Of a stretch of DNA of 64,000 nucleotides, positions 1-64,000 are shown one piece after another; the stretch's first letter is position 1; the number at the start of each line of letters is the position of its first letter. The DNA is taken from NCBI RefSeq assembly GCF_014284235.1, contig NZ_JACOGD010000002.1, positions 310,001-374,000 on the forward strand, written 5' to 3'. The notes under the pieces were generated by a model. That model did no database searches. It was not told where the DNA came from and worked only from the letters and a program-made list of their open reading frames with translations. Both the position numbers and the translations under genes were made by a program. The DNA comes from Cognatundibacterium curvum. GTDB taxonomy: Bacteria; Pseudomonadota; Gammaproteobacteria; Burkholderiales; Burkholderiaceae_D.

Positions 1-464
1 GTCACAGACTTGGAGCGTTCCGCATCCATAGTGAAGTATTCACGGTCCCAGTCTGCCGATGCACCCATACGACGCATCTGACCGGTGATGGTGGAACCGG
101 ATTTCTCTTTCCATTCCCAGACTTTTTCCAGGAACTTTTCACGGCCCAGATCATGGCGTGAGATCTTTTGTGCATCAAGCTGACGTTCCACCACGATCTG
201 CGTCGCAATCCCAGCATGGTCGGTACCCGGTACCCAGGCAGTGTTGTAGCCACGCATACGGTAGTAGCGGGTCAGGCCATCCATGATGGTCTGATTAAAA
301 GCATGGCCCATATGCAGTGTGCCGGTCACATTTGGCGGTGGCAATTGTATAGAGAATGAAGGTTTGCCATCGTCCATGCTGGCCGCGAAATATCCGCGTT
401 GCTCCCATTCGGCGCGCCATTGTTGTTCGATTTCTGCGGGTTCGAAAGACTTCGCTAATTCCAT
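1..464 (-). CDS. valS: Valine--tRNA ligase, N-terminal part (runs off the window)
   Basis: This is the first 154 codons of valyl-tRNA synthetase, a cytoplasmic class I enzyme that charges tRNA-Val. Translating the minus strand from the ATG at 464 gives [16 protein letters not shown], then the [13 protein letters not shown] block at about residues 42-54, which holds the class I HIGH signature as HMGH. The GTDHAG motif follows at about residue 100. The rest of the gene, including KMSKS and the C-terminal coiled coil, lies left of the window. The start fits the family N-terminus. A TATAAT hexamer on the minus strand (496-501) lies about 32 bp upstream and could be the -10 element. Identification is secure from the motifs. 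Confidence 0.95.
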
Positions 465-958
465 GATGATCTGTTGGTTGAGTGCTAAACGTTTGATTAT
501 AAATGAGAGTAGTGCTGCTGACGTGGACTTCGCCTTGCTTTTTAAGCGGGTATGCCCTGTATTGCAGCAGTGCCTTGCTGATCGCGCAGAAATAGCAGGG
601 TTTAAGTGTAATTTGTGATTTTTTTATTAATTTGCATCGTCAGGTGTGATCATTTTTTTTGCAAGTGACTGTAATTGCACTATAAAGTAGGTGGGGCAGT
701 TTGTTTGCTGAAGTGTAATTTTACTCAGCCAGCGTGGAGGCGCAGGCGGCATTGAGGTACTTTGTAACGCCTGACGCAGAGGGAATGCAAACATTGTTAC
801 GATGCTGCTTGAATTAAAGTCAGCAAATGAATCAGATGAATCAACGCGGCCATCACATGTGCAATTGACCGATTATTGTACAGACCCGAAGACGGATGGC
901 AGCACGTTGCAGCAGGCCTGAACAGGCGTATCCGTTACACTTAACTAAAAACGATCTC
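465..958. other. Intergenic region between divergent valS and the diguanylate cyclase gene
   Basis: About 490 bp without a convincing gene. It is AT-rich with several T runs. A minus-strand TATAAT at 496-501 may serve valS. On the plus strand, TTGCAA (659-664) and TATAAA (681-686) with a 16-bp gap form a plausible promoter for the downstream gene. No tRNA, strong hairpin or repeat was seen. Confidence 0.4.
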
Positions 959-3076
959 ATGCATAAATCTAAAACGGGCGTTTGTCATCTGTTACTCTTT
1001 CTTGGTCTGATGTTTACCCTGTTGTGCATGCGTAGTGCGTATGCAGATGAGCAGCGTGAACTGCAAGCCGTATTTGATATTTTCTCCGTGGCTGATTCCG
1101 ACAATGCGCGTGCTTTGCAACAGCTGGAGCAGCTCTATCGACAACAGGATGCATCCACCAGTATTCCGGTCAGGCTGACGACACTCAGAGCCTTATATCA
1201 TCTGCATGCAGAACTGGGTAACAACAGCGCCGCCCAGTTATTTTTATCTGCGATGCGAAAACTGGCTATCGATAGCGGAGACAAGGATGCCTTATTGATG
1301 GCGGATGTGATTTTGGCTTACCAAAAGTATTCATCAGGACAGCCCGCTCAAGCCCTGAAGGAATTAACGCAATTATTAGACAATTTGCACGCCAATGTGA
1401 GTGATGACGCCAAATTCCGGCTTTACGGCGCACTTGGCGCCATGCATTTCGTGATGGGTAACTACGAAGCTTCGCTACGTTTCTATCACGATGTATTACG
1501 ACTGACTGACAAACTGCCGTATCGTCGCGAGCAAAACCGGATTTTCATGCTTGAGGGCTTAGCCCAGTTATATATTGCGATGCGTGATCCGGAAAAATCG
1601 CTGCAGACTGTGAATGAGGCGATGGCATTGACGCCTTATTCCAGAGCCCCCAAAAATTATGCATCGCTGTTGATCGATGAAGGGGGGGCACTCACTCTGC
1701 TCGGGCGCGATGAACAGGCACTGGATGCTTATCGACGCGCCTTGAAAATTGCACGCGACAGCCATCTGGAAGAAACTGAGCTTAACTGCCTGCTTTATAT
1801 TTCCACTTATTATCTGCAGAAGCACGACTATAAAAGCGCAGAAGCGAATGCGCGCCTGGCCTTCCAGTTAACAACACAATTTCCTGACAGTAGCTATATC
1901 CGGGGGACAAAAGCGAATATTGGTTTCGCTTTGCTCGGACAAGGAAAAATCAGCCAGGGTGCTGAACTGGTGAATGAGGCGCTTAAGATCACGACTGCGA
2001 CGGGTCAGAAAAACGAAGCCGAACAAATACTGGAGCAACTAGCCGCGATCTATGAGCATGCTGGTATGTACAAAGAAGCCTTAGCTGCATTGCGTCAGCA
2101 TCAGGAGTTCAGCGCAGAGTTATTTCGGGCTGACCGCAGTAAGGCCATTGCCGCAATGCAGGAACAATTCCAGTCTGAGCAAAAGCAAAAACAGATCGCC
2201 TTACTGGAACGCGACTATGCCTTAAAAGATGCTGATTTACAGACTCAGCTATTGCACCAGCGGGTTACGATGCTGATTGCTGGCATGATCGTGGTCGCCG
2301 GGATATTTATTTTTGTGTTGTATCGCCGTGTCAGTCAGACCAACCAAAAATTACGTGAAGCCAATACACAATTGGAGTTTCATGCCGTGCATGATCCGCT
2401 GACGGGTTTGCATAATCGTCGCTCTTTTGTCGACATGATGAAGCACCGTCAGGATTGCCAGAGTCAGGAGCGTCGCTCGCTCGATATGGATAGTCCTGAT
2501 TGCCTGATCTTGCTGGATATCGATCACTTTAAGCAAATCAATGACACCCTCGGACATGCGGCAGGCGATGTTGTGTTGGTCGAAGTGGCCAGACGTCTGC
2601 GTGCAGCAGTGCGTGACAGCGACATGGTATTGCGCTGGGGCGGTGAAGAATTTCTGGTGTATTCCCCCAAGTCGCAATATGTCCAGGTGCTGACTTTGGT
2701 TGAACGGGTGTTGTATGCAATCGGGGAAAAGAGAATTCATGCTGGCGGCCGTGATATTCAGGTGACTGTTTCTGCTGGTTTTATCGCTCTGCCGTTTTCA
2801 GGTGTGAGTGAAAGTCAATTGAATTGGGAAAAGGTCTTGCAAATTGCTGATATGGCGCTGTATCTGGGTAAAGTAAATGGCAGGAATCGCGCCTATGGCG
2901 TGTCCGAATTGCTGGTCGCGCCCGATCTGGCGTTGCCGATACTGGAGCAGGATCTGGCCGCTGCGATCGATGCCGATATGGTCAGTCTCACTGAGGTTGA
3001 GGGACCGCCACGCTTTGAACAGACGATATTCGATAAACATACAAAAAAGGAACAAAACGAATTATTAGCGCTATAA
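959..3076 (+). CDS. Diguanylate cyclase with N-terminal TPR sensor region
   Basis: Predicted inner-membrane enzyme that makes the second messenger cyclic di-GMP from two GTP. I start it at the ATG at 959, not at the upstream in-frame start at 896, because 959 gives a clean signal peptide (lysine start, hydrophobic stretch, AYA cleavage site near residue 30). Residues about 40-400 are helical TPR-like repeats, probably periplasmic. A transmembrane helix follows at about 437-456, then a GGDEF domain. The active-site motif is GGEEF at about residue 561, and RDSD five residues before it matches the RxxD product-inhibition I-site, so the cyclase should be active and feedback-controlled. The input signal is unknown. 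The stop codon overlaps the probable thiC promoter. Confidence 0.85.
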   Translation: MHKSKTGVCHLLLFLGLMFTLLCMRSAYADEQRELQAVFDIFSVADSDNARALQQLEQLYRQQDASTSIPVRLTTLRALYHLHAELGNNSAAQLFLSAMRKLAIDSGDKDALLMADVILAYQKYSSGQPAQALKELTQLLDNLHANVSDDAKFRLYGALGAMHFVMGNYEASLRFYHDVLRLTDKLPYRREQNRIFMLEGLAQLYIAMRDPEKSLQTVNEAMALTPYSRAPKNYASLLIDEGGALTLLGRDEQALDAYRRALKIARDSHLEETELNCLLYISTYYLQKHDYKSAEANARLAFQLTTQFPDSSYIRGTKANIGFALLGQGKISQGAELVNEALKITTATGQKNEAEQILEQLAAIYEHAGMYKEALAALRQHQEFSAELFRADRSKAIAAMQEQFQSEQKQKQIALLERDYALKDADLQTQLLHQRVTMLIAGMIVVAGIFIFVLYRRVSQTNQKLREANTQLEFHAVHDPLTGLHNRRSFVDMMKHRQDCQSQERRSLDMDSPDCLILLDIDHFKQINDTLGHAAGDVVLVEVARRLRAAVRDSDMVLRWGGEEFLVYSPKSQYVQVLTLVERVLYAIGEKRIHAGGRDIQVTVSAGFIALPFSGVSESQLNWEKVLQIADMALYLGKVNGRNRAYGVSELLVAPDLALPILEQDLAAAIDADMVSLTEVEGPPRFEQTIFDKHTKKEQNELLAL

Positions 3077-3077
3077 T
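3072..3077 (+). promoter_or_regulatory. Probable -10 element of the thiC transcript
   Basis: A perfect TATAAT hexamer lies about 40 bp before the TPP riboswitch and overlaps the TAA stop of the diguanylate cyclase gene (3074-3076). No good -35 hexamer is visible at 16-18 bp. The position suits a transcript that begins just ahead of the riboswitch. Confidence 0.45.
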
Positions 3078-3111
3078 GCGCCCGCTGTTACGAGCGAAGT
3101 CGTGACAACAC

Positions 3112-3213
3112 AAATGCTAGGGGTCCTGTTTTCTGCGTATGAATTTGCAGATAACGGGTGAGAAATACCCTCGAACCTGATCTGGATAATGCCAGCGAAG
3201 GGAAGCTGCTAGA
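3112..3213 (+). promoter_or_regulatory. TPP riboswitch (THI element) controlling thiC
   Basis: The conserved core of the thiamine-pyrophosphate aptamer is visible. A GGTGAGA-type segment at 3157-3163 is followed by ACCTGATCTGGATAATGCC (3175-3193) and AGCGAAGGGA (3194-3203). Short CTAG segments at 3117-3120 and 3209-3212 could close the P1 stem. It sits 90-190 nt upstream of the thiC start, the usual place in proteobacteria, where TPP binding shuts down translation or transcription. The exact outer limits are approximate. Confidence 0.93.
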
Positions 3214-3276
3214 GCGTGCACAAACCCAGGTTTGCTGTGGTTCTATACCAACTCCTTTGCTGGCTCCAAGCCATAA

Positions 3277-5214
<1,938 letters not shown>

Positions 5215-5225
5215 GGAGCGCAACG

Positions 5226-5426
5226 ATGGAAATTCAGTTAAACGGTACTGCTCATCACTTGCCGGATGCGCAGTTATTGTCCGAGCTGATCGCCAGTATG
5301 CAACTGACCCAGCAAGCGATAGCGGTCGCCGTCAATCGCCAGATTGTTCCACGTCCGGCCTGGGCCACACGCATTTTGCAAGCGGCGGATCAGGTTGACA
5401 TCGTACGTGCAATCGGCGGCGGCTGA
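5226..5426 (+). CDS. thiS: Sulfur carrier protein ThiS
   Basis: Small ubiquitin-like protein of 66 residues. Its C-terminal glycine is adenylated and thiocarboxylated and then donates sulfur to ThiG for the thiazole ring. The sequence ends in the required Gly-Gly (IGGG). The start 11 bp after thiC and the AAGGAG ribosome-binding site overlapping the thiC stop support coupled expression. In many betaproteobacteria the glycine oxidase gene thiO sits next to thiS. It is absent here, so the dehydroglycine source must be encoded elsewhere. Confidence 0.95.
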   Translation: MEIQLNGTAHHLPDAQLLSELIASMQLTQQAIAVAVNRQIVPRPAWATRILQAADQVDIVRAIGGG

Positions 5427-5450
5427 GTGCTTGCTTCATTGCTGAAAATC

Positions 5451-5482
5451 TTAAACCTTAAAACCTTGAAACCTGAAAACCT
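5451..5482 (+). repeat. Short tandem repeat of about 8 bp after thiS
   Basis: Four imperfect units of the form TTAAAACC / TTGAAACC / TGAAAACC follow one another just after thiS and lead directly into the first 158-bp repeat. They have no coding meaning that I can see and look like slippage-generated sequence. Confidence 0.6.
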
Positions 5483-5908
5483 CTCAACACAGAGGCACAG
5501 AGACACAGAGGAAAAAAAGAGAAAAGCTCGAAAGTGAAATTTTCCGCTGTGCTTGCTCTGAGCCTCTGTGTCTCTGTGGTTTGGCTTTTGACTGGGCTGT
5601 GATTAGGTGGCCGGAGTCAGTTTGAAAAACCTGAAAATCTCTCAACACTGAGACACGGAGACACAGAGGAAAAGAGAGAAAAGCTCGAAAGTGAAATTTT
5701 CCTCTGTGCTTACTCTGAGTCTCTGTGAATCTGTGATTTAGCTTTTGACTGAGCTGTGTTTAGGTAGTCAGAGTCAGTTTGGGAAACCTGAAGACCTTTC
5801 AACACAGAGGCACAGAGACACAGAGGAAAAAAAGAGAAAAACGGAGATCGGAAGCGATTCCGCTGTGTTTTCTCTGAGCCTCTGTGTCTCTGTGGTATAG
5901 CTTTTGGT
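5471..5908 (+). repeat. Three tandem copies of a ~158-bp palindromic repeat splitting thiS from thiG
   Basis: Copies begin at about 5471, 5629 and 5786 (periods 158 and 157 bp); the third is cut short near 5908. Each begins ACCTGAA and carries a left arm rich in CACAGAG and a right arm rich in CTCTGTG. In copy 1 the arms are exact over 16 bp (CACAGAGACACAGAGG at 5496-5511 against 5563-5578), with a spacer of about 50 bp containing AAAGCTCGAAAGTGAAATTT. Copy 3 has a diverged spacer. No open reading frame spans the block, which fills almost the whole 566-bp gap (5427-5992). Similar CACAGAG-rich intergenic sequence is, to my knowledge, scattered in many bacterial genomes, but I cannot assign a named family. 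Confidence 0.9.
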
Positions 5909-5992
5909 TTGATTAGCTTCTTAAGTGATGTGCAGTTTTAGGTTGAATTGCACGCTCTGCGCCTGATGGGGCGGATATAAAAAGGAATTGAA

Positions 5993-6787
5993 ATGCAAAA
6001 TCAGAAAGACAGCGGATTGACGATCGCTGGTACAACGTATCGTTCGCGTTTATTAGTGGGTAGTGGGAAGTATAAAGACCTGGAACAAACCAGGCTGGCG
6101 ACGGAGGCCAGTGGTGCTGACATTATTACGGTTGCGATACGCCGGGTGAATATTGGTCAGGATCCGAATGCACCTAGTTTGCTGGATGTGGTGCCACCTA
6201 GTCGCTACACCATATTGCCGAATTCTGCCGGTTGCTATAACGCAGAAGATGCGGTCTACACACTGCAGCTGGGGCGTGAGCTGCTCGGTGGGCACAAGCT
6301 GTGCAAGCTGGAGGTGTTGGGTAATGAGAAAACTTTGTTTCCGAATATGCCGGAAACCTTGAAGGCAGCAAAAATTCTGGTGCAGGATGGCTTCGATGTG
6401 ATGGTCTACTGCAGCGATGATCCGATTCAGGCGAAGATGCTGGAGGACATAGGCTGTGTCGCCGTGATGCCGCTGGCGTCCCTGATAGGCTCAGGTATGG
6501 GCATACTCAATCCTTGGAATTTATCGCTGATCATCGAGCAATCCAGCGTACCGGTGCTGGTTGATGCCGGTGTCGGCACTGCATCGGATGCAGCGATTGC
6601 GATGGAGCTGGGTTGTGACGGCGTATTGATGAACTCTGCCATCGCGGCCGCACAAGACCCGGTTCGTATGGCGCATGCAATGGGGCTGGCGGTACAGGCC
6701 GGGCGTGAGGCGTATCTGGCAGGACGTATGCCACGTAAATTTGCGGCCTCGCCATCTTCTCCGATGAGCGGACGCGTGGTGTCCTGA
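5993..6787 (+). CDS. thiG: Thiazole synthase ThiG
   Basis: Cytoplasmic TIM-barrel enzyme that builds thiazole phosphate from 1-deoxyxylulose 5-phosphate, dehydroglycine and ThiS thiocarboxylate. It is 264 residues long, as expected. The Schiff-base lysine lies in the LCKLEVLG block near residue 104, and the phosphate-binding GVGTASDAA and MNSAIA segments are present. The start follows AAAAGGAATTGAA. The TGA stop overlaps the thiD ATG by one base (TGATG), which indicates coupled translation. Its distance from thiS is unusual and is explained by the repeat block. Confidence 0.97.
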
Positions 6788-7590
6788 TGCCAGGGAAGCG
6801 ACCGCTGGTGCTGGTGCTGGCTGGCCATGATCCCTGCGGCGGCGCAGGGATACAGGCGGATGTCGAAGCGATTGCAGCCCAGGGTGCGCATGCCATGCCT
6901 ATTATCACCGCACTGACCGTGCAGGATCATGAGCGGGTTTATAGCGTGCACCCGGTAGCGGGCGATATCGTCCTCGTGCAGTTACGAACCTTGCTGCAGG
7001 CATATCGCTTTGATGCGGTGAAACTGGGCATTATCGGCAGTCGTGTATTGGCAGAGACATTAGCTAAAGAACTGGCACAGCTGCGATATGAACAGCCAGA
7101 CTTGCCAGTGGTGCTGGACCCGGTATTGGGCAGTGGTTATGGTGATGCATTGAGCAAAGATGATGCGGTGCTGACGCTGCAAACTCTGCTGCAACAAGCG
7201 ACCCTGATCACGCCCAACTTACCTGAGCTGGCGCGTTTGTCTGGGACCAGCGCAACTGACTGGCAAGCGCAGCTGGCGACATGGATGCCAACGCATGCGG
7301 CCGACGTTTTGCTCAAGGGCGGACACGGCACTGACCGCCTGGTACACAACTACTGGATACAGCGTGGTGGCAGGCTGGCGCGCGAATGGCAGTGGGAAAG
7401 GCTGGCGGGCGAATTTCATGGCAGCGGTTGCACGCTGGCGGCTGCGATTGCAGCACAACTGGCACTGGGCCAGTCGCTGGAAAACGCGCTCGATCAGGCG
7501 CAAGTCTATACCCAGCGCAGCCTGCAGCACGCGTTTGCTGTCGGTGCCGGGCAGCGCATTCCACAGCGTACTTTTATAGACTTTGAATGA
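6787..7590 (+). CDS. thiD: Hydroxymethylpyrimidine/phosphomethylpyrimidine kinase ThiD
   Basis: Ribokinase-family kinase that phosphorylates HMP and then HMP-phosphate to the pyrophosphate used by ThiE. It has 267 residues. The N-terminal LAGHDPCGGAGIQAD substrate loop (about residues 11-25) and the C-terminal GEFHGSGCTLAAAIAA anion-hole motif (about 205-220) with its catalytic cysteine region are clear. It overlaps thiG by one base and meets the thiE start region, so thiG-thiD-thiE is a tight operon. Confidence 0.95.
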   Translation: MPGKRPLVLVLAGHDPCGGAGIQADVEAIAAQGAHAMPIITALTVQDHERVYSVHPVAGDIVLVQLRTLLQAYRFDAVKLGIIGSRVLAETLAKELAQLRYEQPDLPVVLDPVLGSGYGDALSKDDAVLTLQTLLQQATLITPNLPELARLSGTSATDWQAQLATWMPTHAADVLLKGGHGTDRLVHNYWIQRGGRLAREWQWERLAGEFHGSGCTLAAAIAAQLALGQSLENALDQAQVYTQRSLQHAFAVGAGQRIPQRTFIDFE

Positions 7591-7597
7591 GAATTTC

Positions 7598-8227
7598 ATG
7601 ATTCAGGAATCACAAGCGGGCCTGCGTGGCCTCTACCTCGTTACCCCTGACTGGGATGACACCCGGCAGTTAATCAGCGTCACTGAGCAAGCCTTGCTAG
7701 GCGGCGCAGCGCTGGTGCAATATCGCCATAAAACCGCCAACCCTGTACTCAGAATGCAGCAGGCTAGCGAATTGCTGCAACTATGCCGCTCGTATGCAGT
7801 CCCCTTCATCGTGAATGATCATCTGGAATTGTGCCAGGCAATTGATGCCGATGGTTTGCATGTAGGCGGCACTGATATGCAGGTGCAGGCCGCACGTGAG
7901 GCTCTGGGGCCAGGGAAAATTCTCGGGGCTTCCTGCTATGGCGATCTGGAGCGCGCACAACGTGCAGCAGAAGCGGGTGCCAGCTATGTGGCTTTTGGTG
8001 GATTTTATCCGTCCCGCATAAAAAAATATGAAGTCTCGACCGTACCCGACATCGTCAACGACGCTGCCGGGCTGGCGTTGCCACGTGTTGTGATCGGTGG
8101 TATGACGCTGGAAAACTGCAAGCCGCTGGTCGTGCGCGGCGCGGAAATGGTCGCAGTGATCAGCAGTGTGTATTTTGAGCGCGATCCGCAAGCTGCGGCA
8201 CGTGCTTTGGCTGATTTGTTTGTATGA
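7598..8227 (+). CDS. thiE: Thiamine-phosphate synthase ThiE
   Basis: Joins thiazole phosphate and HMP pyrophosphate to give thiamine phosphate, the last assembly step. The TIM-barrel motifs are present: VQYRHK near residue 44, FIVNDHLELC near 75, GLHVGG near 90, and YVAFGGFYPS near 130. I chose the ATG at 7598 (209 residues). A TTG at 7583 in the same frame would overlap the thiD stop and add five residues; neither start has a strong ribosome-binding site. It ends the thi cluster and is followed by an inverted, tandemly repeated sequence. Confidence 0.94.
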   Translation: MIQESQAGLRGLYLVTPDWDDTRQLISVTEQALLGGAALVQYRHKTANPVLRMQQASELLQLCRSYAVPFIVNDHLELCQAIDADGLHVGGTDMQVQAAREALGPGKILGASCYGDLERAQRAAEAGASYVAFGGFYPSRIKKYEVSTVPDIVNDAAGLALPRVVIGGMTLENCKPLVVRGAEMVAVISSVYFERDPQAAARALADLFV

Positions 8228-8232
8228 ACTGA

Positions 8233-8295
8233 CTGCTCAGTCTGCTCAGGTTTAGCAGACTGAGCAGACTTAGCAGACTGAGCAGACTGAGCAGA
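8233..8295. repeat. Inverted and tandem 9-bp repeat downstream of thiE
   Basis: Two TCTGCTCAG-type units face four AGCAGACTG/AGCAGACTT units. The perfect 14-bp arms (8233-8246 and 8254-8267) enclose a 7-bp loop, and further AGCAGACTG units run to 8295. It lies between the convergent thiE and the minus-strand gene ending at 8338, so the hairpin may end transcription, although it lacks a T run. The unit resembles the 9-bp array at 36579-36644. Confidence 0.85.
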
Positions 8296-8337
8296 TGTGT
8301 GTGGTGTAGCAGACGGAGCTGCCTGTGAAAGGCTGCT

Positions 8338-9069
8338 TTATTTTTCCACGCTTTTATCGACAGGATCTGTTTTTTCTTCACCGGGTTTTTCTGTTTCAGT
8401 CTTAGGATCGAGCGTGGATACATCCAGTCGCGCCAGCGTGGTGATGATGCCGGCACTGAGCGCGTCACCTTCCAGTTTCTCGCATCCTTTTGGACGTGGG
8501 CGCGCATTCGCCGGGCAGAACCAGACGCTTTGCTTACCCTCTTCCGGATAGTAGAAAATCAGCATATCCGAGGCATCCCGGATGTTCATGGCCTTATCGA
8601 GTAACTCAGGCGGGAACTTACCACCGCTGGTTTTCACTAAATATTCGCGCAGTCTGGGCACGCCATCGACTGAGATTTCCTTGGTCTCCTTATTGTGAGG
8701 AGCATGGAAGCCAAGTATGGTTTTTTTGTAATTTTTTTCTTCAATAATCTGACGCTGTTCACCCGCCATAAACATGACAGCGCAGGATGAGACACAAAAT
8801 CCTTTGACTGAGGTGTTCAGATGGTTTTTACGGATCAGATCGGCAATGCCATAGGCAGAGCGTAAATCGCCGCCCGGGCTTTCCGCCAGTACCACATGCT
8901 TGACCGGGGCGCGTGACAGTTCCTGGCGAAATGGTGCCAGATCTTCAGGCAGCACCCTGCCGTACAGGATAATATTGGTATCCAGTCTGAGGATAGTCAT
9001 CGCGTGCGCATGGACAGCCGGCAATAAGCTGGCACTGCTCAGCAAAAGGGTGGAAAGCAAACGGCGCAT
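8338..9069 (-). CDS. Periplasmic ClpP-like (crotonase-fold) protein
   Basis: Uncharacterised exported protein of 243 residues. I start it at 9069, where MRRLLSTLLLSSASLL and an AHA site form a signal peptide; the reading frame open further upstream would run through a promoter. The segments SPGGDLRSA (oxyanion-type glycine loop), CVSSCAVMFMAG with a candidate nucleophilic serine, and GFHAPH with a candidate catalytic histidine follow the ClpP/crotonase pattern. It resembles the group of predicted periplasmic ClpP-like proteins often annotated only by domain. The C-terminus is a charged Thr/Glu/Lys tail. Protease activity is not proven by sequence. A Fur-box-like site overlaps its promoter. 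Confidence 0.75.
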   Translation of the reverse strand: MRRLLSTLLLSSASLLPAVHAHAMTILRLDTNIILYGRVLPEDLAPFRQELSRAPVKHVVLAESPGGDLRSAYGIADLIRKNHLNTSVKGFCVSSCAVMFMAGEQRQIIEEKNYKKTILGFHAPHNKETKEISVDGVPRLREYLVKTSGGKFPPELLDKAMNIRDASDMLIFYYPEEGKQSVWFCPANARPRPKGCEKLEGDALSAGIITTLARLDVSTLDPKTETEKPGEEKTDPVDKSVEK

Positions 9070-9094
9070 AGTGAAAATCCAGAAGTATGTTGAT

Positions 9095-9131
9095 AGATAA
9101 TCATTATGCATTTTTCTGTTCGTTATAACAA
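9095..9131 (-). promoter_or_regulatory. Promoter with overlapping Fur-box-like palindrome, upstream of the ClpP-like gene
   Basis: Read on the minus strand, TTGTTA (9126-9131) and CATAAT (9103-9108) are separated by exactly 17 bp. The -10 is overlapped by GATAATCATTAT (9096-9107), whose ATAAT-C-ATTAT core is perfectly symmetric and matches the centre of the Fur consensus. This arrangement would suit iron-dependent repression of the gene that starts at 9069. Confidence 0.55.
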
Positions 9132-9194
9132 ACATTGGCAGCTCCTTTCATCAGTCTGGTATCGCTTACTGCATGCCATACTTCGCTCAATTAG

Positions 9195-9210
9195 CTGTGT
9201 ATATGTTCAG
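9195..9210. promoter_or_regulatory. LexA-box-like site upstream of uvrD
   Basis: CTGTGTATATGTTCAG matches the LexA core CTGT-N8-ACAG at 7 of 8 core positions and has the usual AT-rich alternating centre. It lies 43-58 bp before the uvrD start codon. uvrD is an SOS gene in Escherichia coli, where its box is likewise slightly off consensus. Confidence 0.6.
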
Positions 9211-9240
9211 TATCTATGTCCAGCACCCATGTTCTGAACG

Positions 9241-9246
9241 TATAAT
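9241..9246 (+). promoter_or_regulatory. -10 hexamer immediately ahead of uvrD
   Basis: A perfect TATAAT ends only 6 bp before the uvrD ATG at 9253. If it is used, transcription would start at or within a base or two of the start codon, giving a leaderless or nearly leaderless mRNA. I see no good -35 hexamer at the right distance. Confidence 0.45.
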
Positions 9247-9252
9247 CGGGGT

Positions 9253-11538
9253 ATGCAAAATTTACTCCATAACCTGAATCCAGAGCAGCTTGCGGCTGTG
9301 ACCCTGCCGGCCCAGTCGGCGCTTATTCTTGCCGGTGCCGGTTCCGGTAAGACCCGTGTACTGACCACGCGTATTGCCTGGCTGATCCAGACTGGACAGA
9401 TCTCGCCGGGCGGCATACTGGCTGTGACTTTTACCAATAAAGCGGCAAAAGAAATGCAGACCCGTCTGTCGGCTATGTTGCCGATCAATACGCGCGGTAT
9501 GTGGATAGGTACTTTCCACGGCTTGTGTAATCGCTTATTGCGCGCACACCACCGCGATGCCGGGCTGCCACAGACGTTTCAGATACTCGATTCGGGTGAT
9601 CAGTTGTCGTTTATTAAGCGCTTATTGAAAGCGAATAATATCGACGATGAGAAATTCCCACCCAAGACCCTGATGTACTTTATCAACAGCGCCAAAGATC
9701 AGGGCTTGCGTGCGGCCCAGGTGGATGCCAGTGATGATTTCAATCGCAAGATGGTCGGGCTGTATGATTTATATGATGCGCAATGTCAGCGTGAAGGCGT
9801 GGTCGATTTTGCGGAACTGCTGTTACGTACTTACGAATTGTTGAGCCGCAACCAGCCACTGCGTGAGCATTATCAGGAGCGCTTCCGGCACATATTGGTC
9901 GACGAATTTCAGGATACCAATGACCTGCAGTATAAATGGCTGAAACTGATGGCCGGAGCCGGTAACCGGCGTCCGAATGCTGTGTTTGCTGTGGGTGATG
10001 ATGATCAGAGTATTTATGCTTTCCGTGGTGCGAACGTGGGCAATATGACGGCGTTTGAGCGTGAATTTGAAGTGCAAAATCTGATTAAGCTGGAACAAAA
10101 CTACCGTTCGCATGGTCATATTCTGGATAGCGCCAATATTCTGATCGCCAATAACAGCAAGCGTCTGGGCAAGAATCTGCGTACCGATGCCGGACATGGC
10201 GAACCGGTGCGCGTGATGGAAGCCAGCAGCGACATCCAGGAAGCCAACTGGATCATCGATGAAGCGAAAAACCTGATCCGTGAAGGTTCAGCGCGTAGCG
10301 AAATCGCCATCCTGTATCGCTCCAATGCGCAATCCCGTGTGATTGAGCATGCCTTATTCACGGCGAATATTCCATATCGTGTCTATGGCGGCCAGCGCTT
10401 CTTTGAACGCGCTGAAATCAAGCATGCGATTGCCTATCTGCAGTTGATGGATAACCCGCATAATGATTCGGCTTTTTTGCGGGTGGTGAATTTCCCTACC
10501 CGTGGCATAGGAGCGCGCTCCATAGAGCAATTGCAGGATGCGGCCAGACTGCACAATATCTCGCTGTACGCAGCGGTACCGCATGTGGCTGGCAAGGCCG
10601 GATCGGCACTGGCTAATTTTGTGCGTCTGATTGAGGGGGCACGCTTCGAAACGCAGAATCTGCCTTTGCCGGAAATGGTCAGGGTGGTGTTAGATATGAG
10701 CCAGTTGCTGGTGCATTATCAGACCGAAAAGGAGGGTGCGGATCGCATAGAAAACTTAGAGCAGCTGGTGAATGCAGCAGTCTTGTTTGTCTCGGAAGAG
10801 GGTTTCAATAAAGAGGCGCCCGCATTTGCCGGACCTGCGGTCAGGCAGCCAGTTTTGCTTAACAATGGCGCCAACGATGTCATTATCGATGCCGATGCGG
10901 CGTTGCCAACAGTGATGTCACCGCTGTCTGCGTTTTTGTCGCATGCCTCGTTGGAAGCTGGTGATAATCAGGCGCAGGCAGGGCAGGATGCTATGCAACT
11001 GATGACGGTGCATTCGGCCAAAGGGCTGGAGTTTGATGCAGTCTTTATCACCGGGCTGGAAGAGGGCTTGTTCCCGCATGAGAACAGCGCGCAGGAAGAA
11101 GCTGGCCTGGAAGAAGAGCGGCGCCTGATGTATGTGGCGATCACGCGTGCGCGCAAACGTCTGTATCTGAGTTTTTCACAGACCCGCATGTTGCACGGTC
11201 AGACCCGCTACAACATGCGTTCTCGCTTCTTTGATGAATTACCGGATGAGTCACTCAAATGGTTGTCACCCAAGGTACAACCCAGCTGGTTCGGGCAAAA
11301 AAAATCAGCCTGGGATGAAGTGCCTATGGCCGATGTGAACCAGATTGCACAGAATTTCAGCCAGACTTCTGCGCAGCAGAGCTGGCGGGTTGGACAGAAT
11401 GTCGCGCATGCTAAATTTGGCGAAGGCGTGATCGTGAATATTGAGGGCAGCGGCATGAATGCGCGCGCTCATATCAATTTTGGCAAATTCGGGATGAAGT
11501 TACTGGACCTGAGTATCGCCAAGCTGGAAAAAATCTGA
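9253..11538 (+). CDS. uvrD: DNA helicase II (UvrD/PcrA type, superfamily 1)
   Basis: ATP-driven 3'-5' helicase for nucleotide-excision and mismatch repair and for clearing RecA filaments. It has 761 residues. Motif I GAGSGKT is at about 28-34, motif II DEFQDTN at about 217, motif III VGDDDQSIYAFRGA at about 249, VHSAKGLEF at about 588, and VAITRARKRL near 630. The C-terminal WRVGQNVAHAKFGEGVI segment is the Tudor-like end found in UvrD/PcrA, which favours this name over Rep. The start matches the family N-terminus (NLNPEQLAAV). A LexA-like box lies upstream. Confidence 0.95.
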   Translation: MQNLLHNLNPEQLAAVTLPAQSALILAGAGSGKTRVLTTRIAWLIQTGQISPGGILAVTFTNKAAKEMQTRLSAMLPINTRGMWIGTFHGLCNRLLRAHHRDAGLPQTFQILDSGDQLSFIKRLLKANNIDDEKFPPKTLMYFINSAKDQGLRAAQVDASDDFNRKMVGLYDLYDAQCQREGVVDFAELLLRTYELLSRNQPLREHYQERFRHILVDEFQDTNDLQYKWLKLMAGAGNRRPNAVFAVGDDDQSIYAFRGANVGNMTAFEREFEVQNLIKLEQNYRSHGHILDSANILIANNSKRLGKNLRTDAGHGEPVRVMEASSDIQEANWIIDEAKNLIREGSARSEIAILYRSNAQSRVIEHALFTANIPYRVYGGQRFFERAEIKHAIAYLQLMDNPHNDSAFLRVVNFPTRGIGARSIEQLQDAARLHNISLYAAVPHVAGKAGSALANFVRLIEGARFETQNLPLPEMVRVVLDMSQLLVHYQTEKEGADRIENLEQLVNAAVLFVSEEGFNKEAPAFAGPAVRQPVLLNNGANDVIIDADAALPTVMSPLSAFLSHASLEAGDNQAQAGQDAMQLMTVHSAKGLEFDAVFITGLEEGLFPHENSAQEEAGLEEERRLMYVAITRARKRLYLSFSQTRMLHGQTRYNMRSRFFDELPDESLKWLSPKVQPSWFGQKKSAWDEVPMADVNQIAQNFSQTSAQQSWRVGQNVAHAKFGEGVIVNIEGSGMNARAHINFGKFGMKLLDLSIAKLEKI

Positions 11539-11591
11539 AGGCCACAGGGCGTAAGCTCTGTGTGCCATCTTCAACTGCATAAGGAGTAAGG

Positions 11592-12869
11592 ATGAACACA
11601 GAGTTAATGCTGCAGTATTGTGCGGCCGGTATTTTTGCACTGGCCGTATTACATACTTTTTCCACCAAATATTTTCTGCATCTGGCGCACCAGAGTAAGC
11701 ACCATGCCGGGCTCTGGCATTTGTTGGGTGAGGTCGAGGTGGTGTTTGGTTTTTGGGCCTGTGTTCTGGTATTGCTGATTTCTGCCATGGTGAATCAGAA
11801 AGAAGCAATCCATTATCTGGAAGCGCAGAATTTTACCGAGCCCTTATTTGTATTCGTGATCCTGGTGATCGCAGGCACCCGTCCGGTACTGTGGTTTGTG
11901 CAGAACGTAGTCTCGCGCATAGCACGCGCATTGCCGCTTAACACGCAGCTCGCTTCGTATTTCTTATGCCTGTCGCTGGTGCCTTTATTTGGCTCGTTTA
12001 TTACCGAGCCGGCCGCAATGACGCTGGCGGCACTGATGTTGCGGGACAGTTTTTTCTCTAAAGCGATACCAGAAAAAATGAAGTACATGACACTCGGTGT
12101 CTTGTTTGTGAATGTGTCGATAGGCGGCGTGCTGACTTCTTTTGCGGCTCCACCGGTGCTGATGGTGGCGGAAAAATGGGGCTGGGATATCGCCTTCATG
12201 ATGCAGAATTTTGGCTGGCGCGCGGCGATTGCGGTGCTCGTGAATGCCTTGTGGCTGACTATATTTTTCCGTCGTGAGCTGTGTGCTTTAGATCAGGCCG
12301 CTGGCTCAGACACTAATACACAGAACGCGACAGCGACGATACCTTTGAGTGTGGTCGCGATCCATTTTCTGTTCCTGGCAGCGACCGTCTGGTTTGCCCA
12401 TTATCCAGTCGTGTTTCTTGGCTTGTTCTTATTTTTCCTGGGCTTTACCGAAGCCTATCAGCAATTCCAGGACCGCCTCATGCTGCGCGAAGGTTTGCTG
12501 GTCGCATTCTTCCTGGCGGGTCTGGTGGTGTTGGGCGGTAAGCAGGAATGGTGGTTGCAGCCGATATTGGCCGGGATGAATACCACCGTATTATTTTTCG
12601 GCGCAACCGGGCTGACCGCGATCACTGATAATGCAGCGCTGACTTATCTGGGCTCATTAGTCAGCGGCTTATCGGACAGTGCAAAGTATGCACTGGTGGC
12701 CGGTGCGGTGACTGGCGGTGGCTTAACTGTGATTGCCAACGCACCCAATCCGGCCGGGTATGCCATCTTGAAAGACTACTTTCATGAAAAGGCCATCAGC
12801 CCGGGCGGTTTGTTTTTGTCGGCGCTGATACCGACCGCTATCGCAGCTGTTTGTTTCCGTTTCTTTTAA
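11592..12869 (+). CDS. Putative Na+/H+ antiporter-type membrane protein
   Basis: Integral inner-membrane protein of 425 residues with about 10-12 hydrophobic segments. The pattern (a conserved [15 protein letters not shown] segment near residue 137, [15 protein letters not shown] near 177, and [20 protein letters not shown] plus NAPNPAG near the C-terminus) matches bacterial proteins annotated as putative Na+/H+ antiporters of the ion-transporter superfamily. The substrate is not shown by sequence. It starts after a GGAGTAAGG ribosome-binding site 53 bp after uvrD and may be read from the same transcript. Its 3' end overlaps the convergent aer gene by 32 bp. Confidence 0.75.
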
Positions 12870-14493
12870 CCGGGGATGGCTGCCTTGCTGCAGCCTGTCT
12901 TGGTCCTGACGCTGGCTGTGCAGAATTACCTGCACGGCTTAACGTGAAGACGCTGATTGCCTGCTGCAAACGCAGAGTCTGGTCAGCTAAATTCCCCGCA
13001 GAAGCTGCAGCTTCTTCGACCATGGCCGCGTTTTGCTGCGTCATCTCATCCATGTGTGCCACCGCGCTGTTCATTTGCTCCACACCTTCTTTTTGCTCGC
13101 GGCTGGCGATCGTGATTTCATGGATAACAGCACTCACATGCTGCACTGACTGTACTAAGTGTTGCATGGTAGCTGAGGTGTCCTGCACCAGTTGATTGCC
13201 TTGCCCGACTTTATTGACCGAGTCATCAATCAAGACCTTGATTTCCTTAGCTGCACTGGCTGAACGCTGCGCCAGATTCCTGACTTCGCTGGCGACTACT
13301 GCAAAGCCGCGTCCCTGTTCACCGGCACGCGCTGCTTCCACGGCCGCATTCAGTGCCAGGATATTGGTTTGGAAAGCGATGCCATCAATCAGACTGATGA
13401 TGCTTTCTATCTTACGCGCTGAACTACTGATTTCCTGCATCGTATCGCCGACCCGGCTTACCATTGCACCACCCTGATGAGCGACTGCTGACGCAGTTTC
13501 CGCCAGCGTATTGGCTTGCGCTGCATGGTCGGAATTCTGACGTACTGTCTCCGCAAATTGCTCCATGCTGGAGGCGGTTTGCTCCAGGCTGGACGCCTGC
13601 GATTCGGTACGCCCCGATAAATTCATGTTGGCATCTGCGATTTCCCGTGTGCCGCTGGAAATGGCTCTGGCATTCAGGTGTACATCATTAATGACGGAAA
13701 CCAGATTGATATTCATCTGTCGCAGAGCCTGCAATAGCTGGCCCATTTCGGTGTCATCACCGCGCGGTATGTTGCGTGTCAGATCGCCACCGGCGATCGC
13801 TCTGGCGGCACTGACAGCAATCCCAACGGGATTGAGTAACTTTACGTGGATGACCACCCATTGATAGATCACCAAGGCTGCGCAGGCGATCAGACTTGCG
13901 ACATTTGCCAGACTTGTGCCGTGTTCCGCGATATGCAGTCCACCCCAGATCAGCAGCGAAAGCAAAGTCAGACTCATGCCCAGCGCGAGTCTGGGCTTGG
14001 CAGCTAGCCGTAAGCGGCGCGCGATGCGGCCAGTCACAGTATCGGATAACAAGCGGCCTTCGCGTAGTAACAGACCCGTTTCACGACCAGCACGCATGCT
14101 TTGGTACAACTGGCTGGCTGCTTCGATTTCCTTACGTTCGGGCTTAGTCCTGACCGACATATAGCCAACCACCGCACCATTTTCGATTAAAGGCGTGACA
14201 TTAGCGTTGACCCAGTAATGATCCCCGTTTTTACAGCGGTTCTTGACCAGCCCAGTCCACGGAATGCCACGCTTAACGGTATCCCATAAATCAGCGAAGG
14301 CTTGCGCCGGCATATCAGGGTGACGCACGATGTTATGTGGCGCACCAATCAGCTCGTTTTCGTCGAAGCCGCTAAGCTCCACGAAATACGGATTGCAGTA
14401 AGTGATTTTTCCCTTCAGGTCAGTCTTGGAAACGATGGAATGCCCATCTTTCATCAAAATTTCACGACCTGTCACTGGCAAATTTGTGCGCAT
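12838..14493 (-). CDS. aer: Aer-like methyl-accepting chemotaxis protein (PAS energy/oxygen sensor)
   Basis: Membrane chemoreceptor of 551 residues. An N-terminal PAS domain (about 20-120) contains [10 protein letters not shown] and [14 protein letters not shown], which closely match the FAD-binding PAS of Escherichia coli Aer. Two nearby hydrophobic helices follow (about 168-188 and 199-217), then a HAMP region, methylation helices and the highly conserved signalling tip [19 protein letters not shown] near residue 390. It should report redox or oxygen status to CheA/CheW. It ends in KQLR with no CheR-binding pentapeptide, as usual for Aer. No che genes lie nearby. The gene end overlaps that of the antiporter-like gene. 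Confidence 0.88.
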
Positions 14494-14712
14494 AAAAATC
14501 TCCGCTGAAGGCGCGGAAGTGAGTATTCAACCGCGCCAGGTATGTTTCAGCATAGAACATGAACGTTCAGGTAGCGGAGGAAATGTCGTTTCCTTTGCCT
14601 AAATACCTGTCTATGAGGCAAGTATGCTGAAAAGAAGCGGGATTAAAGCACAAAAACAGAAAAAGTTCCTCAGGGAAACTGTTTGTGCTGAATCGGCTTG
14701 ATACGCAAAAAC

Positions 14713-15345
14713 TTAGATGTGGTAAGCAGTGCTGGTCATGATTTTAGCCATCGCCTTCATCCCCAGTCTGACTGGCAATGGTGTGCCTGTTGCTCCCAGC
14801 TGTTGAGCCGCAGCACCGTGGGCGATTTCGTCAATGCGCATCTGATCGACAATCGCGCGTGAGCGCAAATCGGCAACTGGCAATTCCCTGAGATGCCCCT
14901 CCAGATGAGCTTCTACTTGTCGTTCTGTCTCGACCACAAATCCGAGGCTGGCTGCATCGCCACATTTCGCAGCTATGACACCGCAGGTGTAGGCGCCGGC
15001 ATACCATAAGGGATTGAGCAGGCTGGGTCTGGAATTGAGTTCTTTCAGGCGGCGTGCAGTCCAGGCCAGGTGATCCTCTTCCTCTAAGCAAGAGTGTGCC
15101 AACTGGCGCGCCACTTCCGGCGCATGCGAAAAAGCAGCTTGCGCATCATAGAGTGCCTGGGCACAGATTTCACCTACGTGATTAACCCGCATTAAACCTG
15201 CACTATGTTTTTTCTCGGCTTCACTGAGTGCTGACTCTGTAATACCAGCATCCGGATCTGGGCGCGAACTTCTGGTCTGGGCGGAAACAGTACGTAAAGC
15301 CCGGTCTAAGCCTATGATCAGGCGGTCGGTGGAAAGAAATGGCAT
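14713..15345 (-). CDS. coq7: Coq7 family demethoxyubiquinone hydroxylase
   Basis: Di-iron oxygenase of 210 residues that hydroxylates demethoxyubiquinol in ubiquinone synthesis. The carboxylate/histidine ligand motifs are visible: HVGEICAQ near residue 57, CLEEEDHLAW near 85, ETERQVEAHLEGH near 136 and RIDEIAHG near 166. I start it at 15345, where the coding strand has AAGGACAGCAAG before ATG; the frame stays open 26 codons further upstream without a good signal. A minus-strand TACAAT (15376-15381) may be its -10 element. Confidence 0.93.
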   Translation of the reverse strand: MPFLSTDRLIIGLDRALRTVSAQTRSSRPDPDAGITESALSEAEKKHSAGLMRVNHVGEICAQALYDAQAAFSHAPEVARQLAHSCLEEEDHLAWTARRLKELNSRPSLLNPLWYAGAYTCGVIAAKCGDAASLGFVVETERQVEAHLEGHLRELPVADLRSRAIVDQMRIDEIAHGAAAQQLGATGTPLPVRLGMKAMAKIMTSTAYHI

Positions 15346-15721
15346 CTTGCTGTCCTTGCAGAAATTTTTCGCCTTATTGTAATCCAAGCCCGGCCTGCAC
15401 CACACTTGCCAACTGCTTTTCACTGGCTTTCTTGATATGCCTTAAATGATTGTTTAAATTGAAATTATTGAAGGGTTTTCTGAATAAAACGCTGTGGAGA
15501 AACCAATTCACCAACAAATTGTTGTCTGCTAACCACATAAAATTTGCATAAAAACGGTCGTTCGCAAATTCTCTTTGCTCAAATGCATTTGCTTTGGTTC
15601 AATGGAGTTCAACTTCTAGCAGCGATATTCCGAAGTGTTTGCACTATCCCTCAGACAAAATAGCCAAGCGCAGAGCTATGTCTGAAAGCCTGACTGACCA
15701 ACTTATCTGGAGACTTTGACA
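15346..15721. other. AT-rich intergenic region between divergent coq7 and porin genes
   Basis: About 376 bp with no coding potential on either strand. It is AT-rich and contains many AAATT/TTGCAAAT-like words, as expected for a regulated porin promoter with a long leader. I cannot single out a confident promoter or operator. Confidence 0.4.
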
Positions 15722-16864
15722 ATGAAAAAATCAGTACTCGCATTAGCTGTTCTTGGTATGTTTGCCTCTGCGGCGCAAGCCCAGTCCTCAGTAACTTTGT
15801 ACGGCATCATTGATGCAGCGGCGGTTTACAACACAAATCAGGCAGCAAATGGTGGTGGCAAATTTTCCGTAGATGCTGGTCAATTGCTAACTTCGCGCTG
15901 GGGGATTAAGGGTTCTGAAGATTTGGGCGGTGGTTTGAAAGCAAATTTCAATCTGGAAGGTACGCTGGCCAATGATACCGGCGCGGCCGGTGCTGGATTC
16001 GGCGGCAATAGCTTTACTCAGGCGGGTAATAACACTTCCTTGTTTGACCGTTTATCCTGGGTTGGTATATCCGGTGATTTCGGTGCCGTGACACTGGGTC
16101 GCAATAACATTCTGGGTGTGGATTCTGTCGGTCTGGCGGACCCTATGAGCCTGGCACATGCGGGAACCAACCCTAACATTATGTTCAGCGGCATGAATTC
16201 GGGCGGGTTTTACGGTGGTTTTGGTACGAATCAGGGCGGTTCTGCCTTACGTCAAAATAACTCGATTAAATATGTTTCTCCCATCATGTCAGGCTTTGGT
16301 GGTGCGCTGATGTATGGCTTCGGTGAAAAAGCGGGTGATAACAGTGCCAGCTCCTATGCCGGTCTGTCAGGGTTTTTCACCGATGGCACCAATGGTGCAG
16401 CGATTGCTTATGCAAAAATGAAAGACGTATCGAATGCCGCGACGCTGACCAGCTGGGCGGCCGGTGCTAAGTACAAGGTCATCCCGACTTTGGGCTTGCG
16501 TGGTACTTACTCACATAGTGTCGTGGATGGCAATATCGTCATTGCACCATTTGGCAATGCGAATAACCGTAAAATTGCCGTGATCGGTCTGGGCGCAGAT
16601 TACTTTTTATCTGATCAAATTACGCTGACTGGTGCTTATTACAACACCAAGCGCTCAGGTGACTTTGAAGGCAAGGCCGACCAGTTCATTGCTTTAGCAA
16701 AATATGCTTTCAGCAAACGTACTACTGCCTATGCCTCTGTGACTTACGCCAAAGCGGGCTCCGCTGCAATTCAGGATACCTCTCTGGCATTGGGCATTAT
16801 CGGGGTAAATACCGGTAGTTCACGTGCCGGCCGTACTGCGGTAGGTCTGTTGCACTCATTCTGA
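15722..16864 (+). CDS. Outer-membrane porin, betaproteobacterial trimeric type
   Basis: General diffusion porin of 380 residues. A signal peptide (MKKSVLALAVLGMFASAAQAQ) is followed by SSVTLYGIIDAA, the typical first strand of the Burkholderia/Neisseria porin family. Further on, RWGIKGSEDLGGGLKANFNLEG and FDRLSWVGISGDFGAVTLGRN are family blocks, and the chain ends in a terminal phenylalanine (LLHSF) needed for outer-membrane assembly. I use the ATG at 15722 after CTGGAGA; a TTG two codons earlier is unlikely. A strong terminator follows. Its codon use is more mixed than that of the next porin, suggesting lower expression. Confidence 0.93.
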   Translation: MKKSVLALAVLGMFASAAQAQSSVTLYGIIDAAAVYNTNQAANGGGKFSVDAGQLLTSRWGIKGSEDLGGGLKANFNLEGTLANDTGAAGAGFGGNSFTQAGNNTSLFDRLSWVGISGDFGAVTLGRNNILGVDSVGLADPMSLAHAGTNPNIMFSGMNSGGFYGGFGTNQGGSALRQNNSIKYVSPIMSGFGGALMYGFGEKAGDNSASSYAGLSGFFTDGTNGAAIAYAKMKDVSNAATLTSWAAGAKYKVIPTLGLRGTYSHSVVDGNIVIAPFGNANNRKIAVIGLGADYFLSDQITLTGAYYNTKRSGDFEGKADQFIALAKYAFSKRTTAYASVTYAKAGSAAIQDTSLALGIIGVNTGSSRAGRTAVGLLHSF

Positions 16865-16880
16865 TTGCAATTCAATCCAG

Positions 16881-16915
16881 AAAAAGCCGCGTTTCGCGGC
16901 TTTTTCTTTTTTCTC
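16881..16915 (+). terminator. Rho-independent terminator of the first porin
   Basis: AAAAAGCCGCG and CGCGGCTTTTT form an 11-bp stem with a TTT loop, followed by a T-rich tail. It begins 17 bp after the porin stop. Confidence 0.9.
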
Positions 16916-17169
16916 TAAGAAAGCTTATTTAGAGAAGAAGTGATATGTTTTATATAATGGTCGTTGTCAATTTGAGACAATTTCTTGCTTAATTTGGCTA
17001 AAAGTGGCGAATCTGCTTGTGGCTTATAAGCAAAATTTGGTCAAATACGTAAAACAGTTTTCAGAATTAGCAGTTTTTAGGCAATTGTGTCGCTTCCGCT
17101 GGTGTTTCAGTTTTCTGCGATGCAGCTGCAAAATTAGGTTTATCTCAAAATCCTTTGGAGAAAAAAGAA
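16916..17169 (+). other. Leader and promoter region of the second porin
   Basis: The whole porin-porin gap is 305 bp including the terminator. TATAAT at 16953-16958 is the best -10 candidate, with no clear -35. The remaining roughly 200 bp is AT-rich and would form a long untranslated leader. No gene is seen. Confidence 0.35.
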
Positions 17170-18213
17170 ATGAAAAAATCCTTGATCGCTCTGGCCGTTC
17201 TGGCTGCTGCAGCAGGTTCCGCACAAGCACAATCTTCCGTTACCGTGTACGGTGTTCTGGATATGGCTTTCAATGCAGAAAACAATGGCCAGTTTTCTAA
17301 AGGCAAAGGCAACATCTTCTCGCTGGATAGCGGCGTGCAATCCGGTTCCCGTCTGGGCTTCAAAGGCTCTGAAGATCTGGGCAATGGTTTGAAAGCTAAC
17401 TTCAAACTGGAAATGGGCGTACAAGCTGACACAGGCGCATCTGCGCAAGGCGGTCTGGCATTTGGTCGCGCAGCATGGGTAGGTTTGTCCGGTGACTTCG
17501 GTGCGGTTCAGGTTGGCCGTCAAAACAAACCAATTTTCGATGCAGTTGACGCAGTGGATCCATTCAGCACCGGTATCATCGGTGGTTCCGCAACTGACAG
17601 CACCAGCGCAACTGGCCTGGGTAATCTGTTGTTCGCAACTAACCCACGTTCTAACAACACCATTAACTACACGACTAACAACCTGAGTGGTTTCACAGGT
17701 TCCCTGGCTTACTCTGCTGGTGAGCAAGCTGGTAACGTTGGTAGCGGCCGTGGTATCGGTGTGTCTGCTTCTTATGCAGGCGGCCCATTGCTGGTAACTG
17801 GTGCTTACCATGCAGATAACAATGTAGCAGTTGTTACAAATGCTACTAAAACAGCATTCATTGGTGCAACATACGATTTCGGTATGGCTAAAGGTGCTTT
17901 GTCTGTTGGTAAAGTTAAAACTGACAATGACAGCGTTGCATACAAACTGTGGAGCGTTGGTGTAACAGTTCCTGTCAGTGCAGCTGGTGCAGTGATCTCT
18001 TCCCTGACTATGGTTAAAAATGACGTAGTTAGCAGCGATAACGCTTCTAACCAGTTCGCTCTGGGTTACACACACTCCCTGTCCAAGCGTACTAACCTGT
18101 ACACATCGGTTTCCCGTCTGAAAAACGATGCTAAGGTGAATGCTGGTGGTATCGCTTCCGGTATCGGCGCTACAGAACGTATGTTCAACGTTGGTATCCG
18201 CCACATGTTCTAA
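17170..18213 (+). CDS. Outer-membrane porin, probably the major, highly expressed one
   Basis: Second betaproteobacterial trimeric porin, 347 residues. The signal peptide MKKSLIALAVLAAAAGSAQA leads into QSSVTVYGVLDMAFN. SRLGFKGSEDLGNGLKANFKLEMG and GRAAWVGLSGDFGAVQVGRQN match the neighbouring porin, so the pair is a tandem duplication that has diverged. It ends in terminal phenylalanine (IRHMF). The ATG at 17170 follows TTTGGAGAAAAAAG. Codons are strongly biased (GGT, GCT, AAC, CGT, CTG), unlike most genes here, which points to very high expression. A strong terminator follows. Confidence 0.94.
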   Translation: MKKSLIALAVLAAAAGSAQAQSSVTVYGVLDMAFNAENNGQFSKGKGNIFSLDSGVQSGSRLGFKGSEDLGNGLKANFKLEMGVQADTGASAQGGLAFGRAAWVGLSGDFGAVQVGRQNKPIFDAVDAVDPFSTGIIGGSATDSTSATGLGNLLFATNPRSNNTINYTTNNLSGFTGSLAYSAGEQAGNVGSGRGIGVSASYAGGPLLVTGAYHADNNVAVVTNATKTAFIGATYDFGMAKGALSVGKVKTDNDSVAYKLWSVGVTVPVSAAGAVISSLTMVKNDVVSSDNASNQFALGYTHSLSKRTNLYTSVSRLKNDAKVNAGGIASGIGATERMFNVGIRHMF

Positions 18214-18251
18214 TCATCGGCAAGCTTAGGCTTGCTGTTGAAAAGATCAAA

Positions 18252-18286
18252 AACAAAAAGCACCTTCGGGTGCTTTTTGTTTTGTT
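18252..18286 (+). terminator. Rho-independent terminator of the second porin
   Basis: AAAAAGCACC and GGTGCTTTTT pair around a stable TTCG tetraloop and are followed by a T-rich tail. It lies about 40 bp past the stop codon. Confidence 0.92.
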
Positions 18287-18299
18287 GTTTGTAAAATTT

Positions 18300-18447
18300 A
18301 AATCTGCCTGTGAGTATGTGTGTTGGTGTCGCAACTAGCCTCTCATACACCGACACTCAGGAAAAAGTGTCGAACCTGTGCAGGCAGACGAGCAGATTTG
18401 AATTGCCCATGGTAAAGCCAGGCCAGCGCTTAAGCGACCGGCCTGGC
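18300..18447. other. Noncoding region with several nested and alternative hairpins
   Basis: The segment lies between the porin terminator and the 3' end of ruvB. AAATCTGC (18300-18307) can pair with GCAGATTT (18392-18399), while overlapping TCTGCCTG (18303-18310) can instead pair with CAGGCAGA (18381-18388). GTGTCG occurs at 18326-18331 and 18367-18372, and CGACAC at 18351-18356 can pair with either. GCCAGGCC (18417-18424) pairs with GGCCTGGC (18440-18447) and may terminate ruvB. It may encode a structured RNA; no promoter was identified. Confidence 0.4.
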
Positions 18448-18470
18448 GGTGCGCGCAGATGGGATACGAA

Positions 18471-19511
18471 TTAAGAAGCTGGCATCGCCACGCCAAAATG
18501 CTGGTAAGCCAGTGCAGTCGCAATCCGGCCACGCGGGGTGCGCTGCAGATAGCCTTGCTGGATCAGATAAGGCTCCAGTACATCTTCTATGGTGTCGCGT
18601 TCTTCACCGATGGCTGCCGCCACGTTATCAAGCCCGACCGGGCCGCCGCCAAATTTGAACAAAATCGCTTCCAGCAGCTTTCTGTCCATCAAATCAAAAC
18701 CAGCCTGATCCACGTCCAGCATACGCAATGCCGCATCAGCAATGGCTTTGGTGATTTCACCATTGCCTTTGACTTCAGCATAATCCCTGACCCGGCGCAG
18801 CAAACGGTTGGCGATACGCGGCGTGCCGCGTGCGCGGTTAGCGATTTCACGCGCGCCGTCTTCCTGTATCGGTGCATTCAGCAGGGCAGCCGAGCGCGTC
18901 ACGATGCGCGTCAATTCGTCAGCAGTATAAAATTCCAGTCGCGCCACGATACCGAAACGGTCGCGCAGCGGGTTGGTCAGCATACCGGCGCGCGTCGTCG
19001 CGCCAACCAGTGTGAATGGTTGCAGATCCAGTTTTACTGAACGTGCGGCTGGTCCTTCACCGATCATAATGTCGATCTGGTAATCCTCCAGCGCCGGATA
19101 CAGAATTTCTTCCACCACCGGTGACAGCCGGTGTATCTCGTCGATGAATAACACATCATTGGCTTCCAGATTGGTCAGCAGCGCTGCCAGATCCCCGGCA
19201 CGCTCCAGCACCGGCCCTGAAGTCTGGCGCAGATTGACGCCCATTTCACGCGCAATGATGTGGGCCAGTGTGGTTTTGCCCAGACCCGGCGGGCCAAACA
19301 ATAAGGTGTGATCGAGCGCTTCCTGACGCTGGCGTGCAGCCGCAATGAAAATCTCGAGCTGACCGCGGATTTTTTCCTGCCCTACATACTCATCGAGCTG
19401 CTTAGGGCGCAGGGCGCGTTCTATCGCTTCTTCCTGTTGCGACACAGGCGTAGCAGCGATCAGGCGCGGCTCAGAAAAGTCGATAGACAGATTATCGGTT
19501 TGTATACTCAT
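18471..19511 (-). CDS. ruvB: Holliday junction branch migration ATPase RuvB
   Basis: AAA+ motor of 346 residues that, with RuvA, drives branch migration of Holliday junctions. Walker [12 protein letters not shown] is at about residue 70, Walker B FIDEIHRL near 117, sensor 1 GATTRAG near 167, and the C-terminal winged-helix segment contains TPRGR. Full length for the family. It lies 47 bp downstream of ruvA on the same strand and is probably cotranscribed from the LexA-controlled promoter ahead of ruvA. Confidence 0.98.
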
Positions 19512-19558
19512 GGCGGGCTTCCGGTAGTGCTGAATTAAGGCGCAGTCAGGTTAGTGGC

Positions 19559-20140
19559 TCAGGCTTTAGATAAGGCTTTTAAGGCCAGCTTAATGCCTTC
19601 CGAGACGCCACTGTCTTTCGGTACCGCTTTGAGTGCAATGCGTGCCTCTTTGTCTGAGTAGCCAAGTGCCAGCAGCGCATTCAGTATGTCTGCGCTGTGA
19701 TCACCACCAGGGCTGGCTTCAGCAGCGGAGAACAGGTCGGCACCCAGTTTGCCTTTCAGCTCCAGCAGCAAGCGCTCAGCGGTTTTCTTGCCTATGCCGG
19801 GGACGCGGGTGAGGCGACCGGCTTCCTGCATGCTGACGGCCTGTGCCAGATCCGCTACCGACATGCCGGACAGGATAGACAAGGCAGTACGTGCGCCGAC
19901 GCCTGAAATTTTGATTAACTGGCGGAAGGTGGCACGTTCTTCGGCGCTGCCGAAACCAAACAGCACATGCGCATCTTCGCGTATCGCCAGGTGCGTCAGC
20001 AGTACCACTTTCTCACCCAAAGGTGGCAAATGGTAGAAGGTGCTCATCGGCACATCGACCTCATAGCCGACGCCCTGACAGTCGATCAGTAGCTGAGGGG
20101 GATTTTTTTCTATCAGGGTACCTGCGATGCGACCTATCAT
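19559..20140 (-). CDS. ruvA: Holliday junction DNA-binding protein RuvA
   Basis: Tetrameric junction-recognition subunit of 193 residues. The N-terminal OB fold begins [12 protein letters not shown]; two helix-hairpin-helix motifs follow ([13 protein letters not shown] near 79 and [12 protein letters not shown] near 114), and the C-terminal domain III contacts RuvB. A perfect LexA box lies 13-32 bp before its start codon, as for ruvAB in Escherichia coli. Confidence 0.98.
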
Positions 20141-20152
20141 GCTGAACTTTCA

Positions 20153-20172
20153 TACTGTATGAATAAACAGTG
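20153..20172. promoter_or_regulatory. LexA box controlling ruvAB
   Basis: TACTGTATGAATAAACAGTG contains the exact core CTGT-N8-ACAG with an AT-rich centre, 13 bp upstream of the ruvA ATG. Binding of LexA here would block ruvAB until the SOS response. Confidence 0.88.
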
Positions 20173-20372
20173 ATAGTAAACGATTCTGTCTGGATTGAGG
20201 AGGGTGCAGGCAGGATTTTCCATCGCTCAGCAGCTTTCATCGCCGCAGCGCAGTCTGATACAACTGAAAAAGCTGCTTAGTATAGATAGTCCGCACAGAA
20301 TAAGGCTGTCAGGCCATTTTGCCTTGGTAAGGCGCATGAATACTCAGTCTGTGCTTTCAGAACACAAAGCTC

Positions 20373-20394
20373 TATCAGCCTGTCAGCCTATCAG
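20373..20394. repeat. 8-bp tandem repeat across the ruvC stop
   Basis: TATCAGCC, TGTCAGCC and TATCAGAC follow one another and span the last codons and stop of ruvC, so the repeat extends coding into noncoding sequence. Confidence 0.6.
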
Positions 20395-20925
20395 ACGTCC
20401 GGCTTTCACGCGCAGCCCGCGTTTCGCCAGTTCCGGCGCGATAGCGCCCAGTGTGGCTAAGGCATCACCGCTATGGGCATGGCAAATTGCGACGCCCAGC
20501 GCATCGGCCGCATCCGGGCTGGGTGTGCCAGATAGCATGAGCAGCCTTTGCACCATATCCTGCACCTGCTCTTTGCTGGCGCGCCCTTGACCTACTACAC
20601 CTTGCTTCACTTGTAAGGCGGTGTATTCAGCCACTGCCAGATCGGCTGCCACCAGCGCGCAGATTGCGGCGCCACGTGCCTGACCCAGTAATAATGTGGA
20701 TTGCGGATTGACGTTGACGAAGACTTTTTCTATTGCCGCACAATCGGGCTGATAGGTGCGCACGATTTCGGAAACGCCGGAGAGGATAGTCTTGAGCCGT
20801 TCCGGCAAAGAGCCTTCAACGGTTTTGATAGTGCCGGAAGCGATATACGTCAGCTTCTGCCCCTGTTTGTGGATGACCCCGAAACCTGTGGTACGCAGGC
20901 CGGGGTCTATGCCTAATATTTTCAT
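20383..20925 (-). CDS. ruvC: Holliday junction resolvase RuvC
   Basis: Endonuclease of 180 residues that cuts Holliday junctions in the RuvABC complex. The RNase H-like acidic residues are present: [14 protein letters not shown] (Asp7), AIEKVFV near residue 67 (Glu), and [12 protein letters not shown] near 140 (acidic pair). It is on the same strand as ruvA but 242 bp upstream of it, and the LexA box sits between them. It is therefore probably expressed separately and not under the same SOS control, as in Escherichia coli. Confidence 0.97.
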
Positions 20926-20936
20926 CGTTTCTCGTC

Positions 20937-20956
20937 ATTCCTGCGCAGGCAGGAAT
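20937..20956. repeat. REP-like palindrome left of the GIY-YIG gene
   Basis: ATTCCTGC and GCAGGAAT are perfect 8-bp arms around the 4-base loop GCAG. The same arm and loop architecture recurs at 21272-21291 on the other side of the GIY-YIG gene. Confidence 0.75.
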
Positions 20957-20964
20957 CCAGTGGC

Positions 20965-21249
20965 TTACAAGATGCCTGAATATAAATCATTCCAATACGG
21001 ATTAGTGGCTTCTATCAGCTTTATTTTCCACTCCCGGTTCCAGGCTTTGATTTGCTTTTCGCGCCGGATCGCAGATTCGATGGAGTCGGTTTGTTCATAC
21101 CAAACCAGTTGATCAACGTGATATTTTTTCGTGAAACCATCCGCCAGATGCTGTTTGTGCTGAAAAACTCTTTGCACCAGATCACTGGATACACCTACAT
21201 ACAGCGTACCATTTCTGCCGCTGCTTAGTATGTAGATGTATGCCGACAT
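20965..21249 (-). CDS. GIY-YIG domain protein, putative small nuclease
   Basis: Stand-alone GIY-YIG domain of 94 residues. The signature appears as YIYIL followed by GTLYVGVSS, the catalytic arginine lies in LVQRVFQHK near residue 27, and the metal-binding glutamate in SAIRREKQIKAW near 62. Such short proteins are common and mostly uncharacterised; they are related to the UvrC/homing endonuclease catalytic fold. It lies between ruvC and purH, and REP-like palindromes flank both ends within 30 bp, which suggests that gene and palindromes form one unit. Whether it cuts DNA is unknown. Confidence 0.85.
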   Translation of the reverse strand: MSAYIYILSSGRNGTLYVGVSSDLVQRVFQHKQHLADGFTKKYHVDQLVWYEQTDSIESAIRREKQIKAWNREWKIKLIEATNPYWNDLYSGIL

Positions 21250-21271
21250 AGACGCTAAAAAACGCCGCTGG

Positions 21272-21291
21272 GTTCCAGCCTGCGCTGGAAC
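21272..21291. repeat. REP-like palindrome right of the GIY-YIG gene
   Basis: GTTCCAGC and GCTGGAAC are perfect 8-bp arms around the 4-base loop CTGC, the reverse complement of the loop in the left palindrome. It lies 23 bp upstream of the GIY-YIG start codon. Confidence 0.75.
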
Positions 21292-21300
21292 GACTGGGTA

Positions 21301-22866
21301 TTAATGACGGAAATGACGCGTGCCAGTATAGACCATCACGACGCCGCGTTCATCTGCGGCATCGATGACTTCCTGATCGCGCATGGAGCCGCCTGGATGG
21401 ATCACGCAAGTTGCACCGGCATCCACCACCACATCCAGACCATCACGGAAGGGGAAGAAGGCGTCGGACGCGACCGCAGAACCGCTTAAAGTCAGACCGG
21501 CATTTTGTGCCTTAATCGAAGCGATGCGGGCGGAATCGATGCGGCTCATCTGACCGGCGCCGACACCCAGTGTCATGCCATTGCCACAGAAGACGATGGC
21601 ATTCGATTTGACGAACTTAGCGACGCGCCAGGCGAACATCATGTCTGCCATTTGCTGCGGTGTAGGCTGCAGTTTAGAGACCACGCGCAGTTCTTCCTGC
21701 AAAACGTTTTTCGCATCCGGTGCCTGTACCAGCAGACCACCGCCTACGCGTTTCAGGTCGTACTGATTGACGCCGCCGCCCAAAGGAATTTCCAGCAGGC
21801 GCACGTTTTGTTTGGCTGCGAAAATCGCTTTTGCTTCTGCTGTAAAGGAAGGAGCGATCAGCACTTCAACGAATTGTTTCGCGACTGCTTCTGCAGCTTT
21901 ACCGTCGAGTTCGCTGTTGAAGGCAATGATGCCGCCAAACGCCGAAGTCGGGTCAGTCTGCAAAGCTTTGCTGTAGGCTTCCAGCGCATCGGCACCGAGT
22001 GCGACGCCACATGGATTGGCATGTTTGACGATCACGCAGGCTGTGCCCTGGAAGGATTTGACGCATTCCCAGGCCGCATCTGCATCGGCGATATTGTTGT
22101 ACGACAGTTCCTTGCCTTGTAACTGGGTGTAGTTGGCCAGCGCGCCATCCACTGCTTTCAGATCGCGGTAGAAAGAGGCGGACTGATGCGGGTTTTCACC
22201 ATAGCGCATTTCCTGCACTTTTTCGAAATGCAGATTCAGGGTTTGCGGATAGGCACTGCGTGTCGCATGGGCCTTGTCTTCTGCCAGGCTGGTCAGGTAA
22301 TTGGTAATGGCACCGTCGTATTGCGCGGTATGGGCGAATACTTTTTTAGCCAGTGTGAAGTTGGTGTCATAGCTGACTACATTCGCATTGGCCTTCATTT
22401 CAGCCAGCACGATGCTGTAATCACTCGGGTCAACGATCACAGTCACGTCTTTGTGATTCTTGGCCGAAGAGCGCAGCATGGTCGGGCCACCGATATCAAT
22501 ATTCTCAATCGCGTCTTCCAGCGAGCATTCTGCCTTAGCGACAGTTTGCTGGAATGGATACAGATTCACTACCACCATGTCTATGGTCGGGATGCCATGC
22601 TGTTCCAGCGCTGCCACGTGTTCAGGCAGATCGCGTCTGGCCAGGATGCCGCCATGTACTTTCGGATGCAGGGTCTTCACACGGCCATCCAGCATTTCCG
22701 GAAAGCCGGTGTAGTCTGCGACTTCAGTCACAGCCAGGCCATTATCGGCCAGCAGTTTGGCGGTACCGCCAGTTGACAGCAGTCTGACACCGAGTGCTGA
22801 CAATTCACGTGCAAAATCGAGCACACCGGTCTTGTCGGAGACGGATATGAGGGCTTGTTTGATCAT
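21301..22866 (-). CDS. purH: Bifunctional AICAR transformylase / IMP cyclohydrolase PurH
   Basis: Catalyses the last two steps of IMP synthesis. It is 521 residues long, normal for the family. The N-terminal MGS-like cyclohydrolase domain (about 1-190) has [15 protein letters not shown] and [11 protein letters not shown]; the C-terminal transformylase domain has KHANPCGVA near 280 and ends with [20 protein letters not shown] and GTRHFRH. It follows fis by 47 bp on the same strand, so dusB-fis-purH may be one transcript. Confidence 0.98.
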
Positions 22867-22913
22867 GATAAGTTTTGAGAGTGAGGAAATCGGTGTCAGC
22901 CTGCTGAGCTATC

Positions 22914-23147
22914 CTAGAGCAAACCGTGTTGCTGCAGTTTTTTACGCAGGGTATTACGGTTGATACCTAACATATCCGCAGCCTGGGACTGGTTGCTGGA
23001 CGCGCGTGACATCACCATTTCTAACATGGGTTTTTCTACGGCCAGTACCACCATGTCATAGATATTGGAGGCAGGTTGTTCGCCCAGATCACGGAAATAT
23101 TTTTCCAGATTTTTGTGAACGGCGTCTTGGATACTATCTTTGCTCAT
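22914..23147 (-). CDS. fis: Fis family nucleoid-associated DNA-binding protein
   Basis: Small protein of 77 residues with the Fis C-terminal helix-turn-helix (SQAADMLGINRNTLRKKLQQHG). It corresponds to the short betaproteobacterial form, which lacks much of the mobile N-terminal hairpin of Escherichia coli Fis. It bends DNA and modulates promoters and recombination. It lies downstream of dusB on the same strand, the same order as in Escherichia coli. Confidence 0.94.
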   Translation of the reverse strand: MSKDSIQDAVHKNLEKYFRDLGEQPASNIYDMVVLAVEKPMLEMVMSRASSNQSQAADMLGINRNTLRKKLQQHGLL

Positions 23148-23255
23148 GCTGTTTTTATTCAGTTCGTTCAGTGTGTTTATGCAGGGCGGCGTTTTGTGGC
23201 TGCGGGTAGCAGCAAAAAACGCAAATGGGTGTTGCTCGTTGCTACCTAATGCTGA

Positions 23256-24266
23256 TCAAGCCGCCAGTTTTTCTTCAAAGGGGCGGTATTGTAACCGTTC
23301 CCCCGCCATGCAATCAAAAAAATGACCAACGGCTGCGAGTTGCTCTTCACAGTCGGTCAGCAGATTCATTTGCTGCCGGAATTCCTCACCGCCGACCAGA
23401 TCCTGTACATACCAGCCTATATGCTTACGCGCAGTCCGGACGCCCAGGTACTCACCGTAAAATGCATAATGCGCCTGCAGATGATGCAGCATCAGTTGCC
23501 TGACTTCGGCAATCATCGGTGGCGGCAGATGCTCGCCAGTTTGCAGAAAATGCGCTACTTCACGGAAGATCCAGGGACGACCCTGCGCCGCACGACCTAT
23601 CATGATGGCATCAGCACCGGTGTATTCCAGCACAAAGCGCGCTTTCTCCGGTGTGGTGATATCGCCATTGGCCACGACCGGAATTCCGACCGTCGCCTTA
23701 ACTTGCGCGATGGTGTCGTATTCCGCGTCGCCTTTGTAAGCATCGGCCCGGGTTCTGCCATGCAGGGTCAGCATTTGTATGCCAGCTGATTCCGCCATGC
23801 GTGCAATCGACAAGGCATTTTTATTGGCTCTGTCCCAGCCGGTACGGAACTTCAGCGTGACCGGTACATCGACTGCACTGACGACCGCATCGAGAATTTG
23901 CCCGACCAGGCTTTCATGCTGCAATAAGGCGGAACCACACCAGGCATTACAGACCTTTTTGACCGGGCAACCCATATTGATGTCGATGATCTGCGCACCT
24001 TTATCCACGTTGTAGCGTGCACAGTCGGCCAGCATTTGCGGATCGGCACCGGCGATCTGGACCGCCTTGGGCTCCATCTCACCTTCATGGTTAGTGCGGC
24101 GGGTGGATTTCTCGGTTTCCCATAATTTAGGATTCGATGCAGCCATTTCTGATACGGCGTAACCGGCACCCAGCTCTTTGCATAACTGACGAAAAGGTCT
24201 GTCTGTCACGCCGGCCATAGGAGCAACAAATAAATTATTTCGCAGGAGATAAGGTCCGATTTGCAC
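23256..24266 (-). CDS. dusB: tRNA-dihydrouridine synthase B
   Basis: FMN enzyme of 336 residues that reduces uridines in the tRNA D-loop region. The N-terminal NNLFVAPMAGVTDRPFR segment, the active-site cysteine in MGCPVKKVCNAWCGSALL near residue 103, KFRTGWD near 141 and HGRTR near 172 are all typical. The C-terminal helical tRNA-binding domain is complete. It heads the dusB-fis cluster. The 108-bp gap to fis has no obvious terminator. Confidence 0.96.
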   Translation of the reverse strand: MQIGPYLLRNNLFVAPMAGVTDRPFRQLCKELGAGYAVSEMAASNPKLWETEKSTRRTNHEGEMEPKAVQIAGADPQMLADCARYNVDKGAQIIDINMGCPVKKVCNAWCGSALLQHESLVGQILDAVVSAVDVPVTLKFRTGWDRANKNALSIARMAESAGIQMLTLHGRTRADAYKGDAEYDTIAQVKATVGIPVVANGDITTPEKARFVLEYTGADAIMIGRAAQGRPWIFREVAHFLQTGEHLPPPMIAEVRQLMLHHLQAHYAFYGEYLGVRTARKHIGWYVQDLVGGEEFRQQMNLLTDCEEQLAAVGHFFDCMAGERLQYRPFEEKLAA

Positions 24267-24598
24267 GATGAATCTGAGGGGAATTTTGAAGAAGCGCTAT
24301 TCTACCTGAAAGCTGCCTAAATAATTAGCAAAAACAGCCTGTGTGGCAGGCTTTATTTATTGTGACAAATAATCATTTTTCATTGCCTTTTTTTAGCGTG
24401 TTTCTGCATCTGGTGGTGGACGACGGTCGTCGTCAAAACTGTGTATACTTTGTTCATGGATTTGCGCTGTTTTTTTGTTCAGTCTCGTTAAGTCTATCTA
24501 CTCTTGTAACAAGTATGAATTCCTGAGCTGTCTGACAGTTGCTGGCGAACGGGTGTTTGCAGTGATCTCAGGAATGAATATTGACATCAGGAGGCACT
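24267..24598. other. Intergenic region between divergent dusB and ndh
   Basis: About 330 bp. A small hairpin (AGCCTG 24336-24341 with CAGGCT 24347-24352) is followed by TTTATTTAT. A TATACT hexamer (24444-24449) is a possible -10 for ndh, with no clear -35. No coding sequence is supported. Confidence 0.4.
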
Positions 24599-25921
24599 AT
24601 GCAGGCAACAGCATCTTTACCCAGAATTACCATCGTCGGTGGTGGAGCAGGAGGTTTGGAACTGGCAGTCCGTCTCGGTAAGCGTTTAGGAAAACGCGCT
24701 AAGGCGCACATCACGCTGGTTGACGCCAGCCGGACCCATGTGTGGAAGCCCTTATTACATCAGGTGGCAGCCGGTACGCTGGACAGTCATGCTGATGAAC
24801 GAGAGTATTTTGCGCTGGCCAGGAGTAATCACTTTACTTTCCGCTTAGGCCGCATGGAGGGGCTGTCGCGTCAGAGTAAGGAAATTTTTCTGGCGCCGGT
24901 GCTGGATGAGCATGGTGAAGAGCTGTTGCCGCGGCAAGCGATCCCTTATGACACGCTGGTGATCGCACTCGGCAGCCAGACCAATGATTTTGGCACACCC
25001 GGCGTGCGTGAACATTGCATCATGCTCGATTCGCTGCCCGCTGCGCAGCGCTTTCATGAAAAATTGATTAACAGCTGTCTGCGTGCGCAGGCGACTTCCA
25101 CGTCTGCCGGTGCAGGACGCTTCAACGTGACCATCATCGGTGGTGGTGCGACCGGTGTTGAACTCGCGGCCGAGCTGCATATGACCACCAGTATTCTGTC
25201 CAGCTACGGATTGCGCAATTTTCATCCCGAAAAAGAAATCAAGATCGCCATTGTCGATGCCGCGCCGCGCTTACTGCAAATGTTGCCCGAACGTTTGTCG
25301 GATGCAGTCGCGCGTGAATTACGCGGTATGGCGATAGAAATACACAGTAATGAACAAGTGCAGCAAGTGAGCAAAACCGGCGTGCACATGGTGAGTGGCA
25401 AAGTACTGCCCAGCAGTATCGTGGTGTGGGCAGCCGGGATTAAAGCGCCGGAATTTCTGAAGGATCTGGATGGACTGGAGACGAATCGCCTGAACCAGCT
25501 GGTGGTGAATCCGCAATTACAAAGCAGTCGTGATCCGGCGATTTTTGCGATTGGCGATTGCTGTGCCTGTCCGCAGGGAGAGGGGCTGCCGAATGTGCCG
25601 CCACGTGCGCAGAGCGCGCATCAGCAAGCCAGTTTGCTCGCGCGTTCGCTGGAGCGTCAGTTGCAAGGCAAATCCTTACTTGATTTCCGTTATAAGGATC
25701 ATGGCTCGCTCGTATCGTTAGGTAATTACAGTACGGTAGGCAGTCTGATGGGCGCCATCGCCAGTGGTTCTGTATTTATTGAAGGGACGCTGGCAAAGTG
25801 GATGTACTGGTCGCTGCATAAGCACCATCAGGTCGCAGTGAATGGCTTATTTCATACCTGGTTATCGACCTGGGCCGAAACCATAGACAGAGTAAGAAAT
25901 CCACGTATCAAATTACATTAA
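24599..25921 (+). CDS. ndh: Type II NADH dehydrogenase (NDH-2), FAD-dependent
   Basis: Single-subunit, non-proton-pumping NADH:quinone oxidoreductase of 440 residues. An N-terminal FAD fold has VGGGAGGLELA near residue 12; VWKPLLHQVAAGTLD is the conserved NDH-2 block; the NADH fold has IIGGGATGVELAAEL near 175; FAIGDCC near 310 is the second FAD motif. The C-terminal segment with WMYWSLHKHHQ probably anchors it to the inner membrane. The ATG at 24599 follows an AGGAGG ribosome-binding site; the TTG six codons earlier is unlikely. Confidence 0.9.
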   Translation: MQATASLPRITIVGGGAGGLELAVRLGKRLGKRAKAHITLVDASRTHVWKPLLHQVAAGTLDSHADEREYFALARSNHFTFRLGRMEGLSRQSKEIFLAPVLDEHGEELLPRQAIPYDTLVIALGSQTNDFGTPGVREHCIMLDSLPAAQRFHEKLINSCLRAQATSTSAGAGRFNVTIIGGGATGVELAAELHMTTSILSSYGLRNFHPEKEIKIAIVDAAPRLLQMLPERLSDAVARELRGMAIEIHSNEQVQQVSKTGVHMVSGKVLPSSIVVWAAGIKAPEFLKDLDGLETNRLNQLVVNPQLQSSRDPAIFAIGDCCACPQGEGLPNVPPRAQSAHQQASLLARSLERQLQGKSLLDFRYKDHGSLVSLGNYSTVGSLMGAIASGSVFIEGTLAKWMYWSLHKHHQVAVNGLFHTWLSTWAETIDRVRNPRIKLH

Positions 25922-25986
25922 GCGAATAAGGATGAGCGAACAAGGATGAGACGCAGCAGGCTTTTCAGACTGCTGCGGCAGCTCTT

Positions 25987-26643
25987 TCAGGCTTGTGTCT
26001 GATTGATTTCATCCAGCGCATCAGCCGCATCCAGGTGAGCGATATCGCCCCACTGTAATAAGCTGATTTGACCGTCCTGGTAAACAAAACGGTTAATGCT
26101 GGCGTTATAAATCGTGACTTCGCGTGGCGCATCGAGTGGCAGTTGTTTCGCGGCGCGATACGCGCATTCCAGTACGCCGCCATGCGCGACGATGGCGATT
26201 TTTTTGCCGTCGAACTGACGCGCATAATGAAGAATATGCTCCATCACGCGCTGGTGAAAGCGGCGTATGGTTTCACCCGCATTTTCACCGGGAGGAAATT
26301 CCGCATCCGGATCATGCGCGCGCCAGGCCGCATGTTCTTTCGGATATTTATGCGGCAGTTCGCTATACAGCTCCCCTTCAAAACCGCCAAAGCAGCGTTC
26401 GCGCAAGCCTGGATCTGTACGCGTGCTCAGGCCTTGCAGGCGAGCGATCTCACCTGCGGTCTGCACGGCTCTTTGTAAGTCACTGGCGATAATGGCATCC
26501 AGTTTTTCATTTTGTAATGCTGCCGCCAATGCCTTGGCCTGACGCCTGCCTTCCGCATTGAGTGGAATATCGAGATGGCCTTGCAGTCGTTTCACCGCAT
26601 TCCAGGCAGTTTCGCCATGGCGTATCAATAAAATTTCTGTCAT
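25987..26643 (-). CDS. Histidine phosphatase family protein (phosphoglycerate-mutase-like)
   Basis: Branch-1 histidine phosphatase of 218 residues. The catalytic LIRHGETAWN is at residues 6-15, the acid glutamate lies in RERCFGGFEGE near 85, and the second histidine in IVAHGGVLE near 153. Proteins of this size act as phosphatases on small phosphorylated compounds or as phosphoglycerate-mutase-like enzymes; the substrate cannot be read from sequence. It lies 3 bp downstream of dtd on the same strand, so tyrS-dtd-phosphatase is a tight operon. Confidence 0.88.
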   Translation of the reverse strand: MTEILLIRHGETAWNAVKRLQGHLDIPLNAEGRRQAKALAAALQNEKLDAIIASDLQRAVQTAGEIARLQGLSTRTDPGLRERCFGGFEGELYSELPHKYPKEHAAWRAHDPDAEFPPGENAGETIRRFHQRVMEHILHYARQFDGKKIAIVAHGGVLECAYRAAKQLPLDAPREVTIYNASINRFVYQDGQISLLQWGDIAHLDAADALDEINQTQA

Positions 26644-26646
26644 GGC

Positions 26647-27117
26647 TCAGGAGGGTATTGCAGTATTAGCCGGTGCACGCTTGGTTTCCAGCCAAAAGGT
26701 GACTGGCCCGTCATTGGTGAGCGATACCTTCATGTCAGCGCCGAAGCGACCGGTTTGCACCAGTGCGTGCCGACTGCGTGCCTGGTCCACGAAGTAATCA
26801 AACAATTCCTGTGCCACGGCAGGCGTAGCAGCAGGTGTGAAAGAGGGGCGGGTGCCGGACTGGGTATCGGCCGCCAGCGTGAACTGCGGTACCAGCAGCA
26901 AGCCACCCTGGGTATCGCGGATACTCAGATTCATTTTTCCAGCTGCGTCGCTGAACACCCGGTAACTGAGTAATTTAGTCAGCAAGGCATCGGCTTCTTT
27001 GCGTGTATCGCCACGTTCTGCGCACAGCAACACCATCAGACCGGCATCGATACTGCCCAGCGTGTGGCCATCGACCACCACGCTGGCATGACTGACTCTT
27101 TGTAACAGCGCGATCAT
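26647..27117 (-). CDS. dtd: D-aminoacyl-tRNA deacylase
   Basis: Removes D-amino acids mistakenly attached to tRNA. The protein has 156 residues; SQFTLAAD is present here as [18 protein letters not shown] (the Gly/Ser-rich active-site loop), and the cis-Gly-Pro motif is in [12 protein letters not shown] near the C-terminus. It overlaps the end of tyrS by 4 bp (ATGA). The pairing makes sense because tyrosyl-tRNA synthetase is a known source of D-Tyr-tRNA. Confidence 0.97.
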
Positions 27118-28376
27118 GCGCTGAGTGTGACGCGCGCAAACTTACGCTTGCCAACTTGCAGCACAAAGGTACCGGCTTCAACTTTCAAGCCCTTGTCGCT
27201 GATCACGACGCTGTCTATACGTACGCCACCTTGTTCTACCATGCGCAGTGCTTCAGACGTGGATGCACACAGATTTGCCTGTTTCAGCAACTGACCTATG
27301 CCGACCGGTGCGCCGCTCAGGCTGAGTTCAGGAATATCGTCCGGAATACCGCCTTTGGAACGGTTCACGAAATCTGCCAGCGCATCTTCACCGGCTTGCT
27401 TGCTGTGGAAGCGTGCCACGATTTCCTGTGCCAGTGCGACCTTGATATCACGTGGGTTCTGACCTTCCGCCACGGCTTTTTTGTAGCCTGCGATTTGCTC
27501 TATGGAGGTGAACGAAAGCAGGTCATAGTATTTCCACATCATTTCATCGGAAATACTCATCACCTTGGCGAACATGGTGTTCGCAGGTTCGGTGATCGCA
27601 ATGTAGTTATTTTTGGATTTGGACATTTTTTCAACGCCGTCCAGACCTTCCAGCAAAGGCATGGTCAGAATACATTGCGGCTCTTGTCCGTAATCTTTTT
27701 GCAGTTCGCGACCAACCAGCAAATTGAATTTCTGATCGGTACCACCGAGTTCCAAATCGGATTTCAGTGCGACCGAATCATAGCCCTGCATTAATGGGTA
27801 CAGGAATTCATGCACAGAAATCGGCGTACCTGCCTTGAAGCGTTTAGTGAAATCATCGCGCTCCATCATGCGTGCCACGGTGTATTTGGATGACAGTTGT
27901 ATCATGCCGCGCGCGCCGAGCGGATCGCACCATTCGGAGTTGTAACGGATTTCGGTTTTGGACGCATCCAGCACCAGGCTGGCTTGCTTAAAGTAAGTCT
28001 GCGCATTGTCCTCGATTTGCTCGCGGGTCAGCGGCGGACGGGTGGCATTGCGTCCGGATGGGTCGCCGATCATGGAGGTGAAATCACCGATCAGGAAAAT
28101 CACGGTGTGCCCCAGATCTTGCAATTGACGCATCTTATTCAGCACCACGGTGTGACCCAGATGCAAGTCAGGAGCGGTTGGGTCCAGACCGAGTTTAATT
28201 CTTAAGGGAACACCACTTTGTTCGCTGCGCGCCAGTTTCTGCGCGAATTCGGATTCGATGAGTAATTCATCCACACCGCGTTTTGCCACGGCCAGCGCGT
28301 GCTGGACCGCATCGGACAAAGGCAGAAGCTGATTAGGTGTGCTGGAGACTGGAGTTGGATTAGCTGTTGAAGTCAT
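27114..28376 (-). CDS. tyrS: Tyrosine--tRNA ligase
   Basis: Class I synthetase of 420 residues that charges tRNA-Tyr. The HIGH motif appears as HLGH near residue 73, and KMSKS lies in [13 protein letters not shown] near 249. The C-terminal S4-like RNA-binding domain ([32 protein letters not shown]) is complete. It belongs to the shorter TyrS form found in many proteobacteria. It overlaps dtd by 4 bp downstream. Confidence 0.97.
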
Positions 28377-28508
28377 AATTAATTTACATCAAATTTTTTG
28401 TAACACCGCTGGTCATGGCTGCGCTTCTGAATCCATAATCAGCTTTTTGTCAAATTCTGGGTGGGGATAAACTCGGTATTTTGCCGTATTTTGTGCAGAC
28501 TATTGATT

Positions 28509-28514
28509 TATAAT
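28509..28514 (+). promoter_or_regulatory. Probable -10 element of the M23 peptidase gene
   Basis: A perfect TATAAT lies about 107 bp before the start codon in the 244-bp gap between divergent tyrS and the peptidase gene. No convincing -35 is placed at 16-18 bp. Confidence 0.4.
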
Positions 28515-28620
28515 CCCGTCTTTACTTTGTCAGCCGCATTCATTATTTTGCAATTTTTGCAAAGCCGACGGCGGCAACGACCTCGAATTTTCTATAAAAC
28601 AGTCAATTTTAACTTATTGC

Positions 28621-29988
28621 ATGCGTCCTACAGATAAATTACTTCGTGTGGCTACTGGCAGCAGACTGTTGTTCGGTTCGTCCCGTGTTTCCCGTGTTGT
28701 GAGCGTCACCGCTTTTTTCTTTGCCGTATGTGCCGTAGGTGCGACTGCAGTCGCGCCGCTGGCGCCCGATGCAGCAGATCTTCCGGTTAAAAAAATTACC
28801 CAGGTTTTAGCTTTACCATCACTCGATGAGCAAATCGCAGCGATCGCCGCCGTTGAACATCAGTATGTGCGTGAAGATGTGGTGCGACGTGGTGACACCC
28901 TCAGTGGCCTGTTGTTACGCCTCGGCGTGGATGATCAGGATGCCGACAAGTTTATCAAGTCCGATCCTGTCGCCCGTACTCTGTTGCAGTTACGCGCAGA
29001 TAAAACCATACGTGTCAAAACCAATGAAGATGGCGACCTTGAATGGTTGCAGACCACGGTGTCTGATGGCCCGGATAAACCGGCGCGTAACCTGGAAGTC
29101 AAGCGCAATGCGGACGGACACTTTAGCGCCAGCGACAGCACAGCCCAGCTCGAACGCCGGATAGAAATGGCATCCGGTAATATCCGTTCCTCGCTGTTTG
29201 CAGCAACCGATGAAGCGCATATTTCTGATGCGATTTCTTCCCAGATCGTCAGCATGTTTGAGACCAATATCGATTTCCGTCGCCTGCAGCGCGGTGATCA
29301 GTTCAACGTGGTCTATGAAAGCTTCTGGCAAAACGGACAATTGATACGCACCGGTCGCGTGCTGGCCGGTGAATTCAAAAATGCCGGTAAGACTTTTCAA
29401 TCGGTATGGTTTGATGAAGCCGGTGGTCAGGGTGGCTATTACACCTTTGACGGCAAGTCACTCAAAAAAGCCTTCCTGAAATCGCCTTTAGAATTTACCC
29501 GTGTCTCTTCCGGTTTCTCGATGCGGGTCCATCCTATTTCCGGTCAATGGAAACAGCATAAAGGTGTAGATTTCGCTGCGGTCAGCGGCACACCTATCCG
29601 TGCTACCGCTGATGGCGTGATCGATTCGGTTGGCCCTAGCGGTGGTTACGGTAATTTAGTGGTGGTACGCCATCATTCGAATTACACCACGGCCTATGCC
29701 CACATGAGCCGTTTTGCTGCGGGTATCCGTAAAGGCAGCCGTGTGAGTCAGGGTGAAGTGATCGGTTATGTGGGCTCGACTGGCTGGTCGACCGGGCCAC
29801 ATCTGCATTATGAATTCCGCGTCAATAACGAGCCGCGCGATCCTATGTCAGTGATCGTGCCGGATGCGCCGCCACTGGCTGGTGCAGATATGCCGCGCTT
29901 TAAAACCGTCGCCGGTGATATGCAGCATCGCTTTAATTTGCTGCGTCCTGAGCGTATGGCTGAATCCATGAAACTGGCTTCGCGCTGA
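28621..29988 (+). CDS. M23 family murein endopeptidase, MepM-like
   Basis: Periplasmic, membrane-anchored peptidoglycan hydrolase of 455 residues. An N-terminal hydrophobic helix (about 22-44) is followed by an opacity-associated/LysM-like region (VVRRGDTLSGLLLRLGV near 88) and a C-terminal LytM domain. The zinc site is visible: HKGVDFAA near residue 318 supplies His and Asp, and HLHYEF near 397 gives the HxH pair. It should cleave peptide cross-links to let the wall grow. It is followed by a strong terminator and by anmK, a gene for recycling wall sugars. Confidence 0.92.
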   Translation: MRPTDKLLRVATGSRLLFGSSRVSRVVSVTAFFFAVCAVGATAVAPLAPDAADLPVKKITQVLALPSLDEQIAAIAAVEHQYVREDVVRRGDTLSGLLLRLGVDDQDADKFIKSDPVARTLLQLRADKTIRVKTNEDGDLEWLQTTVSDGPDKPARNLEVKRNADGHFSASDSTAQLERRIEMASGNIRSSLFAATDEAHISDAISSQIVSMFETNIDFRRLQRGDQFNVVYESFWQNGQLIRTGRVLAGEFKNAGKTFQSVWFDEAGGQGGYYTFDGKSLKKAFLKSPLEFTRVSSGFSMRVHPISGQWKQHKGVDFAAVSGTPIRATADGVIDSVGPSGGYGNLVVVRHHSNYTTAYAHMSRFAAGIRKGSRVSQGEVIGYVGSTGWSTGPHLHYEFRVNNEPRDPMSVIVPDAPPLAGADMPRFKTVAGDMQHRFNLLRPERMAESMKLASR

Positions 29989-30011
29989 TCTGCGCAATGC
30001 AATATCACATC

Positions 30012-30042
30012 AGGCCGGACCGCGAGGTTCGGCCTTTTTTTT
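30012..30042 (+). terminator. Rho-independent terminator after the M23 peptidase gene
   Basis: AGGCCGGACC and GGTTCGGCCT pair over 10 bp with a GCGA loop and are followed by a run of T (30035-30042). Confidence 0.9.
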
Positions 30043-30116
30043 AATGCTGATGTGTGCCAGCTCGCCTGCTTTTGCAGTCAGGGTGAACGCGCCAGCCGTT
30101 TAGTGTTTGAGGACTT

Positions 30117-31265
30117 ATGCATCCTTTACCTCCCATACCTCCCATACTCCCCATGAGTCAGTATATCTATATAGGGCTGATGTCAGGCACCAGCCTGGAT
30201 GGCGTCGATGGCGTGATGGTGCAATTTGCGCCGGGTGGCGCGACGATGCAGATACTGGCTACTGCTTATCAGCCATTTGACGCAGCCTTGCAGCAGGCCG
30301 CCATGCAATTGCAGCAGCCCGGCGAGAACGAAATCGAGCGCGAAGCCGCATTGGCACAGCGTCTGGCGCAAGTTTATGCGGCCTGCGTGGCCGACTTGTG
30401 CAGACTGGCTCCGGATCAGACCGTACAGGCGATAGGTGTGCATGGACAAACGATACGACACCGGCCTGAACTCGGCTGGACCCGTCAGACCAATCATCCG
30501 GCCTTGCTGGCCGAACTCAGCGGGCTGGATGTGATTGCCGATTTTCGCAGTCGCGATCTGGCTGCAGGCGGGCAGGGCGCGCCCTTGGTACCCGCTTTTC
30601 ATCAGGCGATATTCGGTTCATCTGTGCACCAGCGCGTGGTGGTGAATATCGGTGGCATCAGCAATATCAGTATCCTGTGTCCCGACGGAGCGGTGAGTGG
30701 CTTTGATACCGGTCCCGGCAATGTGCTGATGGATGGCTGGATACGGCAACATCTGGGACATGGCTATGATGCGGACGGCGCCTGGGCCGCCAGCGGTCAG
30801 GTGAGTCAGGCTTTGCTTGATTGTTTGCTGCAAGAACCTTATCTGCAACTGCCTGCGCCTAAGAGCACCGGGCGTGACTTGTTTCATGCTGAGTGGTTGC
30901 GCCTGCAATTGCGTGATTTTACCGACTTGGCTGCGGCTGATGTGCAGGCTACCCTGTGTGCCTACACTGCGCAGACTATCATCATGGCCAGCCTTGCACA
31001 TAGCCCGGTCTGCGATGCGCTGTATGTCTGCGGCGGCGGTGCTTACAACAGCCAATTGATGCAGCAGATGCGTCATTATCTGGCGCTGTATGGCAGCAAT
31101 GCGCAAGTACATAGCACAGCGGCGTTGGGCGTGGCACCGGAATATGTGGAGGCACTCGCATTTGCCTGGCTGGCACGCCAGTTCTGCCTGCGGCTGCCGG
31201 GTAATCTGCCAGCGGTGACCGGTGCCAGGGGCTTGCGCATCCTGGGGGCGCTGTACCCTGCCTGA
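30117..31265 (+). CDS. anmK: Anhydro-N-acetylmuramic acid kinase
   Basis: Phosphorylates 1,6-anhydroMurNAc released during cell-wall turnover, opening the ring to MurNAc-6-phosphate. It has 382 residues. GLMSGTSLDGVDGV near residue 20 is the phosphate-binding signature; GVHGQTIRHRP near 110 and GGISNIS near 180 are also typical. I start at 30117, which follows GAGGACTT. A second in-frame ATG at 30153 gives the usual family N-terminus (MSQYIYIGLMSG). The 12 residues between them come from an in-frame 9-bp repeat rich in Pro and Ile. Confidence 0.93.
   Translation: MHPLPPIPPILPMSQYIYIGLMSGTSLDGVDGVMVQFAPGGATMQILATAYQPFDAALQQAAMQLQQPGENEIEREAALAQRLAQVYAACVADLCRLAPDQTVQAIGVHGQTIRHRPELGWTRQTNHPALLAELSGLDVIADFRSRDLAAGGQGAPLVPAFHQAIFGSSVHQRVVVNIGGISNISILCPDGAVSGFDTGPGNVLMDGWIRQHLGHGYDADGAWAASGQVSQALLDCLLQEPYLQLPAPKSTGRDLFHAEWLRLQLRDFTDLAAADVQATLCAYTAQTIIMASLAHSPVCDALYVCGGGAYNSQLMQQMRHYLALYGSNAQVHSTAALGVAPEYVEALAFAWLARQFCLRLPGNLPAVTGARGLRILGALYPA
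30129..30155 (+). repeat. In-frame 9-bp tandem repeat at the anmK start
   Basis: CCTCCCATA, CCTCCCATA and CTCCCCATG follow one another in frame and encode a Pro-Pro-Ile-type repeat. The last unit contains the alternative ATG at 30153. Confidence 0.7.
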
Positions 31266-31336
31266 GCAGGCTGAGGCCGCATCCTTTACAATCGTCCGCT
31301 TAGTACATTTACAGCACACATATTGAAAGACAGGAC

Positions 31337-31999
31337 ATGACAAAAGAACCCTTGCAACTACTCTATATCGCCGACCCTATGTGTTCCTGGTGTTATGGCT
31401 TCGGTCCTGAACTGGAGCAAGTGCTGAATGCATTGCCTGAGGCTGAACTGGACATCATGACCGGCGGTTTGCGTGCCTATGAAAAAGAAGTGTTGAGTTC
31501 AGAAAAACGCAGCACCATCATGGAACACTGGCGTCAGGTAGCGCTGGTAAGCGGTTTGCCGTTTTCTGATCAGGCCATGGCACAAACTGATTTTGTGTAC
31601 GACACTGAGCCCGCCTGTCGCGCGGTGGTGACGGCCAAGCTGGTGGCCGATCATTTGAGTGGTCGCCAGTTGTTGCAAGTGTTCAGGGCAATTCAGCACG
31701 CGTTTTATGCCGAAGGCCGCGATGTCACGCAAGCGCAAGTGTTGACTGAAGTCTGCGTGCGCAGCATCAATCAACTCGAACAGGGCGCTGACTATGATCA
31801 GCCTAGTTTTGCCGAAACCCTGGCATCACCGGTGGCGATGGCAACGGTACAGGAAGAATTCCGCCAATGCCAGCAGTGGGGCGTGCGCGGTTTTCCCGCT
31901 TTGCTGATGGTGCATGATGAGGCTTTACATATGCTCACCTCGGGTTATACCCAAGCTGAGCAAATTCTGCAGACGATAGCGCAGGTGAGACAGTCATGA
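31337..31999 (+). CDS. DsbA-family thioredoxin-fold protein, cytoplasmic
   Basis: Thiol-disulfide-type protein of 220 residues without a signal peptide, so probably cytoplasmic. The CSWC active site is at residues 16-19 in ADPMCSWCYGFGPE, and the cis-proline loop lies in GVRGFPALLM near residue 180. It resembles the FrnE/DsbA-like branch. Partner and substrate are unknown. The next gene overlaps it by 4 bp, so the two are coexpressed. Confidence 0.85.
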   Translation: MTKEPLQLLYIADPMCSWCYGFGPELEQVLNALPEAELDIMTGGLRAYEKEVLSSEKRSTIMEHWRQVALVSGLPFSDQAMAQTDFVYDTEPACRAVVTAKLVADHLSGRQLLQVFRAIQHAFYAEGRDVTQAQVLTEVCVRSINQLEQGADYDQPSFAETLASPVAMATVQEEFRQCQQWGVRGFPALLMVHDEALHMLTSGYTQAEQILQTIAQVRQS

Positions 32000-32910
32000 G
32001 CCAGCGCACGCCGCAAACAGAGATAGCGCCGCAAGGCCCGGCGTTTTCGCGCATCATCCTTGGATTGTGGCGGCTGGCGGAATGGAAAATGACGCCAGCC
32101 CAGCGTGTGAGTTTCCTGCAGCAGGCGCTGGAACTGGGCATCAATACCATCGATCAGGCGGATATCTACGGTGACTATCAGAGCGAGCTTTTATTGGGCG
32201 AAGCGCTGAACGCGGCGCCGGAACTGAAATCCGCCTTCCGCTTTGTGAGTAAATGCGGTATCTGCCTGCCATCGCGTCATCGCCCGGCGCATACGGTGCA
32301 TCATTACAATACCAGCCGCGCGCACATTATCGCTTCAGCTGAAAACAGCCTGCAGGCGATGGGCATAGAACAGCTCGATCTGTTACTGATACATCGTCCC
32401 GATCCTCTGATGGATGCCGATGAAATTGCCGGGGCTTTCCTTCATTTGCAGCAAAGCGGCAAGGTGCGTCATTTCGGTGTCTCCAATTTCACCACTGCGC
32501 AGTTTGACTTACTCGCAGCGCGTTTCCCGCTGGTGACGAATCAGCTGGAATTATCGGTATTGCAGCAGCAGGCTTTGCATGACGGCACGCTGGATCAGTG
32601 CCAGCGTTTGCGTATTTCTCCGATGATCTGGTCCGCTCTGGGTGGCGGTACGCTGTTTCAGCAGCCTGCACCAACCGCGCAGATCGCCCGGGTACAAAGC
32701 GAGCTGCAACGCCAGTCTGCAGCCTCAGGGCTGCCAGCCAGTACCATCGCCTTGAGCTGGGTGCTGCAGCATCCGTCTAAACCCTTGGTACTGACCGGTT
32801 CCGGCCGGGTACAGGCCTTACAACAGGCGGTACAGGCCTGTGCTCATACGCTGAGCAGGCCAGACTGGTTTGCACTGTGGACGGCAGCTGCGGGTCATGC
32901 TTTACCCTGA
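31996..32910 (+). CDS. Aldo/keto reductase
   Basis: NADPH-dependent oxidoreductase of 304 residues with the (beta/alpha)8 fold. The catalytic tetrad is recognisable: Asp and Tyr in TIDQADIYGDYQSE near residues 52-57, Lys in FRFVSKCG near 80, and His in LLLIHRPDPL near 132. It resembles YdhF-type reductases. The physiological substrate is unknown. It overlaps the DsbA-like gene by 4 bp (ATGA). Confidence 0.88.
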   Translation: MSQRTPQTEIAPQGPAFSRIILGLWRLAEWKMTPAQRVSFLQQALELGINTIDQADIYGDYQSELLLGEALNAAPELKSAFRFVSKCGICLPSRHRPAHTVHHYNTSRAHIIASAENSLQAMGIEQLDLLLIHRPDPLMDADEIAGAFLHLQQSGKVRHFGVSNFTTAQFDLLAARFPLVTNQLELSVLQQQALHDGTLDQCQRLRISPMIWSALGGGTLFQQPAPTAQIARVQSELQRQSAASGLPASTIALSWVLQHPSKPLVLTGSGRVQALQQAVQACAHTLSRPDWFALWTAAAGHALP

Positions 32911-33282
32911 AGTGGCCCAGCCACGCAATAATTGGAAAAAACAGATGAAAAAAACAGCTGACAAAATCTAAAAATTTTCCCTGTTTAAATTGATATTGTT
33001 GGTATAACATTAGCAAGACAAGTGTTCATGTTCGCTGATGCATAGCCATATCTATGGTCTGGTTTTGAGCTGATTCTGGAATGAGCATGGTCCGAACGCG
33101 ACCAGATTATTGCCTGTTATCACTGACTACATCTTCATTGTTACGCATCACAGGGATGGTCGCCCGAGAAACGGCCAAACCTGTGCCGCCCGCAGCTTCA
33201 ATCTGGCATCAGGCAACAAGAAGTATGCGCAGTTCGCCAATTTCCATCGCCTGGCAAGCAAGGATCAGAGAAGGACAGAGTT
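32911..33282. other. Intergenic region before the GGDEF-EAL gene
   Basis: About 370 bp. A TATAAC hexamer (33003-33008) is a possible -10. Nothing else is convincing: no hairpin terminator with a T run, no repeat and no supported gene. Confidence 0.35.
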
Positions 33283-35676
33283 GTGACTGTTTTTCAATAT
33301 TGTTATCGTCGCTTTCTATCGTTCGGGCCTGCGGGCTCGGGGACGCGCGCATGGCGCGACCAGATGCTGTCCGCTATTTTATTTGTTGGTCTGGTGTTAG
33401 GCGGCATTGCAGCCATACCCAGCATCGGGCTTGCCATCAGTGAAGGTTTGTGGTCTATCGTCGCGATCGACTTGCTGGCGCTGGGTTGGGTGGCAACACT
33501 GATCTTTCTGCCTAAGCTGAGTTTCAAGGCGCGGGCTTTACATTTTCTGGCGCTGATCTATTTGCTGGGCATCTGGTTTTTGCTCAAGGTTGGCGTCACT
33601 GGCCTGATTTATCTGCTGGCGTTTCCTGTCATTTGCTCGTTTTTATTTCCCTTACGCGAAGCCGTGTATGCCTTACTGCTGGCCTCAACTTCTTTACTGC
33701 TGGTCGGTTACTTCGGTGACGCGAATTTGCAGTTGCTGGGCTTCGAGATCAATGCGCTGCTGCGCTGGGTGATCATTACAGTCAATTTTTCTTTTATCAG
33801 TGCACTCATGACGGTCACTTGTAATGTGCTGATACACAGGCTGGAATATGCGCTGGAGGCACAACAGAAAGTGAGTGCGAGTTTGCAGCAGGAGCAGGAA
33901 TCACTGCGTGCTGCCAACGAAGAGTTGCGCCTGACGGTCGCTGCCGTTGCGCGTCTCAACGATATCGTGATGATACTGGCTGATACAGAAGCGCCGGATA
34001 GTGCTTATTACCTGCGTATCGTACTGGTCAACGATGCATTTGAGCGCCACACTGGCTATGACAGTCTGGAGGTATTGGGGAAAAGACCTGACTTTCTGGC
34101 TGGCCCGAATACTCAGCCAGAAGAGCTGGAACGTATACGCTATGCAGTGCGTCAGCTGGAAGCTGTGCATGTGGAGATGATCGTATATACCATGGGTGGC
34201 AATGAATTCTGGCTGGAAGCGGATATCATTCCGCTGGCTAATGATGAAGGTGTGTATACCCATTGGGTGGTGACGGGGCGCGATATCAGTGAGCGTAAAA
34301 AATCAGAAGAGCATATCCAGCGGCTGGCTTATTTTGATGTGCTGACCGGATTACCGAACCGCCGCTTACTGCATGACCGCCTGCAATCCTTGCTGCAAGC
34401 GGCGCATCGTAGCGGCATGGTCAGTGCGGTACTGTATATCGATCTGGATAACTTTAAACTGATCAATGATGCGCGTGGTCATGTGGTGGGGGACGCCTTG
34501 CTGAAGCAAGTCACGCAACGCCTGTTACATACTTTACGTGAAGTTGATACAGTGGCCCGCATTAGCGGCGATGAATTCGTGGTGTTGCTGGCCAATCTCA
34601 GTGATGAGGTGCGCACCGGTGCGCACATGGCCTTGCATGTGGCAGAGAAAATCCGGCTGGCGATGATGCAGTTGTTCGAGGTCGACGGCTTGCAATACAG
34701 TTCTACCTGCAGTACGGGTGTGACTCTGCTGCCGCGCGAAAATCAGACTGCTGACGATATTTTGCGTGAAGCCGATACCGCGATGTACCGCGCAAAATCA
34801 GGTGGCCGTAACCAGGTCGTGTTTTTCGAAACAGGAATGCAGTCGGAAATTGAATTGCGCCTGACCATGGAGCGGGAACTCAGTCAGGCTATGGATGGCG
34901 GGCAGTTACAGATGTATATACAGTCACAGGTCGACCGGCTGGGTACGCCAGTCGGCGGTGAATTGCTGATGCGTTGGCATCATCCGCAGCGCGGACCGAT
35001 TTCACCTGCAATTTTCATTCCTGTGGCAGAAGAATCCGGCATGATTATCCGGCTTGGTGACTGGGTGCTGCGTCAGGGTTGCCTGGCACTGAATCAGTTA
35101 GCCGGAGCGGGGTTCCTGTTGTCGCTGTCCGTGAATGTGAGTCCGAGACAATTTCGTCAGCCGGATTTCGTTGATAAGGTCCGCTTGGTATTGGCTGAGA
35201 CACGGGCTGATCCGCATCATCTGATTTTCGAAGTCACCGAAGGTTTATTGATCGATAATCTGCATGACACCATTGCACGGATGCGGGAACTCGCCACACT
35301 GGGTATACGTTTTTCGATTGATGATTTTGGCACCGGATATTCGAGTTTTTCGTATCTGAAAAAACTGCCTTTATACGAATTGAAAATTGATAAGAGCTTT
35401 GTGCAGGATACGCCGGGAGATAAAAATGATACGGCCATCGTGCAGTCTATGCTGTCGATGGCCGAACATCTGGGCTTACGGGTGGTGGCTGAAGGTGTGG
35501 AAACCAGAGACCAGGCCGATTTCCTGATTGCCAATGGCTGCAGCTGTATGCAAGGTTATTTGTTTGGCCGGCCTATGCCGCTCGATGCATGGATAGACTT
35601 GCAGCGCAAAGTGGCGCTGCAGCCAGCCATGCCTGTGATCAGCGCGCCTGAAAAGTCGTTAGCATCCACTGAATAA
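33283..35676 (+). CDS. Membrane GGDEF-EAL protein with PAS domain (cyclic di-GMP turnover)
   Basis: Protein of 797 residues starting with GTG after AAGGACAGAG. About six hydrophobic helices (30-190) are followed by a coiled coil (about 190-225), a PAS domain (about 225-345), a GGDEF domain (about 355-515) and an EAL domain (about 530-780). The cyclase motif reads SGDEF, a variant that may be weak. The phosphodiesterase residues look intact: ELLMRW in place of EALxRW, NVSPRQF, FEVTEG, DDFGTGYSS, KIDKSFV and EGVET. I therefore expect mainly cyclic di-GMP breakdown, with a possible regulatory role for GGDEF. Its last 38 bp overlap the convergent LysR gene. Confidence 0.9.
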   Translation: MTVFQYCYRRFLSFGPAGSGTRAWRDQMLSAILFVGLVLGGIAAIPSIGLAISEGLWSIVAIDLLALGWVATLIFLPKLSFKARALHFLALIYLLGIWFLLKVGVTGLIYLLAFPVICSFLFPLREAVYALLLASTSLLLVGYFGDANLQLLGFEINALLRWVIITVNFSFISALMTVTCNVLIHRLEYALEAQQKVSASLQQEQESLRAANEELRLTVAAVARLNDIVMILADTEAPDSAYYLRIVLVNDAFERHTGYDSLEVLGKRPDFLAGPNTQPEELERIRYAVRQLEAVHVEMIVYTMGGNEFWLEADIIPLANDEGVYTHWVVTGRDISERKKSEEHIQRLAYFDVLTGLPNRRLLHDRLQSLLQAAHRSGMVSAVLYIDLDNFKLINDARGHVVGDALLKQVTQRLLHTLREVDTVARISGDEFVVLLANLSDEVRTGAHMALHVAEKIRLAMMQLFEVDGLQYSSTCSTGVTLLPRENQTADDILREADTAMYRAKSGGRNQVVFFETGMQSEIELRLTMERELSQAMDGGQLQMYIQSQVDRLGTPVGGELLMRWHHPQRGPISPAIFIPVAEESGMIIRLGDWVLRQGCLALNQLAGAGFLLSLSVNVSPRQFRQPDFVDKVRLVLAETRADPHHLIFEVTEGLLIDNLHDTIARMRELATLGIRFSIDDFGTGYSSFSYLKKLPLYELKIDKSFVQDTPGDKNDTAIVQSMLSMAEHLGLRVVAEGVETRDQADFLIANGCSCMQGYLFGRPMPLDAWIDLQRKVALQPAMPVISAPEKSLASTE

Positions 35677-36526
35677 ACAGCTCCACTTCAGGACGCAGAC
35701 TGGGTTGCGCCTCATGCACCAGATAATAGGCATGGGGTGGTGACGCCAGTTGGGTATCAAACAGTCTGACCACGTCGCCACTCTGTATCATCTCTTGCGC
35801 AAAATGCTGGCGTGTCAGACCTACACCATGACCGTGTTTGACCGCTTCCAGCAATAAGCCCAGATCATCTATCCGTAAACCGTGCGTGGGTTCGGCCCAA
35901 TCCAGTCCTGCCACTTCAAACCAGGGCTGCCAAGGCTCGAGTGCCGAGCGCAACAAGCGCGCATGCTTGAGATCGGCCGGTGTGCGGATAGGGGGGATGG
36001 TTTTCAGATAGGCTGGGCTGGCGACGGTAAAGCTGGGTTCGACAAACAGTTTTTTGGTCACCAGATTCGGATACTCACCGGCACCGAAGCGGATTTCCAC
36101 ATCGCTTTCAGACAAGCTGAGGTCATACAGCGGTACAAACAAATAAACTTCAACTTCGATGTCCGGATACTGAGTGGAGAATTCCGCCAGTCTGGGCATG
36201 AACATATAGCGCGCAAAGGTGGGCGGCACCGTGACCTTGATGCGTTGCTGATGCTGAGCTGCTTTATGCGGCAGCGGGAATTCTGACAGGGTACGTAAGG
36301 CAGCGCGTACCACATCCAGATAACGCCGCCCAAACTCAGTCAGTGTCACACTGCGACCCTCGCGTACAAATACGCGTTCGCATAAGTGTTCTTCCAATAA
36401 ACGGATGCGGTGAGATAAAGCGGAAGGCGTAATGCACAATTCTTCCGCGGCGACCGCAAAGGAACCAAAGCGGGCCGCAGCTTCAAAGGCTGACAATGCA
36501 TGTACGGGCGGTAATCGTGTTGCCAT
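35639..36526 (-). CDS. LysR-type transcriptional regulator, GcvA-like
   Basis: DNA-binding regulator of 295 residues. The N-terminal winged helix-turn-helix (LSAFEAAARFGSFAVAAEELCITPSALSHRIRLLEE in outline, residues 10-46) is followed by an effector-binding domain. The opening PPVHALSAFEAAAR is characteristic of the GcvA group, which includes regulators of glycine cleavage and of beta-lactamase. No obvious target gene lies divergently next to it; the upstream region holds a 9-bp repeat array and the adenosyltransferase gene. The regulated pathway is unknown. Confidence 0.88.
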   Translation of the reverse strand: MATRLPPVHALSAFEAAARFGSFAVAAEELCITPSALSHRIRLLEEHLCERVFVREGRSVTLTEFGRRYLDVVRAALRTLSEFPLPHKAAQHQQRIKVTVPPTFARYMFMPRLAEFSTQYPDIEVEVYLFVPLYDLSLSESDVEIRFGAGEYPNLVTKKLFVEPSFTVASPAYLKTIPPIRTPADLKHARLLRSALEPWQPWFEVAGLDWAEPTHGLRIDDLGLLLEAVKHGHGVGLTRQHFAQEMIQSGDVVRLFDTQLASPPHAYYLVHEAQPSLRPEVELFIQWMLTTFQAR

Positions 36527-36578
36527 TCTGTATCCTCAATATCCCAGTTAGCTCACTCGCGAAGAATGAACTTCTGTA

Positions 36579-36644
36579 TCTGCTAAATCTACTGAATTTG
36601 CTGAATCTGCATAAGCTGAGCAATCTGCACAAGCAGCACAATCT
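36579..36644. repeat. Seven-unit 9-bp tandem repeat
   Basis: Consecutive 9-mers are TCTGCTAAA, TCTACTGAA, TTTGCTGAA, TCTGCATAA, GCTGAGCAA, TCTGCACAA and GCAGCACAA, followed by TCTG. The consensus TCTGCNNAA resembles the TCTGCTCAG units after thiE. It lies about 50 bp upstream of the LysR gene start. Confidence 0.8.
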
Positions 36645-36806
36645 GTGTTGCTGTGTTATCGACATGCTGCAAGCAGAGGTCTGCACTAAAAATCTGCCCT
36701 GGCATACAAGGCGTGGCAAAAGCCATATCGTGCGGAGGGTCTATTATGATGCGTTATTCTGTTTTTTGGCTTATCCTCTGCGACTTCTTACCAAATATTA
36801 TTCGAT

Positions 36807-37358
36807 ATGGGCAACCGACTTTCAAAAATTGCGACGCGTACCGGCGATGCGGGAACTACTGGCCTCGGCGATGGAACCCGGGTCGATAAAGATGCGCTGC
36901 GTGTACATGCTATGGGGGACGTGGATGAACTGAATTCGCAAATCGGCGTGTTGTTATGCGAGGATATTCCTGAGACGATGAAGCAGGAGCTGTTTTCTAT
37001 CCAGCACGATCTGTTTGATATGGGCGGCGAACTCTGCATACCCGGTTACACCATGATCACAGATGCCCAGGTCGCCAGGCTGGATGCTTTGCTGGAAAAG
37101 TACAATGCTGATTTGCCGCCGCTGAAGGATTTTATTTTACCCGGTGGTTCACGCGCTGCTGCTATCGCGCATGTATGCCGCACCGTGTGCCGTCGTGCTG
37201 AACGTGCGATAGTCAGCGTCGGTAAGGCCGAGATACTGAATGATCACCCTCGTCAGTACATGAACCGTTTATCGGATTTGTTATTCGTGTTGTCGCGCGT
37301 GCTGAACCGCTATGCGGGCGGCAGCGACGTGTTGTGGGAAAAAGAACGCGAGCGTTGA
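36807..37358 (+). CDS. Cob(I)yrinic acid a,c-diamide adenosyltransferase (PduO type)
   Basis: Transfers the adenosyl group of ATP to cobalamin, making coenzyme B12. It has 183 residues and is trimeric in the family. The N-terminal ATP loop TRTGDAGTTGLGDG is at about residues 10-23; AHVCRTVCRRAERAIV near 135 supplies the conserved Arg and Glu; the C-terminal NRLSDLLFVLSRVLNR helix is typical. Upstream in-frame starts are possible but MGNRLSKIATRTGD matches the family N-terminus. No cobalamin synthesis genes are near. Confidence 0.92.
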   Translation: MGNRLSKIATRTGDAGTTGLGDGTRVDKDALRVHAMGDVDELNSQIGVLLCEDIPETMKQELFSIQHDLFDMGGELCIPGYTMITDAQVARLDALLEKYNADLPPLKDFILPGGSRAAAIAHVCRTVCRRAERAIVSVGKAEILNDHPRQYMNRLSDLLFVLSRVLNRYAGGSDVLWEKERER

Positions 37359-37414
37359 TTGCTCAGACTGAGCTGCATGTCAATGCGGTATGTGGCCAGT
37401 CTTTGTTGACAGTA

Positions 37415-37927
37415 TTACTTGTTTTGATGGCGCGCAATCATGCGCGCTAAAGCGGCATGCAAATCGCTATTGTGCTTGTTCTTTTCTAACGATTGTTCGA
37501 GCTCCGTCAATGCGTGCAGCGCGTGATTGGATAAACTGATCTGCTTGACCGGTGCCGGTTTCTCGATCACGCGTTTCACTTGTACTTTGATACGGATTGC
37601 GTTAACCTGCCAGCCTCGTTCTTGTAGGCAAGTTTGCAATTTCGTGCCAGATTGCTTGAGTTTGGTGGCGAGCGCCGCATTCGGCGCTGCCAGTGTCAGA
37701 ACGTCGTCCTGTAATTGCAAGACCTCGCAACTATCAAACATGCGTGGCAGGATGTGCTGGCAATCCTGTTTCAGGCGCAGATTGCGCTGTATCGTCGGTA
37801 ACAACATCGCCATCTTGTCGTTCAGACGCAAATAGTCTGCGGCACCGCTGACTTTCTGTTGAGGCCGGCCCCGATGGATAAAAATACGCGCTGGATTTTT
37901 CGTTGGTGTTGACATGCGCGACACCAT
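37415..37927 (-). CDS. DUF721 / DciA-like protein
   Basis: Cytoplasmic protein of about 170 residues. The central region (LRLKQDCQHILPRMFDSCEVLQLQDDVLTLAAPNAALATKLKQ in outline, about residues 48-95) has the KH-like DUF721 pattern. In proteobacteria related proteins (DciA) help load the replicative helicase. The position beside an M23 peptidase and secA supports this, because the same neighbourhood is seen in relatives. The start is uncertain: 37927 or 37915 are likely; the frame is open to 38008 but that would run into the divergent peptidase gene. Confidence 0.65.
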   Translation of the reverse strand: MVSRMSTPTKNPARIFIHRGRPQQKVSGAADYLRLNDKMAMLLPTIQRNLRLKQDCQHILPRMFDSCEVLQLQDDVLTLAAPNAALATKLKQSGTKLQTCLQERGWQVNAIRIKVQVKRVIEKPAPVKQISLSNHALHALTELEQSLEKNKHNSDLHAALARMIARHQNK

Positions 37928-37976
37928 AACACAAAGCGCCTGACCATTCAGTAGCTGATTTCTGAGGACCGTATTG

Positions 37977-38933
37977 ATGCAAATAATATTAATGCATTCT
38001 CGCTTCACTCAGGCCAAGTCGGTCACCCTGAGTTCACATCATCTGATACTCGCCGTACTTGGCTTTTTGCTTATTACCTGTGTGTGTGGCGCCTTAATGG
38101 CAGCGCTGACTTTGCGTCTGGCCAGTGCGGACGTGCCGCTGTTGCGCAATCTGTTACCAGCCAGCGTCAGTCTGGCGCATGATCCGGATGCGAAAGAGCG
38201 CTATCTGAAAGAAAACCTGGCCGCCATGGCTGCACGACTGGGCGAAATGCAGGCGCAACTGGTGCGATTGGATGCGCTCGGCGAGCGGGTACAAGGTCTG
38301 GCCGGTGTTAAACCGGAAGAATTCAACTTCAAAGAAGCGCCCGGCCGCGGTGGCCCTGAAATACTGAAATCGCCTTCTGCAGAGCTGGATATGAAGGAAT
38401 TGCAGGCTGCACTGGATGCCTTGGCGACCGATATCGAGCACCGCTCAGATTATATGAATGTGGTGGAAACCAAGCTGATGGCCTTTAAAATTCAGTCTAA
38501 GTTATTACCCACTATCCAGCCTGTCAATGTGGCCTATAACGCGTCCGGTTTTGGCTGGCGCATGGACCCGTTCACCGGTCGCAGCGCTTTTCATGAGGGG
38601 ATAGATTTCTCCGCACCGACCGGTACGCCGATTATGGCCGCCGCCGGTGGCGTGGTGATCGCGGCTGAATACCATCCTCAGTTCGGTAATATGCTGGAAA
38701 TTGATCATGGCGGCGAGCTGATCACCCGTTATGCGCATACCTCGAAAATCTATGTCAAACTCGGTGACATCGTGAAGCGCGGTCAGCATGTGGCCGATAT
38801 CGGCTCGACCGGCCGCTCAACCGGCGCCCATCTGCACTTTGAAGTCAGGGTGAAAGATGTGCCGCAAAATCCGCATAAATTTCTGTCGGCCGGCGCAAAT
38901 CAGGCAAATCTGGCGAAACTCGATCAGAAATAA
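37977..38933 (+). CDS. M23 family metallopeptidase, membrane-anchored
   Basis: Predicted periplasmic murein hydrolase or hydrolase activator of 318 residues. An N-terminal transmembrane helix (about 20-45) is followed by a helical, coiled-coil-like stretch (about 75-165) and a C-terminal LytM domain. HEGIDFSAPTGTPI near residue 204 and HLHFEV near 283 supply the zinc-binding His, Asp and HxH residues, so it may be catalytically active. I use the ATG at 37977 after TGAGGACC. It is divergent from the dciA-like gene with only about 49 bp between starts, and secA follows. Confidence 0.9.
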   Translation: MQIILMHSRFTQAKSVTLSSHHLILAVLGFLLITCVCGALMAALTLRLASADVPLLRNLLPASVSLAHDPDAKERYLKENLAAMAARLGEMQAQLVRLDALGERVQGLAGVKPEEFNFKEAPGRGGPEILKSPSAELDMKELQAALDALATDIEHRSDYMNVVETKLMAFKIQSKLLPTIQPVNVAYNASGFGWRMDPFTGRSAFHEGIDFSAPTGTPIMAAAGGVVIAAEYHPQFGNMLEIDHGGELITRYAHTSKIYVKLGDIVKRGQHVADIGSTGRSTGAHLHFEVRVKDVPQNPHKFLSAGANQANLAKLDQK

Positions 38934-39015
38934 GCTTGTTTTTGTGTATTTAGTCACCAACTCCGTATATGTGGCAGAGTTTTGATCAGTGTTTACTGGT
39001 CAAGGTGGTGTCACA

Positions 39016-39024
39016 TGGTAAAAT
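39016..39024 (+). promoter_or_regulatory. Possible extended -10 promoter of secA
   Basis: TGGTAAAAT has the extended -10 form TGn followed by TAAAAT, 79 bp before the secA start. A small hairpin (GATCAGT with ACTGGTC, 38984-39001) lies just upstream. No consensus -35 is in place. Confidence 0.35.
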
Positions 39025-39102
39025 CGTGAGTTATCCATATTGTTGCTGTGCAAGCAAGTTTTTGCCGCGGCGTTTTTCAGAATTTAACTTTCCGTTCATA
39101 GC

Positions 39103-41859
39103 ATGTCATTCCTGACCAAGATATTCGGCAGCCGTAATCAACGGCTTTTGAAGCAATACCAAAAGACGGTGCGTGAGATCAACGCATTGGAACCTCAGCT
39201 GGAAACTCTGTCGGACGAGGCCTTGCAGGCCAAGACTGCTGAATTCAAAGCACGCGTTGCAAAGGGCGAAACTTTAGATAGTTTGCTGGTTGAAGCCTTC
39301 GCGGTATGTCGCGAAGCCAGTAAGCGCGTATTGAAAATGCGCCATTTCGATGTGCAGCTGATTGGTGGTATGACTCTGCATTACGGCAAAATTGCTGAAA
39401 TGGGTACCGGTGAAGGTAAAACCCTGATGGCGACCCTGCCGATTTACCTCAATGCCTTGTCTGGTAAAGGCGTGCATGTGGTGACGGTGAATGATTATCT
39501 GGCACAGCGCGATGCTGAATCCATGGGTAAGCTGTATGGCTGGCTGGGTCTGACTACCGGTACCAATCTGGCGCAGCTGGATCACGATGCCAAGCAAAAT
39601 GCCTACGGCTCCGATATTACCTACGGAACCAATAACGAATTCGGTTTCGACTATCTGCGCGATAACATGGTGTTTGAAGCCAAGGACCGCGTGCAGCGCG
39701 GCCTGAACTTTGCTGTGGTCGATGAAGTTGACTCGATTCTCATCGATGAAGCACGTACGCCGCTGATCATCTCGGGTCAGGCTGAAAACCATACTGAACT
39801 GTATTACCAGATGAATGAAGTGCCTAAGCTGCTGACTTTGCAGGTAGGCGAAGAGACCCCTGACGGTAAAGGCGTGGTTGAAGTCCCTGGTGATTACACC
39901 AAGGATGAAAAAACGCATCAGGTCTTGCTGACTGAAGCGGGTCACGAAAAAGCAGAAAAAATTCTGACGCAAATGGGTCTGCTGCCGGAAGGCGCGTCGC
40001 TGTATGATCCGGCGCATATCACCCTGATTCACCATCTGTATGCCGCCTTGCGTGCACAGGCACTGTATTTCAAAGACCAGCACTATGTGGTGCAGGATGG
40101 CGAGATCGTGATCGTGGATGAATTCACTGGCCGTATGATGACTGGACGCCGCTGGTCGGATGGTCTGCATCAGGCGGTTGAAGCGAAAGAGGGCGTGCGT
40201 ATCCAGAACGAGAACCAGACGCTGGCCTCGATCACCTTCCAGAACTACTTCCGTATGTACGGCAAGCTGTCCGGTATGACCGGTACTGCCGATACCGAAG
40301 CATATGAATTCCAGGAAATCTATGGTCTCGAAACCGTAGTGATTCCGCCTAACCGTCCATCCCAGCGTAAAGACCGCCAGGATCAGGTATATAAAACCTC
40401 GGAAGAAAAATATGGTGCGATGCTGAATGATATTCAGGATTGCTATACCCGTGGTCAGCCAGTATTGGTGGGTACCACATCGATCGAAAATTCCGAGTTA
40501 TTGTCCGGCATCCTGACTAAGGCGAAGCTGCCGCACAACGTACTGAACGCCAAGCAGCATGCACGCGAAGCGGAAATCGTGGCACAGGCAGGCCGTCCAC
40601 AGGCCATCACCATCGCTACCAATATGGCAGGTCGTGGTACTGATATCGTGCTCGGTGGTAATGTCGGTAAACAGGTGCAGATGATAGAGGCGAATGCCGC
40701 TTTGTCTTATGCTGAAAAACAGACTCAGTCCGATAAATTGCGCAATGAATGGCAGTCGCTGCATGACCAGGTGGTGGCAGCCGGTGGCTTGCACATTATC
40801 GGTACCGAACGTCATGAATCGCGTCGTGTCGATAACCAGTTGCGCGGTCGTTCCGGTCGTCAGGGTGATCCAGGCTCCAGCCGTTTCTACCTGTCGCTGG
40901 ATGATCAGTTGCTGCGCATTTTTGCCGGTGACCGGGTAAGGGCGATCATGGACCGTCTGAACATGCCGCAAGGTGAGCCTATCGAAGCTGGCATGGTGAC
41001 CCGTTCTATCGAATCAGCGCAACGTAAAGTGGAAGCACGTAACTTCGACATCCGTAAGCAATTGCTGGAATACGATGACGTCGCCAATGATCAGCGTAAA
41101 GTCATTTACCAGCAGCGTAACGAGTTACTCGAAGCGCATGACATGACAGAGATGATGACTTCGCTGCGTCATGGTATGTTCCACGATGTCGTGCGTACTT
41201 ATGTGCCGGAAGAATCGGTGGAAGAACAATGGGATATCGCCGGTCTGGAATCCGTGTTGGCCGCAGAGTGGGACATCCATCTGAATCTGAGCAAGATGCT
41301 GGCTGACGAGGCTGACCTGACTGACGACGACATACTGGAGCGCGTGTTGCAGGTCGTGAACACGAACTACGATGCCAAGGTGGAATTGGTGGGCAAAGAA
41401 TCCTTCGCAGGATTTGAACGCAACGTGATGTTGAATAGCATCGATACTCACTGGCGTGAGCATCTGGCTGCACTCGACCATCTGCGTCAGGGCATCCATC
41501 TGCGTGGCTATGCACAGAAAAATCCTAAGCAGGAATACAAACGTGAAGCGTTTGAACTGTTCGCCCAGATGCTGGATCAGATCAAGAGCGAAGTGATACG
41601 TACGGTCGTTACAGTACGCATACAGTCGCGCGAGGAAATCGAAGCAGCGGAACAGCAGATGGCACATTCTCAGGTAGAGAACGTGTCTTACCGTCATGCT
41701 GATTTTGATGCTAACGCGTCACCGGAAGAAATGCTGGCACCACCAGCTCTGGCAGACGGTGAACCGGAAGTGACAATGGGCCTCAAGATAGGCCGCAACG
41801 ACCCTTGCCCATGCGGCAGCGGTAAGAAGTACAAGCAATGTCACGGTAAACTGGCCTGA
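39103..41859 (+). CDS. secA: Protein translocase ATPase SecA
   Basis: Motor that pushes unfolded proteins through SecYEG. It has 918 residues. Walker A lies in [14 protein letters not shown] near residue 102, Walker B in [21 protein letters not shown] near 208, and [14 protein letters not shown] near 507 is the conserved helicase motif of the second nucleotide-binding domain. The C-terminal zinc finger [15 protein letters not shown], which binds SecB and lipid, is intact. A tandem repeat and a strong terminator follow. Confidence 0.99.
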
Positions 41860-41876
41860 GCCAGTTGGCAGTGAAA

Positions 41877-41918
41877 AGTGAGTAGTAAAAAATGAGTAGT
41901 AAAAAGTGAGTAGTAAAA
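41877..41918 (+). repeat. 14-bp tandem repeat after secA
   Basis: Three units AGTGAGTAGTAAAA, AATGAGTAGTAAAA and AGTGAGTAGTAAAA follow one another and run directly into the secA terminator stem. Confidence 0.85.
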
Positions 41919-41945
41919 AGGGCGGACAGGTTCCGCCCTTTTTGC
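41915..41945 (+). terminator. Rho-independent terminator of secA
   Basis: AAAAAGGGCGGA (41915-41926) pairs perfectly with TCCGCCCTTTTT (41932-41943). The symmetric A and T runs would allow it to work in both directions. Confidence 0.92.
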
Positions 41946-41986
41946 ATTTTTGGCTGATGTGATTCAGCGTGCGCTTGAAAATTGTT

Positions 41987-42145
41987 TCAGGTTTTGAGTT
42001 TGCTGAGTACAACTGTAATGACGAAGCATGTGATGCCAACAACCACTGCACGCTCCCAATCGAAGGTCGCGGCTGACGACAGGAATCGCGAATACAACAA
42101 AGTGCCACATGCAATACCCAGGCTGAATTTAAATGCGGCTTTCAT
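41987..42145 (-). CDS. Small hypothetical membrane protein (52 residues)
   Basis: A short reading frame on the minus strand starts with ATG at 42145 and ends with TGA at 41987. The product begins MKAAFKFSLGIACGTLLYS and continues with a second hydrophobic stretch, AVVVGITCFVITVVL, before ending SKLKT. Two short hydrophobic helices joined by a charged turn (TFDWER) look like a genuine small inner-membrane protein and not random translation. The sequence before the start (GGGGTTAAAG) gives only a weak ribosome-binding site. It lies between the secA terminator and the TonB-dependent receptor gene. No function is proposed. Confidence 0.55.
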   Translation of the reverse strand: MKAAFKFSLGIACGTLLYSRFLSSAATFDWERAVVVGITCFVITVVLSKLKT

Positions 42146-42216
42146 TCTTTAACCCCTGACCAGTCGTGCTGTACTGGATGTTGAAAAAAGTTAGCTCTAT
42201 GTGTCAGTAAGTATAT

Positions 42217-42234
42217 TAACGCTGATAACGCTGA
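42217..42234. repeat. 9-bp direct repeat beside the TonB-dependent receptor stop
   Basis: TAACGCTGA occurs twice in tandem, directly after the receptor's stop codon on the minus strand. Confidence 0.55.
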
Positions 42235-42236
42235 TC

Positions 42237-44294
42237 TCAATGCGTCAGCGTCATGATCAGGCGCCAGCTGCGGGGGCGTCCCGGGAAGAAGGTGTTATCG
42301 CTGTCCACTTCCCAGGTATCACGGTTGAACAGATTACTGACCTGAAAGCGCAATTGCAGCTTCGCTTTGCCCCAGTCCAGTTGATGACGCAAACCCAGTT
42401 GTACCAGGACTTTCTTATCGAGCCTGCTGCCACTGGATTCTGAGCTCGTTTGTGGGCCAGTGTACTGCAGCCCCAGATCGGCTGAACTATTCGGTAATTG
42501 AGGCGGGCTGTATTCGAGATAGCTGCGCACTTCCAGCGGCACACTGGCAACCGGTCTGACGCGGGCCGTATTGCTGAGTGGCTGATTGACGCGTGCATCC
42601 AGATAAACCGCGGCCATCACCAGATTCAGGTGTGGCGTCAGATTCCCGGCAATACTGCCTTCCAGTCCACGGTGCTGCACTTGTCCGGTCTGTACATACA
42701 GTTGTTGGCTGTTGAAGCCGTAATGCGGCTTGCTGACTTCAAAATAGCCCAACACCGCATTCAGGCTGCGTTCATCCTGCTGCCATTTCCAGCGCAGGCC
42801 CGCATCTTTTTGCGAGGTATGGATGGCGGGCAGCGCGGCAAAGCGGTTGCTGGCACTAACCGGCGCCACGCCACTTTCTTCCAGTCCCTGGGTTTGACCG
42901 CCATACAGCGAATAGCCTGCACCTAAAGCCAGACTGAGATTCCAGTAACCGAGCAAGGGTTGATCCTGCATGCGCACAAAGCTGCGTTCCTGTGCAGTGC
43001 CGGTCCAGGTTTGTTTGTCATAGTAAGACTTCATCAGACCCAGATTCAGCGTGGCACGTGCATTTTTGTATTCGTAGGCCAGTCCCAGATTATTTTGTCG
43101 TACGCGGTCCAGTGAGCGTTCGCCATATTGGAAATCAGGGGCCGTAGCGGGCAGCGTCAGTTCGGCGAATTGCTGGCGAAATGCTACAGTTCCAAGATCG
43201 GCGTAGGCTTCGCCACCATAGCGTTGTTCGCTGCGCCGTCCACGCCAGACCAGATGAAACTGTTGCCTGCTGTCCTCATGTTGCAGGGTTTTACTCAGCC
43301 TCAGTTCGGCACTGTCAGCTTGCTTACTGACGTTTTTTTCTGAGTAGTAACTGTTCTGCCAGTGATTCGCGGACAATTGTTCGATCACATGCGTTTCTGA
43401 TCGGGGGGAGTCGGCCGCTGAACGTATCAGGCTGCCTTTGATCAGCCACTGCCCTGGTAACTGTTGTTGGTAGATGATACCCAGGGTACGTGAGTGACCG
43501 TGGCCACGCATCCAGTCTGCCTTCATCGCGGACTTGTTCGCGATGTGATAGCTCTCTGCGGGCGGCAGTTTCCCATCCGGCACATACCAATAGCTGTGCG
43601 GTGTTTCATACGGCACCTGATCGTGGCTATAAAACGGCAGCAGTTCGAACGCGGTGTCGCCCTGATCTGCGCTGCGGATATGGCCTACGATGGCGGCCGA
43701 GCGGTAATACGATGCTTCATGCTGCGGGGTCAGTTCTTTAAAGGCCGATGCCGCAACCGATACGCCCATTTTGACGCGCGCATCAGGCGCTGTCAGTGGC
43801 AGCAGCGCATTGACATCGAGTGCACGGTCACCGGCGCCGCGCATAGAGTTTTCTAACTCCACAGAATAACTATATTCGGCCTGATCACCGGCTTTGCGCA
43901 GTTGATAATCCACGATGCCAGTCGGCGCCGGAAATGGATAACCTGTGACCGTGGTGCCTATCCTGACTTTAGAGCCATCCAGCAGCAAATGACCGAGATA
44001 AGCACGCTTATCAAAGTACATGCCTTCTATCCGCAAATTACCTGCTTTGCCAGGGGAGAAGCCGCGCACATTGCTGTCGCTGTAGATGCCGATGGATTCT
44101 TTTCCCGCCTGATTACCAAAGCCATCTTCGGCCTGCGTGACGGCATTGTTTTTATCTGGGGCAGCGGTTTCCGTGCGCACCGGACTGGCCAATTCATCCG
44201 CCTGCGCGGGTAGCAGCCAGGCCTGTGTGACCAATGCCAGCACAGTCAGGCACAGGTGTTGATGTTTTTTGACGGTGCGGGTCTTTTGCTTCAT
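42237..44294 (-). CDS. TonB-dependent outer-membrane receptor
   Basis: Outer-membrane beta-barrel of 685 residues that imports a scarce ligand using TonB energy. A signal peptide (about residues 1-32, ending AQA) is followed by a plug domain starting near 50 with FGNQAGKESIGIYSDSNVRGFSPGKAGNLRIEG in outline, then a long barrel with alternating aromatic strands. GYPFPAPTGIVDY is a distinctive block of a receptor subgroup of unknown or siderophore-like substrates. The usual terminal phenylalanine is replaced (ends MTLTH). No cobalamin riboswitch or Fur box was seen upstream, so the ligand is open. It is divergent from argJ. Confidence 0.85.
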   Translation of the reverse strand: MKQKTRTVKKHQHLCLTVLALVTQAWLLPAQADELASPVRTETAAPDKNNAVTQAEDGFGNQAGKESIGIYSDSNVRGFSPGKAGNLRIEGMYFDKRAYLGHLLLDGSKVRIGTTVTGYPFPAPTGIVDYQLRKAGDQAEYSYSVELENSMRGAGDRALDVNALLPLTAPDARVKMGVSVAASAFKELTPQHEASYYRSAAIVGHIRSADQGDTAFELLPFYSHDQVPYETPHSYWYVPDGKLPPAESYHIANKSAMKADWMRGHGHSRTLGIIYQQQLPGQWLIKGSLIRSAADSPRSETHVIEQLSANHWQNSYYSEKNVSKQADSAELRLSKTLQHEDSRQQFHLVWRGRRSEQRYGGEAYADLGTVAFRQQFAELTLPATAPDFQYGERSLDRVRQNNLGLAYEYKNARATLNLGLMKSYYDKQTWTGTAQERSFVRMQDQPLLGYWNLSLALGAGYSLYGGQTQGLEESGVAPVSASNRFAALPAIHTSQKDAGLRWKWQQDERSLNAVLGYFEVSKPHYGFNSQQLYVQTGQVQHRGLEGSIAGNLTPHLNLVMAAVYLDARVNQPLSNTARVRPVASVPLEVRSYLEYSPPQLPNSSADLGLQYTGPQTSSESSGSRLDKKVLVQLGLRHQLDWGKAKLQLRFQVSNLFNRDTWEVDSDNTFFPGRPRSWRLIMTLTH

Positions 44295-44568
44295 GGATTG
44301 GCCGGTGAAATCGTGAAAAAGCTTGAAAGTATGAACCTGCGCTCAGAAAGGTCAGTGTGTTTTTTTTTGAGGTGACAAAATAGCAAAGTCTCTGACCATG
44401 ATTGTGGTCTTGAAGTTCCCAAATATGACTTGCTGTTGCAGAGGGATGTTGGCTCTGTCTTAGCGGAATGCAGGCGTTGATTTTGTTATCCGCCATGAGC
44501 GAACTCAGGCGTCGCAGCGCAACAAAATGCCCTACAATGTCGGCTTGATTTCATCGCTAGGAAAAAAC

Positions 44569-45807
44569 ATGGCTGTCAATTCCCCTATCCCCGTTGCTGC
44601 TGATCTGAAACCGGTCGCAGGTATCCGTCTTGGACATGCTGAGGCTGGCATTCGTAAAGCCAATCGCAAGGATGTGCTGGTCATGGAACTGGCGCCAACT
44701 GCGACTGTCGCAGGCGTGTTCACGACTAACCGTTTCTGCGCTGCGCCAGTGCAGGTGGCCAAGGCCCATCTGGAAAGCCTGCACATGGCGTCAGGCCCTA
44801 TCCGTGCGTTGGTCGTCAATACCGGTAATGCGAATGCTGGCACCGGTGATGCGGGTCTGGCGGCAGCGAATAAAACCTGTGCCGCACTGGCTGATTTGCT
44901 GGGTTGCGAAGCGTCCCAGATACTGCCGTTTTCTACTGGCGTCATTTTGGAACAATTGCCGGTAGACCGCCTGGTGGCTGGCTTGCCGCAGGCGATTGCC
45001 AATCTGCAGGAAGATAACTGGTTCCTGGCAGCAGAATCCATCATGACGACCGACACGCAGCCTAAGGCAGCATCGGCTACCGTGCAAGTCGGCGGTCAAA
45101 CTGTGACCATGACTGGTATCAGCAAAGGTGCTGGCATGATCAAGCCTAATATGGCGACCATGCTGGGCTATCTGGCGCTGGATGCAAAGGTATCCCAGCC
45201 TGTGCTCGACCATCTGGTCAAGCAGGCAGCTGATCAATCCTTTAACTGCATCACCATCGATGGCGATACCTCGACCAATGATTCCTTCATGCTGATCGCA
45301 ACCGGTGCTGGCAGCGTGGAAGTCAGTGAGATCGACAGCCCGGAATATGAGCAACTGGCGCAGGCGGTGATAGCCCTGTCCCAGAAACTGGCGCACATGA
45401 TTATCCGTGACGGTGAAGGTGCGACGAAGTTCATGACTATCGCCGTAGAACAAGGCCGTGACGTTGAAGAGTGCCGCAAAATCGCGTATTCGATCGCGCA
45501 TTCGCCACTGGTCAAGACCGCCTTCTTTGCTTCCGATCCTAATCTTGGCCGTATCCTGGCTGCAATCGGTTATGCTGGTGTGACGGATCTGGATGTGAGC
45601 AAGCTCAATCTGTATCTGGATGATGTCTGGGTCGCTAAGAATGGCGGCCGTAATCCTGACTATCAGGAAGCCGACGGTCAGCGCGTGATGCAGCAAAGCG
45701 AAATCACGATACGCGTGAAGCTCGCGCGCGGTGAGGCGCAGGCCACGGTCTGGACTTGCGATTTGTCGCATGACTATGTGTCTATCAATGCCGATTACCG
45801 TTCCTGA
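44569..45807 (+). CDS. argJ: Bifunctional glutamate N-acetyltransferase / amino-acid acetyltransferase ArgJ
   Basis: Recycles the acetyl group between N-acetylornithine and glutamate in arginine synthesis. It has 412 residues from the ATG at 44569, which follows AGGAAAAAAC; an in-frame ATG 14 codons earlier is less likely. The self-cleavage site is in [14 protein letters not shown], where the chain is cut before the nucleophilic threonine near residue 196, giving alpha and beta subunits. The DGEGATKF segment near 283 is also conserved. It is followed 11 bp later by the DUF815 ATPase gene. Confidence 0.96.
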
Positions 45808-45818
45808 TCACGTCTGAT

Positions 45819-46697
45819 ATGACGCAACTGGAGCATTTCCTCAATCGTGCCGAGCAGGTGCTGGCGAGACTGGAAGCCTTGCTGCCAGCCGCTACGCCAG
45901 TGCCGGACTGGGCGCTGGGTACGGCCTTCCGCTGGCGTAAGCGCGGTGGCATAGGCTATTTGCAGGTAGTAAGGCATCCGGCCACGATACGGTTGGAAGA
46001 CTTGCAAAACATCGTGCGTCAGAAAGACCTGATCACTCAGAATACGCGCCAGTTTGTACTGGGTTTGCCGGCCAATAATGTATTACTGACTGGCGCACGC
46101 GGCACCGGTAAGTCATCGCTGATCAAAGCCTGTCTGCATCAGTTTGCTGACCAGGGCTTGCGTCTGATCGAGGTAGATAAAGCGGATCTGGCCGATTTGC
46201 CGGATATCGTCGATCTGGTGGCAGAGCGTCATGAACGTTTCATTATTTTCTGCGACGATTTATCTTTCGAAGAAGGTGATGCGGGTTACAAGGCATTGAA
46301 AGTCGCACTCGATGGCAGCATCGCCAGTCCATCCGACAATGTGCTGATTTACGCGACCTCGAACCGGCGTCATTTGTTACCGGAAAAAATGTCGGATAAC
46401 CAGGGCTATAGCCATGGCGATGATGGTGACCTGCATCCGGGTGAAACGGTAGAAGAGAAAATTTCTCTGTCCGAGCGCTTTGGTCTGTGGGTTTCCTTCT
46501 ATCCCTTCCGTCAGGATGATTATCTGGAGATCGTGGCGCACTGGTTATGCACACTGGGCTGCGATGCGGAACAGATTGCGGCCGCGCGGCCTGAGGCTTT
46601 GCGCTGGGCCTTGCAACGCGGTTCGCGCTCAGGCCGCGTGGCATGGCAATTTGCGCGTGATTATGCAGGACAGTCAGCAGGGAGAAAACATGTCTGA
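45819..46697 (+). CDS. DUF815 family AAA-type ATPase
   Basis: Cytoplasmic P-loop ATPase of 292 residues and unknown role. Walker A is LLTGARGTGKSSLIKA near residue 90, Walker B is FIIFCDDLSFEEGD near 141, and a sensor asparagine lies in IYATSNRRHL near 180; SERFGLWVSFYPF near 222 is typical of the DUF815 group. It sits between argJ and mutT and overlaps mutT by 8 bp. The same trio occurs, to my knowledge, in other Burkholderiales, which hints at a conserved but unknown link. Confidence 0.88.
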   Translation: MTQLEHFLNRAEQVLARLEALLPAATPVPDWALGTAFRWRKRGGIGYLQVVRHPATIRLEDLQNIVRQKDLITQNTRQFVLGLPANNVLLTGARGTGKSSLIKACLHQFADQGLRLIEVDKADLADLPDIVDLVAERHERFIIFCDDLSFEEGDAGYKALKVALDGSIASPSDNVLIYATSNRRHLLPEKMSDNQGYSHGDDGDLHPGETVEEKISLSERFGLWVSFYPFRQDDYLEIVAHWLCTLGCDAEQIAAARPEALRWALQRGSRSGRVAWQFARDYAGQSAGRKHV

Positions 46698-47118
46698 AAT
46701 TGCAGCAAAAGCGAAGCGCCCGGTCGATGTCGCGGTCGGCATCCTGATGCGTCCAGATGGGGATGTATTGCTGGCGCAACGTCCGCCCGGCAAGCCTTAT
46801 GAAGGTTACTGGGAATTTCCGGGCGGTAAGGTCGAGTCCGGTGAGGATATCCTGGCAGCCCTCAAGCGTGAATTTCTGGAAGAACTGGGCATACGGATTA
46901 TCGATGCCCAGCCCTGGTGTGGTGTTGAGCATGTTTATCCACACGCCCATGTGAGGCTGCATTTTTTCATCAGTCATCAATGGGAAGGTGAGCCGCAAAG
47001 TCTGGAAGGACAGGCGTTTGCCTGGCAGGGTCAGGTTGCGGTAGAGCCTCTGTTGCCTGCTACCATACCCTTACTCAGCTACCTGGGTTTATTGCAGGAC
47101 GATTTGCAGGCCGCCTGA
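46690..47118 (+). CDS. mutT: 8-oxo-dGTP diphosphatase MutT
   Basis: Nudix hydrolase of 142 residues that removes mutagenic 8-oxo-dGTP from the nucleotide pool. The Nudix box GX5EX7REUXEEXGU is present as GGKVESGEDILAALKREFLEELGI in outline (residues about 39-62). RPPGKPYEGYWEFPGG is typical of MutT. The start at 46690 follows GGAGAAAAC and lies inside the end of the preceding gene. It ends the argJ-DUF815-mutT operon. Confidence 0.94.
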   Translation: MSEIAAKAKRPVDVAVGILMRPDGDVLLAQRPPGKPYEGYWEFPGGKVESGEDILAALKREFLEELGIRIIDAQPWCGVEHVYPHAHVRLHFFISHQWEGEPQSLEGQAFAWQGQVAVEPLLPATIPLLSYLGLLQDDLQAA

Positions 47119-47355
47119 GCCCCACTCTGGGCTCAGACTAAAACGATACACCAGGCGGCACGGAAGCCACCGTGCCCGCGAGTCCTTGCTCTGTTCCATT
47201 TCCACATCTTCATACCGTCGCCTTGACGGGCGGCGCTTTTTCATCTGTTTGTCCAGCATTCGTGCGCTGTCTTATCTATACAACTCACTCCGTAGTTTTA
47301 CTTATTGCCGGAACTAATCCTGACTGAGATGATCAGCACTTGATTTTCTTTATTG
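47119..47355. other. Region after mutT with hairpins, no gene
   Basis: TGAGCCC (47116-47122) with GGGCTCA (47129-47135), GGCACGG (47157-47163) with CCGTGCC (47170-47176), and GTCGCC (47217-47222) with GGCGGC (47229-47234) followed by five T form three hairpins. The last is the best terminator candidate for the argJ-mutT operon. No coding sequence was found. Confidence 0.5.
47217..47241 (+). terminator. Possible terminator of the argJ-DUF815-mutT operon
   Basis: A short GC-rich stem (GTCGCC/GGCGGC with one G-T pair) is followed by GCTTTTT. The stem is only 6 bp, so it is a moderate candidate. Confidence 0.45.
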
Positions 47356-47392
47356 TGTATTGAAAACAATACAGTGTATTAAATTTGATACA
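47356..47392. promoter_or_regulatory. Two adjacent TyrR-box-like operators (enhancer of the dad operon)
   Basis: TGTATTGAAAACAATACA (47356-47373) and TGTATTAAATTTGATACA (47375-47392) each have the form TGT-N12-ACA, the layout of the TyrR box, and are separated by one base, as in adjacent TyrR boxes of Escherichia coli. The inverted arms are perfect over 7 bp in box 1; box 2 is centred in a 9-bp inverted repeat (47371-47379 with 47388-47396). A TyrR-family activator is encoded by the operon's last gene. Confidence 0.7.
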
Positions 47393-47537
47393 CTGTTCAT
47401 GAATTCGTACGCTCTAGAGGGAGGCTTCAGTCTTTTGACTGGAGAATCAGTGAAGGGTGTACGGATTTTAATACACCTGGTTGCCAGAGTTTTTTCTGGT
47501 GTGTTGTAAGTCATTGAATCAGCTGACTATTTTGCAG

Positions 47538-47553
47538 TGGCATGAGCATTGCT
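47538..47553 (+). promoter_or_regulatory. Sigma-54 promoter of the alr-dadA operon
   Basis: TGGCATGAGCATTGCT matches the sigma-54 consensus TGGCAC-N5-TTGCW closely. The -24 GG (47539-47540) and -12 GC (47551-47552) are separated by exactly 10 bp. Transcription should start near 47564, giving a leader of about 113 nt before alr. The TyrR-like boxes lie about 180 and 200 bp upstream of that start, a normal enhancer distance. Confidence 0.8.
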
Positions 47554-47677
47554 AGGTGGAGTAAAACTTTCTACTAAGGGTGGCGCGGCCGCAAGTTGGA
47601 ATATCTTGGCAAATGCCAGTGAAATTCGCAGGCTAAGGGCTCGCAGACATCCGGCTATCGAGCAATGGAGTGCGTGA

Positions 47678-48781
47678 ATGATGCAAGAAATGACGGGAAG
47701 AAGTGGTGCAGTGCTGCGGGTGGATTTGCAAGCTGTGCAAAACAATTACCGCTTACTGAGTCAGAAACTGGGTAAGGCGCAATGTGGTGCGGCCGTCAAA
47801 GCCGATGCCTATGGGCTGGGCGCGATCCCGGTCTCGGGTGCCTTGTATGCGGCCGGATGCCGGCATTTTTTTGTAGCGCATCTGGAAGAAGCGATCAGTT
47901 TGCGTCCGCATCTGCCGTCTGACGCGCGCCTGATTGTGATGCATGGTTCGCCGGTCGGGTATGAAGCCGAGTTCCTCGAACATGGCTGCATGCCGGTACT
48001 GAACAGCCTGGCTCAGGTAAGCGCCTGGCGTGCTCTTGCGAAACAACAGCAGCGTGCATTGCCTGCCATCGTGCAGTTCGATACCGGCATGGCGCGCATG
48101 GGCTTGTCAGCACAGGAAGTGGAAGTCTGGCGCAATGATGCAGATTTCCTGGAAGGCATACAGGTTGAATACCTGATGAGCCATCTGGTCAGTGCGGAGG
48201 ATGCGTCCCATCCTGTGAATGCAATGCAGTTGGCACGCTTCAACGACTTACGCGGTTTGTTGCCACAGGCGAAGGCAAGTCTGGCTAACTCCTCGGGTGT
48301 ATTCCTGGGAGCGGCCTATCACTTTGATCTGGCGCGTCCGGGTGCTGCTTTGTATGGGGTGGCGCCGGTAGCAGGACAAGCCAATCCTATGCAGGCAGTC
48401 GCGTATTTGCAAGGCCGCATCATTCAGGTACGTGAGATTCCACCGGATACCGGCGTTGGTTACGGCTCCACCTGGCGTAGCCGGGATACTGCGAAAATCG
48501 CGACAGTCGCGGTCGGTTATGCCGATGGCTGGATGCGTAGTCTGAGTAACCGTGGTGTGGCACAGATAGGTGGGCAGGAAGTACCACTGGTAGGGAATGT
48601 ATCGATGGATACCATTACGCTGGACGTGACAGCGATTGCCGACAGTGAGCTGCAAGAGGGGGCACTGGTGGATTTGCTGTCTGCCAGCAATACCGTCGAT
48701 CAGGTCGCTGCGCGCGCAGGCACCATAGGTTATGAAATCCTGACCAGTCTGGGCCACCGCTATCAGCGCGTTTACCGCTAA
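47678..48781 (+). CDS. alr: Alanine racemase, probably the catabolic (DadX) enzyme
   Basis: PLP enzyme of 367 residues that interconverts L- and D-alanine. The Schiff-base lysine is in [12 protein letters not shown] near residue 38, and the catalytic tyrosine is in VGYGSTW near 262. [19 protein letters not shown] and DTGMARMGL are also family blocks. Its pairing with dadA and the sigma-54 promoter indicate a catabolic role (L-alanine to D-alanine, then to pyruvate), not supply for cell-wall synthesis. A double ATG opens the frame (47678, 47681), preceded by GGAG. I cannot exclude that it also serves as the only racemase. Confidence 0.92.
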
Positions 48782-48839
48782 GCAGTCAGCAGCATCTACA
48801 ACACATCACTTATTAAAACAGGCATCAAGGAGCAAAACA

Positions 48840-50132
48840 ATGAAAGTTATCGTACTCGGCGCAGGCGTGATCGGAACCGCAACTGCCTATTATCTGGCAA
48901 AAGCGGGTCATGAAGTGACCGTGATTGAGCGTCAGCAAGGTGCCGCACTGGAAACTAGTTTTGCCAATGCCGGTGAGGTATCGCCTGGCTACTCGGCACC
49001 TTGGGCTGGTCCCGGCGTGCCGCTGAAAGCCATCAAATGGCTGATGATGGAGCATAGCCCGCTGGCGATACGTCCGACTTTCGATCTGAACACCTGGCGC
49101 TGGGTCATGCAGATGCTGATGAATTGCACCAGCTCCCGCTATGAAGTGAACAAGGGACGCATGCTGCGTATGGCTGAATATAGCCGCGATGTATTGCAAC
49201 AACTGCGTGCCGATACCGGTATTTCCTATGATGAGCGCACGCAGGGTACTTTGCAGTTGTTCCGTAATCAGGCACAACTGGAAGGCGCTGATGCCGATAT
49301 CGCGATTCTGAACCGCTATGGCGTGAAGTATGAAAAACTGGATAAAGCAGGATGCCTGAAAGTAGAACCGGCACTGGCTAAAGTACAGGAAAAGTTTGTC
49401 GGCGCATTGCGTCTGCCTGGTGATGAAACTGGCGATTGCTTTAAATTTACGCAAAACCTTGCCAAGCTGGCAGAGGGCCTGGGCGTCAAGTTCCGTTACG
49501 GCGTCAGCATACAGCGTCTGGTGTACAGCGGTGATCAGGTCAGCTCAGTCATTACCTCAGAAGGCGAGCTGAAGGCCGATAGTTTTGTGCTGGCGCTAGG
49601 CAGCTATTCGCCTATCCTGTTGCGCGAGCTGGGCATACGGATTCCGGTCTATCCGATCAAGGGTTATTCGATCACCGTGCCGATTACCGATGCCAGCGCC
49701 GCGCCGGAATCCACCGTGATGGATGAAACCTATAAAGTGGCGATCACCCGTCTGGGCGACCGTATCCGTGTTGGCGGAACCGCAGAAATCACCGGTTACA
49801 ACCTTGAGTTGCGTGCAGATCGCCGCGCGACACTGGAGTATTCTGTGAGTGATCTGTTCCCGGCTGGTGGCGATGTCAGCAAAGCGGAGTTCTGGACTGG
49901 TCTGCGTCCTATGACACCGGATGGCACGCCAGTGGTTGGTCCTACGCCTTACCGTAATTTATTCCTGAACACAGGACATGGCACCTTAGGTTGGACCATG
50001 GCTTGCGGCTCAGGGCAATTCGTTGCCGATATCGTTTCCGGAAAACGGCCGGCAATTTCCACGGAAGGTTTATTCATGAGCCGTTATGGCAGCGTGAACC
50101 GTCCCATCATTGTTCCCAAGGAGTTGGCATGA
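48840..50132 (+). CDS. dadA: D-amino acid dehydrogenase small subunit DadA
   Basis: Membrane-associated FAD enzyme of 430 residues that oxidises D-alanine and other D-amino acids to 2-oxo acids and ammonia and passes electrons to the respiratory chain. The N-terminal FAD fold [20 protein letters not shown] is followed by [20 protein letters not shown], a DadA hallmark. [14 protein letters not shown] near residue 380 is the C-terminal FAD contact. A strong AAGGAG ribosome-binding site precedes it. It lies 58 bp after alr and overlaps the next gene by 4 bp (ATGA). Confidence 0.96.
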
Positions 50133-50689
50133 GCCAGTTTGAACAATTGTTTTCTTCTACGCAGGTGTTTGCAGACGCCAATCTGAATACCCGTTTTTAT
50201 ACCGCCATTGAATTGCTGGCGCAGGTGATGATGGTCATGCCACGCGCCGCGACCATCAGCAGTCTGGCGGAAGCAACGGGAAAAACACCGCGTCTGGTCC
50301 GTTCTATCTTATCGACCTTGAGTAAGGATGGACTGGTCGGCCGCGATGCCAAGGATAAAGATGCCTGGCATTGCCGCGACTGTAACGGCATCATCACACT
50401 GGCCGATGTGTACCGGTGTTTTGTCGAAGCAGAAGAGCGTGCGGCCCTGAAAGCAGCCCGGCGTGCAGAAAAAAATGCTGAGCACGCAGAGTTGGGAGTG
50501 CAGACTTCCAGAAGTTCAAGCCAGCAAAGTGTGGACCTGCTGATGTTGCAGGTCAAAATGACGGTCAACCGCGCAGTGTTGCAACAGTTGGAGCAATTCG
50601 ACCTGAGCCGTCTGCGTGGCTTGGCCAGCACCACTGCATTCCGCGCGCAGCATGCCAGACCGCGCGGCTATATTCCTGAGCCTTACTGA
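50129..50689 (+). CDS. Winged-helix (Rrf2/IclR-like) DNA-binding protein of unknown role
   Basis: Predicted transcription factor of 186 residues. [32 protein letters not shown] in outline (about residues 47-77) is a winged helix-turn-helix like that of Rrf2 or IclR-type proteins. [18 protein letters not shown] follows, with a CxxC pair. The middle (about 115-145) is a charged Ala/Glu/Arg stretch of likely helix or coil. It overlaps dadA by 4 bp and ends 17 bp before the TyrR-like gene, so it belongs to the operon. The start at 50129 follows AAGGAGTTGGC. I know no described partner role for such a protein in alanine catabolism. Confidence 0.75.
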
Positions 50690-50706
50690 GTTCCGGCCGC
50701 CTCTGC

Positions 50707-52266
50707 ATGCGTATTAATATCCAGTTTCAGGACAGGGTCGGCATCGCCCATGAAATACTGGCCGTGCTGGCACAGCGCGGACTGAACGTGGTCGCGGTTG
50801 AGGTTGATCCGCCTCAGGTCTATATCGATATCCCTGAGCTGAGCAAAGACATGCTGCCTTCGCTGCAGCAAGCCTGTCAGCAAATCAGCGGCGTGACACA
50901 AATACAGGTGATCGACGTATTACCCGGTATGCGCCGTCGCCTGCATCTCGACACCATGATGGCCGTGATGGAAGATCCGGTACTGGCCATCGATGGTGAA
51001 GCCAGACTGGTGATCGCGAATGCCGCTGCGGCAGCCGTGACTGGCCTGAGTGAGGCGCAGTTAGCTCAGCTCAAACTCAGTGATGTGCTGGATGATCAGG
51101 GCTTGCAGGAAGAATTACTGCAGGCAGGCTTACGTATTCCCAGCCGCGAAGTGCGTTTGCATGGCGAACCGTTTTTCATGGATGTGACGCCGGTATCCGA
51201 GCCGGTGCTGCCGGATGGTACGGCGCTGCATCGCTCGGTCGGCGCGGTGCTGACCTTTCATGCGCCTTCACGCATAGGCGGACGGCTGCATGCCTTGCAG
51301 AATACCCAGGGAAATGGCTTTGATCTGATCATCGGTGATTCAGAGCAAATCCGCGCCATGAAAACCCGCGCCGCCCGAGTTGCGGTGGTCGATGCTCCTT
51401 TGCTGATCACTGGTGAAACCGGTACTGGCAAAGAATTGCTGGCGCAGGCCTGTCATGGCGTCAGCGCGCGCAGTAATGCGCCTTTTCTCGAACTGAATTG
51501 CGCTGCTCTGCCGGAAAGCCTGGCGGAAAGCGAATTGTTTGGCTATATGTCAGGCGCTTTCACTGGTGCGCAAAAAGGCGGCAAGCCGGGTCTGTTTGAA
51601 ATGGCCGATGGCGGCACCGTTTTTCTGGATGAGATCGGGGAAATGTCGCTGTATTTGCAGGCGAAATTATTGCGCTTCCTGAATGACGGCAAATTCCGTC
51701 GTATCGGCGGCGATAAAGAGATACGTGTGAATGTACGCATCATCAGCGCCACGCATCGCAATTTGCGCAAAATGGTACAGGAAGGCTTGTTCAGGGAGGA
51801 CCTGTTTTATCGCCTGAATGTCTTACATCTGGAAATGCCGGCACTGCGCGAGCGTCCGGATGACATCCTGCCACTGGCCCGCCATTTCATTGAACGTGCC
51901 TGTACCCAGTCGCAAAAGCCGGTGTGCCGTCTCAATACCGCAGCCTGTGCAGCCTTGGTAGCCAATCATTGGCCAGGTAATGTGCGGCAATTGCAGAATG
52001 TGGTATTCCGGGCCATTACTATGTCAGACCAGCGTGTGCTGGATGCGGCAGATCTGGATTGGGCTGAGGGCAGCATCAGTGCAGATGAACACAGTGCCGT
52101 TGACACAGAAAGCTGGGATCTGGCCTTACAACAGTTTGAGCAGAGTCTGTTGACGCGCCTGTATCCGCATTTTCCTTCCAGTCGTAAGCTCGCCGCGCGC
52201 TTGCAGACTTCACATTCAACGATCGCGGCCAAGCTCAGGAAATACGGCATACCGCAAAAGCGTTGA
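50707..52266 (+). CDS. TyrR/PhhR-family sigma-54-dependent transcriptional activator
   Basis: Regulator of 519 residues. Domains in order: ACT ligand-binding domain (about 1-75), PAS domain (about 80-150), AAA+ domain (about 210-440) with Walker A GETGTGKELLA near 235, GAFTGA near 283 and Walker B GGTVFLDEIGEM near 300, and a C-terminal TyrR-type helix-turn-helix (SSRKLAARLQTSHSTIAAKLRKYG, about 492-515, shown in part). Escherichia coli TyrR lacks GAFTGA, whereas Pseudomonas PhhR keeps it and works with sigma-54; this protein is of the PhhR kind. The matching promoter and boxes lie upstream of alr, so the operon probably controls itself. The effector is probably an amino acid. Confidence 0.88.
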   Translation: MRINIQFQDRVGIAHEILAVLAQRGLNVVAVEVDPPQVYIDIPELSKDMLPSLQQACQQISGVTQIQVIDVLPGMRRRLHLDTMMAVMEDPVLAIDGEARLVIANAAAAAVTGLSEAQLAQLKLSDVLDDQGLQEELLQAGLRIPSREVRLHGEPFFMDVTPVSEPVLPDGTALHRSVGAVLTFHAPSRIGGRLHALQNTQGNGFDLIIGDSEQIRAMKTRAARVAVVDAPLLITGETGTGKELLAQACHGVSARSNAPFLELNCAALPESLAESELFGYMSGAFTGAQKGGKPGLFEMADGGTVFLDEIGEMSLYLQAKLLRFLNDGKFRRIGGDKEIRVNVRIISATHRNLRKMVQEGLFREDLFYRLNVLHLEMPALRERPDDILPLARHFIERACTQSQKPVCRLNTAACAALVANHWPGNVRQLQNVVFRAITMSDQRVLDAADLDWAEGSISADEHSAVDTESWDLALQQFEQSLLTRLYPHFPSSRKLAARLQTSHSTIAAKLRKYGIPQKR

Positions 52267-52348
52267 CTGTCATTTGACAGTTCAGGCCAGCAGCAGGCAA
52301 ATTTAATTTAGCTGGACTGGCTGAACTCATTGAGAAAGCAGGAAGGAT

Positions 52349-52525
52349 TTACTCAGGCTGATCCGGATCTTCCGGCAGATTGACGGCGGGGATAGTGTAT
52401 TTCTCTTCGGCCCAGGCACCCAGGTCGATTTGCTTGCAGCGTTCAGAGCAAAACGGACGCCATGTGCTGTCGGGCGTCCAGGCGACTTTTGCCTGACAGG
52501 TCGGGCAATTGACGAAGGTGGTCAT
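52349..52525 (-). CDS. yacG: DNA gyrase inhibitor / zinc-binding protein YacG
   Basis: Small protein of 58 residues, too short for many gene lists. It starts [16 protein letters not shown] and continues with [22 protein letters not shown]. The four cysteines (C-x2-C and C-x3-C) form the zinc site of YacG, which in Escherichia coli binds GyrB and inhibits gyrase. The tail EDPDQPE is acidic and probably disordered. It is last in the pilBCD-coaE-zapD-yacG cluster, the expected order, 27 bp after zapD. Confidence 0.92.
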
Positions 52526-52552
52526 AGTATTCAGGGCGTATTCAGTGTATCT

Positions 52553-53308
52553 TCAGAAGTTACAGAGTGTCAGATCAAACGGGATATCGTGCTCAGAGGC
52601 TTTAGGCTTCATATCCCCATCCTGGCTCATGTAACGTATCCAGAGCATGTATTTGTTGGCGGATATTTCCGGGATCGCGCCGAGTTCCTGTGGAATATTC
52701 ACACGTAACAGCTGATACACCTTACCCTGCAACATTTGTTGGTAACTACCGGCCTGGGCAATTACCTTAGACGTGGTGCCAGACTCGCGTAACAGGCGTA
52801 AGACCACGCTAATGGCGGTAAACAGCGGTGCGATAGGTGCAAACCAGGCAGAAATATCCGCAAAGCGTTTCTCTGGCGGATTCTGCTGCCACGCATGATA
52901 ACTCGGCAAATCAAACTCGCAGGCGCCACCCGGTATGATGGTACGGCCACGTATGCTCATCAGCCATTCATTTTCACGGATATGCTGACCGGTTTTGCCT
53001 GTGCTGGCGATCAGTGCAGAGCTGGCCTGATCGACTTCTTCCAGTACCTTGTCCAGCATTTCAGCCTGTACGTTAGGATTGGATTTAAAACTGATCAGTG
53101 TATGTTTTTGACGTTCGAGTTCCTGCAGCAAATCTGATTTCAGATCGGCACGACCAGCGACTTCCAGCATTTCAAAAATGGTGGCAAGCGCAACGTGATG
53201 CTGCAGTGGGTCTGACTGGTGCAAGAAAAAATTAAATTTTTCGTACAGGTCTTCCAACCGCAATAGCGTGCGAATACGCTCGTTGAAAGGGTATTCGTAA
53301 ACAATCAA
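52553..53308 (-). CDS. zapD: Cell division protein ZapD
   Basis: Cytoplasmic FtsZ-bundling factor of 251 residues. The N-terminal [21 protein letters not shown] segment and [23 protein letters not shown] in outline near residue 155 are characteristic of the YacF/ZapD family. It helps align FtsZ filaments at the division site. It lies between coaE and yacG on the same strand, as in many proteobacteria. The 135-bp gap to coaE shows no clear terminator. Confidence 0.96.
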
Positions 53309-53443
53309 AATAGTATCCCTGTTCTAAATATGTGCCAAGCTCAGCTCCACGTGATTCTGAACCATACTGTCAGAAAATACAAATACCATGTGCGTTTTTT
53401 AAGAATTGTTTTTGTAGCAGACCATGCCGCAAACAGCCAGAAA

Positions 53444-54073
53444 TCAGTTCCTGCCTGATTTTTTGGCAGCAAGGCGCAAGTAATGCTGATGCAAAGTGAG
53501 AATTTTCGCCTGTAGCAGATGGAGCTCTTCCTCATTCACTATCACATCGTCTGCTGCTGCCAGTCTTTCTTGCCGTGAGGCCTGATTGCGCATGATGGCT
53601 GATACTTGTTCCCGGCTTAGCTGGTTACGCTGCATCACACGTGCGATCTGGACTTCCTCCGCACAATCGACGACCAGGATACGATCCACTCTTTGCTTCC
53701 AGTTGCCGGACTCAATCAGCAGTGGCACCACAAAAATCAGATAATCTCCTGTTGCACTGGCGGCTGCCTGCTCAGTCTGTGAACGTATCAGTGGATGCAA
53801 GATGGCTTCCAGTCTGAGTTTGGCAGCGCTGTCATTGAAGACCAATGCGCGCATTCTGGCTCTGTCCATACTGCCATCATCAGAAATCGCCTGATCGCCG
53901 AATTCTTCGCGTATCTGCGGCATGGCCAGGCCATCTTTCCGGGTCAGAGCGTGAGCGATCAGATCGGTATCGATCAGGCTGGCGCCCAGCGCCTGAAATG
54001 CATTAGCGATGGTCGTTTTACCGCTGCCTATGCCTCCGGTCAGACCCAGGCTAAACTTTTCCAGACTCATCAT
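53444..54073 (-). CDS. coaE: Dephospho-CoA kinase
   Basis: Phosphorylates dephospho-CoA in the last step of coenzyme A synthesis. About 209 residues. The P-loop [14 protein letters not shown] is at about residues 10-23, DTDLIAHAL near 35 binds substrate, and HPLIR near 90 is conserved. Two adjacent ATG codons (54073, 54070) are possible starts; the frame open further upstream overlaps pilD and is unlikely. It lies 4 bp after pilD and is cotranscribed with the pil genes. Confidence 0.96.
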
Positions 54074-54077
54074 CAGT

Positions 54078-54941
54078 TTATAAATGGCTAAGATAGGCCT
54101 GTACGATCTGCGGGCCCCAGAGCATCGCAATCAGGCCTGCCATGGCCAGATAAGGTCCGAAGGACAGTTTTGTTTCAAAGCCCATTTTAGATAAGAGTAT
54201 CAGCGTGATACCGACCACTGAGCCGACTAAGGATGACAGCAGAATAATCAGCGGCAGCATTTGCCAGCCCAGCCAGGCACCAAGCGCAGCCAGCATTTTG
54301 AAATCGCCATAACCAAAGCCTTCTTTGCCGGTCAGCAGGCGATACAGGTGAAACACCAGCCATAAAGACAGATAGCCTGCGACTGCACCCAGTACCGATG
54401 CAGCCGGGCTAGAAAATGCACCAGTCAGACTTAGCAGCATGCCCAGCCAAAGCAGGCTATAGGTCAGATCATCGGGCAGGAATTGGGTGTCCGCATCGAT
54501 CAGCGTCAGGGTAATCAGAAAAAAACAAAATACTGTTGCTGCCATTCCCGTAACACCGGTGCCGAAATGCCAGGCCATCGCCGCTGCCAGTGCCCCTGTG
54601 ATCATCTCCACTAAGGGATAGCGCACTGAGATGTGGGCTTTGCAACTGGTGCATTTGCCGCCTATCAGCAGGTAACTGACAACCGGAATATTTTCCCAGG
54701 CCCGTATCTGATGTCCGCAATGCGGGCAGGCTGAACGCGGTACGACCAGGTTGTAGCGCTCAGTATGTGGTGGTTGCTTGCCCAATTCTTCAGCGAGATC
54801 ATTGTCAAACTGGCGCTGCATCATTTTCGGTAGCCGGTAGATCACGACATTTAAAAAACTTCCTGTCAGTAAGCCGATCAGACCGAAACAAAATGTACCG
54901 AACCAGTTTGCTGCTGGTTGAAAAAAAATTTCTTGCAACAT
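54078..54941 (-). CDS. pilD: Type IV prepilin peptidase / N-methyltransferase PilD
   Basis: Inner-membrane aspartyl protease of 287 residues that cleaves and N-methylates prepilins. The cytoplasmic cysteine cluster ([22 protein letters not shown] near residue 72 and [16 protein letters not shown] near 97) is complete, and the two catalytic aspartates are in [14 protein letters not shown] near 145 and [14 protein letters not shown] near 210. About eight transmembrane helices. It immediately abuts pilC (one shared base). Confidence 0.97.
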
Positions 54942-56167
54942 CAGATGACCGAACCCAGTTTGAAAATTGGTAAATACATCGCAACCACCAGACCACCGAT
55001 CAGTACACCCAGGATCACCATGATCAACGGTTCCATCAGACTGGATAAAGAGGCGACCGCTTCATCCACTTCTTCTTCATAGAAGTCCGCCACTTTGCCC
55101 AACATATTATCAAGTGCGCCGGATTCCTCACCAATCGCGACCATTTGCGTGACCATGCTTGGGAATACATTAGAATTTTGCATCGCGACAGTCAGGCTGG
55201 TACCAGTGCTGACTTCAGTCTGAATTTTAATGGTGGCATCCAGGTAGACCGCATTGCCAGCAGCACCACCCACAGAATCAAGCGACTCAACCAGCGGCAC
55301 ACCAGCTGCGAACATGGTAGCCAGGGTTCTGGTCCAGCGTGCAATGGTGGCTTTGCGTATCACCGCGCCAAAAATAGGTGCCTGCAACAGGATGCGATCC
55401 ATCGCTCTTTGCATTTGCAATGAGCGTCGCCAGGTCTGGAAGAAAAAGTAAATTGCGCCGAACAGACCGCCAAAGATGATGTACCAGTAGGTGACGAAGA
55501 AGTCTGACAGCGCCATCACAAACAGCGTTGGTGCAGGTAACTCTGCGCCGAAACTCATGAAGACTTCTTTAAATGCGGGTACCACCCAGATCATAATCAC
55601 AGCGGTGACGATGAAAGCAACCGACAAAATAGCAATAGGGTAGGTCAGTGCAGACTTGATCTTTTTCTTAATAGTCTGGGTTTTTTCTTTATAAATGGCG
55701 AGTCGCGTCAGCAAGTCTTCTAAAATACCTGCCTGCTCACCGGCGCCAACCAGATTGCAGAACAGCGGATCAAAATAGAGAGGATATTTGCGGAAAGCCT
55801 GATTCAGGCTGGTCCCGGTTTCTACATCGCCGCGTATGTCTTGCAGTAATTTCGAGACAGAGGGGTTGGCGTTGCCTTTGGCGACGATATCAAACGACTG
55901 CAGCAGCGGTACGCCTGCTTTCATCATCGTCGCTAGCTGACGGGTGAATAAAGTAATGTCTGCATCTGAAATGCGTTTGCCCGAGCTATAGCTTTTTTTC
56001 TTGAGCTTGGTGACCAGAACACCCTGGCGGCGCAAGGTCGCATTGACGATCGCCTCGCCGCCAGCGCGCATTTCTCCTTGCACTTTTTTGCCAAATTTGT
56101 CCTTGCCTTCCCAGGCATACAGGACTTCCTTGACTTGCTTGGCTGGTTTCTGGGGATTTGTTGCCAT
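54941..56167 (-). CDS. pilC: Type IV pilus inner-membrane platform protein PilC
   Basis: Polytopic platform protein of 408 residues that links the assembly ATPase to pilin. It has two homologous T2SF domains: SDADITLFTRQLATMMKAGVPLLQSFDIV in outline near residue 70 and RWTRTLATMFAAGVPLVESLDSVGG near 275, plus the C-terminal MEPLIMVILGVLIGGLVVAMYLPIF in outline. It follows pilB by 14 bp. The presence of pilBCD indicates type IV pili or a related secretion/uptake system; pilin genes are not in the window. Confidence 0.97.
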   Translation of the reverse strand: MATNPQKPAKQVKEVLYAWEGKDKFGKKVQGEMRAGGEAIVNATLRRQGVLVTKLKKKSYSSGKRISDADITLFTRQLATMMKAGVPLLQSFDIVAKGNANPSVSKLLQDIRGDVETGTSLNQAFRKYPLYFDPLFCNLVGAGEQAGILEDLLTRLAIYKEKTQTIKKKIKSALTYPIAILSVAFIVTAVIMIWVVPAFKEVFMSFGAELPAPTLFVMALSDFFVTYWYIIFGGLFGAIYFFFQTWRRSLQMQRAMDRILLQAPIFGAVIRKATIARWTRTLATMFAAGVPLVESLDSVGGAAGNAVYLDATIKIQTEVSTGTSLTVAMQNSNVFPSMVTQMVAIGEESGALDNMLGKVADFYEEEVDEAVASLSSLMEPLIMVILGVLIGGLVVAMYLPIFKLGSVI

Positions 56168-56181
56168 TTAAGGGACTCCGG

Positions 56182-57909
56182 TTATTCGTTGGTGCAGCCG
56201 AGCACTTCTTCGAGGCTGGTCAGACCTTGTTTGACTTTGAGCAGGCCGGATTGGCGCAGATTACGTATGCCCTCGCTTTGTGCCTGCGATTCGATATCCA
56301 AGGCAGATCCGCTGGCCAGAATAATGCGCTCGATGGACTCAGAAATCGGCATCAGCTGATAGATACCAACCCGGCCCTTATAGCCGCTGCCACTGCAGCG
56401 ATCACAGCCGACCGGCTCGTAAGGTTTCCAGCTGCCATCCAGATCTTCTTCTTTAAAGCCAGCCGCCAGCAAGACCTCGTCCAGCACCGTTGCCGGGCGC
56501 TTGCAGGTACACAGGCGTCGGGCCAGACGTTGTGCTGTAATCAGAATGACTGAAGACGCAATATTAAATGGCGCCACGCCCATATTCATCAAACGTGTCA
56601 GGGTCGATGGTGCATCGTTGGTATGCAGTGTGGAAAAGACCATATGGCCGGTTTGCGCTGCCTTGATCGCAATATCTGCCGTCTCCAGGTCACGAATCTC
56701 ACCCACCATGATGACGTCAGGATCCTGACGCAGAAAGGACTTCAGTGCAGCGGCAAAGGTCAGACCCGCCTTGTCATTCACGTTTACCTGATTTACACCG
56801 GGCAAATTGATCTCAGCCGGATCTTCTGCAGTCGAAATATTGATGCCTGGCTTGTTGATCACGTTCAGACAGGTGTAGAGCGAAACGGTCTTACCGGAGC
56901 CTGTTGGCCCGGTCACCAGCACCATGCCATATGGACGCGTAATCGCATTGAGCAGCGTTTCTTTCTGATCCGGATCATAGCCCAGCGCATCAATACCCAT
57001 TTGCGCCTGCGAGCCATCCAGAATACGCATAACGATTTTTTCACCGAACAAGGTCGGCAGGGTACTCACACGGAAATCGATGGATTTATTCGCATTCAAG
57101 TGCAGCTTCATACGGCCATCTTGCGGTACCCGTTTTTCCGAAATATCCAGCTTGGAAATGACTTTGATACGGGACGACAGCTTATCTTTGATCGCCAGTG
57201 GTGGTTGCGCGATCTCACGCAGCTCGCCATCGATACGAAAGCGGATGCGGTAAAACTTTTCAAAAGGTTCAAAATGTAAATCGGATGCGCCCATATTGAT
57301 CGCATCAATCAGCATTTTTTGCAAGAATTTGACGATAGGCGCGTCATCGACTTCATTGGCTTGCGCATCGGCGGCAGCCTGATTCAGATCTTCTTCTTTA
57401 AAATCCAGTTCAAAATCATCACCGGCCAGTTCACTCAGACTTTGCTCTGAGGTTTTGCCAATTTTTTCCAGCAGCTTGCTCAGTGCATCGTGCTGTACGA
57501 TGATGATTTCCAATGCAAGGCTGGTTTGAAACTTTACCTGATCCAGAGCGGAATTATTGGTCGGATCAGCAATGGCAACCGACAGCTTGTTACCCTTTTT
57601 AGCAATAGGAACCAGACGCTGTGACAGCATCAGCTTGAGATCCACCAGTTTTTCCGGGAGCAGCTCTTCGTTAATAGCAGATAAGTCGAGTAAGGGATAG
57701 CCAAAGGTGTCAGAGCAAAAACTGGCGACATCTCGGGCGCTCATAGAGCCACTGGAAATCAATGCATCTATAAATGGCGACTTATCGGCTGCGGCTTTTT
57801 TTAACGCCGTATCCAGCTGCGCGGCATTTAATAAGTTACCTTGCATTAAAGCGCGGGCAAGACCAGGCGTGCTGGCCGCGGGAGCAGAGTTCGGAGGGAC
57901 AGCGGACAT
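56182..57909 (-). CDS. pilB: Type IV pilus extension ATPase PilB
   Basis: Hexameric cytoplasmic ATPase of 575 residues that powers pilus assembly. An N-terminal MshE-type domain (about 15-165) is followed by the secretion ATPase core: Walker A GPTGSGKTVSLY near residue 335, Asp box TAEDPAEINLPG near 362, Walker B DPDVIMVGEIRD near 400 and His box GHMVFSTLHTNDAPSTL near 420. The C-terminal zinc-binding cysteines (CTCKRP and CDRCSGSGYKG) are present. It is the first gene of pilB-pilC-pilD-coaE. Confidence 0.97.
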   Translation of the reverse strand: MSAVPPNSAPAASTPGLARALMQGNLLNAAQLDTALKKAAADKSPFIDALISSGSMSARDVASFCSDTFGYPLLDLSAINEELLPEKLVDLKLMLSQRLVPIAKKGNKLSVAIADPTNNSALDQVKFQTSLALEIIIVQHDALSKLLEKIGKTSEQSLSELAGDDFELDFKEEDLNQAAADAQANEVDDAPIVKFLQKMLIDAINMGASDLHFEPFEKFYRIRFRIDGELREIAQPPLAIKDKLSSRIKVISKLDISEKRVPQDGRMKLHLNANKSIDFRVSTLPTLFGEKIVMRILDGSQAQMGIDALGYDPDQKETLLNAITRPYGMVLVTGPTGSGKTVSLYTCLNVINKPGINISTAEDPAEINLPGVNQVNVNDKAGLTFAAALKSFLRQDPDVIMVGEIRDLETADIAIKAAQTGHMVFSTLHTNDAPSTLTRLMNMGVAPFNIASSVILITAQRLARRLCTCKRPATVLDEVLLAAGFKEEDLDGSWKPYEPVGCDRCSGSGYKGRVGIYQLMPISESIERIILASGSALDIESQAQSEGIRNLRQSGLLKVKQGLTSLEEVLGCTNE

Positions 57910-57988
57910 AGTGACTTATCGGTAAAGTTTGCCAAAACAATCAGTTGCCTAGCGATAATGCAACTGATGCCAGTATTTGTAAAGCGAT

Positions 57989-58105
57989 GCTACTCTTTTT
58001 TACATATGCGGAGAAGCGCACCGCCGCCTGGCGCAACACTCGCCAGGTATCGTGTAAAAAGTAGCTTTTTCAGACAGGGTGAGGCGCGCGCCGGCTGGGA
58101 TAATC
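57989..58105. other. Hairpin-rich intergenic segment between ispB and pilB
   Basis: GCTACTCTTTTTTACA (57989-58004) can pair, with a small bulge, with TGTAAAAAGTAGC (58053-58065); inside this, CCTGGCG and CGCCAGG (58027-58047) form a 7-bp hairpin. A second hairpin, GCGCCGG with CCGGCGC, follows at about 58089-58111. Neither has a T run in the ispB direction. It may be a structured RNA leader of pilB or a terminator-like region. Confidence 0.4.
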
Positions 58106-58137
58106 CGGCGCTGCGTGTTCTTCAGTGGAATTGCTGT

Positions 58138-59118
58138 TCAATGGTTGCGGCTGACCGCAAACTGAGTGAGGGCAAGTAAGGCTGATTTGTAGGCAGATTC
58201 AGGTAAGTCAGTAACGGATTGTTTCGCAACTTCCGCAGCAGCCACTGCTTTATTGCGTGTATATTCAAGCGCGCCGGAGTCGGTGATAGCTCGCAGAATT
58301 GCATTGAATTGTGATTCATCGCCTTGCTCGATGCAAGTTCTGACTAGTTGCCGCTCTGCATCCGAGCCGTTTTTCATCAGATAGATCAGCGGCAGGGTCG
58401 GTTTTCCTTCGCGTAAATCATCGCCGACATTTTTGCCTATATCATCGGCATTGCCGGAATAGTCAAGCACGTCATCTATGAGCTGGAAAGCGGTGCCGAT
58501 GGAACGTCCGTATTCACCGGCAGCACTGATTTGCGCATCATTGGCGCCCGCAATTAAGGCACCAATTTCAGCGGCTGCCTCAAACAACTTGGCCGTTTTG
58601 GAGCGTATCACTTGCAGATAGCGTTCTTCTGACACATCAGGATCATGCATGTTGAGTAATTGCAACACTTCACCCTCAGCGATCACGTTGGTCGCATCGG
58701 CCAGGATCTGCATGACGCGCATGCTTTGGATGGAAACCATCATCTGAAACGCACGCGAGTACAGGAAGTCACCCACCAGTACGGAGGCAGCATTACCGAA
58801 CATCGCATTAGCGGTCTGGCGTCCACGGCGGAGAGAGGATTCATCCACCACGTCATCATGCAGCAAGGTGGCGGTATGGATGAATTCCACGATGGCGGCC
58901 AGATCGAAATGGTGTTTGCCCTGATAGCCGTAGGCATTGGCTATCAGTAGCACCAACACCGGACGAATGCGCTTGCCACCTGCGCTGATAATGTATTCGG
59001 CGATCTGGTTAACCAGTGCAACTTCAGAATACAGCTGCTGACGTATCACTTGATTCACTGCCACCATATCCGTGGCAATCACATCGGTAATCGGGTTGGG
59101 TTGTGCTGTGGCAGACAA
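58138..59118 (-). CDS. ispB: Octaprenyl diphosphate synthase
   Basis: Trans-prenyltransferase of 326 residues that builds the ubiquinone side chain from isopentenyl diphosphate. The first aspartate-rich motif is LLHDDVVDESSLRRGR near residue 84, and the second is LIDDVLDYSG near 211. GGKRIRP near 47 is the substrate loop. It is divergent from rplU, the usual arrangement in proteobacteria. Chain length (C40) is inferred from family resemblance. Confidence 0.95.
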   Translation of the reverse strand: MSATAQPNPITDVIATDMVAVNQVIRQQLYSEVALVNQIAEYIISAGGKRIRPVLVLLIANAYGYQGKHHFDLAAIVEFIHTATLLHDDVVDESSLRRGRQTANAMFGNAASVLVGDFLYSRAFQMMVSIQSMRVMQILADATNVIAEGEVLQLLNMHDPDVSEERYLQVIRSKTAKLFEAAAEIGALIAGANDAQISAAGEYGRSIGTAFQLIDDVLDYSGNADDIGKNVGDDLREGKPTLPLIYLMKNGSDAERQLVRTCIEQGDESQFNAILRAITDSGALEYTRNKAVAAAEVAKQSVTDLPESAYKSALLALTQFAVSRNH

Positions 59119-59308
59119 GGGAAGATCCTGCTAAAGAATTCTAGACGCCGAGATTATACGATGAGGTGACTAAAATTGCTGTTCGCATCATGAGTAAAAT
59201 CAGTAAGCACGCTGTTACAGACCCTGAAACAGCGTTTGATTTGATCTTTAACAAGCGAAAACCCGTTTTCTGCAGAACGGTAGTGCTGAAAAAATATGCA
59301 AATTGTTT

Positions 59309-59337
59309 TTGACGCTACTGCTAAGTCTATGTATAAT
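59309..59337 (+). promoter_or_regulatory. Sigma-70 promoter of rplU-rpmA
   Basis: TTGACG (59309-59314) and TATAAT (59332-59337) are separated by 17 bp, the best promoter match in the window. Transcription should begin near 59344, giving a leader of about 70 nt before rplU. Confidence 0.88.
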
Positions 59338-59347
59338 TTGGGGTTTT

Positions 59348-59372
59348 CCCGAAAACAAACCCTGTTTTTGGG
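59348..59372 (+). promoter_or_regulatory. Leader hairpin of the rplU transcript
   Basis: CCCGAAAACA (59348-59357) pairs with TGTTTTTGGG (59363-59372) over 10 bp with one G-T pair and a 5-base loop. It lies at the very 5' end of the predicted mRNA and might stabilise it or bind ribosomal protein; that role is an inference. Confidence 0.5.
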
Positions 59373-59413
59373 TGAAAAAAGAAATTCCCTATATTTATTT
59401 GATGAGGTTTCCC

Positions 59414-59725
59414 ATGTACGCGGTCATAAAAACCGGCGGTAAACAATATAAAGTTGTTGCCGGTGAAAAACTTAAAGTAGAACAGATACCTGCAGACATT
59501 GGCTCCGAAATCACCATTGATCAAGTGCTCGCATTGGGCGCAGGTGAAACCATTAAATTTGGTGCTCCATTGGTCGCAGGTGCTACGGTGCTGGCTAAGG
59601 TAGTAGATCACGGTCGTCACGACAAAGTACGTATTTTCAAAATGCGTCGTCGTAAGCATTACCAGAAGCGTCAAGGCCATCGCCAAAACTACACTGAATT
59701 GCAAATCGTATCTATCAACGGTTAA
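59414..59725 (+). CDS. rplU: 50S ribosomal protein L21
   Basis: Ribosomal protein of 103 residues. [14 protein letters not shown] at the N-terminus, [23 protein letters not shown] in outline and the C-terminal YTELQIVSI are the family signature. The start at 59414 follows TGATGAGG; the frame stays open upstream to the promoter region but that part is the leader. rpmA follows 51 bp later, as is nearly universal. Confidence 0.99.
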
Positions 59726-59776
59726 TCTCAGTTTCCACTGAATTACTGTTTATTACCTGTATCAAGGAGCTATTAA

Positions 59777-60034
59777 ATGGCACACAAAAAAGGCGGCGGC
59801 ACCACGCGCAACGGCCGTGACTCAGAGTCAAAACGCTTAGGCGTTAAAGTTTACGGCGGCCAGTCTATCAATGCTGGCGGTATCATCATTCGTCAACGCG
59901 GTACACGTGTTCACGCTGGTGAAAATGTTGGTATGGGCAAAGATCACACTTTGTTCGCTCTGGTTGACGGCAAAGTACAATTCGCGACCAAAGGTGCAAA
60001 CAAGCACCAGTACGCAATTGTTGTTGCAGCTTAA
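59777..60034 (+). CDS. rpmA: 50S ribosomal protein L27
   Basis: Ribosomal protein of 85 residues. The mature-type N-terminus [22 protein letters not shown] has no cleavable extension. It sits near the peptidyl-transferase centre. The ribosome-binding site AAGGAGC precedes it, and a strong terminator follows. Codon use is biased toward highly expressed forms. Confidence 0.99.
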
Positions 60035-60078
60035 GTTTTGAAGTAATTCAAAACCAGGCGCAAGCCAGTACTATAAAT

Positions 60079-60108
60079 AGGCTCTGCCATTGGTAGAGCC
60101 TTTTTTTC
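60079..60108 (+). terminator. Rho-independent terminator after rpmA
   Basis: AGGCTCTGCC and GGTAGAGCCT pair over 10 bp around an ATT loop and are followed by seven T. obgE is therefore at least partly transcribed separately. Confidence 0.93.
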
Positions 60109-60211
60109 TATGGTTTCACAAACTGTCCTATAGTGTGTCAGTGAAACAGAGAGATCCTGTATAAATCGGTTGCACCAATCGGGTGGCAAGGATTTATACA
60201 AGCTTTTTTAG

Positions 60212-61331
<1,120 letters not shown>

Positions 61332-61333
<2 letters not shown>

Positions 61334-61364
61334 AAAAAAGGCCTGAAATGTTCAGGCCTTTTTT
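61332..61364 (+). terminator. Rho-independent terminator after obgE
   Basis: AAGGCCTGAA and TTCAGGCCTT pair over 10 bp around ATG, flanked by A and T runs. It overlaps the obgE stop codon by two bases. Confidence 0.93.
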
Positions 61365-61482
61365 ACGTCTGCCTGCTTAGGTGGGATTAATTGTATTTAA
61401 TGAAATCAATCAGTATTTATACGCAATTTAATCATCCAATTCTAAATAATATTCAGATTTAGTTATATCATTCCACATAAAG

Positions 61483-61488
61483 TATAAT
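61483..61488 (+). promoter_or_regulatory. Possible -10 element of proB
   Basis: A perfect TATAAT lies in an AT-rich stretch 118 bp before the proB start. The -35 region (TTAGTT at 61459-61464) is weak. The 270-bp gap otherwise holds no gene. Confidence 0.4.
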
Positions 61489-61605
61489 TGTGCGCATTCG
61501 GCAATGCTGCCCGGGTGACGTAGCTGTTCGTGCGCGCGCTCCGCCATCATCGCCAGCTCTGCAATCAACGCAGTCAACACATTCTTACTTTGTCGTGGTC
61601 TTACT

Positions 61606-62748
61606 ATGCAATCTGTGATTCAACAAGCAAAACGCCTCATAATTAAAGTCGGTTCTTCGCTGGTAACGAATGATGGGAAGGGGCTGGACAGCGTTGCCAT
61701 TGCCAAATGGGCGACCCAGATCGCTGCGCTGCGTGCGATGGGCAAGCAAGTTATTTTAGTCAGCTCCGGTGCAATTGCTGAGGGACGGCAAAGGCTGGGT
61801 TTTGATAAGCGTCCGACCGGCATACATCAGTTACAGGCTTGTGCTGCTGTGGGGCAGATGGGGCTGGCACAAATTTATGAGAGCAGTTTCCGGGTTCATC
61901 AGCTAGGCACGGCGCAGATTTTGCTGACCCATGCGGATCTGGCTGACCGCGAGCGCTATCTGAACGCAAGGTCAACTTTATTCACGCTGCTGGGCTATGG
62001 CATCGTCCCCATCATTAATGAAAATGATACGGTAGTAACCGATGAAATCAAATTCGGCGATAACGATACCCTGGGCGCGCTGGTCGCAAATCTGACCGAA
62101 GCGGATGCGCTGATTATTCTGACCGATCAAAAGGGTTTGTACACGGCCGATCCACGCAAGCAGCCAGATGCCGAGTTCGTGCATCAGGCACGCGCCGGTG
62201 ATGTCGCGTTGGAGGCGATGGCTGGCGGCGCTGGCAGCAGTCTGGGTAGTGGCGGCATGCTGACCAAAATATTGGCAGCTAAGCGCGCTGCGAGTTCCGG
62301 TGCGCACACTGTGATTGCCTGGGGGCGTGAAGAAAACGTATTGATACGCCTGGCTCAGGGCGAGGCAATTGGTACGCAACTAGTTTCTGAGCGGGCTCCA
62401 CTCGCCGCACGCAAGCAATGGATGGCCGATCATTTGCAAACGGCAGGCCAGTTCGTGCTCGATGCCGGTGCGGTTCAGAAGCTGCTGAAGGAAGGTAAAT
62501 CTTTGCTGCCTATCGGTGTGACTGAGGTCAGTGGTGAATTTGGCCGTGGTGCGGCGGTGACGTGTGTTGATCAACAGGGTAATGCGATAGCGCGTGGCTT
62601 ATCGAATTATGGCAGTGCCGATGCACGTCGTATTCGTCAAAAATCATCGCAGGATATTGCCGGGATACTGGGCTTTGTCGAAGAGCCAGAGCTGATACAC
62701 CGTGATAATCTGGTGCTGTTGACTACATCAGCGCTCAGCGATAGCTAA
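61606..62748 (+). CDS. proB: Glutamate 5-kinase
   Basis: First enzyme of proline synthesis, phosphorylating glutamate; 380 residues. The amino-acid-kinase domain begins [14 protein letters not shown], with [14 protein letters not shown] near 52, [17 protein letters not shown] near 142 and [17 protein letters not shown] near 209. A C-terminal PUA domain (about 275-365) is present, as in the long proteobacterial form. It is normally feedback-inhibited by proline. It follows obgE, as in related genomes. Confidence 0.98.
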
Positions 62749-62811
62749 GCTTGGCTTAAGCATCAGTGCAGCACAGCTTGCGAATTGCGCCGCAAGCTGT
62801 GGGCTTCAGAA

Positions 62812-63330
62812 TTAGCGGCCGTAAAGGGTGCGCTTGCCACGCAGCCGGTCAAGTATGCTGTTTGCTTTACCCGCGATGGTATTTCCTTCGCAAAAATACT
62901 CTGTGAATAAGTTGTGGTGCTGCTTATTCGCGCCTGTTTGCGAAATCTTATCCCATTCATCACGACGGCTACGCGACCAGGTACCATCGCTGCGCCCAAA
63001 GGCATACAGCTTTTTTTCATAGGTCGCGCAACGTATGCCTTCATAGCTCACGTTGCGCGCGCCTGCGCTGCTGCTGGCGACCAAGGTGTAGCGTATGGTG
63101 CCATCACTGGCGATACTTAAAGACGTCGCATCGATGAAAAACTGCATGCTGCCGGACTGATAAAAAGGCAGCAAATTTTCATTTTTAGGTGCAGCCGGTA
63201 ATTGCGCCTCGACTTCACGCCATTCCTTGTCAGGCTCGTCTTCCGCCGCCAGCGCAGTAGTGCTGTGCAGGCTGCCCGCTAACAGGAGCAGAGCCAGTGA
63301 GGCTGAGGTCATTAGGGATCGTTTGTGCAT
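62812..63330 (-). CDS. CNP1-like family exported protein
   Basis: Uncharacterised periplasmic or envelope protein of 172 residues. I start it at 63330, where MHKRSLMTSASLALLLLAGSLH and an ALA site form a signal peptide; 63357 is an alternative that would overlap rppH. The mature part carries the CNP1-like pattern: EWREVEAQLP, LPFYQSGSMQFFIDA, SYEGIRCATYEKKLYA and WSRSRRDEWDKI. The family name comes from a Neisseria cryptic protein and no function is established. It lies 4 bp after rppH and is conserved next to it in Burkholderiales. Confidence 0.85.
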   Translation of the reverse strand: MHKRSLMTSASLALLLLAGSLHSTTALAAEDEPDKEWREVEAQLPAAPKNENLLPFYQSGSMQFFIDATSLSIASDGTIRYTLVASSSAGARNVSYEGIRCATYEKKLYAFGRSDGTWSRSRRDEWDKISQTGANKQHHNLFTEYFCEGNTIAGKANSILDRLRGKRTLYGR

Positions 63331-63334
63331 GGTT

Positions 63335-63904
63335 TTATTTGGTTTGTTCAGACTCATCGGTCTGCGGGGCCGGGATTTTTGCGGCTGCTTTATGCTGATT
63401 GCGCCGGTTACGTTGCGCTCCGGGGTGGTCCTGTCTGTGGATGAAACGCGATAACTCTTGCAGTGCAAGCTGGTACACGCCGCGTTTAAATTCAATCACC
63501 ACATCCAGCGGCACCCAGTATTCATGCCAGCGCCAGGCATCAAATTCCGGGTGGTTGGATGCGCGCAGGTTGACGTCGCAATCGCGACCCACCATGCGCA
63601 GCAAAAACCAGATTTGCTTTTGCCCGCGATAATGCCCACGGATTTCACGTTTGATGAAGTGATCCGGTACTTCATAGCGTAACCAGTCACGGGTGCGGCC
63701 TATAATTTTGACGTGCTCAGGCAACAATCCTGTTTCTTCTTCCAGCTCACGAAACATAGCTTGTTCAGGAGACTCACCATACTTGATCCCGCCCTGAGGG
63801 AACTGCCAGGAGTGCTCGCGCACACGCTTTCCCCACCAGACTTGATTGTTGGCGTTCAGCAAAATTATGCCTACGTTAGGGCGGAAGCCTTCACGGTCTA
63901 GCAT
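63335..63904 (-). CDS. rppH: RNA pyrophosphohydrolase RppH
   Basis: Nudix hydrolase of 189 residues that removes pyrophosphate from the 5' end of mRNA and so starts RNase E decay. [17 protein letters not shown] is the typical start; the Nudix box [24 protein letters not shown] in outline is at about 36-59; GQKQIWFLL near 95 is conserved. The C-terminal tail (about 155-189) is basic and low in complexity. The start at 63904 follows TTGAGGTTAACT. It is read together with the CNP1-like gene. Confidence 0.95.
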
Positions 63905-64000
63905 AGTTAACCTCAAAACTTTCTGTGGCTAACCGCTCGGTCTTGCAATTTCCTGGTTCTGAAATCGGTGTTTACGTCGAAAAGTGTGCCCATTTTGCTG

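Follow-up and report, generated by a model that had tools for sequence, protein, structure and literature searches.

Does the operon for alanine racemase and D-amino acid dehydrogenase in Cognatundibacterium curvum stand under an enhancer-dependent sigma-54 promoter, and which protein would then activate it? Promoters of this kind are usually regarded as switches for optional functions and tend to be silent without their activator. The question arises from the 64,000-nucleotide stretch analysed here (hereafter the window), in which four genes on the forward strand follow one another in the order alr-dadA-Rrf2-like-tyrR. The first, alr (47678..48781), encodes an alanine racemase of what we label the dad type (PF01168 and PF00842; TIGR00492 above the cut-off), and the second, dadA (48840..50132), a D-amino acid dehydrogenase (NF001933, 701.9 bits against a cut-off of 383). 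They are followed by a gene for a small Rrf2-like protein (50129..50689), whose match to Pfam Rrf2 (21.8 bits) lies below the gathering score of 30, and by a gene for a TyrR-type enhancer-binding protein (50707..52266). The sequence evidence supports the view of the first-pass annotation that alr and dadA form an operon with the product of the 50707 gene as its regulator, as it does the reading of the upstream DNA as a -24/-12 promoter with TyrR-type boxes in an enhancer-type arrangement. No adjacent lrp/asnC gene was recognised by eye among the open reading frames of at least 100 amino acids near the operon. Farther upstream, on the reverse strand, the window contains an open reading frame for 685 amino acids (42237-44294), for which Pfam gave no match at E up to 0.001.

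The putative promoter ahead of alr is a -24/-12 element, TGGCATGAGCATTGCT, at 47538..47553 of the forward strand; it has GG and GC at the exact -24/-12 spacing and departs from TGGCAC-N5-TTGCW by one mismatch, a T instead of C at position 6 of the -24 part. The predicted transcript start lies at about 47564. Upstream, the distal boxes D1 (TGTATTGAAAACAATACA, 47356..47373, +) and D2 (TGTATTAAATTTGATACA, 47375..47392, +) both match TGT-N12-ACA exactly, are separated by a single base and stand some 145 bp ahead of the -24 element. The sequence and position of the -24/-12 element and of this pair of boxes had been given by the first-pass annotation and proved exact; its account of the control site was nevertheless incomplete, as it overlooked three further elements. 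These are a proximal box P (TGTACGGATTTTAATACA, 47458..47475, +), again an exact TGT-N12-ACA; a degenerate box D3 (TGTTCATGAATTCGTACG, TGT-N12-ACG, 47394..47411, +) in the same register, 19 bp past D2; and, between the boxes and the promoter, a predicted IHF site (TAAGTCATTGAAT, 47507..47519, +) one mismatch away from the IHF consensus YAA-N4-TTGATW. The pattern TTRATA-N17-TACGCT following D2 was also considered as a sigma-70 promoter and rejected, as its TACG columns, which are conserved in 21 genomes, fit the right half of D3 better.

Neither motif exceeds its expectation from shuffled sequences in the window (13 TGT-N12-ACA boxes against 15.8 expected; one sigma-54 pattern with one mismatch against 1.51), so the window alone proves nothing and relatives were consulted. 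At the level of the whole genome, which has one copy of rpoN and also an IHF alpha gene, the pattern TGGCAYRNNNNTTGCW yields 16 sites compared with one for the reversed control. Eight of the 16 were readable as loci, one being the alr promoter, and the IHF-like 13-mer of that promoter recurs close by at only one of the other seven: at L005 it is inverted at -29, at L006 a match is found at -112, and the remaining five have none. L005 itself (C22:381250, about 7 kb past the end of the window) combines a consensus -24/-12 element with the inverted 13-mer. A search with TGTAY-N8-RTACA returned 12 genomic sites, three of them at the alr promoter, against five for the control, and the idea of a wide TyrR regulon was dropped.

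For the comparison within the genus, we collected the upstream regions of 38 of the 39 genomes carrying the TyrR-type gene (one of them, G313, via a second contig, L199); the remaining genome, G356, is outside this set because its contig begins inside dadA. A -24/-12 element with at most one mismatch precedes alr in 38/38 genomes, compared with 1.2% of shuffled 600-bp upstream sequences, and an exact box at the proximal or distal place is likewise found in all 38 (proximal in 33, distal in 30), compared with 1.8% of shuffled single sequences. Because of their common ancestry the 38 genomes do not count as independent cases, and one exact box counted as distal (L196, at -184) is probably a displaced proximal one. 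Conservation of the boxes and the -24/-12 element in close relatives, a check that had been set beforehand, was thus borne out, and it rules out a chance motif. Box P is exact in 33/38 genomes and present in 37/38 if one mismatch to TGTA-N10-TACA is allowed, at -79 to -102 from the start of the -24 element; the distal pair, 19 bp apart and with at most one mismatch to TGTA-N10-TACA in each box, occurs in 33/38, and TGT-N12-AC[AG] is found at the D3 place (D2 + 19) in 19/38. The IHF-like site, searched with the loosened pattern YAA-N4-YTGAW[ACT], is found in 35/38 genomes as opposed to 0.7% of shuffles; L184 and L199 are without a match, and an insertion in L196 disrupts the spacing. While the DNA between the elements has diverged among the genomes of the genus, the elements themselves have been kept, and most of the strongly conserved columns are those of the boxes, the IHF-like site and the promoter (21 of the 25 genomes with standard spacing, near-duplicates removed).

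The spacing of the elements is nearly fixed. D2 starts 79-84 bp before P, and P lies 48-51 bp from the IHF-like site, in each case in the 35/38 genomes where both were found. The IHF-like site is located at -31 to -33 from the -24 element in 23 genomes, at -41/-42 in 11 and at -52 in one. The genomes in which the upstream elements lie about 10 bp (in one genome 21 bp) farther from the -24 element fall into a single clade of the regulator tree, comprising L183, L186 and the group lacking Dat discussed below (support 93/82). The upstream block has thus been displaced by about one or two helix turns relative to the -24 element, as would be expected if the regulator must face the polymerase through a bent loop. 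An inverted repeat, TAGA-N8-TCTA, was also seen between the distal and proximal boxes, at a nearly constant position (about -120 to -126 relative to the start of the -24 element), in 12/38 genomes (L021, L166, L173-L176, L178, L180, L181, L184, L187 and L199), and its binder is perhaps the Rrf2-like protein. The gene for the latter gave a tblastn match in 24 of the 38 genus stretches; none was obtained in L183 and L186-L197, and L199 ends short of the place of the gene. Two further candidate features were not retained: a structured RNA leader (two Rfam matches, both far below the gathering score) and a conserved upstream terminator, a terminator-like hairpin being detected in only 11/38 upstream regions.

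The protein encoded at 50707..52266 has the domain order ACT-PAS-AAA+-HTH_50 according to Pfam (ACT with 26.9 bits, just under the gathering score of 27) and an intact GAFTGA loop for contact with sigma-54 (SGAFTGAQ). The corresponding motif reads GAFSGA, GSFSGA or GAFTSA in the regulators of some relatives; Ser at the Thr position is listed for the known regulator BkdR in the accessible portion of one study (PMC3162934), so the GAFSGA relatives need not be inactive. The 50707 protein is the sole match to HTH_50 (PF18024) in the genome at E up to 0.001, and its score with the TyrR equivalog model NF008085 (486.5 bits) does not reach the cut-off of 576, which marks it as TyrR-like rather than as an E. 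coli-type TyrR. A tree of 29 rows places it with dad-linked TyrR proteins and GcsR-like proteins of Pseudomonas (97/98), apart from TyrR of Aeromonas and Vibrio and from two Pseudomonas rows that we presume to be PhhR, which carry GAFEGA instead of GAFTGA and are about 42% identical to it. Of the initial reading of this protein as a TyrR/PhhR-type regulator working with sigma-54, the TyrR part stands and the PhhR part is ruled out by the tree and the motif, GcsR being the nearer relative. We regard the product of the last gene of the operon as the probable activator of the alr promoter. A match to this regulator at E up to 1e-100 was obtained in 10 of 97 sampled genomes of the family, C. curvum included. 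Within the genus the regulator was found in 39 of the 43 genomes, among them 35/35 of those that are near-complete (completeness of at least 90%, contamination of at most 5%).

Across the family, 32 of 392 genomes carry the combination of a box and, after 50-70 bp, a -24/-12 element, compared with 1/392 for the reversed control. As many as 29 of the 32 sites precede alr, dadA or an alanine dehydrogenase gene (22 in the genus and seven outside), two (G176 and G332) lie before a gene that we take to be TolC-like, and the remaining one is in G014. The two TolC-like cases show a TGTAAA-type box with a -24/-12 element (L200, 4623-4713; L201, 4119-4207), and the gene is possibly a second target of a TyrR-type protein or of another activator. 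At L248 the same promoter unit as before alr precedes an alanine dehydrogenase gene (TIGR00518, 539.6 bits, cut-off 391.85), and at L245 (G151) the alr match is limited to residues 2-78, where the sequence turns into undetermined bases, and the stretch gave no match to tyrR. The full IHF consensus recurs at a similar distance from the promoter in L244 and L248 (-31) and in L026 (-32). Eight of the ten tyrR loci of the family sample have a -24/-12 element with at most one mismatch, seven of these together with an exact box; among the loci outside the genus, L024 has the element and no exact box, and L023 and L027 lack a -24/-12 element even at up to two mismatches. At eight of the ten loci dadA lies near tyrR, the exceptions being L023 and L025, whose fetched stretches lack it. 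In L025 (G025) the full promoter unit lies directly ahead of an Rrf2-like-tyrR pair, with neither dadA nor alr in the fetched stretch. By eye, a -24/-12 element with one mismatch was recognised before dadA of Caenispirillum (L029), with boxes deviating from TGT-N12-ACA, and similar boxes with a -24/-12-like element of two mismatches near dadA of another member of Burkholderiales (L036).

The same family also contains dad loci whose genomes gave no match to the 50707 regulator in the family-sample search (L232-L241). Their genes are related to those of the window (dadA 58-61% and alr 50-61% identical) and stand in the order dadA-alr, with a divergent lrp gene at 9/10 loci (two of the Lrp proteins were checked in NCBIfam). 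No -24/-12 element with at most one mismatch occurs within 500 bp in any of the ten; L238 has one with two mismatches, and L234 a lone exact box. Regulator and promoter type, as predicted from these motifs, change together between the tyrR-linked and the lrp-linked dad loci.

The elements, their conservation and spacing and the gene context lead us to conclude that positions 47356-47553 very probably constitute a complete sigma-54 control region, driven by the TyrR/GcsR-type protein of the operon and likely responsive to alanine. The 50707 protein would bind D1, D2, the weak D3 and box P; IHF would probably bend the DNA at 47507-47519 and thereby bring the activator onto RNA polymerase-sigma-54 at the -24/-12 element, and ATP hydrolysis by the AAA+ domain would open the promoter. 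Alanine (D- or L-) is the likely signal, given that the promoter unit in relatives stands before alr, dadA or alanine dehydrogenase genes. Since the operon encodes its own putative activator, a positive feedback loop would result.

At E up to 0.001, TIGR00492 matches 39 of the 43 genus genomes (35/35 near-complete ones) with one gene each, and in 38 of the 39 this is the gene of the operon, as it is in C. curvum; the match in G348 is a fragment at a contig edge, and alr of G313 is apparently split across two contigs. Among racemases of the TIGR00492 type, the operon alr is thus the sole one detected in the genus. Its complete genes in the genus score with E-values of 1e-67 to 3e-77. In the 97-genome family sample, 95 genomes match the model, 90 of them with a stronger match (1e-89 to 1e-114) that represents a different gene, 28-30% identical to alr of the window in the three cases checked; only the weaker type was found in the four members of the genus in the sample and in G072. 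The genus thus lacks the usual alr and has kept the one behind the putative sigma-54 promoter. The label of a circuit for D-alanine catabolism, given to the locus initially, describes only half of its likely role, as the switch would also control the principal recognisable pathway that supplies the cell wall with D-alanine.

A possible backup is encoded elsewhere in the genome of C. curvum, where a Dat-like gene lies (L250) between two genes that we take to be dacA and a DUF493-like gene. The best NCBIfam matches of its product are D-amino-acid transaminases, with 263.3 bits (cut-off 320) and 248.2 bits (cut-off 277.45); as both scores are below the cut-offs, a function as D-amino-acid transaminase is likely, not certain. 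Such an enzyme may supply D-alanine in C. curvum while the operon is off. Eleven genus genomes with upstream DNA lack a TIGR01121 match of more than about 60 bits and are here called Dat-less; nine of them are near-complete, and the absence is weak evidence in the other two, G352 (73% complete) and G359 (70%). In eight of the 35 near-complete genomes TIGR01121 finds nothing at 1e-10; G332, the ninth, has a weak match only, and so has G352. The surroundings of dacA were inspected in 12 genomes: dat adjoins it in G063, G085 and G119, in G176 and G303 DUF493 comes after dacA and dat is missing from between the two, neither gene adjoins it in the other six Dat-less genomes, and the same holds for G336, which has Dat elsewhere.

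In all 11 Dat-less genomes (L187-L197), a sigma-70-like extended -10 sequence TGN-TA[AG]AAT (5/6 matches) lies 26 bp downstream of the box P start, compared with 0/27 Dat-bearing genomes in that region. Within the 11, box P is 98% and the extended -10 stretch 91% identical, as against 41-42% upstream and 58% downstream. Transcription of alr need thus not depend on RpoN in this clade, and the coincidence suggests that the loss of Dat may have called for a constitutive alr promoter. On the regulator tree, the 11 genomes and the incomplete G356 form a single clade (100/100), so the pairing of the two events counts as a single coincidence rather than as eleven. A broader scenario, in which the cell-wall D-alanine supply of the genus came under a sigma-54 switch, the usual alr is gone and the catabolic racemase of the operon is the only one, Dat covers the off state and the Dat-less clade made up for its loss by evolving the extended -10 inside the enhancer, is conceivable from these data, and we consider it rather unlikely as a whole.

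How an essential enzyme, which requires basal expression, would be made when the switch is off bears on the first of three other explanations, namely that basal alr expression comes from upstream read-through or from a weak constitutive promoter and sigma-54 only boosts it on alanine. The genes argJ, an AAA+ gene and a mutT-like gene lie upstream of the operon on the same strand, and the low frequency of the terminator-like hairpin in the genus (11/38) would leave room for read-through. The window itself has such a hairpin at 47216-47235 and no sigma-70 consensus match in the region, and argJ with the AAA+ gene was found upstream in 19/38 genus stretches, whereas the remaining 19, among them L196 with only 1.1 kb of upstream sequence, gave neither; that the promoter is kept there as well indicates that it travels with the operon and not with its upstream neighbours. 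We hold this explanation to be a serious possibility, somewhat short of an even chance, and it may coexist with the sigma-54 switch. With no sigma-70 promoter detected in the window, a positive feedback loop would need some first supply of TyrR, for which read-through is a possible source.

It is improbable that the TyrR-type protein acts from its boxes on a hidden sigma-70 promoter and that the -24/-12 match is incidental; such a mode would parallel that of TyrR in E. coli, which acts with sigma-70 according to the available parts of two papers (PMC1173090 and PMC3162934). The extended -10 beside box P in the Dat-less clade could be read in its favour, as could the weak matches (9 of 12 positions) that an ordinary -35/-10 scan gave, in varying places, in 9/27 Dat-bearing genomes and 1/11 others. 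It would leave unaccounted for the intact GAFTGA loop of the 50707 protein, the presence of the -24/-12 element at near-fixed spacing in 38/38 genomes and the lack of any sigma-70-like site in 46700-52400, where shuffles lead one to expect 3.9. Still less probable is that a different regulator, the Rrf2-like protein or one encoded outside the operon, binds the 18-bp boxes: the operon does encode this second DNA-binding-like protein and the TAGA-N8-TCTA dyad of 12/38 genomes may be a separate site, but the boxes resemble the TyrR site TGTAAA-N6-TTTACA and the three-site GcsR promoter as described in the consulted part of one publication (PMC4894688), and they persist in L183 and L186-L197, loci at which tblastn detected tyrR and no Rrf2-like gene.

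The preferred reading, a sigma-54 promoter activated by the TyrR/GcsR-type protein of the operon, has precedents for its parts. In Azospirillum brasilense Sp7, the tyrR-dadA region is shown with TyrR boxes and a marked -24/-12 element, dadA mRNA is missing in a tyrR mutant, use of D-alanine as a carbon source needs TyrR, and the use of sigma-54 was concluded from the motif, as far as the accessible sections of the report go (PMC6375630). The window shares with that system a GAFTGA-bearing TyrR, the boxes, a -24/-12 element before a dad gene and the proximity of tyrR to dadA. It differs in that the two Azospirillum genes are divergent, with no alr or IHF site mentioned in those sections, whereas only the window has a four-gene operon with alr first, tyrR last and the Rrf2-like gene between dadA and tyrR. 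That the first-pass annotation knew of no described betaproteobacterial dad operon of this kind agrees with our literature search, which found none; the point is nevertheless limited by the TyrR-dependent dadA of Azospirillum (PMC6375630).

GcsR of Pseudomonas aeruginosa, a TyrR-like protein, senses glycine and controls the adjacent gcs2 operon from three 18-bp sites, with an RpoN-dependent reporter, according to the portions of the study available (PMC4894688). The GcsR-like Pseudomonas proteins that group with the 50707 protein are 54-57% identical to it, and gcv genes adjoin the regulator gene in L030 and L031, not in L032. Unlike gcsR, the regulator gene of the window sits inside an operon of alanine genes and has no link to glycine cleavage, and its boxes, of the TGTATT-N6-rATACA type, do not match the GcsR site TGTAACG-N4-CGTTCCG. 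PhhR of Pseudomonas is a TyrR homologue of amino-acid catabolism (PMC1173090 and PMC3162934, as far as available) that uses sigma-54 in P. aeruginosa (PMC1173090, likewise).

The mechanism proposed here is thus known in kind, a TyrR/GcsR-type protein acting on a sigma-54 promoter; what would be new is that it commands the only racemase detected in the genus. No sigma-54 control of an alanine racemase was found in the literature searched, which lay mostly outside subscription journals. A link of sigma-54 to cell-wall genes, though not to alr, has already been reported, as an rpoN mutant of a betaproteobacterium showed lower expression of ddl and mur genes in nodules in the part of that study available (PMC5979394).

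One promoter unit was found before three kinds of alanine genes, which would bring alanine within the range of the GAFTGA-bearing TyrR/GcsR group, alongside glycine and aromatic amino acids. The locus also raises the testable question of whether the supply of an essential wall precursor can sit under sigma-54 control, and with what backup. If the broader scenario were true, rpoN or tyrR would be synthetically lethal with dat in C. curvum, curable by D-alanine, and would not be so in the Dat-less clade.
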